The notes under the pieces: generated by a model
What the model saw: the letters and a program-made list of their open reading frames with translations, nothing else
What the model was told of the DNA's origin: nothing
Databases searched by the model: none
Origin: Bacillota bacterium
Lineage (GTDB): Bacteria > Bacillota > Dethiobacteria > DTU022
Reading direction: 5' to 3'
Length of the DNA stretch: 43,342 bases
Assembly: GCA_029552125.1 (NCBI GenBank)
Contig: JAKPEE010000078.1
Span: 1-43,342, forward strand
Part shown: positions 1-43,342 of the stretch, one piece after another
Numbering within the stretch: position 1 is the first letter of the stretch
How the letters are laid out: each line of letters opens with the position of its first letter
Translations under genes and position numbers: made by a program

Positions 1-2
1 AG

Positions 3-101
3 CAAAAACAGGTGCTTGAACTACGTAAAAAGCTGGGTTTGATTCCCGAGCAGACATCTACGGATGATCAAGATCAAAAGAAGGATGGCAGTGCCGCTTG
101 A
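3..101 (+). CDS. C-terminal tail of an unknown protein (partial)
   Basis: An open frame runs in from the left edge and stops at TGA 99-101, giving 32 residues. It is rich in Lys, Gln and Asp (ends DQKKDGSAA) and looks like a hydrophilic C-terminal tail. No start lies in the window and no family is recognisable. It could be the end of a real gene cut by the window edge or part of the same decayed locus as the kinase remnant just downstream. Confidence 0.35.
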   Translation, partial: QKQVLELRKKLGLIPEQTSTDDQDQKKDGSAA

Positions 102-144
102 GCCAGGCCGAGCTTTTTACAGACAAAATTGGACTTGACCAGAG

Positions 145-345
145 GTGACCTTGAGGGACAATAACGGTATTGTCTTTCTTAATATAAGCGACGATGGCCG
201 GGGGTTTGACCCTGACACCGTCCGCCGGGGTCACGGGCTTAACAACATGGCTGCCCGGGCGCGCCGTAGTGACGGCACCCTGCAGATCATTTCCATCCCG
301 GGCCGGGGCACCACCATTACCGTTCAATTCCAGAAACCACTTTGA
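145..345 (+). pseudogene. Remnant of a sensor histidine kinase (HATPase_c domain only)
   Basis: This 66-codon frame encodes the ATP-binding end of a NarX/DegS-type (HisKA_3 class) sensor kinase. Visible are the G1 box DDGRGFD, a G2-like stretch GHGLNNMAARA, and the terminal GRGTTITVQF strand that normally closes the domain. The phosphoacceptor His region and the N box are absent. An in-frame TGA at 136-138 blocks extension upstream, and the frame begins at a GTG lying inside what should be a beta strand. I infer a truncated, non-functional relic; no response-regulator gene follows within the window. Confidence 0.6.
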
Positions 346-370
346 AAACCGCTTTAACCTCCCAACTCTC

Positions 371-411
371 CCGGTTTTATTCTGGATTCTGGCTTCTGAA
401 TCCGAATTCCC
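371..411 (+). repeat. Dispersed intergenic repeat, copy A
   Basis: Contains TATTCTGGATTCTGGCTTCT followed by GAATCCGAATTCC. The GGATTC and GAATCC halves can pair into a small hairpin. Closely related sequence occurs, on the opposite strand, near 16591-16638 and, in partial form, near 31739-31772. All copies lie between genes. Confidence 0.55.
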
Positions 412-534
412 TTTCCTCAAACAACCTCTTGAAACAAAAATCTTAATCTACTTAAGCTCGCCGAAGCCATTTATGCATATTTCTGTCGAAATTGTTCAAA
501 ATAAGGCATAAATGGACTTTGGGAGGCTTTACAC

Positions 535-696
535 ATGGTTGATGTATTAGTGAGCTTGGCAGAAACCCGTGAAAATCTTTTACGCGAATATGTTATCGCC
601 AGAGGTGGCGAGAAGGCTGCTATTTTGGCTAAAATTTTGGAAATTGAAGCGGAAATGGAGGAAGAAAAAAGCCGTCGCCGGTTAATCCGGACGTAA
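535..696 (+). CDS. Small charged protein, 53 aa, unknown
   Basis: ATG 535 follows a GGGAGG ribosome binding site at 521-526 with 8 bases between, and the frame stops at TAA 694-696. The product begins MVDVLVSLAETRENLL and ends in a Glu/Lys/Arg-rich segment (EIEAEMEEEKSRRRLIRT). It looks all-helical, with no Cys, membrane segment or signal peptide. It is monocistronic: a clear terminator follows at 738-778. I do not recognise a family. The good Shine-Dalgarno site and the dedicated terminator argue for a real gene; the short length argues for caution. Confidence 0.55.
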   Translation: MVDVLVSLAETRENLLREYVIARGGEKAAILAKILEIEAEMEEEKSRRRLIRT

Positions 697-737
697 AGGG
701 AAAAATTTAAGCGGTTATATTCAGAAATGTCTATCAC

Positions 738-778
738 GTTTCGGGCGGGTGTCAAAAAAGCCGGCCTGAAACTTTTTT
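738..778 (+). terminator. Rho-independent terminator of the 53-aa gene
   Basis: A 9-bp stem (GTTTCGGGC at 738-746 with GCCTGAAAC at 764-772, including one G-U pair) encloses a 17-base loop and is followed by six T residues (773-778). It separates the small upstream gene from the MoxR operon. Confidence 0.7.
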
Positions 779-796
779 ATACAGGACTGCTCCCAT

Positions 797-825
797 TTGC
801 CTGGCCCGGTAAAGTATAGTATCAT
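797..825 (+). promoter_or_regulatory. Putative sigma-A promoter of the MoxR-VWA-cooC operon
   Basis: TTGCCT at 797-802 and TATCAT at 820-825 are separated by 17 bases. The -10 matches 5/6 and the -35 matches 4/6 of the vegetative consensus. The site lies between the preceding terminator and the first operon gene, which gives a leader of about 30 bases. Confidence 0.5.
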
Positions 826-863
826 TTACATCAGGAGACAGAGAGGATACAGGAGCGATCCGA

Positions 864-1778
864 ATGAAGTTGACGTTGTCACAGTTGCGGCAAGGTTTTG
901 CCGGTGCCGGTTATATTTGTGATGATAGTGTAGTATTAACGGTATACCTGGCCCTAACTTTGCAAAAACCTCTGCTGATCGAGGGAGCTCCCGGGGTCGG
1001 GAAAACTGAAATGGGAAAAGTCCTGGCCCGGATACTGAATACAACCTTGATTCGTTTGCAGTGTTACGAAGGGCTGGATGAGACCAAAGCCCTTTATGAG
1101 TGGAATTATCAGCGCCAGCTTTTGCGTATTCAAATGAGCAAAGATACAGCCGGGACAGAATTACAGGAAGAAGAACTGTTTTCCGCGCGCTATCTCCTGG
1201 AAAGGCCCCTTTTAAAAGCTATTCAGGCAGAACAAACAGTGGTTTTATTGATTGATGAAGTAGATAAATGCGATCCTGAATTTGAAGCGTTTTTATTTGA
1301 GGTATTATCCGATTTTCAAGTCTCCATACCCGAGCTGGGCACTATCCTGGCCCGCAATATTCCGGTGGTTGTCCTGACCAGTAACAGTGAACGGGAACTG
1401 TCAGACGGGCTAAAAAGGCGCTGCCTGTATCTTTATCTCGATTTTCCAAGTGTGGAGCAGGAAACCCGGATTATCATGGCCAGGGTCCCCGGGGTGGGTG
1501 AACATTTAGCCGAAAAGATAGCCCGGATCATCTCCTTTTTGCGCCGGCAAGATGAAATCAGGAAAAAACCTTCTATTGCCGAAACTCTTGATTGGGCCAG
1601 AGCGCTTTTGGCGTTAAAGCGGGACCGCCTTGATGGAGCAGTGGTGGCGGACACCCTCAATCTGCTGCTTAAAACCCATCATGATCAGCAGCTATTCCAC
1701 AGCCGGATCGGGCCGGAAGGGATCAACAGGGCCCTTTCCCACCCCCACGTGGAGGAGGGCGGTTGCCGATGCCGTTGA
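864..1778 (+). CDS. MoxR-family AAA+ ATPase (CoxD/CbbQ/NorQ-like)
   Basis: A 304-residue AAA+ protein of the MoxR class. The Walker A motif GAPGVGKT lies at residues 41-48, the Walker B motif is LLIDEVDKCDPE, and sensor 1 is VVLTSNSERELSD. The C-terminal lid domain completes the usual MoxR length of about 300. MoxR ATPases work with a VWA-domain partner to remodel or insert metal into enzymes (CoxD/CoxE for CO dehydrogenase, CbbQ/CbbO, NorQ/NorD). The next gene is such a partner and overlaps it, so a two-component chaperone is strongly implied. The start follows CAGGAG at 850-855. Its client is unknown; the third gene, cooC, points to a nickel enzyme. Confidence 0.9.
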   Translation: MKLTLSQLRQGFAGAGYICDDSVVLTVYLALTLQKPLLIEGAPGVGKTEMGKVLARILNTTLIRLQCYEGLDETKALYEWNYQRQLLRIQMSKDTAGTELQEEELFSARYLLERPLLKAIQAEQTVVLLIDEVDKCDPEFEAFLFEVLSDFQVSIPELGTILARNIPVVVLTSNSERELSDGLKRRCLYLYLDFPSVEQETRIIMARVPGVGEHLAEKIARIISFLRRQDEIRKKPSIAETLDWARALLALKRDRLDGAVVADTLNLLLKTHHDQQLFHSRIGPEGINRALSHPHVEEGGCRCR

Positions 1779-3148
1779 TGAGCGCAACTCCTGCGGCACA
1801 ACTGGAAGCGCGCCTGGCCGGTTTTGCAGCCCGCCTGCGCAAGGCGGGCCTGCCTCTTGGTACGGCAGAGCTTCTGGACGCCCTTCGAGCGCTGCAGTAT
1901 GTTGATGTTTCCCAAAAGAGTATGGTAAAGACTGCTCTGAAGGCAACCCTGGCCAAAAACAAGAACCACCAGGCGCTGTTCGAGCGCATATTCGAAGACT
2001 ATTTTATCCCCCCGGAAGAGCACAGCCTTCGTGCCCGGGAAGAAGCCCGCCGCAGGCATAAACTCGAACTGCGCTATGAGGAAGCAGCCCGTTCCCTTCA
2101 ATTTAAGGGTGAAACCCTGAGGCTTTCCACTGAGGAGATGTTGCTTTATACCTCCCTGCCCGAGGAGCAGCGCCGGGGGTTGCTTAATTTTGTCCGCCAG
2201 ACGAATGAGGGTAAAAATGTGGGGCCCCAGTTTCGTCCCCTTCTAGAAACAGTGGTCAAGGGGCATCTCAGCTACTGGCGCAGCCGCATGGAACGGTCTG
2301 AACCCGGTGCCGGCGGCTCCGGTGCAGCCAATTTCGGCGGGGCGGGAAGCGGTTCCGGGGAAAACCGCCTCCGGCAGATGGATATCCGGTTAATTCGCAA
2401 CGATGAGCTTCCCGCCGCGGAAGCCTTGATCTATAAACTTTCACAGAAGCTCGTGCGCAGGCTGACCCGCCGGCGCAAGGCTTCCCGCCGGGGGCCTTTG
2501 GATCTGCGCCGTTCTATTCGCAACAACCTCCATTACGGCGGCTCCATTTTTTGGCTGCGCCACCGGCGAAAACGTCCGCCCAGGCAGCAGCTATTGCTGA
2601 TCTGTGATGTATCCGCTTCCATGCAGCGCTACAGCGTGTTTGTCCTTCAGTTTATATATGGTTTACAGGCGGCGGTACAGAACCTGGAGAGCTTTAGCTT
2701 TTCCGACAACCTGGAGTATCTCTCACCGGCATTGCAAAGACAGAAAGGGCTGGAAAGCCTACTGGCCCGGGTAGTTAATGAAAGCGGTAACTGGGGTGGC
2801 GGCACCAACCTGTCCGCGGCGCTGCAGCAGTTGCTGGGCTCTTACCGGCACCTGCTCAACCGGAGAACCTGCGTGATCATTGTCAGCGATACGAAAACCC
2901 TGGCTCTGGAGCCGTCTTTGCAGGCGCTGCTGCGCTTAAAGCTACTGGTAAAGAAGATATTGTGGTTAAATCCCCTTCCGCCTCAGCAGTGGCGCCTGTA
3001 TCGTTCCGTGGATAAGGTGCGGCAGTTGACAGAGATGTGGCCGTGCCACACTATCGCCGATCTGGAAGCGGTAGTAGCCGGACGAATTATGGCAGACGCA
3101 AATAATTGTTACCCTAACATTGACCAGGAAGGAGGCGCAATTTTATGA
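1769..3148 (+). CDS. VWA-domain protein, CoxE-like partner of the MoxR ATPase
   Basis: A 459-residue protein whose C-terminal half is a von Willebrand factor A domain with an intact MIDAS metal site: DVSAS starting at residue 280, then the Thr of GGGTNLSAAL, then the Asp of VSDTKT. The N-terminal half is helical and Arg-rich, with a Gly/Ser-rich linker (about residues 170-195, GAGGSG and GAGSGSG), as in CoxE-type proteins (PF05762). It overlaps the end of the MoxR gene. I prefer ATG 1769 because GGAGGAGGGCGG at 1751-1762 is correctly spaced. TTG 1763 would be too close, and ATG 1778, in a TGATG overlap, is an alternative. The protein probably bridges the ATPase to its client enzyme. Confidence 0.85.
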   Translation: MPLMSATPAAQLEARLAGFAARLRKAGLPLGTAELLDALRALQYVDVSQKSMVKTALKATLAKNKNHQALFERIFEDYFIPPEEHSLRAREEARRRHKLELRYEEAARSLQFKGETLRLSTEEMLLYTSLPEEQRRGLLNFVRQTNEGKNVGPQFRPLLETVVKGHLSYWRSRMERSEPGAGGSGAANFGGAGSGSGENRLRQMDIRLIRNDELPAAEALIYKLSQKLVRRLTRRRKASRRGPLDLRRSIRNNLHYGGSIFWLRHRRKRPPRQQLLLICDVSASMQRYSVFVLQFIYGLQAAVQNLESFSFSDNLEYLSPALQRQKGLESLLARVVNESGNWGGGTNLSAALQQLLGSYRHLLNRRTCVIIVSDTKTLALEPSLQALLRLKLLVKKILWLNPLPPQQWRLYRSVDKVRQLTEMWPCHTIADLEAVVAGRIMADANNCYPNIDQEGGAIL

Positions 3149-3900
3149 CCAAGTGTATCGCCGTGGCGGGAAAAGGCGGCACCGGCAAGACCACGCTGAC
3201 GGCTCTGCTGGTGCGTTATTTACTCCGGAAGCGGCCGGGAAAATCCATTCTGGCGGTGGACGCCGACGCCAATGCCAACCTCAATGAGGCCCTGGGGCTA
3301 AAGGTAATGGAAACCATAGGGACAATTCTTGAAGAAACCAAAAAACCCAATGCTGTACCCACCGGGATGACCAAAGATATTTTTATTGAGTACCGCCTGA
3401 GCAGGGCCCTGGTAGAAACAGATCATTATGACCTGGTAGTGATGGGCAACCCCCAGGGGCCTGGTTGCTACTGTTATCCCAATGATCTGTTAAAGAGACA
3501 CCTGGAAAGATTGGCCAAGAATTATGATTATATGCTGGTGGACAACGAAGCGGGCCTGGAACATCTCAGCCGGAAACTTTTACCCAAGGCTGACCTGTTA
3601 ATAGTGTGCAGCGATACCTCTGTCCGTGGCATCCGCTCGGCCAGGCGGGTGCGGGAGATTGTTGAAAATGTAAAAATTGAAGTGGGGCGGATGGGACTGG
3701 TCGTTTGCCGGGGACGCGGCGGTGAAGCGGAGCAGTTAGAAAAAGAGATTAAAGATAGCGGCTTGAACCTGTTCGGTGAACTGCCTTATGACCCCCTGAT
3801 CGAAGAGTATGATCTGGCCGGAAAACCGTTGCTCGACCTTCCCGATGATGCGGTGGCGGTGGCGGCATCGGCCCTGCTGTTTGACGGCCTGTCCCTTTAA
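3145..3900 (+). CDS. cooC: CooC-type nickel-insertion ATPase (CO dehydrogenase maturation)
   Basis: A 251-residue P-loop ATPase of the MinD/CooC family. The deviant Walker A motif GKGGTGKTT has its signature Lys at residue 10. CooC proteins dimerise and bind nickel through a CxC pair and help load the C-cluster of Ni-CO dehydrogenase. The pair is present here as Cys108-Tyr-Cys110 within GPGCYCYPN, which separates it from ordinary MinD or ArsA ATPases. Its ATG overlaps the stop of the VWA gene (ATGA), with GGAAGGAGG upstream, so translation is coupled. No cooS/acsA gene lies in the window. The link to CO dehydrogenase is family knowledge; joint action with MoxR-VWA is inference from the operon. 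Confidence 0.87.
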   Translation: MTKCIAVAGKGGTGKTTLTALLVRYLLRKRPGKSILAVDADANANLNEALGLKVMETIGTILEETKKPNAVPTGMTKDIFIEYRLSRALVETDHYDLVVMGNPQGPGCYCYPNDLLKRHLERLAKNYDYMLVDNEAGLEHLSRKLLPKADLLIVCSDTSVRGIRSARRVREIVENVKIEVGRMGLVVCRGRGGEAEQLEKEIKDSGLNLFGELPYDPLIEEYDLAGKPLLDLPDDAVAVAASALLFDGLSL

Positions 3901-3914
3901 GCCATGCCTCACGG

Positions 3915-3936
3915 GCTTTTGCCCTGATGCAAAAGC
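3915..3936 (+). other. Perfect inverted repeat downstream of cooC
   Basis: GCTTTTGC (3915-3922) and GCAAAAGC (3929-3936) form an 8-bp hairpin with a 6-base loop, 15 bases after the cooC stop. There is no T-run, so it is not a classical terminator. It may stabilise the mRNA end or act as a weak terminator. Confidence 0.35.
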
Positions 3937-4065
3937 GGATTCCTTCTTTAGCAGGCGGCTGCGCCAGGCGGCGTGCGGTGAAACGGGCGCTGCAGCCATG
4001 GCGTATAGAGCCGGCTTATGGATAAATTTCCGCCTACTGGTAATATTTTCGGGGAGGGCCGAGAA

Positions 4066-4713
4066 ATGAAATTTAAAGACCGCCGCCATGCCGGAAAATT
4101 GCTGGCGGAAAAACTAACGGCATACCGGGGGAAAAACCCGTTGATCCTGGCACTGCCCAGAGGTGGGGTAGTGGTGGCGGAACCAATTTGGGATTTTACC
4201 GGCGGCGACCTCGATTTGATTATCACGCGCAAAATAGGGGCGCCGTACCAGGAAGAACTGGCCATCGGTGCGGTTACGGGGGACGGATTTGTTTTGTTGA
4301 ACCATAAACTGGCGGAGCAGCTGGGTGTGTCTCCATCTTTCATTGAGCGGGCGGCTGCATCAGAACAGGCGGAGATACAACGTCGCCTGACCCTTTATCG
4401 CGGTCAAAGGCCATATCCTTCGTTAAAAGGCAGAGTGGTCATCGTTGTCGATGACGGGGTGGCCACGGGATTTACCGTCAAGGCGGCGTTGCAAAGTTTG
4501 CAGCGGCATGAACCGGCGGAGCTGGTCCTGGCCGTTCCGGTGGGCCCGCCGGAGACCCTGAGGGAGTTGCAGGCGGAGGTAGACCGGCTTTACTGTCTCG
4601 AGTCTCCGGCCTGGTTTGCAGCGGTAGGCCAGTTCTATGATGATTTCCGCCAGCTTGATGACGCCCAGGTGATCCAGATTATGAACCGCGCCTTTGCCGG
4701 CTTAACAGAATGA
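4066..4713 (+). CDS. Predicted phosphoribosyltransferase-fold protein
   Basis: A 215-residue member of the type I PRTase superfamily. [14 protein letters not shown] and [21 protein letters not shown] are typical of the stand-alone 'predicted phosphoribosyltransferase' group, and [19 protein letters not shown] is the PRPP-binding loop. The substrate is not known, and family members occur without purine genes nearby, as here. ATG 4066 is chosen because GGGGAGGG (4051-4058) precedes it and the conserved protein begins at [10 protein letters not shown]. Extending to ATG 4018 would add 16 unconserved residues. fabZ starts 19 bases after its stop, which suggests co-transcription. Confidence 0.75.
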
Positions 4714-4732
4714 TCGGGAAGGATGCTTGGTT

Positions 4733-5185
4733 ATGGATGTTTTAAACGCCAAAGAACTTCTGGCCCTGTTGCCTCATCGACATCCGTTTCTTCTAGTAGA
4801 TCGAATCACCGGCCTTGTCCCTGGAGAGCGGGCTTCGGGATTTAAAAATGTTACGCTGAATGAGCCTTATTTTCAGGGGCATTTCCCCGGTGAACCGGTT
4901 ATGCCGGGTGTCCTGATTATCGAAGCGCTGGCCCAGGTAGGCGCCGTAGCCGTGTTGAGCCTGGAGCAGAACCGGGGCAAACTGGCCTTATTTGCCGGGG
5001 TTAACCGTTTCAGGTTCAAGCAGATCGTGCGTCCAGGAGATCGCCTTGAACTTTCCGTGACTCTGACCGGGAGGCGCGGCGACATCGGCAAGGGTGACGG
5101 TGAAGCACGGGTGGACGGCAAACTGGTTGCCTCGGGTGAACTCTGGTTTGCCCTTACTGACCCTGGAAAAGAAAATGGCAATTGA
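4733..5185 (+). CDS. fabZ: (3R)-hydroxyacyl-ACP dehydratase FabZ
   Basis: A 150-residue hot-dog-fold dehydratase of type II fatty acid synthesis that converts 3-hydroxyacyl-ACP to trans-2-enoyl-ACP in the cytosol. It has the N-terminal [14 protein letters not shown] block and the active-site segment [16 protein letters not shown], with the catalytic His at residue 50 and Glu at 64. ATG 4733 follows GGGAAGGA (4716-4723) with good spacing; TTG 4727, two codons earlier, is less likely. It stands apart from any other fab gene. Its stop codon overlaps the -35 box of the metK promoter. Confidence 0.93.
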
Positions 5186-5210
5186 CAGCAGGTATTAGTT
5201 GGTGTATCTT
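5182..5210 (+). promoter_or_regulatory. Sigma-A promoter of the SAM riboswitch-metK unit
   Basis: A consensus TTGACA (5182-5187) and TATCTT (5205-5210) are separated by exactly 17 bases. Transcription would begin near 5217, just before the riboswitch. The -35 overlaps the fabZ stop codon TGA (5183-5185). Confidence 0.75.
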
Positions 5211-5231
5211 AGAACAGAAATTGCATAACTA

Positions 5232-5342
5232 TACTCTTATCAAGAGTGGAGGAGGGGCGGCCCCAATGAATCCCGGCAACCGGCCTGCAGGCTATGGTGC
5301 CAATTGCCGCCGGGGCCGCCTGCCCCGGGGAGATGAGAGGTC
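5232..5342 (+). promoter_or_regulatory. SAM-I (S-box) riboswitch
   Basis: The conserved S-box core is present: CTTATCAAGAG, then GGAGG, then the CCCGGCAACC block, then GGTGCCAATTGCC. P1 forms from CTCTTATC (5235-5242) and GATGAGAG (5332-5339), 8 bp with one G-U pair. AGAGGT (5336-5341) is perfectly complementary to ACCTCT (5351-5356), the 5' arm of the terminator, giving an antiterminator. In the known mechanism, SAM binding stabilises P1, frees the terminator and switches metK off. Confidence 0.95.
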
Positions 5343-5347
5343 CTCAA

Positions 5348-5376
5348 AAAACCTCTTCAGAGAGGTTTTATTTTTT
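5348..5376 (+). terminator. Riboswitch-controlled intrinsic terminator (metK leader)
   Basis: AAAACCTCT (5348-5356) pairs with AGAGGTTTT (5361-5369) in a 9-bp stem with a TCAG loop, followed by ATTTTTT. Its 5' arm competes with the 3' side of P1, so termination depends on SAM. The metK ribosome binding site ACAGGAGG lies directly after it. Confidence 0.9.
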
Positions 5377-5396
5377 CCTCACAGGAGGCGAAAGAC

Positions 5397-6584
5397 ATGG
5401 ATACAGACACCTACTATTTTACCTCGGAATCGGTTACCGAGGGGCATCCCGACAAGCTGGCCGACCAGATTTCCGATGCCATCCTGGACAATATTATTGA
5501 ACGTGACCCCTATGCCCGGGTAGCAGCAGAAACCATGGTCACCACCGGCCTGGTTATGGTTTGTGGTGAAATTACCACAGAATGCTATGTCGATATCCCG
5601 AAAATAGTCCGGGACAAGGTTAAAGAGATTGGCTACACCAGGGCCAAATATGGTTTTGACGGCGACACCTGCGCCGTACTCACTTCCATTGACGAGCAGT
5701 CTCCGGATATTGCCATCGGTGTCAACCAGGCCCTGGAAGCGAAGAAGGGGAGTTCAAAAGACCGGTTTGATTTGATCGGTGCCGGGGACCAGGGGATGAT
5801 GTTCGGTTTTGCCTGCGATGAAACTCCGGAGTTGATGCCATTGCCGATTACACTGGCCCATAGACTGGCCCAACGGCTCGCGGAGGTGCGCAAGCAGGGC
5901 CGTCTGGATTACCTGCGGCCGGACGGGAAAACTCAGGTCACCGTAGCCTATCGCGGCGGCCGGCCGCAGCAGGTACAGACCGTTGTTGTCTCCGCCCAGC
6001 ATAGTGATGAAGTATCCCTTGAGCAAATCGAAGAGGATATCATCAGAGAAGTAATCCGGAAGGTTATTCCGCCGGAGCTCTTAACCGGCGACACTCGCTT
6101 TTTAATCAACCCGACCGGGCGTTTTGTGGTCGGGGGCCCCCAGGGCGACGCCGGGCTGACCGGGAGAAAAATTATGGTCGATACTTATGGCGGTTATGCC
6201 CCTCACGGCGGTGGAGCATTTTCCGGCAAAGATCCCACTAAAGTGGATCGTTCCGCTGCGTATGCCGCCCGCTATGTAGCGAAAAATATTGTGGCCGCGG
6301 GGCTGGCCCGAAAATGCCAGCTCCAGCTAGCTTATGCCATCGGAGTAGCCCAGCCGGTATCGCTGCACATTAATACTTTTGGCACCGGAGCTATCCCCGA
6401 ACGCCGGCTCGAAGAACTGGTACGCAAGCATTTTGATCTGCGCCCGGCTGCGATCATTGAAAGCCTTGACTTGCGCCGCCCCATTTACCAGCAGCTTGCC
6501 GCCTACGGCCATTTTGGACGGATCGATTTGGATCTGAGCTGGGAGCGGGTGGATAAAGCGGAGCTTTTAAAAGAAGCGCTCTAG
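5397..6584 (+). CDS. metK: S-adenosylmethionine synthetase
   Basis: Makes S-adenosylmethionine from methionine and ATP. The 395-residue length is normal. It begins with [20 protein letters not shown] (His and Asp of the ATP/metal site). The [12 protein letters not shown] hexapeptide region and [19 protein letters not shown] are intact. ATG 5397 follows CAGGAGGCG. Expression is probably governed by the SAM-I riboswitch in the leader, so the gene is repressed by its own product. Confidence 0.97.
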
Positions 6585-6666
6585 AATGATAAATCTTGTG
6601 GAAAATAAAGGATTTGCCGCTGCTCCGTTGAATTAGGTCTGTAAGAAAAATAAGGAGTGTAAATTT

Positions 6667-8868
6667 CTGGAGCAGGTAGAAGGTGTTCTGGAAAAAATTA
6701 AATACTATAACGAAGAAAGCTCGTACATGGTCGGCAGCCTGCGCTGCCAGGACGGGCAAAGGGTAACTATTGTTGGCAATCTGCCCCGGTTTCAGGAGGG
6801 AGAAAGCCTGATCATCTCCGGAGAGTGGCAGCTGCACCGGCGCTATGGCCGCCAGGTGGTAGTGCAACAGTGGGAGCGCCTGATCCCGGCTACGCCCGCC
6901 GGGCTTACGCGCTACCTTTCTTCAGGACTGATTAAAGGCATCGGCCCGGTGACGGCCAGGCGTATTGTCAAACAATTTGGCTTGCAAGCCCTGGAGATTA
7001 TGGAAAAAGAGCCGGAGCGCCTCCGCGAAGTGGAAGGTATCGGCGAAAAAAAAGCGGCGCAAATATTGGAAAGCTTCAACCGCTACAAGGATTTGCAAAA
7101 CGTGATGGTCTTTCTCCAGGGATGTGGCATCGGCATCAGCCATGCCATGCGCCTGTATAAGCAGTATGGCCCCCAGGCCATTGACCGGGTTAAAGAAAAC
7201 CCTTACCGGCTGGCCGGCGAAGTCTACGGAATTGGTTTCAAAACAGCGGACCGGATCGCCCGCCGCATGGGTTTGCCTGAAGATTCCCCGGAACGGGTTA
7301 AGGCGGCCATTATTTTCACGCTGATCCAGGAGGCGAACCAGGGGCATGTCTGCCTGCCCCTGGATATGCTTTTTGAAAAGGTAAAAGGGTTGCTCGACAC
7401 GGATACATCCGGGCGGGCTGCCTACCCGCTGCAGGAGCAGCTTCAAATCCTGGAGCGGGAAAATCATGTTTTTTGTGACCGGCCGGCCGGGACAGATGTC
7501 GTCTATTATGCCCCGTTCTATCATGCCGAGCTGGGCGTAGCCCGCCGGTTAAAGCAGCTTTTAGAGCCCAGGCGGCAGTGGGATGCCGGAGAGATGAAAA
7601 GCGCCCTGGAAACGGTGGCCGCTACCGGCGCCCGATTGAACGCCGAGCAACTCCAGGTGCTGGAAAAGTCGATGCAAAGCGGGGTGCTGGTCGTCACCGG
7701 TGGGCCGGGAACCGGCAAGACGACAACGATCAAAGCGTTACTGGCACTGTTCCAGTCCCTAAAGCAAAAGGTTGTCCTGGCCGCCCCCACCGGCCGGGCG
7801 GCCAAGAGGGTGACAGAGGCTACCGGTGGGGAGGCGTACACCATCCATCGCCTTCTGGAATATACCTTTTCTGAAGGGGAAGGTTTCCGATTTCAGCGCA
7901 ACGAGGCAAACCCGGTGGAGGCCCAGGTAATTATTATCGACGAGGCTTCCATGGTCGACCTGTTGCTGATGTATAACCTGGTTAAAGCGATCCCCCCCGG
8001 CTGCCGCCTGGTTATGGTCGGAGACGTGGATCAGCTTCCGGCAGTAGGGGCCGGAAATGTGCTCAAAGATCTAATCCAGGCGGGCACAATTCCCTGTGTG
8101 CGCCTGCAGCATATTTTTCGCCAGGCCCGGGAGAGCATGATTATTGTTAATGCCCACCGGGTCAACCAGGGTGAAATGCCTTTTTTAAACAGGAAAGAGA
8201 AAGATTTTTTCTTTATTGCCGAGGAGGATCCGGAACGTGTAGCCGGCCTGGTGGTCCAGCTTGCCTGCGCAAGGATCCCGCGCTTTGGCCCTTATGACCC
8301 CGTTCACGATATTCAGGTGATTACACCGATGCGGCGTACCGCGGCGGGCGTGGAGCAGTTAAATATCCTGCTCCAGAAAACGCTCAATCCGGCGCAAAAA
8401 CATAAACCGGAAATCAGCGTCAAGGGGACCGTATTCCGCCTGGGCGACAAAGTAATGCAGGTGCGCAATAATTATCAGAAAGAGGTCTACAACGGCGATA
8501 TGGGCTTGATCTCGGAGCTGGATCTGGAAGAAGGAGAACTGGTAGTCACTTTTCGAGATTCAGCCGCAGATCGCCCGGTTGTTTATGATTTTAGCGAACT
8601 GGATGAACTGGTTCTGGCCTATGCTGTTTCGGTGCATAAAAGCCAGGGCAGTGAATATCCCGTGGTGATTTTGCCTGTCATTACCCAGCATTACCTGTTG
8701 CTGCAGCGCAACCTCCTTTATACCGGTATTACCCGGGCCCGTAAAATGGCGGTGCTGGTCGGGACCAAAAAAGCCCTGGCCATCGCGGTGCGCAACAATA
8801 AAGCTGAAGAACGCTACAGTTATCTGGACAGAAGGCTGCGTCTGGAAAGCGGTGCCAGTGGCTCCTGA
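6667..8868 (+). CDS. recD2: RecD2-type ATP-dependent helicase (CTG start proposed)
   Basis: A superfamily 1B 5'-3' DNA helicase not associated with RecBC. It has an N-terminal OB-like region and tandem helix-hairpin-helix motifs (GLIKGIGPVTARRI, EVEGIGEKKAAQI). The helicase core contains Walker A GGPGTGKTTT, Walker B IIIDEASMVD, and motif VI near LLYTGITRARK. Family N-termini begin with a block like VEGVLEKIKYYNEES, encoded here from 6667. No ATG, GTG or TTG is available between the in-frame TAG at 6634 and ATG 6727, and AAGGAG (6652-6657) lies 9 bases before CTG 6667. I therefore take CTG as the start (733 residues). The ATG at 6727 would remove 20 conserved residues. Confidence 0.9.
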   Translation: MEQVEGVLEKIKYYNEESSYMVGSLRCQDGQRVTIVGNLPRFQEGESLIISGEWQLHRRYGRQVVVQQWERLIPATPAGLTRYLSSGLIKGIGPVTARRIVKQFGLQALEIMEKEPERLREVEGIGEKKAAQILESFNRYKDLQNVMVFLQGCGIGISHAMRLYKQYGPQAIDRVKENPYRLAGEVYGIGFKTADRIARRMGLPEDSPERVKAAIIFTLIQEANQGHVCLPLDMLFEKVKGLLDTDTSGRAAYPLQEQLQILERENHVFCDRPAGTDVVYYAPFYHAELGVARRLKQLLEPRRQWDAGEMKSALETVAATGARLNAEQLQVLEKSMQSGVLVVTGGPGTGKTTTIKALLALFQSLKQKVVLAAPTGRAAKRVTEATGGEAYTIHRLLEYTFSEGEGFRFQRNEANPVEAQVIIIDEASMVDLLLMYNLVKAIPPGCRLVMVGDVDQLPAVGAGNVLKDLIQAGTIPCVRLQHIFRQARESMIIVNAHRVNQGEMPFLNRKEKDFFFIAEEDPERVAGLVVQLACARIPRFGPYDPVHDIQVITPMRRTAAGVEQLNILLQKTLNPAQKHKPEISVKGTVFRLGDKVMQVRNNYQKEVYNGDMGLISELDLEEGELVVTFRDSAADRPVVYDFSELDELVLAYAVSVHKSQGSEYPVVILPVITQHYLLLQRNLLYTGITRARKMAVLVGTKKALAIAVRNNKAEERYSYLDRRLRLESGASGS

Positions 8869-8893
8869 GCCGTTAGACCCGGAGGCTTTTTTT

Positions 8894-9592
8894 ATGAAAC
8901 CTGCCTGGACGGAGAGCTTTTGGAGGCTGATTTACCCGCCCCGTTGTTTACTCTGCCGTTCATTGCTGCCACCTGCATTCTTTGAACCGCTATGTTCAAC
9001 CTGCCTCGTTTCTTTTTCCCCTGCCGGAGCGCTTTGCCCCCGCTGCGAGCAGCCCCTTTTCCCCGCAAGCTGCCACTGTAGCGAACTTCCTCCTCTACAG
9101 GGCCTCTATGCCCTTTCCTGGTACCGGGGCGACTGGCGGCGAATGCTGCACCGCCTGAAGTATGAAGGACGGCGCAGCCTGGCCAGGCCGCTGGGGACCT
9201 GGCTGGGCCTGGCTTTAAAACGTGAAACGGACTGGCCTCTGACCGCAGTGACTGCCCTGCCTTTGCATCGCCTGCGCGAAGCCCGGCGCGGTTACAACCA
9301 GAGCTTACTGATCGCCCGTTATACAGCCAGAGCGATGGGGCTGCCGCTGGTTACATTGTTGAAGAAAACGCGTTCGACCCCCTCCCAGGCCGGGCTGTCC
9401 CGCCTGGAGAGAATAGTTAATGTGGCCGGAGTATATGCCCCTTCAGGGAGACATTTCAAGCCCGGACCGGTTCTGCTGATCGATGATATTTATTCAACCG
9501 GAGCCACCTTGAAAGAGGCGGCCCGGGTGCTTAATAAGCAGGGGTTCTCTGTTTACGCAGCGGTAATCGCCTATAACCCCCGCCTTTTCTGA
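8894..9592 (+). CDS. ComF-family phosphoribosyltransferase-like protein
   Basis: A 232-residue ComFC/GntX-type protein. The N-terminal zinc-binding part has paired cysteines (CLLC, CSTC, CPRC, CHC), and the C-terminal PRTase fold has the loop VLLIDDIYSTGATLKEAA. Homologues act in DNA uptake during natural transformation, but many species carry comF alone, so the role here is uncertain. ATG 8894 follows CGGAGGC (8880-8886). An upstream in-frame start at 8852 overlapping recD2 would add 14 unconserved residues. The -35 element of the hpf promoter overlaps its stop codon. Confidence 0.85.
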   Translation: MKPAWTESFWRLIYPPRCLLCRSLLPPAFFEPLCSTCLVSFSPAGALCPRCEQPLFPASCHCSELPPLQGLYALSWYRGDWRRMLHRLKYEGRRSLARPLGTWLGLALKRETDWPLTAVTALPLHRLREARRGYNQSLLIARYTARAMGLPLVTLLKKTRSTPSQAGLSRLERIVNVAGVYAPSGRHFKPGPVLLIDDIYSTGATLKEAARVLNKQGFSVYAAVIAYNPRLF

Positions 9593-9619
9593 AGGATTTT
9601 TTATCCTTTTGGGGAATAG
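9591..9619 (+). promoter_or_regulatory. Putative sigma-H (Spo0H) promoter of hpf
   Basis: GAAGGATTT (9591-9599) matches the sigma-H -35 consensus RnAGGAwww in every position. GGGGAATAG (9611-9619) matches the -10 RnnGAATww in all but the last base, and the spacer is 11 bases. Transcription would start around 9626, about 27 bases before the hpf ATG. In Bacillus subtilis the homologue yvyD is known to use sigma-H and sigma-B promoters. Confidence 0.6.
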
Positions 9620-9652
9620 TATTGGTACTAGCAACGGTTAAGGGGGATGTTA

Positions 9653-10198
9653 ATGAAGATAACAGTACGGGGCAAAAATATCGAGGCCACTCCAGCACTG
9701 GTCAGTTATGCCGAAAAAAAGTTAGGAAAGCTAGCTAAGTTTTTTGATAAAGAAACGGAAGCCCAGGTAATGTTTACGGTCATCCGGGATGAACATATCG
9801 TCGAGGTAACGGTAACCTATGAAGGTTTAATTTTACGGGGTGAAGAGTCTTCCGGCGATATGTATGCTTCTATTGACCTGGTTGTTGATAAACTGGAAAA
9901 ACAGGTGGCCAAGTATAAAACCCGTTTAAACCGGTCGCTGCGCCAGAGAGGTTTGCGCCCGATTAGCGTTAAGCTGGCGCAAGGGCAGTTTGAAGAAGAT
10001 GATCAATCACGGCTGGTGAAGACCAAGCGCTTCACCTTAAAGCCCATGGATGTGGAAGAAGCAATTTTGCAAATGAACCTTCTAGGCCACGACTTTTTTG
10101 TCTTTGCCAATGCCGAAACGGAAAAAATGAATGTCCTCTACCGGCGCAAGGACGGCGACTACGGCTTGATTGAGCCGGATAATTTTAGTGCTTATTAA
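9653..10198 (+). CDS. hpf: Ribosome hibernation promoting factor, long form
   Basis: A 181-residue long-form HPF. Residues 1 to about 100 carry the S30AE/YfiA domain (KITVRGKNIEATPALVSYAEKKLGKL) that occupies the tRNA and mRNA channel of the 30S subunit. After a charged linker, the C-terminal domain (VKTKRFTLKPMDVEEAILQMNLLGHDFFVFANAET) mediates 100S ribosome dimerisation. ATG 9653 is chosen over ATG 9647 because AGGGGG (9641-9646) would touch the earlier codon. A sigma-H-like promoter lies directly upstream, fitting stationary-phase induction. The next gene follows after only 3 bases. Confidence 0.95.
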   Translation: MKITVRGKNIEATPALVSYAEKKLGKLAKFFDKETEAQVMFTVIRDEHIVEVTVTYEGLILRGEESSGDMYASIDLVVDKLEKQVAKYKTRLNRSLRQRGLRPISVKLAQGQFEEDDQSRLVKTKRFTLKPMDVEEAILQMNLLGHDFFVFANAETEKMNVLYRRKDGDYGLIEPDNFSAY

Positions 10199-10201
10199 CC
10201 G

Positions 10202-11323
10202 GTGAATAAGTTGGAGCGAGTAAGCGCCGTAATTTTTGAAGGGTCCGCCCCGCTCAGCCCCGTGGAAGAGATGATGGTCCGGGTGCGGCGGGCGGCCCTT
10301 CTCGATAATCTGGAAAAATTAAAACGAGTTGAAGAAGTTGACTCTATTTACCTGGTGACCAATGACCCGCTGCTGGCGGAGCAGGCCGGGGCTTCAGGGG
10401 CGGTGGTGTCTTTTAACCTCATTCCGCCGGGGCGGTTTCACCTGGGGCAGGCACTGAAAAAGCTGGTGCGGGAGCGAAACCTGCGCAAGGTTTTTTATTT
10501 GAGCGGGGGCGGCTGTCCGCTCATCAGCGAAAACGAAATCAGAGATATCGCCCGGCTCCTCCTTCAGCGGGAGCAGTTGATCTATACCAATAATACCCAG
10601 TCGGCGGATATGGTCGCTTTTACAGTAACCCGCGATCTGGACGATGCCGATCTGCCTGCGGTGGACAACAGCCTCGCCTGGGCCCTGCGGGATCATCTGG
10701 GCCTGGAACAGGAACTGATGCCCCAGTCGCTGGGACTTCTTTTTGACCTGGACACGCCCGCCGATATCCTGGTGCTGGGTGCCGGCCCATTTGCCGGGCC
10801 GCACACCCGGGCTGTGCTCAAGGAACTGGACCTGGATTATTCCCGGCTCGAGCGGGCCAAAGAAGTGTTAAAAGGCCAGTACCAGGAGGTAGCCCTGATC
10901 GGACGGGTCGGCGCCCCGGTAATGGAGCGTTTAAATGCTGTCTTGAAGTTGCGCCTAAGGGTTTTTTCCGAAGAGCGGGGCATGAAAGCCCTGGGCCGGC
11001 TGGAGTCAGGCGAAGTGATCTCTTTGCTGGGCTTGCTGATCGAACATACCGGAATGGAACGTTTTTTTGAGTACCTGGCCAGGGTAGCGCAGTGTGCCTT
11101 TATCGACAGCCGCGTGCTTATGGCCCATCACCGCCTCTGGCTTAATGATCGCGAGCGCTTTTTATCCGACCTGGGACTATGGCAAGAGATTTCTCATCCC
11201 TGGCTGCAGCGTTTTACCCGGGCTGCAGTTGAGTGCGGCATTCCGGTGATCCTGGGAGGCCATTCACTGGTGTCAGGCAGTCTCTGGGCTCTTTCCGCCG
11301 AGCTGGCGGGGCTGCAGGCGTGA
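10202..11323 (+). CDS. Nucleotidyltransferase-fold-like protein of unknown function
   Basis: A 373-residue soluble protein, with GTG start 10202 three bases after hpf. The N-terminal two thirds resemble a nucleotide-diphospho-sugar transferase (GT-A-like) fold of the CofC/MobA type: ARRAALLDNLEKL-type helix (RVRRAALLDNLEKLKRV), DSIYLVTNDPLLAE, YLSGGGCPLISENEI, and FDLDTPADILVLG (the 'DiDtPeDl' motif of these enzymes). However, the nucleotide-binding LaGGxSxRMG loop is absent at the N-terminus. The last third (about residues 235-373) is helical and may be an added domain. I infer a diverged or inactive transferase. Its place between hpf and secA suggests co-expression with hpf but gives no function. 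Confidence 0.6.
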   Translation: MNKLERVSAVIFEGSAPLSPVEEMMVRVRRAALLDNLEKLKRVEEVDSIYLVTNDPLLAEQAGASGAVVSFNLIPPGRFHLGQALKKLVRERNLRKVFYLSGGGCPLISENEIRDIARLLLQREQLIYTNNTQSADMVAFTVTRDLDDADLPAVDNSLAWALRDHLGLEQELMPQSLGLLFDLDTPADILVLGAGPFAGPHTRAVLKELDLDYSRLERAKEVLKGQYQEVALIGRVGAPVMERLNAVLKLRLRVFSEERGMKALGRLESGEVISLLGLLIEHTGMERFFEYLARVAQCAFIDSRVLMAHHRLWLNDRERFLSDLGLWQEISHPWLQRFTRAAVECGIPVILGGHSLVSGSLWALSAELAGLQA

Positions 11324-11329
11324 CAGGGC

Positions 11330-11359
11330 TTGTCTAATAAAAAAGACGTATGGTAATAT
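11330..11359 (+). promoter_or_regulatory. Possible promoter upstream of secA
   Basis: TTGTCT (11330-11335) and TAATAT (11354-11359) are 18 bases apart. The site sits in the short AT-rich gap after the nucleotidyltransferase-like gene. The match is only moderate. Confidence 0.35.
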
Positions 11360-11395
11360 AAGATAACACTACGGGATAGATCAACCGCATTTACG

Positions 11396-11416
11396 GGAAC
11401 CGCAGGGTTCCTTTTT
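11396..11416 (+). terminator. Terminator-like hairpin in the secA leader
   Basis: GGAACC (11396-11401) pairs with GGTTCC (11406-11411) around a GCAG loop, followed by TTTTT. It lies between the possible promoter and the secA start. It could end read-through from hpf or serve as an attenuator. The stem is only 6 bp. Confidence 0.45.
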
Positions 11417-11451
11417 ACATATCCCCTTTTTTAAAAGGTGGTGCGTTGGCC

Positions 11452-14409
11452 ATGGCCGGTTTTTTACAGAAATTATTTGACGCCAATGAAAGGGAGGTGC
11501 GCCGCCTGTGGAAATATGTGGAGCAGGTTAACGCGCTGGAGCCGGAAATGGCCGCCCTGGCCGATGCGGATTTCCCGGTGCGGACGGCGCGGTTAAAAGA
11601 GCTGCTCGAACAGGGTCAAACCCTGGACCACATATTGCCCGAGGCTTTTGCCCTGGTCAGAGAGGCGGCCCGGCGCACGGCAGGCATGAGACCCTTCGAT
11701 GTTCAGGTCCTGGGCGGGGTAGTGCTGCACCAGGGGCGCATCGCTGAGATGAAAACCGGTGAAGGGAAAACCCTGATGGCGACCATGCCGGCATACCTGA
11801 ACGCTCTTACCGGCCGAGGCGTGCACATTGTTACCGTCAATGATTATCTGGCCCGGCGGGACAGCGAATGGATGGGGCCCATCTACCGCCTCCTCGGTTT
11901 GAGCGTGGGCCTGATCGTGCACGGACTGAGCACAGAGCAGCGGCGCCGTGCTTATCAGGCCGATATTGTCTATGCTACCAACAATGAACTGGGCTTCGAT
12001 TACCTGCGTGACAACATGGTCCTTTACCAGGACGAGGTGGTGCAGAGGGGACATTACTATGCCATCGTGGACGAAGTTGACAGCATTCTCATTGATGAAG
12101 CACGAACACCGCTTATTATCAGCAGCAGGGTGGAGTCGAAAGAAGAATACAGCCGCTGGAAAAGCGAAGTGGAAAATCTGATCCGCAAGCAAAACCGGCT
12201 CATTAACGACCTTTTAACTAGAGCCCAGGAAAGGCTTGACCGCGGCGAGCGCGAAGAGGCCGCCGAGTTGCTGCTGTTAGCCCGCCGCGGTGCGCCTAAA
12301 AATAAAAAGCTGCAGAAAATGCTCAAGGGCCAGGAAAAACTGGTTGAGCGGGCCAAACAGCTATTGATGACTGAAAAAAGGTTAAACCACCTGGATGAAG
12401 AGCTTTTCTTCACCATTGACGAAGTCACCCGAGCCGTTTCCATATCCCAGCAGGGCTACCGGGAAATCGTCCGGGGCAACAAAGAGATCAGCCGCTTGCT
12501 GGGGTTTGAGCAGCAGGACCATCCCGGGACCGATGACGAGGACTGGACAGAAGATCAAAGTGCGGGAGAGCACCTTCACTATGTTCACCAGTTGCTTAAA
12601 GCTTATTCCCTTTATGAAAAAGATGTGGATTACGTGGTCCAGGACGGCAAAGTTATTATTGTTGATGAATTTACAGGGCGGCTGATGTGGGGGCGCCGTT
12701 ATTCCGAAGGACTGCACCAGGCTATCGAGGCCAAAGAAGGAGTGGAGGTTCAGGCTGATACCCGTACGGTAGCTTCGATTACTTTTCAGAATTACTTCCG
12801 CATGTATGAAAAACTGGCCGGTATGACCGGAACGGCGGCTACGGAGGAAGAAGAATTTCGTAAGATCTACGGCATGGATGTGGTGGTCATCCCCACCAAT
12901 AAGCCGCTGATCCGGCAGGAGCTGGAAGACCTCATTTATAAAACGGAACGGGCCAAGTTTAAGGCAGTGGTGGATGAAATCATAAAGCGCCATGAAATTG
13001 GGCAGCCGATCCTGGTGGGGACAATCTCCGTGGAAAAATCAGAGATGCTCAGTAAAATGTTAAAGCGCCGGGGCGTGCCCCATGAAGTGCTCAATGCGGT
13101 TAACCACCACCGTGAGGCTTATATCATCGCTCAGGCGGGCCGCAAAGGCGCGGTCACCATTTCCACCAATATGGCCGGGCGAGGCACTGACATTATTCTG
13201 GGCGGCAACCCCGAGTATCTGATTAAAGAACGCCTGGAGAAAAAATTTGGTAAAAGCGAAGGCGATTTAAACGAAGAGGAGCAAGCCCAGTTTAAGGAGC
13301 AGTTTGAGAAATTGCTCGGGCCGGCCCGGCAGGAGGCTGAACAAAACCGTAAAGAAGTAATAGCTTTAGGCGGCCTTCATGTTCTGGGCACTGAGCGCCA
13401 TGAAAGCCGCCGTATTGATAACCAGCTGCGCGGCCGGGCCGGCCGCCAGGGCGATCCCGGTTCTTCCCAGTTTTTTGTTTCCCTGGAGGACGACCTGATG
13501 CGCCTTTTCGGCGGCGAGAATATCGCTTCGCTCATGGATCGCTTCGGCCTGGAGGAAGATGTGCCCATCGATCATCCCCTGGTGAGCAAAGCCATCGAGC
13601 GGGCGCAGAAAAAAGTCGAATCACGGAACTTTGAAATTCGCAAACATCTGCTTGATTATGACGACGTGCTTAACCAGCAGCGGGAGGTTATTTACGGCCA
13701 GCGCCGCCGGGTGCTGCAGGGTGAGAATATGCGCGAACCAATCCTGGAGATGGTTGCCGAAGTGATAGACCGGTTGCTCCAGGGTATTTTTCTGGAGAAG
13801 AGCTACCTGGAAGAGCAGGAAAGCAAAGCCCTCATTCAGCAGGGAGAGAGCTCTTTCCTGCGCCGGGGCAGGGTGAAACCGGAAGATTTAATCGATCTTG
13901 GGCGGGACGAGGTGCGGCAAATTCTGTTGCAGGAAGCGATGTCCCATTATGATCAAAGGGAGCAGGAACTGGGTTCTGAAACGATGCGGGAGCTGGAGCG
14001 AGTGATCCTGCTGCGCACGGTAGACCGTCACTGGATGTTCTTTATTGATGAAATGCATGAACTGCGGCAGAATATTAATTTAAGAGCGTATGGCCAGCAG
14101 GATCCCTTGGTGGCATACAAACGGGAAAGCTATGATATGTTCGAAGGGATGATCAATACTATTCAAGACGAGGTGGTAAGGGCTATTTACCAGGTCAGGG
14201 TAGTGGCCCGCCCCCAGCGCCAGGCAGTGGCCGGGCCCGCCGTGGGTGTGAGGCCCAGGGTGGCGTCGCTGGGCAGCGGCAGCGGTGCGGCGCCCGCTTC
14301 TCAGTCGCCTTCACCAAAATCTCAGCCTGTTACTGCAGAAAAAATCGGCCGAAACGATCCTTGCCCCTGCGGTAGCGGGAAGAAATATAAAAAGTGTTGT
14401 GGCCAGTAG
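11452..14409 (+). CDS. secA: Preprotein translocase ATPase SecA (with a large insert)
   Basis: The motor of the Sec pathway, driving unfolded preproteins through SecYEG. NBD1 has Walker A MKTGEGKT and [19 protein letters not shown]2 has [20 protein letters not shown] and the [12 protein letters not shown] arginine-finger motif. The protein ends in a zinc-binding [13 protein letters not shown] tail that contacts SecB-like partners and phospholipid. At 985 residues it is about 145 longer than Bacillus SecA. Most of the excess is a charged helical insert in the preprotein crosslinking domain (roughly residues 225-315, with [11 protein letters not shown] and a following [11 protein letters not shown]) that resembles the insert of Bacteroidetes SecA. 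ATG 11452 fits the family N-terminus [21 protein letters not shown] 11446, closer to AAGGTGG, is the alternative start. Confidence 0.96.
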
Positions 14410-14566
14410 GTGGCGTGGGATGAGTGAGTCTTTTTTAACTTAGTATACTGTGTTTAAAAGAATACAGAACAAGGGAACAGGGAGAACTGTAACTGGATGT
14501 TGTTTTTCTGTTGGGGCGCAGTGCGCTGAGCCAGATATTAAGCTGCCAGCCCGGGAGGCGAAAAAG

Positions 14567-15728
14567 ATGTTAAAGGAGTTGCAGGAGAAACTAAATCTCC
14601 TAAAGTCGCGTTTTGCTGAAATGAGGGCTTCTCTTTGAGTACGAACAGAAGTTAGAGCAATTGCGGCAGGTGGAGCAAAAAGCAGCTGATCCATCGCTGT
14701 GGGAAGCGAGCGGTAAAGCCCAGGATTATTTAAAAAAACTGGGTGCCCTGCGGGAACAGTTGCGGCCGCTGCAGGAGCTGGAATCGAAACTGGAAGAGGC
14801 TGAGGTATTGCTGGAACTGGCCCGGGAAGATTCCACCAGTGGCGAAGAAATTTTGACAGAGGCGCAGGAATCTCTTAACCAGATTGACCGGGGCCTGAGG
14901 AAAATCGAACTGGAGACCCTTTTTAGCGGCAGTTATGATTTAGGAAACGCCATCGTGTCGCTGCATTCCGGAGCCGGCGGCCTCGAAGCCCAGGACTGGG
15001 TAGAGATGCTGCTGCGCATGTATACCCGCTGGGCCGAGCAAAAAGGGTTTGAGGTGGAACTGATTGATCTTCTACCGGGCGATGAAGCCGGTGTCAAAAG
15101 TGCTACTTTGATCGTCCGCGGCCATGCCGCATATGGCTACCTGCAGGCGGAAAAAGGGGTGCACCGGCTGATCCGTATTTCTCCCTTTGATGCTTCCAAC
15201 CGGCGGCACACCTCTTTTGCCTCGGTGGATGTCATCCCCGAGCTAGAAGAAGATGATGCCGTGGTCATTAACCCGGAAGATTTAAAGATCGATACTTTCC
15301 GGGCCAGCGGCGCCGGGGGCCAGCATGTCAATAAAACCGATTCGGCAGTGCGCATTACCCACCTGCCGACCAAGATTGTGGTGACCTGCCAGAACAATCG
15401 CTCCCAGCATAGCAACCGCCAGCAGGCGATGCGTATTCTACAGGCTCGCCTGGCCGAGCTGCAGCGCCAGAATCAGGCACAGGAGCTCAATGCCATGCGG
15501 GGGCCGCAGAAGGAAATTGCCTGGGGCAGCCAGATCCGCACTTATACTTTTCAGCCGTTTACCCTGGTAAAAGACCACCGTACCGGTGTGGAAACAAGCC
15601 AGGTCGAAGCGGTGATGAACGGCGAGATTGATCCTTTCATTGAAGCTTTCCTGCGCTGGCAGGCACGGAATCGGGCCAACGGTGCGGCCACCGCGGGGCA
15701 GAAGGTGAAATATGACCGCGAAGTGTAA
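14567..15728 (+). CDS. prfB: Peptide chain release factor 2 with programmed +1 frameshift
   Basis: RF2 terminates translation at UGA and UAA. Frame one runs from ATG 14567 (after GGGAGG) through MLKELQEKLNLLKSRFAEMR to CTT 14633-14635 and an in-frame TGA at 14636-14638. Skipping T14636 gives GAG TAC GAA and joins the main frame, for 386 residues in all. The CTTTGA slip site with a GAGGG element (14623-14627) 5 bases upstream of it matches the autoregulatory prfB frameshift, in which scarce RF2 favours slipping. The main frame has the SPF stop-codon recognition tripeptide (RISPFDASNRRHTSF) and the catalytic GAGGQHVNKTDSAVR loop. This is not a broken gene. Confidence 0.95.
14623..14639 (+). promoter_or_regulatory. 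Programmed +1 ribosomal frameshift site in prfB
   Basis: GAGGG (an internal Shine-Dalgarno-like element), five bases, then CTT TGA G. The P-site tRNA on CTT can re-pair on TTT. The E. coli site has 3 spacer bases and continues with C after the TGA; here there are 5 and the base is G. Confidence 0.85.
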
Positions 15729-16581
15729 GAAAAGAATCAGGTGGCTAAGCTATCTCAAGGATCTTCCCGGTATTATGCTGGGTTCGCTTATTCTGGCTGT
15801 AGCGATGAATATGTTTTTGATACCCCATCAGCTGGCTGCAGGCGGATTCAGCGGCCTCGGTGTAATTTTTTACCATCTGATTGGTCTTCCGGTGGGGCTT
15901 ACCGTTATCGCCCTTAACATCCCGTTGTTTATCTGGGCTTACTTCCAATTGGGCACCCGGGTTGTGCTGCAAAGCCTGATTGGCACTGTTTTCTTTTCTG
16001 CCGCGGTAGAGTTGACTACTTTTCTCCCCGCGGCAACAGATGATATTATCTTAGCCGCGGTTTACGGCGGAGTGATTATGGGCATCGGGGTAGGGCTGGT
16101 CTTCCGTTTCCGAGGTTCCACCGGAGGTACTTCACTTCTTTCTTTGATTTTAAGTAAAGTGGCCGGTTTGAGCACCGGCCAATCTTTGCTCGGCGGAGAC
16201 CTGGTCGTTATTGCCCTGGCCATTTTTATCTTTGGCGGCGAAATCGCCATGTATTCCGCCCTGGCCCTGTTTATCAGCAGTTGGGTTATCGACGTGGTCC
16301 AGGAGGGGCTTGGGTATGCCAAGGCCTCCCTGATTATTACTTCCCGCGGTGAAGAAATCAACAGGAGGCTCCTTCAGGAGCTCGGCCGTGGCGTTACCCG
16401 GCTGGAAGGACAGGGTGGCTATACCGGGGAGGGGCGGGAAGTATTGCTTTGTGTGGTCACTCGCCGCCAGACTGCACATATGAAATCAATTATTCATGAG
16501 GTTGATCCGAAAGCCTTTATCATTATCGGGAACGCTACCGAAGTGCACGGGGAGGGGTTCAGAAAGGTTCAAGAAGGTTAA
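15712..16581 (+). CDS. YitT/DUF161-DUF2179 family membrane protein
   Basis: A 289-residue membrane protein with about five hydrophobic segments in residues 15-195. The first is followed by IPHQLAAGGFSGLGVIFYH and the middle contains RFRGSTGGTSLLSLIL, both typical of the YitT group. The soluble C-terminal DUF2179 domain (about 205-285: ASLIITSRGEEINRRLLQELGRGVTRLEGQGGYTG in two blocks) resembles a GlnB-like sensory fold. Family function is unknown; a transport role has been proposed. It starts inside the last 17 bases of prfB, with AAGGTG (15703-15708) before ATG 15712, so it is translationally coupled. Confidence 0.85.
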   Translation: MTAKCKKRIRWLSYLKDLPGIMLGSLILAVAMNMFLIPHQLAAGGFSGLGVIFYHLIGLPVGLTVIALNIPLFIWAYFQLGTRVVLQSLIGTVFFSAAVELTTFLPAATDDIILAAVYGGVIMGIGVGLVFRFRGSTGGTSLLSLILSKVAGLSTGQSLLGGDLVVIALAIFIFGGEIAMYSALALFISSWVIDVVQEGLGYAKASLIITSRGEEINRRLLQELGRGVTRLEGQGGYTGEGREVLLCVVTRRQTAHMKSIIHEVDPKAFIIIGNATEVHGEGFRKVQEG

Positions 16582-16590
16582 GCGGGTAAC

Positions 16591-16638
16591 CGGGAATCCA
16601 GAATTCAGAAGCGAGAATCCAGAATAAAAAGAAACAGG
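16591..16638 (-). repeat. Dispersed intergenic repeat, copy B
   Basis: Read on the minus strand this gives TTATTCTGGATTCTCGCTTC followed by TGAATTCTGGATTCCCG, closely matching copy A at 371-411. Part of it forms the left arm of the inverted-repeat element at 16600-16709. Confidence 0.6.
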
Positions 16639-16709
16639 TTTTTTGTTTTGAAACAAGAATAAAGCCGAAAAAAGAGGGCATGAGTTTTTTACCGGGGCTT
16701 CTGAATTCT
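16600..16709. repeat. 110-bp MITE-like element with 13-bp terminal inverted repeats
   Basis: AGAATTCAGAAGC at 16600-16612 is exactly inverted as GCTTCTGAATTCT at 16697-16709. The 84 bases between are AT-rich and non-coding. The arms share sequence with copies A and C of the dispersed repeat. It could be a miniature transposable element or a REP-like RNA hairpin. No target-site duplication is evident. Confidence 0.5.
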
Positions 16710-16755
16710 ATTTTCCATAAAACAAAGTTATGCATAATTGAAGGAGGCAGGTAAG

Positions 16756-17745
16756 ATGAAAATTTATTATGATCAGGATGCGGATCTGCAGTTATTGCAG
16801 CAAAAGACGGTGGCCGTTCTCGGTTACGGCAGCCAGGGGCACGCCCAGGCCCAAAACCTTAAGGATAGCGGGGTCCCGGTGGTTGTCGGCCTCTATGAAG
16901 GAAGTAAAAGCTGGTCCCAGGCGGAGGCTGACGGCCTGGAGGTTTTCAAGGTGGCTGAAGCCGCGGAAAGGGCCGATATAGTTGTATTTCTGGTCGGAGA
17001 TATGGTTCAGCCATCTGTTTATGAGCAGGTTAAACCGCATCTCAAAAAGGGCAAAGCCCTGGTGTTTTCCCACGGTTTCAATATTCTTTACGGCCAGATC
17101 GTCCCCCCGGAAGATGTTGATGTTTTCATGGTGGCGCCCAAGAGCCCCGGTCATTTATTACGGCGGATGTATATGGAGGGGAAAGGCGTGCCTGCTCTTA
17201 TTGCCGTGGAGCAGGATTACACGGGGCAGGCCTGGAATTTGTGCCTGGCTTATGCCCGGGCCATCGGCTCTACCCGGGCAGGCGCTCTGGAAACTACATT
17301 TAAGGAAGAAACAGAAACGGATCTGTTCGGTGAGCAGGTTATCCTCTGCGGTGGAATCACCGCTTTGATTAAGGCCTCCTTCGAAACCCTGGTCGAAGCC
17401 GGTTATCAGCCTCATGTGGCCTATTTTGAGTGCTTAAATGAACTGAAATTGATCGTTGACTTAATTTACGAAGGCGGGCTTTCCTTAATGCGCTACTCTG
17501 TCAGCGATACCGCAGAGTATGGCGACCTCACCCGGGGGCCCAGGGTCATCAATGAAAATGTAAGACAAGAAATGAGAAAAATCTTGCAAGAGATCCAGAC
17601 CGGTGCTTTTGCCCGGGAGTGGATCCTGGAGAATAAAGCCAATCAGCCGGTCTTTCAGGCCTTAAGAAGAATAGATCGGGAACACCTGGTGGAAAAAGTG
17701 GGAGCCGAATTGCGGGCCATGATGCCCTGGATTCAAAAGAAGTAG
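16756..17745 (+). CDS. ilvC: Ketol-acid reductoisomerase (class I)
   Basis: Second common step of valine and isoleucine synthesis: Mg-dependent isomerisation and NAD(P)H reduction of 2-acetolactate. The 329-residue length is normal for class I. The Rossmann motif is [13 protein letters not shown] (residues 23-35), and the metal-site Glu/Asp residues lie in [13 protein letters not shown] and [19 protein letters not shown]. The cofactor loop reads GLYEGSKSW (45-53), with Tyr47 and Glu48 where NADPH enzymes usually have Arg and Pro or Ser. ATG 16756 follows AAGGAGG (16741-16747). It stands alone: no ilvBN or leu genes adjoin, and a strong terminator follows. No T-box leader was found. Confidence 0.95.
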
Positions 17746-17773
17746 ACGGCAGCCAGGTAGCAGCCTTTTAAGC

Positions 17774-17811
17774 GCCGTGTTGAAACCGGGCCAGTTTCAA
17801 CACGGCTTTTT
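17774..17811 (+). terminator. Strong terminator after ilvC
   Basis: A perfect 13-bp stem (GCCGTGTTGAAAC, 17774-17786, with its complement at 17794-17806), a 7-base loop and TTTTT at 17807-17811. Confidence 0.95.
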
Positions 17812-18009
17812 GTATTTAGCTATCTTCTTCCCATCGCTTGGAGAGCCCTCCGCCCTTCGGAAAAAATTACAGATTTCGCCAGAACAGCAATATTATCCTT
17901 AAAAATTTAATTTTTTTTAATAAAAAAAGCAGGACTAAGACTAACTGTGTCGAATAATGTTACCTACCTGTTAATTATGTTAAGTAAACTAGTGGGAAGG
18001 CCTAATGCA

Positions 18010-18699
18010 ATGATTGAAGTAAAAGAGTTATATCATCGTTACGGCAAAGACAGCGATTTTGTCCTTGCCAATCTAAACTTTACCATAAAGCGCGGAGAGT
18101 TTGTATTTATAGTTGGGCCCAGCGGCGCAGGAAAATCCACGCTGCTAAAGCTGTTTATCCGTGAAATTGTACCCAGCCAGGGGTCCATCTCCATACTTGG
18201 CCAGGACCTGGGGACTATGCCGCCAAAACAAATCCCTTATTTAAGGCGTAGCATCGGCATGGTTTTCCAGGATTTCCGTCTTTTAGAAGATCGCACCGCT
18301 TTTGATAACATCGCCTTTGTCCTTCGTGTGACCGGGGCTTCCGCCGGAGAGATCACCCGCCGCACTTCCCATGTCCTGGATCTGGTGGGATTGGCCCATA
18401 AAGCATATGCCAGAGTGTGCGATTTATCAGGGGGAGAGCAGCAGCGCATCGGCCTGGCCCGGGCCATTGCCAACCGCCCCGCCTTGATCATTGCCGATGA
18501 GCCGACGGGAAACCTGGATCCGGATACTTCTCTGGAAATAATGAGTCTGCTGCGCCAGATTAACCTTCGCGGCACTACTATTGTTGTGGCTACCCATAAC
18601 CGGGAAATTGTCGACCGTTTTCAAAAGCGCGTGATTCATCTTGAAGATGGGAGAATCGCCAGCGATGAGCAAAAGGGGGTCTACGCCCGTGCCCTGTAA
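18010..18699 (+). CDS. ftsE: Cell division ABC transporter ATPase FtsE
   Basis: A 229-residue ABC ATPase, exactly the usual FtsE length. Walker A is GPSGAGKSTLLKL, the signature is LSGGEQQRIGLARA, and Walker B is LIIADEPTGNLDP. With FtsX it forms a mechanotransmitter that activates peptidoglycan hydrolases rather than transporting a substrate. ATG 18010 gives the family N-terminus MIEVKELYHRYG and follows GGGAAGG (17994-18000). A longer frame back to 17947 is not conserved. The AT-rich region 17812-18009 holds no promoter I trust; the best candidate is TATTAT at 17891-17896 with a poor -35. ftsX overlaps its end. Confidence 0.95.
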   Translation: MIEVKELYHRYGKDSDFVLANLNFTIKRGEFVFIVGPSGAGKSTLLKLFIREIVPSQGSISILGQDLGTMPPKQIPYLRRSIGMVFQDFRLLEDRTAFDNIAFVLRVTGASAGEITRRTSHVLDLVGLAHKAYARVCDLSGGEQQRIGLARAIANRPALIIADEPTGNLDPDTSLEIMSLLRQINLRGTTIVVATHNREIVDRFQKRVIHLEDGRIASDEQKGVYARAL

Positions 18700-19576
18700 T
18701 GGTTTTACCTACGCCTGGGGTGAAGCTTTCAAGAGCCTCTATCGCAACCGCTGGATGAGCATCGCTTCGGTAGGCGTGGTTGTGGTAACCCTGCTCATGC
18801 TCGGAACTTTTATGATGGTCAGCCTGAACCTTGCCCATATCACCGCAACGGTTAAGGGGCAGGTTGAAATTGTAGTTTACGTGGATGAGAAGGCTACTCC
18901 AGAGCAGCAAAAACAGCTCCAGACCATGCTGGAAGCCCGTACTGATCTGGCCGAAATTCGTTTCGTGTCCCGGGAAGAAGCGCTGGAGCGGCTGCAACCC
19001 GAGCTTGGGGACTTTCTGGAAGGTTATGATATAGAAGCAGAAAATCCTCTGCGTGATTCCTATGAATTGCGGGCCATCGTTCCCGAATCAGTAATTAATA
19101 TCGCCAAAGAACTGGAAGGATACCCTGCAGTCGGGGATGTTTTCTACGGCCAGGGGGTCGTGGAAAAGCTGTTTAATGTTACCCGGGGGCTGCAAATAGT
19201 GGCGCTGAGCTTGATGGTTCTGCTGTCTATAACGGCGGTATTCCTGATTGCCCATACTATTAAGCTCACAGTATATATTCGCAGCAAAGAAATCATGATT
19301 ATGAAGTATGTGGGGGCGACCAACTGGTTTATTCGCTGGCCTTTTATCTTGGAAGGGTTAACCCTGGGGCTGCTTGGCGCCATCCTGCCTCTGTTCGCGC
19401 TTTATTATATTTATGGACTGGCTGCGAGCTGGGTTACGGCCCAAAATATTATGTTTTTAAGCTTGCTTCCGGTATCGGTGATGATGTTTGAATTGGTCAA
19501 ATATCTGGTCCCCCTGGGTACGGGCCTGGGCATCCTGGGCAGCAGCCTTTCCATGGGCCGGTTTCTCAAAGTGTAG
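18689..19576 (+). CDS. ftsX: Cell division protein FtsX
   Basis: A 295-residue permease-like partner of FtsE. A first membrane segment follows SLYRNRWMSIASVGVVV. Next comes a large extracellular loop (about residues 50-165), which in homologues binds the hydrolase activator, and three more membrane segments in the C-terminal FtsX domain. The start is set at GTG 18689, inside the last 11 bases of ftsE, because AAAAGGGGGT (18671-18680) precedes it and the predicted N-terminus matches family length. ATG 18665 is an alternative that adds 8 residues. The M23 peptidase encoded next is the obvious candidate for its extracellular partner. Confidence 0.94.
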   Translation: MPCNGFTYAWGEAFKSLYRNRWMSIASVGVVVVTLLMLGTFMMVSLNLAHITATVKGQVEIVVYVDEKATPEQQKQLQTMLEARTDLAEIRFVSREEALERLQPELGDFLEGYDIEAENPLRDSYELRAIVPESVINIAKELEGYPAVGDVFYGQGVVEKLFNVTRGLQIVALSLMVLLSITAVFLIAHTIKLTVYIRSKEIMIMKYVGATNWFIRWPFILEGLTLGLLGAILPLFALYYIYGLAASWVTAQNIMFLSLLPVSVMMFELVKYLVPLGTGLGILGSSLSMGRFLKV

Positions 19577-19616
19577 ATAAAAATGGGTTTGCGCTCATCA
19601 GGGAGGAATGATTAAA

Positions 19617-20795
19617 ATGTTTAGAGTTGAGTATCGCTGGTTGCTTTGCCTGTCGCTGGTTGTTTTGCTGGTGGCCTCTGCGGTTATACCGGTATTCGCC
19701 AATCAGCTCGAGGAAAAGATGGAGGAGCAGGCTGAAATTGAAAGAAGGCTGCAAGAAGAGCGCGATAATCTAAAGCAGCAGCGCAACCGGGAAATGTCGT
19801 TGAAGCAAGAGCTGGAGCAGCTAAACCGGCGCCTGGAAGCCCTGCAGCAGGAAAAGAAAAGGCTGGAAAAAGAAATCAGCCGGATCGAAGAGGAAATCTT
19901 TGAAACAGAAGCAGAGCTGGCTGAAGCGGAAGAGTTGCTGGCCATGCAGGACAGCCTGTTCAAACAGCGCATACGCACCATTTACGAACAGGGCTCGGTT
20001 ACATACCTGGAAGTGCTCTTCAACGCCACCTCCTTCAGTGATTTTTTAACCCGCTTAAATAATCTTAAGGCTATTGCGGCCAATGATCTACGCCTGCTGG
20101 AAGAAATACAGGCCGAACGGGACCGGATCCAGTTAATCAAGGAAACACTGGAGCAGAAAAAAGAAGAGCTGGAAGAGATGCGGCGGCAAGTTCTGGTGAA
20201 CGAGCAAGAGATTGAAGAAGCCACGGAAACCCGCAGACAGGTCCTGGAAGAGTTGCAGGCTGAGATTGCCAGAAATATCAAGGCTATCGAGGAGCTGGAA
20301 AAGGAAGCTTACATTATCGCCCAGCAAATATATGAACTGGGCGGAGGCACTCCGGGCTCAGGCCCGGCCGGTAAGCTGCACTGGCCCATTGCTGCACCGT
20401 ATGTGATTACCTCGCCCTTCGGCTGGCGCAGCGACCCGTTTAGCGGGGCAAAGGCCTGGCACGGCGGCCTTGATATCGCCCCCCTTTACGGCCTCCCCAA
20501 CAACATCTTGGCGGCGGATAGCGGCATGGTTATCCTGGCCAGGTGGAACGGGGGCTACGGCAATTGCATCATGATTAATCACGGCAACGGCCTGGTTACC
20601 GCGTACGGACATATGAGTCAGCTCCTGGTCAGCGAAGGCACCTGGGTCAGCAGGGGGCAGGTTATCGGCAAAGCCGGCACCACCGGCTACAGTACCGGGG
20701 TGCACCTGCACTTCGAGGTCTGGGACTACAACAAGCCGCCGCTGCGTTCCGGGTACCCTAATGACCGGCGCCATAACCCGATGAGCTATCTTTAA
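19617..20795 (+). CDS. Secreted coiled-coil M23 metallopeptidase (EnvC/murein hydrolase activator-like)
   Basis: A 392-residue exported protein. A signal peptide ends near VFA (residues 20-28), followed by a long Glu/Lys/Gln-rich coiled coil (about 30-240) and a C-terminal LytM/M23 domain. The zinc ligands are present: His282 and Asp286 (HGGLD) and His363-Leu-His365 (HLHFEVW), so it is probably an active endopeptidase, unlike degenerate EnvC. FtsEX controls such coiled-coil hydrolases or activators (CwlO, PcsB, EnvC), and this gene lies 40 bases after ftsX. ATG 19617 is preferred because GGGAGGA (19601-19607) abuts the earlier ATG 19608. It is likely a septal or sidewall peptidoglycan hydrolase. 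Confidence 0.9.
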   Translation: MFRVEYRWLLCLSLVVLLVASAVIPVFANQLEEKMEEQAEIERRLQEERDNLKQQRNREMSLKQELEQLNRRLEALQQEKKRLEKEISRIEEEIFETEAELAEAEELLAMQDSLFKQRIRTIYEQGSVTYLEVLFNATSFSDFLTRLNNLKAIAANDLRLLEEIQAERDRIQLIKETLEQKKEELEEMRRQVLVNEQEIEEATETRRQVLEELQAEIARNIKAIEELEKEAYIIAQQIYELGGGTPGSGPAGKLHWPIAAPYVITSPFGWRSDPFSGAKAWHGGLDIAPLYGLPNNILAADSGMVILARWNGGYGNCIMINHGNGLVTAYGHMSQLLVSEGTWVSRGQVIGKAGTTGYSTGVHLHFEVWDYNKPPLRSGYPNDRRHNPMSYL

Positions 20796-20842
20796 GACGA
20801 GTTTTGTGCGCAGCTTTCCGTAAAATTGCGGGTATAGGAATA

Positions 20843-20867
20843 AGGGGCTGCCCAAAGGGCGGCCCTT
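20843..20867 (+). other. GC-rich hairpin downstream of the M23 gene
   Basis: GGGCTGCCC (20845-20853) pairs with GGGCGGCCC (20857-20865) around an AAA loop, and the stem can be extended by one or two pairs. No T-run follows. It may act with the next hairpin as a double 3' end or processing signal. Confidence 0.5.
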
Positions 20868-20877
20868 CAAACTAATA

Positions 20878-20919
20878 ACAACAGGAAGGGCGGCCTGGCC
20901 ACTTCCTGTTGTCTGTTTT
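20878..20919 (+). terminator. Probable terminator between the M23 and S41 peptidase genes
   Basis: An 11-bp stem (ACAACAGGAAG, 20878-20888, with CTTCCTGTTGT, 20902-20912) is followed by CTGTTTT. The U-tract is short, so termination may be partial. Confidence 0.6.
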
Positions 20920-20943
20920 GTAGTAATTTTCAGAGCCAAGAGT

Positions 20944-20949
20944 TATAAT
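20944..20949 (+). promoter_or_regulatory. Candidate -10 box of the S41 peptidase gene
   Basis: A perfect TATAAT lies 33 bases before the start codon, after the terminator. No good -35 is present at 16-18 bases; the nearest is TTGTAG (20918-20923) at 20 bases. It is therefore tentative. Confidence 0.35.
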
Positions 20950-20981
20950 ACTCTAGAGCGAAAAGACGGAGGTTTAATTTC

Positions 20982-22451
20982 ATGCCTCATAATTCTCAAA
21001 AGTCGAACAGGCTGTTAATCAGTTTTCTGGTGCTTCTGATCGGCACTAACCTGATTAACTACTTTCTGTTCGGTCACGAACCGCGAAAACAAGACCCGGT
21101 TGCAGAGGTTGCAGAGACTGAGGATTACAGCGGCGCCCTGCCTGAAGGTTACGTGGAACTGGAGTTGTTCGCAGAGGTACTGGATCATGTTTTAAAGAAT
21201 TATTATGAGCCGGTGGACATGACCGGGCTAATTTACGGGGCCATCGATGGAATGCTGCAGTCTCTCAATGATCCCCAGACCAATTTTTTTACCGCCTCGG
21301 ATCTGGAGAATTTCCTCATTCAGACCATGGGTACTTTTGGCGGTATCGGAGTGCGTATTGTTAATGCCGGTGATGAAGTGGTCATTATTGATACTATTCC
21401 CGGAACACCCGCCGAAAAGGCGGGGCTTTATCCCGGAGATCGGATTATCAAGGCTTCCGGGGTAGATTTAATTGGATTGGGCGTAGACCGGGCGGTGGAG
21501 TTGCTGCGGGGCCCCCAGGGAACTACGGTAACCATATCTGTGGTTCGCCCGGGCGCTGATGAAGTAATGGAACTAACCCTTGAGCGAGATGACATTAAGC
21601 TGGAAACAGTAACTTCCCAGATGTTGCAGCCGGGATTGGGGTACATCAGGATTAGCAGCTTCGACCGCAATACCGGTGCCGATTTTGCGGAACACTTTGC
21701 GAGAATGCAGGGTGACCTGCAAAAAGGTTTGATCCTGGATTTGCGCAATAATACCGGTGGACTGATCGACGAGGCCATTAAGGTGGCCCAACTGCTGGTC
21801 CCCGAGGGAGAGATTACCCGCCTGGTGGACCGGCACGGTCAGACCAGGAAAATCCATTATTCCAGTGCCGCGGCCCTTCCCTTTCCCGTTGTTGTTTTGG
21901 TCAACGAAGAATCGGCCAGCGCTTCAGAAATTGTTGCCGGTGCCCTGCAGGATCGCGAGGCGGCGCTGCTGGTCGGAACTGTAACCTTTGGTAAGGCGAC
22001 TGTGCAGCACCTGACGCAGCTTTCCGGCGATAACGCGCTAAGGTTGACTGTAGCCAAATACCTGACTCCCTCCGGAAGGGACATCCACGGTCAGGGATTG
22101 CAACCGGACTACCCGGTGGAGATGCCTGCTGCGCTTAAGTACTATCAATATTTTCTTCCCGGCCGGCTTAATCAGGGCAGCTACGGCATGGATGTAGAAC
22201 TGTTGCAAGGCATGCTGCAGGAGCTGGGTTATGAGGTTAAACCGAGCGGTTACTTTGACGAATCTACCGCGGCAGCACTGGTCTCTTTCCAGAAAGACTG
22301 CGGTTTAAACCCTACCGGAATCTTTGACGATATAACCTGGGTTGAGATGCGGGAGGCGCTGGATGCCATCGCCATGGATCATGATCCGCAGCTCCAAAAA
22401 GCGATTGAACTGACCGGGCAAGCGGAATTATGGGAGCAGGCGAGGAGGTAA
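20982..22451 (+). CDS. S41 C-terminal processing peptidase (CtpA/CtpB-like) with PDZ and peptidoglycan-binding domains
   Basis: A 489-residue serine protease anchored by an N-terminal membrane segment (about residues 8-27). A PDZ domain follows (about 105-195; GIGVRIVNAGDEVVIIDTIP). The S41 catalytic core has the SASASE nucleophile motif (Ser around 313) and the general-base Lys338 in TFGKATVQ. A C-terminal peptidoglycan-binding-1 repeat (about 395-460; VELLQGMLQELGYEVKPSGYF) completes it, as in Bacillus CtpB. In Bacillus, CtpB cuts SpoIVFA during sporulation, and its gene also neighbours ftsEX and minJ. The start at ATG 20982 follows ACGGAGG. Its substrate here is unknown. Confidence 0.92.
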   Translation: MPHNSQKSNRLLISFLVLLIGTNLINYFLFGHEPRKQDPVAEVAETEDYSGALPEGYVELELFAEVLDHVLKNYYEPVDMTGLIYGAIDGMLQSLNDPQTNFFTASDLENFLIQTMGTFGGIGVRIVNAGDEVVIIDTIPGTPAEKAGLYPGDRIIKASGVDLIGLGVDRAVELLRGPQGTTVTISVVRPGADEVMELTLERDDIKLETVTSQMLQPGLGYIRISSFDRNTGADFAEHFARMQGDLQKGLILDLRNNTGGLIDEAIKVAQLLVPEGEITRLVDRHGQTRKIHYSSAAALPFPVVVLVNEESASASEIVAGALQDREAALLVGTVTFGKATVQHLTQLSGDNALRLTVAKYLTPSGRDIHGQGLQPDYPVEMPAALKYYQYFLPGRLNQGSYGMDVELLQGMLQELGYEVKPSGYFDESTAAALVSFQKDCGLNPTGIFDDITWVEMREALDAIAMDHDPQLQKAIELTGQAELWEQARR

Positions 22452-22463
22452 AATAACAGCGAG

Positions 22464-23822
22464 ATGTGGTTGGAGCTGCTGGAAGTACTAATGTCTGTCT
22501 TTTTATTCGCCTTGCTGCACCCCATGTTTTGGTTTGTCATCCTGCTTACGATTATCCAGTACCGGCGTATTAGCGGCATGGAGCAGAAGCTGTTCGGCCG
22601 CAATATCAATAATGTTTGGCGGCAGGTACTTTCTTCCCTGGGCCTGGGGGCCCTGGGCGGCTTCGCCGCCAGCGTCGTATTGCTATTGCTGGGCCTTTCC
22701 CTGGAACAGATCGGCCTCTATTTTATCTGGCCGGTGGCGCTGATTTTGCTGTTGATTCATCCTCGCTTTCTCTGTTTTGCTTACGCCGGGGGCCTGGTCG
22801 GCGTAGCCGTTCTTCTGGCCCAGGCTGCGGCCCGGCTGTTTCCTGGATTTGCCGGCTCCTTGATCGGCGGTGCCCTGTTACAGGTTCATCTTCCGGCAGT
22901 ACTGGTGCTGATCGGTCTGTTGCATCTAATTGAAGCGCTTTTGATCTATCTGGGCGGCCACCACGGTTTTACCCCTGTCTATTATAAATGTGCCGCAGGG
23001 GAAGTGGTGGGCGGATTTAGCCTGCAGCGCTTCTGGCCCATGCCCCTGGTGGCCTTAATGGTCACCGTGGTTCTACAAAGTGATATTACCGGGATCAGCA
23101 TGCCTGACTGGTGGCCGCTGCTCAAGCCCTCCCTCCAGCCCGGGGCCGGTGAAAGTCTGCAGTACCTGGCCGTACCGGTGGCGGCCGGCCTGGGCTATGC
23201 TGATCTGGCCCTTTCATCGACACCGCAGGAAAAGTCCCTTTTTTCAGCCCGTTACCTGGCCCTTTACAGTGTGGTCTTGCTGGCCGTGGCCCTGGCGGCG
23301 GAATATTATCCCCCGCTGGTTATTCCGGGAGTAATCCTGGCCCCCTTGGGCCATGAGCTGGTGATTGTTTATGGTAATAAACGGGAAATGAGCCGTGATC
23401 CCCTTTACCGGGACGATGCCCGGGGAATTAAAGTGATGATGGTCCTCCCCGGCTCAGCGGCAGAGCAGGCCGGGTTAAAACAGGGTGATATCATCCAAAA
23501 AGTGAACGGCTTTCCGGTGCGCAACCTCACTGAGCTGCTGGCCCGGATTGAAGACAGTTATTTTATGTTGCTCCTGGAAGGCCTGCGCATGGAAAAAGAT
23601 TTTTCTGTTGTATTTAAAAAAGGCAAATCTGGTCCAAGCCTTGCCCCTGATGACTACACCAAAGCTGCTTTTATGGCACCGGATTATGCAACCCTGCATC
23701 GCAGCGCCGCCCTGGGGCTGATTGCCGTGCCTCCCCGCCATTCGCGACTGTATGTGGAAAAAAGGCGGCCCCGCCCTTTAGGCTGGCTTCGCCGAATCAT
23801 CAAGGGTAAAAACAGTGCTTAA
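22464..23822 (+). CDS. MinJ-like polytopic membrane protein with a C-terminal PDZ domain
   Basis: A 452-residue protein with about seven to eight membrane segments in the first 300 residues and a PDZ domain (about 310-380; VLPGSAAEQAGLKQGDIIQKVNGFPV). The segment LIEALLIYLGGHHGFTPVYY followed by VVGGFSLQRFWPMPLVAL is characteristic of MinJ/YvjD. In Bacillus, MinJ bridges DivIVA and MinD at division sites. Gene order ftsE-ftsX-ctp-minJ is conserved with Bacillus, which supports the call. No min genes are in the window, so a role in Min positioning is inference. The upstream GAGGAGG is 15 bases from ATG 22464, so ATG 22491 is a possible later start. Confidence 0.8.
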   Translation: MWLELLEVLMSVFLFALLHPMFWFVILLTIIQYRRISGMEQKLFGRNINNVWRQVLSSLGLGALGGFAASVVLLLLGLSLEQIGLYFIWPVALILLLIHPRFLCFAYAGGLVGVAVLLAQAAARLFPGFAGSLIGGALLQVHLPAVLVLIGLLHLIEALLIYLGGHHGFTPVYYKCAAGEVVGGFSLQRFWPMPLVALMVTVVLQSDITGISMPDWWPLLKPSLQPGAGESLQYLAVPVAAGLGYADLALSSTPQEKSLFSARYLALYSVVLLAVALAAEYYPPLVIPGVILAPLGHELVIVYGNKREMSRDPLYRDDARGIKVMMVLPGSAAEQAGLKQGDIIQKVNGFPVRNLTELLARIEDSYFMLLLEGLRMEKDFSVVFKKGKSGPSLAPDDYTKAAFMAPDYATLHRSAALGLIAVPPRHSRLYVEKRRPRPLGWLRRIIKGKNSA

Positions 23823-23919
23823 CCAAAGCTTTCACTGCGCGCGTCAAGATCTGTTTAACATAGGTTTTTAAAGAAGAAAATAAAAATATTGAGGAGTAGT
23901 TAAAAATTAGCAGTGAGGG

Positions 23920-24489
23920 ATGATCTTGTTTGCTGCTGCGTTAGCCTCTTTTATCAGCGTATTTGTGGCCGAGTTTGGCGATAAAACTCAGTTAGTATCC
24001 CTTTCCATGGCCAGCCGCTACCCCCCGTTGCAGGTTTTGGCCGGGGCCATGATGGCACTGGCTCTGGTGCTGGGGCTGGCTGTAGGAGCCGGCGGATTAA
24101 TTGCCGCCTATGTCCCGGATGTTGTCATTGCTATTGCTTCAGGAATTTTTTTCGTGATCATGGGGCTGTTTACCCTTGCCCGCCATGAAGGCAGCGATTT
24201 TGAACAACGCCCGGGCAAGGCCGGGTTTTACCAGACTTTACTTCTGGTTTTTCTGGCGGAGATGGGCGATAAAACCCAAATGGCGGCAATGCTCTTATCG
24301 GCCAATTTCGGGCGCCCCCTGGCTGTGTTTGCCGGGGCCATGGCGGCGATGCTTCTCAATCATGCCCTGGCCATCTTTTTAGGCCGGCGTTTTTTCTCCC
24401 GGTTAAATCCCCGGTTGCTCAAACAGGGTACTGCTTTATTATTTATGGCCATCGGTCTGGCCATGATCATCATTTCCCAACTACGCTAA
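23920..24489 (+). CDS. GDT1/TMEM165 (UPF0016) family cation transporter
   Basis: A 189-residue membrane protein built from two homologous three-helix halves. Each carries the family's ExGDKT motif: [17 protein letters not shown] near residue 18 and [18 protein letters not shown] near 110. Members export Mn2+ or Ca2+ in exchange for protons (for example MneA/Mnx-type in bacteria). ATG 23920 follows GTGAGGG. The 97-base gap upstream was checked for a yybP-ykoY manganese riboswitch and none was found. It is followed by the uvrB promoter, so it is likely monocistronic. Confidence 0.88.
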
Positions 24490-24539
24490 AATGCTGCATA
24501 AGCGTCCCGCATCTGGTTAAAATTGTAAATATACAGGTA

Positions 24540-24548
24540 TGCTATAAT
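24540..24548 (+). promoter_or_regulatory. Extended -10 promoter of uvrBAC
   Basis: TGCTATAAT gives a perfect TATAAT at 24543-24548 with the TGn extension. The -35 region is poor (AAATTG at 17 bases), as is common for extended -10 promoters. The same 11 bases, TATGCTATAAT, recur upstream of the Cof-type gene at 31593-31603. No Gram-positive LexA box is evident nearby. Confidence 0.6.
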
Positions 24549-24602
24549 AGAGGACAGAAATCGTGGTCGAAAAATTCGGAGCATGCCGGAGGAACGACAG
24601 AT

Positions 24603-26648
24603 ATGAGCGACAGCGGGAGGTTTAGATTAAAGGCGGGTTTCGCTCCGGCCGGGGATCAGCCCCGGGCTATTGAAGCGCTGGTGGAGGGGCTGCGTCAAAA
24701 CCGGCGCTACCAGACCCTGCTGGGCGTTACCGGCTCGGGCAAAACCTTTACCATTGCCAATGTTATTGAAAAAATACAGCGGCCCACCCTGGTTGTCGCT
24801 CCCAACAAACTGCTGGCCGCCCAGCTATGCAGTGAATTTAAAGAGTTTTTTCCCGACAATGCTGTGGAATATTTTATCAGTTATTATGATTATTACCAAC
24901 CCGAAGCATACCTGCCTCAGACGGACACCTATATCGAGAAAGACACTTCGATTAACGATGAAATCGACAAGCTGCGCCACTCGGCCACCAGTGCTCTCTT
25001 TGAAAGGCGGGATGTCATTATTGTGGCCAGCGTTTCCTGTATTTACGGGCTTGGATCACCGCAGGAATACAGGGAGCAGACCCTCTCCCTGAGGACGGGA
25101 GCCCGCATCAGCCGTGATGAAATTATTGGCCGCCTGGTGGAAATACAGTACCAGCGCAATGAAGTAGATTTCCACCGCGGCACTTTCCGGGTGCGAGGCG
25201 ATGTGATCGAGATTATTCCCTCTTCTTTCGGGGATGCGGCCCTGCGGGTGGAGCTTTTCGGCGATGAGGTGGATCGGATCCGGGAAATCGACCCGGTCAG
25301 CGGAAAAGTAATCGGGGAGAGGACCCATGCCGCCATTTTCCCCGCAACCCATTATGTTACCGCAGCGGAACAGCTCAAAAGGGCCATAGCTGGCATTGAA
25401 GAAGAGTTGCACCAGCGTCTGCTGCAGTTTAAGCGTGAAGGGCGCCTTTTAGAAGCGCAGCGCCTGGAGCAGCGTACTCGCTTCGATCTGGAGATGATGC
25501 AGGAGATCGGCTACTGTACCGGTATCGAAAACTATTCGCGGCACCTGGACGGGCGTAAACCCGGCAGCCGCCCGTATACCCTGCTGGATTACTTCCCTCC
25601 CGATTTTTTACTGGTGGTGGATGAGTCTCATATTACCATCCCCCAGATTAACGGGATGTATCGCGGAGACTTCTCGCGGAAGAGCACCCTGGTAGAGCAC
25701 GGTTTCAGGCTCCCTTCGGCCCTGGACAACAGGCCCCTTAAGTTCGACGAATTCGAGTCCCTGATTAATCAGGCCATCTTTATCTCGGCCACTCCGGGTC
25801 CGTGGGAGCTGGAGCACAGCAGCGCGGTGGTGGAGCAAATTATCCGCCCCACCGGTCTGGTCGATCCGGAGGTGGAGGTTCGTCCGGCGGAAGGGCAGGT
25901 GGATGATCTATATGGCGAGATTCGCGCTCGCGCCGAGGCCGGTGAAAGGGTGCTGGTGACGACGATGACCAAGCGCATGGCCGAGGATCTGACCGATTAT
26001 TACCGGGAAATGAAGCTAAGGGTACGCTACATGCACTCTGATATTGACGCTCTGGAGCGGATGTCGATCATCAGGGGGCTGCGCCTCGGTGAATTTGATG
26101 TGCTCATCGGGATTAACCTGCTCAGGGAGGGGCTTGATTTGCCCGAAGTATCTCTGGTGGCGATCCTGGATGCAGATAAGGAAGGTTTCCTCCGTTCGGA
26201 TCGCTCCCTGATTCAGACTATTGGCCGGACGGCACGTAATGTCAGGGGCAAAGTGATCATGTATGCCGATACAATTACACCGTCCATGCGGCGGGCTATT
26301 GAAGAAACCGGGCGTCGCCGCCGCAAGCAGTTGGCCTATAACCGCGAGCACAATATTACGCCCCGCACGATCGTCAAACCGGTGCGTGATGTTATTGAAG
26401 CCACTATCGCTGCGGAGGAAAGCGCAGGTTACCTGCCGCAGAGTATCGGCGAGCTAAAACCGGAACAACGCCGGCAAATGATTCGCGATTTGCGGCGGGA
26501 GATGCAGCAGGCGGCCCGCGAGTTGAATTTTGAAAAAGCGGCCCAATTGCGTGACTTAATCTATGAACTTGAACGGAGCACGGCGGCACGGCCGGCCGGC
26601 CGAAAAGGAAAAGCCGGTGGAAGCGGCTCCATAAAGAAAATGAGGTGA
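24603..26648 (+). CDS. uvrB: Excinuclease ABC subunit B
   Basis: A 681-residue DNA-damage verification helicase of nucleotide excision repair. Walker A is [10 protein letters not shown], and the damage-probing beta-hairpin is [21 protein letters not shown] shortened to its core [13 protein letters not shown]. Also present are the DEAD-like VVDESH and helicase motif VI around QTIGRTARN. The C-terminal UVR domain (about 630-665, [20 protein letters not shown]) binds UvrC. ATG 24603 follows GGAGG at 24589-24593. It opens the uvrB-uvrA-uvrC operon, and the uvrA start lies at its stop codon. Confidence 0.97.
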
Positions 26649-26653
26649 ACCGG

Positions 26654-29488
26654 GTGGCAGGAGGAGAAATTGTTATTACCGGTGCCAGGGAGCACAATCT
26701 GAAAAATATAAATTTAACCCTGCCGCGCAACCAGCTTATTGTGTTTACAGGTTTGAGTGGGTCAGGAAAATCTTCTCTCGCTTTTGACACGATTTACGCC
26801 GAGGGGCAGCGCCGTTATGTAGAGTCTCTTTCGGCATATGCCCGCCAGTTCCTGGGGCAGATGGACAAGCCGGATGTGGACCAGATTGACGGCCTTTCTC
26901 CGGCCATCTCCATTGATCAGAAAACCACCTCCCGGAACCCCCGCTCCACGGTGGGCACGGTGACAGAGATCTATGACTATATGCGCCTGCTGTTTGCCCG
27001 CATTGGCCGGCCTTACTGCCCGCACTGCCGGAAGCCGATCAAACAGCAGACGGTGCAGCAGATGGTTGATCAGATCATGACCCTGCCGGAAGAAACACGC
27101 ATCCAGGTGCTGGCTCCCATAGTGCGGGGGCGCAAGGGGGAATATACCCGCCTGCTGGAAGAAATGCGCCGTAAAGGCTTTGTCCGGGTCAGGGTGGACG
27201 GAGATATCCGGGAGCTGGGAGAAGAGATCGCCCTGGATAAACAGAAAAAACACTCTATTGAAGTGGTTGTCGATCGCCTGGTTGTCCGCCCCGGGATTGA
27301 AACGCGCCTGGCCGATTCTCTGGAAACAGCGTTAAAACTGAGCGAGGGCCTGGCCCTGGTTCATGAGCCGGAAGGGGGCGAGCATCTTTTTAGCGAGCGC
27401 TTCGCCTGCAGCGACTGCGGTTTTAGCTTTGAAGAGATTAGCCCGCGGATCTTTTCGTTTAACAGCCCCTATGGCGCCTGCCCGGAGTGCAGCGGCCTGG
27501 GATTTCGCGCCGAATTTTCTCCGGATTTAATTGTTCCTTTTCCGGAACTGTCGCTCAGGGAAGGGGCGGTTCACCCCTGGGCCGGGCAGTATAATTATTA
27601 TTCCCAGTTTCTGGAGGCTGCAGCCAGGCAATGGGGGATAGATTTGGAGGCGCCCTTTTCCCAGTTGAGCAAAGAACAGAAGCAAAGACTTTTTTTTGGC
27701 TCTCCCGAGCCGGTGGCCTTTCGCTATGTCAATGCGTTCGGCCGGGTGCGCCACTACCGGAAAGCTTTTCCCGGGATCGTCAATCTGCTGCAGCGCCATT
27801 ATGATTCTACCCAGTCGGAAGAGGTGCGGCAGTCTCTGGCCCGGTATATGGAAAACAAAATTTGCCCGGCCTGCCGCGGGCTGCGCCTGAAAGAATCCAG
27901 CCTGGCGGTCCTGGTGGGCGATCGCCATATTGCCAGCGCAGCGGCGCTGACGGTAGCCGAAGCGTTATCTTTTTTTTCCTCCCTGCAGCTAACCGCCAGA
28001 GAGCAGCAGATTGCCCGGCAGGTTTTAAAAGAGATTGTGGCCCGGCTGCAGTTCCTGGTTAACGTGGGGCTGCAGTATCTAACCCTGGATCGGGCCGCCA
28101 CGACTCTCTCCGGGGGGGAAGCCCAGCGCATCCGCCTGGCCACCCAGATTGGCTCCGGGCTGACGGGTGTAATCTATATCCTGGATGAGCCGAGCATCGG
28201 CCTGCACCTTAGAGACAACGCCCGCCTGCTGCAGACCCTGAAGGCGCTGCGCGATTTGGGCAATACTGTGATTGTGGTGGAGCATGACGAGGGCACCATT
28301 CGCAGCGCCGATCACATCGTTGATATCGGCCCCGGGGCCGGTGCCCACGGCGGCAGTATCGTGGCGCAAGGCAAGATTGAGGATATCATCTCTTCTCCCC
28401 GCTCCATCACCGGGGATTACCTGGCCGGCCGGCGCAGCATTGCTGTTCCTGAGAAAAGGCGCACTCCCGGAGAACGCTGGCTGTGGGTCAGGGGTGCTTC
28501 GGAACATAACTTGAAAAATATCGATGTCGGTTTTCCCCTAGGGCTGTTTATCTGTGTCTCCGGGGTTTCCGGTTCGGGTAAAAGCACCCTGGTCAATGAA
28601 ATCCTGGCCCGGGCCCTGGCCCGCCACCTGCACCGCGCCCGGGAAATGCCCGGAGCACACCGTGCTATTGAGGGTCTAAAGCATCTGGACAAGGTTATTG
28701 AAATAGATCAGTCACCGATTGGACGAACGCCCCGTTCCAATCCGGCCACCTATACCGGCCTCTTTGACGGCGTGCGCGAGCTCTTTGCCCGGACGGCTGA
28801 AGCCCGCAAAAGGGGCTACCGCCCCGGCCGGTTCAGCTTTAATGTCAAGGGCGGCCGCTGCGAAGCCTGCCGGGGGGACGGCATCTTGCGCATTGAGATG
28901 CATTTTTTACCCGATGTGTATGTGCCCTGTGAAGTCTGCCGCGGCCGCCGCTATAACCGGGAAACGCTGGAAGTGCGCTACAAAGGGCTTAACATTGCCG
29001 ATGTCCTGGATCTGACCGTGGAAGAGGCCTTAAGCTTTTTCGAGGCGATCCCTAAACTGCAGCGCAAACTGCAGTTGTTAAACGATGTGGGGCTGGGCTA
29101 TATGCGCCTGGGCCAGCCTGCCACCACCCTGTCAGGCGGCGAGGCCCAGCGGGTCAAGCTGGCCACAGAGCTGTCGCGGCGCACCAACGGGAGGACGATG
29201 TACATTTTGGATGAGCCGACCACGGGGCTGCACCTGGAGGATATCAACAAGTTGCTGCTAATCCTGGAGCGCCTGGTTGAGGCCGGCAATACGGTTGTGG
29301 TGATCGAGCATAACCTGGATGTGCTGAAGCGGGCAGATTACCTGATTGACCTGGGGCCGGAAGGGGGCGACGGAGGAGGAGAGGTGGTGGCCTGCGGTAC
29401 TCCTGAAGAAGTGGCCTGCTGCCCCGTATCCCATACCGGGCACTGGCTGAAACAAGCACTGGGTTTGGGCGTGGCTGTGGCAGACTGA
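26654..29488 (+). CDS. uvrA: Excinuclease ABC subunit A
   Basis: A 944-residue tandem ABC ATPase that recognises DNA lesions as a dimer. The first Walker A is [11 protein letters not shown] and the second [13 protein letters not shown]. Two LSGGEAQR signatures are present, and two zinc fingers (CSDCGFSF...CPECSGLG and CEACRGDG...CEVCRGRR) are complete. GTG 26654 gives the family N-terminus (M)[18 protein letters not shown] and sits 6 bases after GAGGTG. GTG 26645, overlapping the uvrB stop, would itself lie in that ribosome binding site. It is coupled to uvrB. Confidence 0.97.
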
Positions 29489-29669
29489 AATTTTCAGCTT
29501 GACCGGAATAAATTATTCTTACCATCTTACCATCCTCTGCTTCCAGCAGCGTGGCCGCGGATCTTACTGGCGGCAAAGGCGGCTGATGGTATGCCGGATC
29601 ACATTGGAACCTATGGAGATGGAGCGGGGAAGCCTTTCGGATAAAGGGATTAAGGGGTGTAGCGTTTTA

Positions 29670-31535
29670 GTGATCCCTGAACAGCTTTTAGAAAAAGTAA
29701 AGCAGATCCCTGCCTCTCCCGGCGTCTATCTCTTTAAAGACGCGGTGGGCCGGGTGATCTATGTGGGAAAAGCGGTATCCCTGCGCCAGCGGGTCCGCTC
29801 ATACCTGGCCGATGCGGCAACTCTTCCACCGAAGTTGAAAGCCTTGCAGTCCCAGATGCGCGATATCGATTATATCGTTACCGGCTCAGAGGTTGAGGCG
29901 CTCATTCTGGAGTGTAACCTGATCAAGGAATACCGGCCCCGCTACAATGTATACCTGCGTGATGATAAGGACTACCCCTGCTTGCGCCTTACCGGGGAGC
30001 TCTACCCCCGGCTGGAATACCTGCGCCTTTCGCAAAAAGAGGGGCGGCGGGGCGCCAGGCGGGTAGAGGCCAATAAAAAAAAGTTTGGCGAAAGATTTTT
30101 CGGTCCCTACACCAATGCCGGCGCGGTGCATGAGACGATGCGCCTGCTGGGGAAAATTTTTCCCTTGCGCCGCTGCCGCCAGCCGCTAACCGGCGAACCG
30201 TCTCCTCACCGCCCCTGCCTGAATTATCAGATGAAACGCTGCCTGGCTCCGTGCCGGGGCTCCCAGGCCGTATCCCCTGAAGAATATGAGGCCCAGGTAA
30301 AACAGGTGGCCCTCTTCCTGGAGGGGCGCCAGACGGAGTTGGAGCGCGATCTGGAACAAAAAATGCAGGCTGCGGCAGAGCGCGAGCGTTATGAAGAGGC
30401 AGCCCGGATCAGGGATCAGTTGCTGGCCCTGCGCCAGGTTGCCGCCAGGCAACAGATCGTATTTAACCTGAAAAAAACGACGGATCAGGATGTCCTGGCC
30501 CTGGTCAGAGAGGGGAAAGAGGCAGCAGTGCACCTTTTTGTCATCAGGGAAGGCAAGCTGCTCAACCAGGAACATTTCAGGCTGGCCGGCGCCGCCGGGG
30601 AAAGTGACGACGATGCCCTGGCTGCATTTATTAAATCTTATTACAGCAGGGGAGGGCGCCCCCCCAAAGAAATAATTCTATCGCACCCTGCGAGCGAGAA
30701 AGAGCTATTGCAGCAATGGCTTAAACGTACTGCCGGCTACAGGGTAAACATAATCGTTCCGACCCGGGGCGATCGTAAAAAGCTTCTGGATCTGGCCATA
30801 CGCAACGGCAACTTAAAGTTGCGGGAAGAGCTGCAGCGAACCTGGCAGCGGGAGCAACTGCCCCTGGCGGAGCTGGCCGAGCTGGCCGGTTTGAAAGAGG
30901 AGCCGGCGCGCATTGAAGGTTATGATATATCGCACCTGCAGGGAAATGAGGCGGTAGGCTCCATGGTTGTATTCGAACAGGGCCGCCCGCATAAAGAGAG
31001 TTACCGCCACTTTCATTTGCGGCGCACGCCGCCCGGAGACGACTACGCCGCTTTGCAAGAAGTATTGCGTCGCAGGGCCGGGCATAATGAGTGGCCGTTA
31101 CCGGACCTGATCCTGGTTGACGGGGGTAAAGGCCAGTTGAAAGCAGCCCGGGAAGCGCTGGATCAGGCCGGGCTGCAGGCGCTGCCTGTAATTTCTCTGG
31201 CTAAAAATCCGGAGCAAATCTTTCTGGAAGGCGCCGCTCTACCGGTAATTCTTCCGGCCCACAGCACCCTGCTGCAACTATTACAGCGCATTCGGGATGA
31301 GGCGCACCGTTTTGCCCTGGACTATCACCGCCGCCTGCGGCAGCAAGGCAGCACCTTTTCCGCCCTGGAGCGCATTCCCGGCATAGGCCCGAAACGCAAG
31401 AGCGCTTTATTGCAACATTTTGGCAGCCTGGAAGCGCTGCTGTGCGCCTCTCCGGAACAAATTGAAGCTGTCCCCGGTTTCAGTAAAGCTCTCGCCCAGA
31501 CCCTTTACCAGCATCTGCATGGCGGCAGTGTTTAG
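29670..31535 (+). CDS. uvrC: Excinuclease ABC subunit C
   Basis: A 621-residue dual-incision nuclease of excision repair. The N-terminal GIY-YIG domain (SPGVYLFKDAVGRVIYVGKA) makes the 3' cut. A UVR motif follows (about 205-240), and an RNase H-like domain (EGYDISHLQGNEAVGSMVVF, LILVDGGKGQLKAA) makes the 5' cut. Tandem helix-hairpin-helix motifs close the protein (IPGIGPKRKSALL). GTG 29670 places LLEKVKQIPASPG at the usual distance from the N-terminus. AAGGGG (29652-29657) is 12 bases upstream, slightly far, so a start further upstream (ATG 29619) is possible. It follows uvrA after about 180 bases. Confidence 0.95.
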   Translation: MIPEQLLEKVKQIPASPGVYLFKDAVGRVIYVGKAVSLRQRVRSYLADAATLPPKLKALQSQMRDIDYIVTGSEVEALILECNLIKEYRPRYNVYLRDDKDYPCLRLTGELYPRLEYLRLSQKEGRRGARRVEANKKKFGERFFGPYTNAGAVHETMRLLGKIFPLRRCRQPLTGEPSPHRPCLNYQMKRCLAPCRGSQAVSPEEYEAQVKQVALFLEGRQTELERDLEQKMQAAAERERYEEAARIRDQLLALRQVAARQQIVFNLKKTTDQDVLALVREGKEAAVHLFVIREGKLLNQEHFRLAGAAGESDDDALAAFIKSYYSRGGRPPKEIILSHPASEKELLQQWLKRTAGYRVNIIVPTRGDRKKLLDLAIRNGNLKLREELQRTWQREQLPLAELAELAGLKEEPARIEGYDISHLQGNEAVGSMVVFEQGRPHKESYRHFHLRRTPPGDDYAALQEVLRRRAGHNEWPLPDLILVDGGKGQLKAAREALDQAGLQALPVISLAKNPEQIFLEGAALPVILPAHSTLLQLLQRIRDEAHRFALDYHRRLRQQGSTFSALERIPGIGPKRKSALLQHFGSLEALLCASPEQIEAVPGFSKALAQTLYQHLHGGSV

Positions 31536-31592
31536 TAAATGTATAGTATTTATGGTCCGCCATGCTCTTTATGGTAACGGATTTAAAAGGGT

Positions 31593-31603
31593 TATGCTAT
31601 AAT
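31593..31603 (+). promoter_or_regulatory. Extended -10 promoter of the Cof-type phosphatase gene
   Basis: TATGCTATAAT contains a perfect TATAAT (31598-31603) with the TG extension (31595-31596). The -35 match is poor. It implies a leader of about 195 bases carrying dispersed repeat copy C. Confidence 0.5.
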
Positions 31604-31738
31604 CGGAATACAGAATAATGGCCCACGGAATTCATTTTAAATGAAGGCCTCTCTCAAATGTTTTTTTCGAACATAGCCGGTGGGGCCAGGCTATAACCAG
31701 GAATAAGAACCCGGAATCTAGGCCGGTTTTCCGAGATT

Positions 31739-31772
31739 TCTCCTGTTTCCTGAATTCTGGATTCTGCTACCC
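31739..31772 (+). repeat. Dispersed intergenic repeat, copy C (partial)
   Basis: CCTGTTTCCTGAATTCTGGA followed by TTCTGCTACCC shares the CCTGTTTC, GAATTC and TTCTGGATTCTG blocks with copies A and B. It lies in the 268-base gap between uvrC and the phosphatase gene. That gap otherwise holds only the promoter at 31593-31603. Confidence 0.5.
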
Positions 31773-31804
31773 AAAACAAAATATACTTTTTAGGAGCACC
31801 AGCC

Positions 31805-32623
31805 ATGCCCTATAAACTAATTGCCCTCGACCTTGACGGCACGCTTTTAGATCGCAACTTAAAAATATCCCCCCGGAATAAAGAGGCGCTTAGAGAAGCG
31901 GCCAAACGGGGAGTTATGGTCACTGTGGCCACGGGGCGAATGTACCGCACCAGTATACCTTACGTGCGCGAACTAAAGCTGAATACAGATTGGCCGATGA
32001 TCAATTATCATGGGGCGCTGATAAAAACTACGGAAAGCAAAAAAGTACTGCACTATCAGCCTGTAGATCTCGATCTGGCCGTAGCGATTTCCGCTTACGC
32101 TGAAGCGGAAGGGTATCACGTCAATGTGTTTATCGCCGACTGCCTTTACGTTGCCGAGGAAAACGAATTTTCTCGCTACTATCAAAGTATTGCCGATGTT
32201 GAACTTGAGGCGGTGGGTAAGCTTTCGCATTATTTAAAGCAACGGGGCGAGGCGCCGGCCAAGTTGACCATTATCAACTGGGACGACCGGCTCAACCGGA
32301 TGGAAGATTTTTTAAAGGAATGTTACGGGGATAAAATAATGGCACTGCAGTCGCTTCCCTATTTTCTTGAAGTTACGGACAGGCGCGCTACCAAGGGCCA
32401 GGCGTTGCACTGGCTGGCCACTCGCCTGGGTGTTCTGCCGGAAGAAATAATGGCCTTTGGCGACAGTTATAATGATCTTGATATGATTAAGTATGCCGGC
32501 CTGGGCGTAGCTATGGCCAATGCCCGGCCGGAAGTACGCCAGGCAGCGGATCTGATTACCGCTTCCAATGATGAAGACGGGGTAGCCCGGGTCATCGAAG
32601 AATATGTCTTAGGATCAGGATAA
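31805..32623 (+). CDS. Cof-type HAD-superfamily phosphatase
   Basis: A 272-residue IIB-subclass HAD hydrolase, probably dephosphorylating sugar phosphates, flavin or other small cytosolic metabolites. Motif I is ALDLDGTLLD (nucleophile and acid/base Asp), motif II is TVATGRM, and motif III/IV is KGQALHWL with MAFGDSYNDLDMIKYAG. A Cof cap domain lies between about residues 85 and 190. ATG 31805 follows TTAGGAG (31790-31796). Family members are promiscuous, so the substrate cannot be named. Confidence 0.9.
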   Translation: MPYKLIALDLDGTLLDRNLKISPRNKEALREAAKRGVMVTVATGRMYRTSIPYVRELKLNTDWPMINYHGALIKTTESKKVLHYQPVDLDLAVAISAYAEAEGYHVNVFIADCLYVAEENEFSRYYQSIADVELEAVGKLSHYLKQRGEAPAKLTIINWDDRLNRMEDFLKECYGDKIMALQSLPYFLEVTDRRATKGQALHWLATRLGVLPEEIMAFGDSYNDLDMIKYAGLGVAMANARPEVRQAADLITASNDEDGVARVIEEYVLGSG

Positions 32624-32654
32624 CCGGTAATGTGACAGAAAAATATATTTTTTC

Positions 32655-32683
32655 TTGACGTATTTTCAGGCTTGTGATAACTT
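32655..32683 (+). promoter_or_regulatory. Sigma-A promoter of the Rrf2-family gene
   Basis: TTGACG (32655-32660) and TAACTT (32678-32683) are 17 bases apart, giving a leader of about 40 bases. An Rrf2 protein often represses its own promoter, but I could not define an operator palindrome here. Confidence 0.6.
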
Positions 32684-32729
32684 GAACTAGAGCCGGATTT
32701 TTCTATATTTTTTAGCTGGAGGTAGCATA

Positions 32730-33158
32730 ATGCAACTTTCAACCAAGGCACGCTATGCGGCTCGGGCGATGATGGAGCTGGCTCTATCCTACGGCCAGGG
32801 GCCGATGTTGCTTAAAAATATTGCCCAAAGACAGAATATTTCTGAAAAATACCTGGAGCAACTGATGGCCCCCTTGCGGGCTTCCGGCCTTATTTACACC
32901 ATGCGCGGCAACAAGGGCGGCTATGTTCTGGGCCGTGACCCCAAGGAGATAACCCTCTATGACGTGATTAGCATAGTTGAAGGGTCTCTGGCCCCGGTTC
33001 CGTGCGTAGATAAAGTAGAAATGTGTGAAAGGTGGGAGAACTGCGCTACCCGTAAGGTTTGGGTTCGCTTAAAAGATTGCCTGACCGCCGAACTCAAGGC
33101 CATCAGTCTGGCTGACCTGGCTGCGTCTCAGGAACAGATGGGCAATCCAACGGCGTAG
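32730..33158 (+). CDS. Rrf2/IscR-type transcriptional regulator with three cluster-ligand cysteines
   Basis: A 142-residue winged-helix regulator. The N-terminus MQLSTKARYAARAMMELAL and the wing RGNKGGYVLGRDP are typical of Rrf2. Cys92, Cys99 and Cys105 (spacing C-x6-C-x5-C) sit where IscR binds its 2Fe-2S cluster, so it probably senses Fe-S status, redox or NO. CymR, the cysteine regulator branch of the family, lacks such cysteines, so that role is less likely. In many Clostridia the iscR-like gene precedes iscS-iscU; here it stands alone, closed by its own terminator. ATG 32730 follows TGGAGG. Confidence 0.9.
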   Translation: MQLSTKARYAARAMMELALSYGQGPMLLKNIAQRQNISEKYLEQLMAPLRASGLIYTMRGNKGGYVLGRDPKEITLYDVISIVEGSLAPVPCVDKVEMCERWENCATRKVWVRLKDCLTAELKAISLADLAASQEQMGNPTA

Positions 33159-33198
33159 AACCTTAAAAACATATCCTCCTCCTTCGGGTTTGATGCGG

Positions 33199-33225
33199 GG
33201 GCGGTGCAGTGGCACAGCCCTTTTT
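33199..33225 (+). terminator. Terminator after the Rrf2-family gene
   Basis: GGGC-G-GTGC (33199-33207) pairs with GCAC-A-GCCC (33212-33220) with one internal mismatch and an AGTG loop, followed by TTTTT (33221-33225). Confidence 0.65.
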
Positions 33226-33313
33226 GCATAAATCCCGGCAGGATTAATATGCTTAATACAGAATTACTATTGAGAGCCACCTGTGTTTGCCGATAACAAA
33301 GAGGTGACCTCTG

Positions 33314-34183
33314 GTGGAAGCACAACCAACCATTCATATAGTATTAATAACCGGTATGTCAGGCGCGGGCAAAAGCCATGCCATCAACTGTTTTGAAGAT
33401 TTGGGATACTTTTGCGTGGATAACTTGCCGCCCACCCTTCTTCCGAAATTCGCCGAGTTGTGTGCCCAGTTGGAAGGCCGCTTAAATAAAGTTGCTCTGG
33501 TCAGCGATTTGCGCGGCGGAGAATTCTTTAATAACTTGTTTGAGGCGCTGCAAGAATTGGACAGCAACCGCATCGACTACGAGATCCTCTTTCTCGAAGC
33601 CGATGATGAGGTATTAATCCGGAGGTTTAAGGAAACCAGGCGCCGCCATCCCCTTGCTGACTTGAGCCTGCGGGAAGCCATAGATAAAGAGCGGCAAATG
33701 CTGGCCGAGCTGCGCGGCAAGGCCGACCGGGTTATCGATACCTCCTCCCTGTCTCCCCGGGAATTAAAGGAAACTATCGCCAACCTGTATGAGCCCGAGC
33801 AGCGGGAAAAAAGCATGTTCATCACCATCATCTCTTTTGGCTTCAAATACGGCCTGCCCCTGGATGCAGACCTGGTTTTTGATGTCCGTTTTCTGCCGAA
33901 CCCCCATTATGTTCAGCATCTACGCAGCCTGACCGGCCAGGATCCCCAGGTTAAAGATTATATCTGGCGCTGGATGGTTACGCACAAGTATTTGCAGAAG
34001 GTGCATGATCTACTGGAATTTTCAATACCCTACTATATCCGGGAAGGCAAGTCAAACCTGGTTATAGCCGTAGGGTGTACCGGAGGCAAGCATCGTTCCG
34101 TGGCCCTGGCGGAGGAAATTGGCCGCCTCCTCGGCGATCGCTACCGGGTCAACTGTAAACACCGGGATATGCATAAGGCGTAA
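33314..34183 (+). CDS. rapZ: RapZ/YvcJ nucleotide-binding protein
   Basis: A 289-residue protein of the RapZ/YvcJ family. Walker A is GMSGAGKSHA near residue 14, and the next conserved block is FCVDNLPPTLLPKF. The C-terminal domain has FGFKYGLPLDADLVFDVRFLPNP in two blocks and GCTGGKHRSVALAEEIG. In E. coli RapZ controls glucosamine-6-phosphate synthase through small RNAs; in Bacillus YvcJ hydrolyses GTP and affects competence. GTG 33314 follows GAGGTG (33301-33306) by 7 bases. It heads the conserved rapZ-yvcK-whiA trio. Confidence 0.94.
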   Translation: MEAQPTIHIVLITGMSGAGKSHAINCFEDLGYFCVDNLPPTLLPKFAELCAQLEGRLNKVALVSDLRGGEFFNNLFEALQELDSNRIDYEILFLEADDEVLIRRFKETRRRHPLADLSLREAIDKERQMLAELRGKADRVIDTSSLSPRELKETIANLYEPEQREKSMFITIISFGFKYGLPLDADLVFDVRFLPNPHYVQHLRSLTGQDPQVKDYIWRWMVTHKYLQKVHDLLEFSIPYYIREGKSNLVIAVGCTGGKHRSVALAEEIGRLLGDRYRVNCKHRDMHKA

Positions 34184-34211
34184 CCGCCACCAGCGTGGGA
34201 GGATTAAGCTG

Positions 34212-35546
34212 TTGCTAAGCCGGAAAAATAAAGTTAGCAGCATGGTGCAATGGCTCTACCCCGGCTTGAAAGTAAAAAGATGGCTGTTGCTGTCGGCCTG
34301 CGGCCTGGCAGCCATGCTGGTAGGATTCGCCCTGCTTATGGGTCCTGGTTTGCAGAGCCTTACCGAAAAAATCTATGCGCCGTTGCTGATTCATCTCCAG
34401 AATAGACTTTACCAAACTTTGCTCCTCTGTGCCGGCCTTTTGATGTTGTTATTTGGCCTGCAAAAAACCGCCGCTGCGGTAAAGGAAGTCCTGGCCCGCC
34501 ATCAAACGAGGCCGCTTATTGACGTCCTCTTTACCAGGCGCTTCCTGGAAAAGGGGCCCCGCATTGTCGTTATCGGCGGAGGCACCGGGCTGTCGATCTT
34601 ACTGAAGGGCTTAAAAGAATACACCTGCAACCTTACCGCCGTAGTTACTGTGACCGATGACGGCGGCAGCTCAGGGCGCCTGCGGGGGGAACTGGGTATC
34701 CTCCCTCCGGGGGACATCCGTTCCTGCTTGCTGGCCCTCGCCGATACCGAACCGCTCATGGAAAAGCTGTTTCAGCATCGCTTCACCGGCGGCACCGGCC
34801 TGGAGGGACACAGCTTCGGCAACCTGTTTATTGCGGCCATGACCGAAATGTTCGGCTTCCAGGAGGCGGTTAAGCTGTTTGGCCAGGTTCTGGCTATCCG
34901 CGGACAGGTGTTCCCGGTAACCCTGGAGATGGTTCAGCTTGTATCCGAGGATCTTGAAGGCCGCCGCTTTTGCGGGCAATCTATAGTTTACCAGGGAAAA
35001 GGCCCCTTAAGGCGGGTTTTCCTCGATCCTCCCTCGGTAAAACCGCTTCCTGAAGTTCTGGCGGCCATTGGGGCAGCGGATGCAGTAGTTCTCGGCCCGG
35101 GAAGCCTTTTCACCAGCGTTATACCCAACCTGCTGGTGGAAGGAGTAGTTGAAGCCATCCGGAATTCACGTGCCATGGTTTTTTATGTCTGTAATGTTAT
35201 GACCCAGCCGGGAGAAACTACAGGGTTTACCGCCGCCGACCATGTGCAGGCGCTGCTGGATCATGGGATGACGGGGTTGATTGATTGCATTATCGTAAAT
35301 TCGGATTTGGCTGTGCCCCGGGACAAACTGGAACCTTTTTTGCAAAAAGGTTCGGTACCGGTCCGCCCTGACTATAAACGGCTGCAGCAGCAGGCCAGCC
35401 GCTTAATCAACGGCTCTTTTATTAATCATAATATGCCCACCCGCCATCATGGAGAGCGCCTGGCCCAGGTTATTGTGGAGCAAACCCTGGCGTATGCCGG
35501 GAGACGGAGGACCAAAGCTGCCATGAGTCAGTTTAAAACCGTTTAA
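34212..35546 (+). CDS. yvcK: YvcK-type gluconeogenesis factor with N-terminal membrane segments
   Basis: A 444-residue member of the YvcK/CofD-like family, needed for growth on gluconeogenic carbon and for cell shape in Bacillus; family members bind UDP-sugars. The core begins at RIVVIGGGTGLSILLKGLK, followed by TDDGGSSGRLRGELG and GTGLEGHSFGNLFIAAMTEM. About 115 residues precede the core. They include two hydrophobic segments (LLLSACGLAAMLVGFALLM and LLLCAGLLMLLFGL), so this version is membrane-anchored, a form found in many Clostridia. TTG 34212 is preferred because GGGAGGA (34197-34203) precedes it; ATG 34242 is the alternative. Confidence 0.92.
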   Translation: MLSRKNKVSSMVQWLYPGLKVKRWLLLSACGLAAMLVGFALLMGPGLQSLTEKIYAPLLIHLQNRLYQTLLLCAGLLMLLFGLQKTAAAVKEVLARHQTRPLIDVLFTRRFLEKGPRIVVIGGGTGLSILLKGLKEYTCNLTAVVTVTDDGGSSGRLRGELGILPPGDIRSCLLALADTEPLMEKLFQHRFTGGTGLEGHSFGNLFIAAMTEMFGFQEAVKLFGQVLAIRGQVFPVTLEMVQLVSEDLEGRRFCGQSIVYQGKGPLRRVFLDPPSVKPLPEVLAAIGAADAVVLGPGSLFTSVIPNLLVEGVVEAIRNSRAMVFYVCNVMTQPGETTGFTAADHVQALLDHGMTGLIDCIIVNSDLAVPRDKLEPFLQKGSVPVRPDYKRLQQQASRLINGSFINHNMPTRHHGERLAQVIVEQTLAYAGRRRTKAAMSQFKTV

Positions 35547-35654
35547 CATCCATATTCGCCGCCAACTGGAACGGCTGGCGAAAGAACATCGTTACCGGTG
35601 AATCTTCAGAAATAAGTGGCTGGAATTGCGGCCGTAAAGACCGGGGGTGTTGGT

Positions 35655-36620
35655 ATGTCCTTTGCCCGGCAGGTAAAAGAGGAATTGGCCCGTTATGTGG
35701 AAAAGCGTAGCTGCTGTAGCTCCTGGGAGTTGACGGCATTTCTGCTCTTGAAGGGCTACCTCTCGATCCGCGAAGGCAAACAAACCCTGGTGGTGCAGAC
35801 TGACTATAACTATATCGCCCGCCGCCTGTTCAGCCTGTTAAAGGCAGCAGGGATTGAATCACCGGTAGTAGTCCTGCGGCAGGAGCATAGGCCGGGGATA
35901 AACCGCTACCTGGTGCTGGTGGCCGGGTCTGACCGGGTTGAAGCGCTGCTGCTTAATCTAGGCCTTAAAGAATCCGGGCAGGCCAATCATCTTTCGCGGG
36001 ATGCTCAAATAACCCCGCAGAAACATTGTTGCCGAAGGGCTTTTCTGAGGGGGGCTTTTTTGGCCGCAGGGTCTGTCAGCGTATCCAGACGATCCGGCTA
36101 TCATCTGGAAATTAATTGCAGCTACGAGGAAGATGCTGCCTCCTTACGGGATTGCCTGGTCTTCTTTGCCCTTAAACCGTTTCTTCGCCGGCGCCGCAGC
36201 AGCTACTCTCTCTACTTTAAAGATGCGGAGGCTATCGCCGACTTTTTGCGTATTGTCGGGGCAAGCAACTCCCTGCTTAACCTGGAAAATATCCGGGTAA
36301 TAAAAAGTATGCGCAACCAGGTAAACAGGCTGGTAAATTGTGACACGGCCAATGTTCAAAAAATAGTGAACTCAGCCCAGCAACAGCTACAGCAAATTGA
36401 GATCATCGAAAACTTTATCGGTTTAAACAACTTGCCGCACTCCTTGCGACAGGCAGCACAGCTGCGATGCCGCTTTCCCGAAGCTTCGCTAAAAGAGTTG
36501 GGGTTGATGCTTAATCCTCCAGTAGGAAAATCGGGAATGAACCACCGCTTCAGACAGTTGGAGCGAATTGCCGCTGAATGCCATAAACGGGAAAACAATT
36601 TTCGGGGGCCTGTTGAATAA
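35655..36620 (+). CDS. whiA: WhiA, sporulation/division regulator
   Basis: A 321-residue DNA-binding protein that combines a LAGLIDADG homing-endonuclease-like fold with a C-terminal helix-turn-helix. It begins MSFARQVKEELARY. The motif KHCCRRAFLRGAFLAAGSVS marks the first LAGLIDADG-like helix. The end FPEASLKELGLMLNPPVGKSGMNHRFRQLERI, seen in two blocks, is the WhiA helix-turn-helix. WhiA controls sporulation septation in Streptomyces and links to division in Bacillus. ATG 35655 follows GGGGGTG. The 108 bases before it contain no other feature I can identify. Confidence 0.95.
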   Translation: MSFARQVKEELARYVEKRSCCSSWELTAFLLLKGYLSIREGKQTLVVQTDYNYIARRLFSLLKAAGIESPVVVLRQEHRPGINRYLVLVAGSDRVEALLLNLGLKESGQANHLSRDAQITPQKHCCRRAFLRGAFLAAGSVSVSRRSGYHLEINCSYEEDAASLRDCLVFFALKPFLRRRRSSYSLYFKDAEAIADFLRIVGASNSLLNLENIRVIKSMRNQVNRLVNCDTANVQKIVNSAQQQLQQIEIIENFIGLNNLPHSLRQAAQLRCRFPEASLKELGLMLNPPVGKSGMNHRFRQLERIAAECHKRENNFRGPVE

Positions 36621-36724
36621 TATAATCTTAAAGGGCTATTGAAACACACCGGTATTCACTTGGGTGATGACAGTTGCAGGAATTATGCAGAAGAATGTCG
36701 AAATAAGTGACCGGGATGTGAATT

Positions 36725-38146
36725 ATGATGAAATTAGATTTTCAGCTTAAATTGGAACAAACACAAAAATTAATTATTACACCGGAACTGAAGCTGGCTA
36801 TTACCCTGCTGCAGTACTCGGCTTTAGAGCTGGTTGATTACATCCAGGAAGAGCTGCTCAATAACCCGGTCCTGGAAATACGCGACCCTGAGGATGAAGC
36901 TAAAGACAACGAAATAAGGCAGGAGCTGCCGGAGGTCCGTTCGGACAGCCAGCCGGAGGACGGCGGTTTTTCCTGGGAAGAGTATTTCCGGGATGTTGAC
37001 TGGTCCGCCGTGGAAAAAAACGCCTTCCAGTCCACGGAGGAATCGCCTTCCATTGAAAATTATGCCGGAGAAACCGGCTCCATGCTGGAAGACCTTCTAT
37101 GTCAGCTGCGCCTGATGAGGCTGCCGCCCCGTGAATATAGCATGGCCGCTTTTCTCGTCGGCAATCTCGACCAAAATGGATATTTACACGGCGATTTGGA
37201 CGAACTGGCCCAATCCCTGGGGGTAACGGAACAAGAGCTGACCGAGGTCCTGCTTACGGTGGTCCAGCGTCTTGAGCCGGTCGGGATCGGCAGCCGCAAT
37301 CTTCAAGAATGCCTTTTACTCCAGCTTAAGAATTTTGAAAATCCGCCGGAGCTGGCCGTCCAAATTGTTAAATACTTTCTTCCGGCTGCCGCTGACGGAC
37401 GTTTCCGCCATATCGCCTCCCGCCTGAACTGTGATATTAAAGAGGTGCAAAAGGCTGTTGATTTTATTCGCACTTTAAATCCCAAGCCGGGTAGCATCTA
37501 CGGTGCAGGAGACGAACCGCGCTATATTATTCCCGATATTATTGTGGAAAAGGTAGTCCAGGAGTACGTGGTTATCGTCAACGATTCGGCTACTCCGCAG
37601 TTGACGATCAGCCCTTTTTACCAGAAACTGCTGCAGTCCGGAAACAGCGATGAAGCTCTATCTTCTTATATTAAAGGCAGATTCGATAAAGCGCTCTGGC
37701 TTATCCGCAGCATTGAGCAGCGCCGTTTAACCTTGTATAAAGTGGCCCAGCAAATTGTGGAAATCCAGCAACCTTTTTTGGAGCACGGCATTAAGCAGTT
37801 AAAACCCCTGACCTTGCGGGAAGTAGCACAGCGTGTAGGAGTACATGAATCAACGGTAAGCCGCGCCACCAACAATAAGTATCTTCAGACACCCCGGGGC
37901 CTTTTCCCCATGAAATTTTTCTTTTCCAGCGGGCTTACCGGCGAATGCGGCGAAGGTTTTTCCTCGCACTGCATTAAAACTCTCCTGCGTGAAATGATTG
38001 ACCGGGAAGACAGCCAAAATCCCAGAAGCGATCAACAGTTGAAAGAGCTGTTCGAGCAAAGAGGGGTAACTATTTCCCGCCGCACCGTAGCGAAATACCG
38101 GGAGGAGCTAGCCATTCCCCCTTCCTACAAAAGGCGCCGGCATTAA
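36725..38146 (+). CDS. rpoN: RNA polymerase sigma-54 factor
   Basis: A 473-residue sigma-54, which directs transcription from -24/-12 promoters and needs enhancer-binding AAA+ activators. Region I (residues 1-50) is Gln/Leu-rich and contacts the activator (LEQTQKLIITPELKLAITLL). An acidic region II lies around 55-115. The C-terminal part has the helix-turn-helix (LREVAQRVGVHESTVSRA) and the RpoN box (SRRTVAKYREEL) that reads the -24 element. ATG 36725 is followed by a second ATG and preceded by a weak GGGATG site. TATAAT at 36621-36626 is a possible -10 for it. No activator gene is in the window. Confidence 0.95.
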   Translation: MMKLDFQLKLEQTQKLIITPELKLAITLLQYSALELVDYIQEELLNNPVLEIRDPEDEAKDNEIRQELPEVRSDSQPEDGGFSWEEYFRDVDWSAVEKNAFQSTEESPSIENYAGETGSMLEDLLCQLRLMRLPPREYSMAAFLVGNLDQNGYLHGDLDELAQSLGVTEQELTEVLLTVVQRLEPVGIGSRNLQECLLLQLKNFENPPELAVQIVKYFLPAAADGRFRHIASRLNCDIKEVQKAVDFIRTLNPKPGSIYGAGDEPRYIIPDIIVEKVVQEYVVIVNDSATPQLTISPFYQKLLQSGNSDEALSSYIKGRFDKALWLIRSIEQRRLTLYKVAQQIVEIQQPFLEHGIKQLKPLTLREVAQRVGVHESTVSRATNNKYLQTPRGLFPMKFFFSSGLTGECGEGFSSHCIKTLLREMIDREDSQNPRSDQQLKELFEQRGVTISRRTVAKYREELAIPPSYKRRRH

Positions 38147-38173
38147 AGGTTTTCTGTCTGGCCGTGATTCTAC

Positions 38174-38193
38174 CGCCCTGGGGCGTTTTTTTT
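38174..38193 (+). terminator. Terminator after rpoN
   Basis: CGCC (38174-38177) pairs with GGCG (38182-38185) across a CTGG loop and is followed by eight T residues (38186-38193). The stem is short but GC-only and the U-tract is long. Confidence 0.6.
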
Positions 38194-38268
38194 ATGCCTT
38201 TTCAGGGATAAGGCGAAAGGCAGGCGGAAAAATAAAAGGGGCGCCTCGGCTTCCCGCTGGCAATTTTA

Positions 38269-38277
38269 TGATAAAAT
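38269..38277 (+). promoter_or_regulatory. Candidate extended -10 promoter of the glycolytic operon
   Basis: TGATAAAAT has a -10 of TAAAAT at 38272-38277 with the TGn extension. It lies between the rpoN terminator and the pgk start. No convincing -35 is seen. Confidence 0.4.
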
Positions 38278-38320
38278 AGAGCTGCCGGGGTTGAAAAAAA
38301 CATCTATGGTGGTGATGGCC

Positions 38321-39502
38321 ATGGCAAAAAAGAGCGTTAGAGATGTTGAAGTGAAAGGCAAGAGAATCCTGGTTCGGGTTGATTTCAATGTGCCCCTGGA
38401 AAGAGGGGAGGTCAAGGATGATACCCGGATCCGGGCAGCGCTGCCCACAATTAGATACCTGCTGGAGCGAGGTGCCAGAATCATTTTGATTTCCCACCTG
38501 GGGCGCCCCAAGGGAGAAGTTAAAGCTGACTTGCGCCTCGATCCCGTAGGCAGGAGACTGGCGGCGTTGCTTAATCAGCCGGTTAAAAAGCTCGATCAGG
38601 CGGTAGGCGATACGGTCACCTCCGCGGTGGCCGCCCTAAAGGAAGGAGAAATAATACTCCTGGAGAATATCCGCTTTGAGAAAGGCGAAGAGAAAAATGA
38701 TCCAGCCCTGTCGCAGCAACTGGCCCGGCTGGCCGATCTATACGTTAATGATGCGTTCGGAACAGCCCACCGGGCTCATGCCTCCACAGCCGGCGTGGCT
38801 GCACATATTCCGGCAGTAGCAGGCCTGCTGATGATTAAGGAAATCGAAACCCTATCCCGCTGTATTGACAACCCTGGCCGCCCTCTGGTGGTTATACTGG
38901 GAGGAGCTAAAGTTTCAGATAAAATTAATGTCATCCGCCGTTTTCTGCAACTGGCCGACCGGCTGCTCATAGGCGGCGGGATGGCCAATACTTTTTTGGC
39001 GGCCCGGGGATGTTCCATGGGAGATTCGCTGGTTGAAACCGAGCGCATTGCGGAAGCGCGCCAGCTTATGGAGGAAAGCAAGCTAAACCGTTGTGAAATC
39101 ATGCTGCCTGAAGACCTGGTAGTTACCCGGGAAATAAAAGAGGAAAGCCCCTTTAATATTGTCAGCGGCGGTGCAGTGGAAGAAGGCTGGAAAGCGGTGG
39201 ACCTGGGACCGGAGACAGCCAGCCGCTACAGCCGCGCCGTGGCCGAAGCGAAAATGGTCGTTTGGAACGGGCCGCTGGGAGTATGCGAAGTGCCTCCTTT
39301 TGATCGGGGAACTGAAATCGTGGCCCGGGCGGTTGCCCAGAGTGAAGCTTTTTCTGTGGTCGGCGGTGGCGATATTGTGGCCGCCCTGGAATCACTGGGG
39401 CTAACCGATAAGATTAATTTTATCTCCACCGGTGGAGGGGCTACGCTGGAGTTTTGGGAAGGCAAAGAGCTGCCAGGGATTGCCGTTCTTCAGGATAAAT
39501 AG
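38321..39502 (+). CDS. pgk: Phosphoglycerate kinase
   Basis: Reversibly transfers the acyl phosphate of 1,3-bisphosphoglycerate to ADP. The 393-residue length is standard. The N-terminal domain has RVDFNVPLERGEVKDDTRI and the substrate-binding SHLGRPKGE. The C-terminal domain has the nucleotide site VVILGGAKVSDKI and the closing STGGGATLEFWEGKELPG. ATG 38321 gives the family N-terminus MAKKSVRDVEVKGKRI. ATG 38306, ATG 38315 or TTG 38291 would add short non-conserved leaders. tpiA follows after 23 bases. Confidence 0.96.
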   Translation: MAKKSVRDVEVKGKRILVRVDFNVPLERGEVKDDTRIRAALPTIRYLLERGARIILISHLGRPKGEVKADLRLDPVGRRLAALLNQPVKKLDQAVGDTVTSAVAALKEGEIILLENIRFEKGEEKNDPALSQQLARLADLYVNDAFGTAHRAHASTAGVAAHIPAVAGLLMIKEIETLSRCIDNPGRPLVVILGGAKVSDKINVIRRFLQLADRLLIGGGMANTFLAARGCSMGDSLVETERIAEARQLMEESKLNRCEIMLPEDLVVTREIKEESPFNIVSGGAVEEGWKAVDLGPETASRYSRAVAEAKMVVWNGPLGVCEVPPFDRGTEIVARAVAQSEAFSVVGGGDIVAALESLGLTDKINFISTGGGATLEFWEGKELPGIAVLQDK

Positions 39503-39525
39503 AGTCGAGAAATGGAGGAGACCCT

Positions 39526-40293
39526 ATGAAACCATTAATTGCCGCCAACTGGAAGATGCATAAAACGGTTGCCGAAGCGGAAGCTTTTTGCCGCCAAATC
39601 AGGCAGATGGAAGGGCAATTCAGCGGGGTGGAAGTATTGATCTGCCCCCCTTATACCGCTTTGGCCGCTGTGCAAAAAGCCCTGCAAGGCAGTACAATCA
39701 AATTGGGAGCGCAAAATATGTTCTGGGCGGAGCGCGGCGCTTTCACCGGAGAGATCGCCCCCTCCATGCTCCGGGAATGCGGTGTAGAGTATGTCATTTT
39801 AGGCCATTCCGAGCGCCGCCATATCTTTGGCGAAGACGATTCATTAATTCGCAAAAAGCTGGCAGCCGCCCTGTCACATGGGCTTAAGCCGATCCTTTGC
39901 GTTGGCGAAACAGAAGAAGAGCGGGAAGAAGCGGCAACCGAAAGGGTACTGGAACAGCAGCTTTGCGCAGCGCTGGAAGGCCTGGATCAGGGGAAGCCTG
40001 GCGAAATAGTCATTGCCTATGAGCCGGTATGGGCCATCGGTACGGGTAAAGCCGCGGTTCCCGCTGATGCTGAAAATGCGGCTGCCTGGATCCGCCAGGT
40101 TGCGGCCCGCTACTTGCCTGAAGAAGACATGAAGGCCTTGCGGATTCAGTACGGCGGCAGCGTTACAGTTGACAATATTGCGGAGTTTATGGCTTTACCC
40201 ACGATTCAGGGTGCCCTGGTCGGCGGGGCCAGCCTGGAAGCGGCCACCTTTGGCCGGCTTGCCCTTGCCGCCGGGGAGGCGGTAAACCGTTGA
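39526..40293 (+). CDS. tpiA: Triosephosphate isomerase
   Basis: Interconverts dihydroxyacetone phosphate and glyceraldehyde 3-phosphate. The 255-residue TIM barrel has NWKMHK (active-site Asn and Lys), GHSERRH (electrophilic His), AYEPVWAIGTGKAA (catalytic Glu and flexible loop 6) and YGGSVTVDN (phosphate binding). ATG 39526 follows TGGAGGAG. Its stop overlaps the gpmI start (TTGA), so the two are translationally coupled. Confidence 0.97.
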   Translation: MKPLIAANWKMHKTVAEAEAFCRQIRQMEGQFSGVEVLICPPYTALAAVQKALQGSTIKLGAQNMFWAERGAFTGEIAPSMLRECGVEYVILGHSERRHIFGEDDSLIRKKLAAALSHGLKPILCVGETEEEREEAATERVLEQQLCAALEGLDQGKPGEIVIAYEPVWAIGTGKAAVPADAENAAAWIRQVAARYLPEEDMKALRIQYGGSVTVDNIAEFMALPTIQGALVGGASLEAATFGRLALAAGEAVNR

Positions 40294-41858
40294 AACGCGT
40301 GGCCCTGGTTATCCTGGACGGGTGGGGTTACAGCTCAGAAACGGAAGGAAACGCCATTTATCTGGCCGACACCCCCAACCTGGACCGGTTTTTTCAGGAA
40401 TACCCCCATGCTTTATTACACGCCGCCGGTGAAGCAGTAGGCCTGCCACCAGGGCAGATGGGCAATTCCGAAGTGGGTCATCTGAATATAGGCGCGGGCC
40501 GTATTGTCTACCAGGAGCTGACCCGGATCAGCCGCTCAATCCAGGGCGGTGATTTCTTTAAAAATCCTGTCTTAATCCAGGCCATGGAAAAGGCGCGCCT
40601 GCAGGGCGGTGACCTGCACCTTATCGGACTGGTTTCGGATGGAGGCGTGCACAGCCACATCGATCATCTCCTGGCCCTGCTGGAAATGGCCGGGAAGCGT
40701 AAGGTTAAGGGTACATACGTTCATGCCATTTTAGACGGGCGCGATACGCCGCCGGCCATAGCCCGGGTTTACCTGGAGCAATTGCAAGAGCATGTTCAAA
40801 AAACAGGAATAGGACAGATTGCCACGTTGTGCGGCCGTTATTACGCCATGGATCGCGATCGCCGCTGGAAGCGGATGGAAAAAGCATACCGGGCTTATGT
40901 TTACGGTGAAGGTAGAAAGGCGAATGATCCCTTGCAGGCCCTGGAGGAAGCTTACGCCCGCGGTGAAACCGATGAGTTTGTTGAACCCGTGGTTATAGTG
41001 GACGCTAACGGTAATCCCCTGGCCCGCATCAAGGAGCAAGATAGTGTCATCTTCTTTAATTTTCGTCCTGACCGGGCCCGCCAGCTCAGCCACGCCCTGA
41101 CAGATGAAGTATTCCCTCATTTTGACCGGGGCAAAAACAGGCCTTTGCCCTATTTTGTAAGCATGACTGAATATGAAAATACTCTTCCGGTTCCGGTGGC
41201 CTTCCCCCCGGAATATCTGACAGCGACCTTAGGAGAAGTATATTCCCGGCATGGCCTGGCGCAACTGCGGGTTGCTGAAACGGAAAAGTATGCTCATGTA
41301 ACATTTTTCCTCAATGGTGGACGGGAAGAACCTTTCCCCGGCGAAGAAAGGATCCTGGTTCCCTCGCCCAAGGTTTCTACCTACGATCTGCAGCCTGAAA
41401 TGAGCGCCCCGGAAGTAGCCCGCAGGGTGGTGGAAGCGCTGAGCGGCGATCACTACGCTTTAATTGTCGTTAATTTCGCCAATGCCGATATGGTAGGGCA
41501 TACCGGCAATATACAGGCGGCCATAGCAGCGGTGGAGACGATAGATCGCTGCCTGGGGGAAATCGGTTCCGCCGCCATGTCCCGCGGATGGAAGATGCTC
41601 ATCTGCGGGGACCATGGCAACGCCGAGAAGATGCAAGATCAAAGCGGCATTAATCATACCGCTCATACCGCCAACCCGGTACCGCTGTTACTACTGGGGG
41701 ATAAAGAGGCCACATTGCGCCCGGCCGGTATTCTGGCAGACCTGGCCCCAACTGTACTGGATCTGGCCGGACTGCCATGCCCCCCGGAGATGACCGGCCA
41801 AACGATGCTGGTCAGGCCCGGCGTAGAAGAGAAAATACAGCCCGGCATTTCATCTTAA
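40290..41858 (+). CDS. gpmI: 2,3-bisphosphoglycerate-independent phosphoglycerate mutase
   Basis: A manganese-dependent mutase that interconverts 3- and 2-phosphoglycerate. The 522 residues are slightly longer than the usual 510. The alkaline-phosphatase-like domain has VILDGWGYS and the nucleophile Ser in GNSEVGHLNIGAGR. The transferase domain has HAILDGRDTPP, and the C-terminal metal sites are in NFANADMVGHTG and CGDHGNAE. The proposed TTG start overlaps the tpiA stop, with GGGGAGG (40272-40278) 11 bases upstream. GTG 40299 is possible but would cut MKRVALVILDGWG short. Confidence 0.95.
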   Translation: MKRVALVILDGWGYSSETEGNAIYLADTPNLDRFFQEYPHALLHAAGEAVGLPPGQMGNSEVGHLNIGAGRIVYQELTRISRSIQGGDFFKNPVLIQAMEKARLQGGDLHLIGLVSDGGVHSHIDHLLALLEMAGKRKVKGTYVHAILDGRDTPPAIARVYLEQLQEHVQKTGIGQIATLCGRYYAMDRDRRWKRMEKAYRAYVYGEGRKANDPLQALEEAYARGETDEFVEPVVIVDANGNPLARIKEQDSVIFFNFRPDRARQLSHALTDEVFPHFDRGKNRPLPYFVSMTEYENTLPVPVAFPPEYLTATLGEVYSRHGLAQLRVAETEKYAHVTFFLNGGREEPFPGEERILVPSPKVSTYDLQPEMSAPEVARRVVEALSGDHYALIVVNFANADMVGHTGNIQAAIAAVETIDRCLGEIGSAAMSRGWKMLICGDHGNAEKMQDQSGINHTAHTANPVPLLLLGDKEATLRPAGILADLAPTVLDLAGLPCPPEMTGQTMLVRPGVEEKIQPGISS

Positions 41859-41902
41859 TTTTGTGTTGGGTCTGAATGCAGCCGCCGCGCCCGCGGAGAT
41901 GA

Positions 41903-43207
<1,305 letters not shown>

Positions 43208-43342
43208 ATTCCCAAAGTAAGTTCTACAGTGAGAAGCCAGTTGCGATAACACTGAAAAATCAATGGATTTAAGTATGAGAAATATTGAGCAAGAAATCAT
43301 TAGAGGTGAAAACTGGCCTTAAAATGGCTAAGAGTTGCTAAA

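Follow-up and report, generated by a model that had tools for sequence, protein, structure and literature searches.

What enzyme is served by an operon that joins a MoxR-type AAA+ ATPase, a von Willebrand factor A (VWA) protein and a nickel ATPase? The question is raised by three overlapping plus-strand frames at positions 864-3900 of the window, the whole 43,342-nucleotide stretch analysed here, which begins at the first base of contig C37 in a draft genome (2.56 Mb, 87% complete, 159 contigs). By ORF and profile reading, the frames encode a MoxR, a CoxE-type VWA protein and a CooC-family ATPase (Table 1). A preliminary description had taken the last for CooC, the nickel ATPase of Ni-Fe CO dehydrogenase (CODH), and had proposed a nickel-enzyme module acting in trans. 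Frames, motifs, the moxR/VWA overlap and the ATGA junction were all confirmed, as was the lack of a CODH gene beside the operon; the genes of CODH and acetyl-CoA synthase (CODH/ACS) are on another contig, C66.

Table 1. Positions of the operon, its diagnostic motifs and the adjoining downstream genes in the window
Feature	Position	Strand	Basis
MoxR-type AAA+ ATPase, 304 aa	864..1778	+	PF07728 AAA_5, E 6e-12
Walker A of MoxR, GAPGVGKT, residues 41-48	984..1007	+	93-sequence alignment
CoxE-type VWA protein	1769..3148 (alternative start TTG 1763)	+	PF05762 VWA_CoxE, E 7e-41
MIDAS motif DVSAS, residues 282-286 (counted from 1763)	2606..2620	+	T348 and D376 complete DxSxS-T-D
AcsF-type MinD/CooC-family nickel ATPase, 251 aa	3145..3900	+	acs-operon orthology, tree split from CooC
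CYC nickel-site motif, Cys108-Tyr-Cys110, context GxPxGxGCYC	3466..3474	+	alignment, 133 orthologues
Phosphoribosyltransferase-family protein (start possibly ATG 4066)	4018..4713	+	PF00156, E 5e-18
fabZ	4727..5185	+	NF000582, 177 bits, above cut-off

The moxR stop codon (1776-1778) falls within the VWA frame. Judged from the DNA, the likeliest VWA start is ATG 1769, inside the moxR end and ~10 nt behind GGAGGAGG (~1752-1758), with TTG 1763 and ATG 1778 as alternatives; the VWA stop and the start of the third gene share the ATGA at 3145-3148. In MoxR, Walker A and B are intact and conserved, as is the DxSxS-T-D MIDAS in the VWA protein (93-96 orthologues), with G41 and G44-T48 of Walker A invariant and P43 conserved at 0.96 (n=93), and the MIDAS residues D282, S284, S286, T348 and D376 each at 1.00 (96 orthologues). 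MoxR orthologues adjoining a VWA gene share 54-91% identity, and a closely related locus exists whose VWA protein is 87% identical to that of the window. The VWA protein consists of an N-terminal part, a low-complexity linker (~residues 178-205) and a C-terminal VWA domain. Beyond the third gene the conserved block goes on with the phosphoribosyltransferase-family gene, its conserved fourth member, and then fabZ/metK; fabZ is regarded as a conserved downstream neighbour and is not thought to be functionally part of the module. A terminator-like site was found at 5348-5369, after fabZ and before metK, and none from the third gene through the phosphoribosyltransferase and fabZ genes, such matches being weak evidence.

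The third gene is, with near certainty as judged by its orthology, a relocated AcsF. Its orthologues, delimited at >195 bits against <140 bits for other CooC-family proteins, lie within the acs operon in ~40 fetched loci of other Bacillota, where the usual order is acsA-acsB-acsC-acsV-[AcsF]-acsD-acsE. Loke and Lindahl reportedly located acsF in 2003 between acsC and acsD, after orf7. The window gene shares with AcsF, the ACS nickel insertase, the fold family, the deviant Walker A, which is intact and conserved, the CYC site and the co-occurrence with ACS; C108, Y109 and C110 are all conserved at 1.00 in 133 orthologues, which bears out the intact Cys108/Cys110 site noted at the outset. A CxC motif and a deviant Walker A mark it as an ATPase of the CooC/MinD type, its orthologues stand between acsV (orf7) and acsD in acs operons, and its group occurs with ACS and is absent with CODH alone. 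Whereas AcsF elsewhere sits at the acsV-acsD position, the window gene stands in an operon with MoxR and VWA; location inside the acs operon is typical of AcsF and not defining.

CooC of CODH belongs to the same superfamily and has a CxC motif as well, and the closest solved structure to the window gene is CooC1 (3KJE, E 6e-15). The two nevertheless differ, at ~30-35% identity, in clade, in motif context (GxPxGxGCYC in AcsF-type proteins, GGxxCxCxE in CooC beside acsA) and in position, CooC being encoded next to acsA. In a tree of 110 proteins, one fully supported branch separates the acsA-adjacent CooC proteins from the AcsF-type ones, with CooC1 (3KJE) in the CooC clade and the window gene outside it. 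The 3KJE sequence is identical over 254/254 residues to a gene upstream of acsA (L148:576-1352) in genome G144, so that Carboxydothermus hydrogenoformans is a very probable identity for this genome. Its cluster holds one other CooC-family gene, the orthologue of the window gene and by elimination presumably cooC2, which Gregg et al. reportedly named AcsF in 2016. According to that study AcsF is said to bind ACS and Ni, with ACS becoming activated upon ATP addition; purified AcsF with MgATP and Ni is reportedly enough for the activation of recombinant ACS, with no motor present.

The organism's own acs operon on C66 reads cooC-acsA-acsB-acsC-acsD and has no AcsF in the stretch inspected. The assembly yielded only two genes of the CooC family, the window gene and the C66 cooC beside acsA, so the window gene is the only AcsF found. 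CooC identity was accordingly ruled out by synteny, tree, phyletic pattern and the separate CooC on C66. The same evidence contradicts the reading of the preliminary description, that a CooC-type nickel ATPase and MoxR-VWA mature the Ni-Fe CODH in trans; the CooC fold family, the CxC site and the presence of CODH in the genome speak for it, and we consider it very improbable. Since the third gene is of AcsF type, the operon probably serves the A-cluster of ACS, or the CODH/ACS complex, and not CODH alone.

Published names in this family are inconsistent, the gene before acsA sometimes being called 'acsF' and the internal one 'cooC'. The M. mulderi operon is given as acsFABCV-cooC-acsDE (PMC4882953), and the internal and upstream genes are labelled differently again elsewhere (PMC8671834).

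Co-occurrence of ACS, CODH, AcsF and MoxR-VWA was profiled in 399 genomes sampled from the phylum, many of them incomplete MAGs; VWA genes were counted as orthologues from 150 bits upwards, and one split gene was included. An AcsF-type gene was present in 111 of 113 ACS-positive genomes and in 0 of 45 CODH-only genomes, a zero that is partly one of definition (CODH without ACS and AcsF); without that definition, AcsF was found in 7 of 52 CODH-positive genomes lacking an ACS match. In all, eight genomes had AcsF without an ACS match. In four of these (G342, G365 and G430, which have CODH, and G425, which has no CODH match) AcsF lies at the end of a contig with acs genes next to it, so ACS is probably present there and broken by assembly, and they were rejected as cases of AcsF without ACS. 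The same goes for genome G031, which has CODH and an acsB cut off by the end of its contig.

Of the 121 genomes that have ACS or AcsF, 78 carry MoxR-VWA orthologues, against 2 of 45 CODH-only genomes and 1 of 233 others; the pair is thus rare where CODH/ACS is lacking, a check on which the module idea could have failed. For 78/121 versus 2/45, Fisher's test gives p 3e-13 with shared ancestry left uncorrected, and the three genomes with the pair but neither ACS nor AcsF are 80-84% complete. Contrasts within genera agree: G014 lacks ACS, AcsF and VWA and G015 has all three, and G212, with CODH only, lacks all three, which G408 has. The phyletic link of MoxR-VWA to ACS is statistically well supported, and the near-restriction of the pair to ACS genomes points to a so far unrecognised helper in ACS assembly. 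In 43 of the 121 genomes no MoxR-VWA orthologue was found, so the pair is not universally needed.

Within the class, a VWA match (E 1e-10) was obtained in 73 of 98 genomes, 68 of which were counted as orthologues. In 55 class genomes vwa and acsF are neighbours on the same strand, with moxR upstream and a median gap of ~28 bp (54 identified by script, and L031, where the gene start is over-extended). This adjacency is not due to chance, and it spans several families, which places the triplet beyond close relatives. Because a branch of three genomes (G071, G073, G082; L229, L234, L144) has no VWA match and still keeps AcsF in the acs operon while 55 genomes have the linked form, AcsF left the acs operon within the class and became tied to moxR-vwa. 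In G024, G041 and G097, class genomes that have AcsF and no VWA match, the locus lies at the edge of a contig.

Alternatively, the pair might serve another enzyme common in Wood-Ljungdahl organisms (formate dehydrogenase, hydrogenase or a corrinoid protein), with AcsF having been placed beside the pair by a single move in the ancestor of the class and the gene order simply inherited since. Most linked genomes belong to one class, so the linkage could be a single event. AcsF stays beside prt/fabZ/metK after the loss of moxR-vwa in G016 and G029 (L215, L217). Three class members (L054, L055, L059) have moxR-vwa and no AcsF in the fetched stretch, and of the Wood-Ljungdahl genes the co-occurrence profile covers those of CODH, ACS and AcsF. 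Simple inheritance is opposed by the persistence of the linkage in several families with changed spacing and, in family f8, changed orientation (L066, L167), AcsF there being divergent and upstream of moxR (also in L064 and L067). It is opposed, too, by an independent linkage in the distant genome G347 (L195), which has the order moxR-vwa-DUF3786-cooC-acsA-acsB-acsC-acsV-acsF-acsD. On balance we rate service to another enzyme as quite unlikely.

Outside the class, MoxR-VWA is mostly unlinked to acs genes, as in a genome identified as Carboxydothermus (L241). ABC genes beside moxR-vwa in the Carboxydothermus genus are dipeptide/nickel-like and not clearly those of a nickel transporter, and were not used. 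In family f12 (G101, L207) moxR-vwa directly follows the gene of the CODH catalytic subunit on the same strand (802 bits), and the coordinates in G147 fit the same order. Together with G347, in which the pair heads the whole acs operon, this would suit an action on CODH (C-cluster) or on the whole CODH/ACS complex, for instance in assembly or conformational switching, and not specifically in A-cluster loading, with AcsF merely co-regulated. Such a role is unlikely in view of the pair's scarcity where CODH occurs without ACS and AcsF (2/45 genomes), and of its partner gene in the class, which is AcsF and not CooC.

The window pair resembles NorQ-NorD, CbbQ-CbbO, CoxD-CoxE and RavA-ViaA in that its MoxR and VWA genes adjoin or overlap and keep their Walker and MIDAS motifs, in a C-terminal VWA domain after an N-terminal part, and in a putative role in metal or active-site remodelling. 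It has the adjacent genes and the intact Walker A/B and MIDAS of a MoxR/VWA chaperone pair. It differs from NorQD, CbbQO, CoxDE and RavA-ViaA in its inferred client and in its partnership with a MinD-type nickel ATPase; encoding with coxMSL, as for CoxD-CoxE of the Mo-Cu CO dehydrogenase, is not seen, there being no cox genes among the identified neighbours. The nearest named families are MadB (NF047784) for MoxR and MadC (NF047783) for VWA. The window MoxR matches MadB and all 21 scanned VWA proteins match MadC; membership was rejected, as the window scores of 270/475 bits (MadB_ATPase) and 102/600 bits (MadC) are well below the curated NCBIfam cut-offs. The VWA-family profile had no match among PDB sequences, and a VWA structure prediction from two sequences only (window and L007) was discarded at a pLDDT of 42.6.

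MoxR-VWA pairs are known metal-insertion chaperones, as exemplified by NorQD (PMC13036017, PMC9976466). In NorQD, a finger of the VWA domain reaches into the central pore of the AAA+ ring, and a NorD linker is stretched as the ring rotates at the expense of ATP; this stretching has been proposed to make the client accessible for metal insertion (PMC13036017). The parts matching this mechanism in the window pair are the AAA+ ring protein, the MIDAS, the N-terminal part and the linker.

The explanation we favour, and hold to be rather probable, is that the operon is a nickel-maturation module for the A-cluster of ACS (AcsB), in which AcsF delivers Ni and MoxR-VWA remodels ACS. As the structural genes lie elsewhere, in the acs operon on C66, the module would act in trans. 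The initial proposal of a nickel-enzyme module acting in trans holds to the extent that the conserved operon is tied to a nickel C1 enzyme; its client is probably not CODH alone. The direct observations behind this explanation are the operon and its motifs, the AcsF orthology, the ACS-specific phyletic pattern of AcsF and MoxR-VWA, and the conservation of the triplet. AcsF, a MinD-type ATPase, would bind Ni via Cys108/Cys110 and insert it into apo-ACS upon ATP hydrolysis. A MoxR hexamer and the VWA protein would form an AAA+ remodelling complex, the client being gripped by the VWA MIDAS and the N-terminal part, and ATP-driven twisting would open or reset the client, ACS or the CODH/ACS complex, allowing AcsF to load nickel or a wrong metal to leave. 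That the proteins form a complex, the sequence of steps and the remodelling of the client are all modelled on NorQD/CbbQO and on AcsF biochemistry, and it is likewise by analogy that we infer a composite motor, which would open or clear ACS while AcsF loads Ni. That MoxR, VWA and AcsF make up one physical machine, whose AAA+ motor prises ACS open while the MinD-type ATPase loads two nickels, is a tentative idea to which we give somewhat less than even chances.

Several observations count against an ACS module, above all that the pair is missing in 43/121 genomes: it is also mostly unlinked outside the class and follows a CODH gene in f12; AcsF stands at the fabZ-metK site in G053, G062, G064 and G065, where no VWA match was found genome-wide; the co-occurrence is uncorrected for phylogeny; and AcsF reportedly activates ACS with no motor. 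MoxR-VWA need not be essential, given the ACS/AcsF genomes without the pair and the reported activity of AcsF by itself in vitro. Both could conceivably be reconciled by a role in removing wrong metals or when nickel is scarce.

No prior report joining CooC, MoxR and VWA, or MoxR with Wood-Ljungdahl maturation, was found in the searchable literature, outside which most subscription journals lie; papers that name both MoxR and Wood-Ljungdahl are, judged by title and abstract, on other subjects, and a 2026 survey of CODH gene neighbourhoods makes no mention of MoxR, AAA or von Willebrand. A machine made of MoxR, VWA and AcsF, if real, would have escaped notice because its genes mostly lie apart from the acs operon. 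ACS, an ancient CO2-fixing enzyme, forms the end of the Wood-Ljungdahl pathway at which carbon is fixed, and its A-cluster is often assembled incompletely in heterologous hosts; an accessory pair that tracks ACS, and not CODH, is a concrete candidate for a missing maturation factor. AcsF becomes separable from CooC by a simple motif and phyletic rule, and the poorly understood MoxR-VWA family likely gains a new client. If MoxR, VWA and AcsF do work as one machine, it would be the first known case of a MoxR-VWA chaperone serving a nickel enzyme, and a large share of the ACS-bearing Bacillota would rely on it.

The phosphoribosyltransferase-family gene of the window still adjoins the AcsF gene in genomes that lost moxR-vwa. 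The remnant at the contig start has disturbed frames and resembles the C-terminal ATPase portion of sensor histidine kinases. The prismane-family gene of the window's own genome (G000) probably encodes the hybrid cluster protein, and its split is a frameshift or an assembly error.

Coordinates of the features (G, genome; C, contig; L, fetched locus).
Feature	Location	Strand	Remarks
Prismane-family gene	G000:C131:28635-30247 (L075:7331-8275 + 6621-7331)	minus	two overlapping frames
ACS match	G050:C61:75810-76268		PF03598
ACS match	G052:C31:88990-89454		PF03598
Small ACS-beta-domain protein and CooC-like ATPase gene pair	L247:2750-4303, L246:408-1867		PF03598 match; ATPase motif DGCYCQVN
Phosphoribosyltransferase-family gene	window 4018-4713	+	neighbour of AcsF
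Histidine-kinase-like remnant	window 120-345		contig start; GRGFDP...GLNNM

Outside the acs operon, an AcsF paralogue (~47% identity to the window AcsF-type protein; motif RQEGCYCFPN) was observed at L161, L162 and L164 (genomes G360, G446 and G425), adjoining a conserved gene set.

The ACS matches of G050 and G052 scored 187-191 bits with PF03598, in reading frames of ~740 aa. Neither genome yielded a CODH above the cut-off, an AcsF or a MoxR-VWA orthologue; a CODH-less ACS with another route of maturation is possible.

A small protein (238-246 aa) with an ACS-beta domain (PF03598, 41 bits) is encoded in G042, G045, G046, G021, G032 and G033 (loci L247, L246, L245, L248, L249 and L250), directly followed 3' by the gene for a third CooC-like ATPase; in L247 the pair lies within a 2-hydroxyglutaryl-CoA dehydratase D component/BadF-type activase cluster. 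The arrangement suggests a free-standing mini A-cluster protein that has a nickel ATPase of its own.
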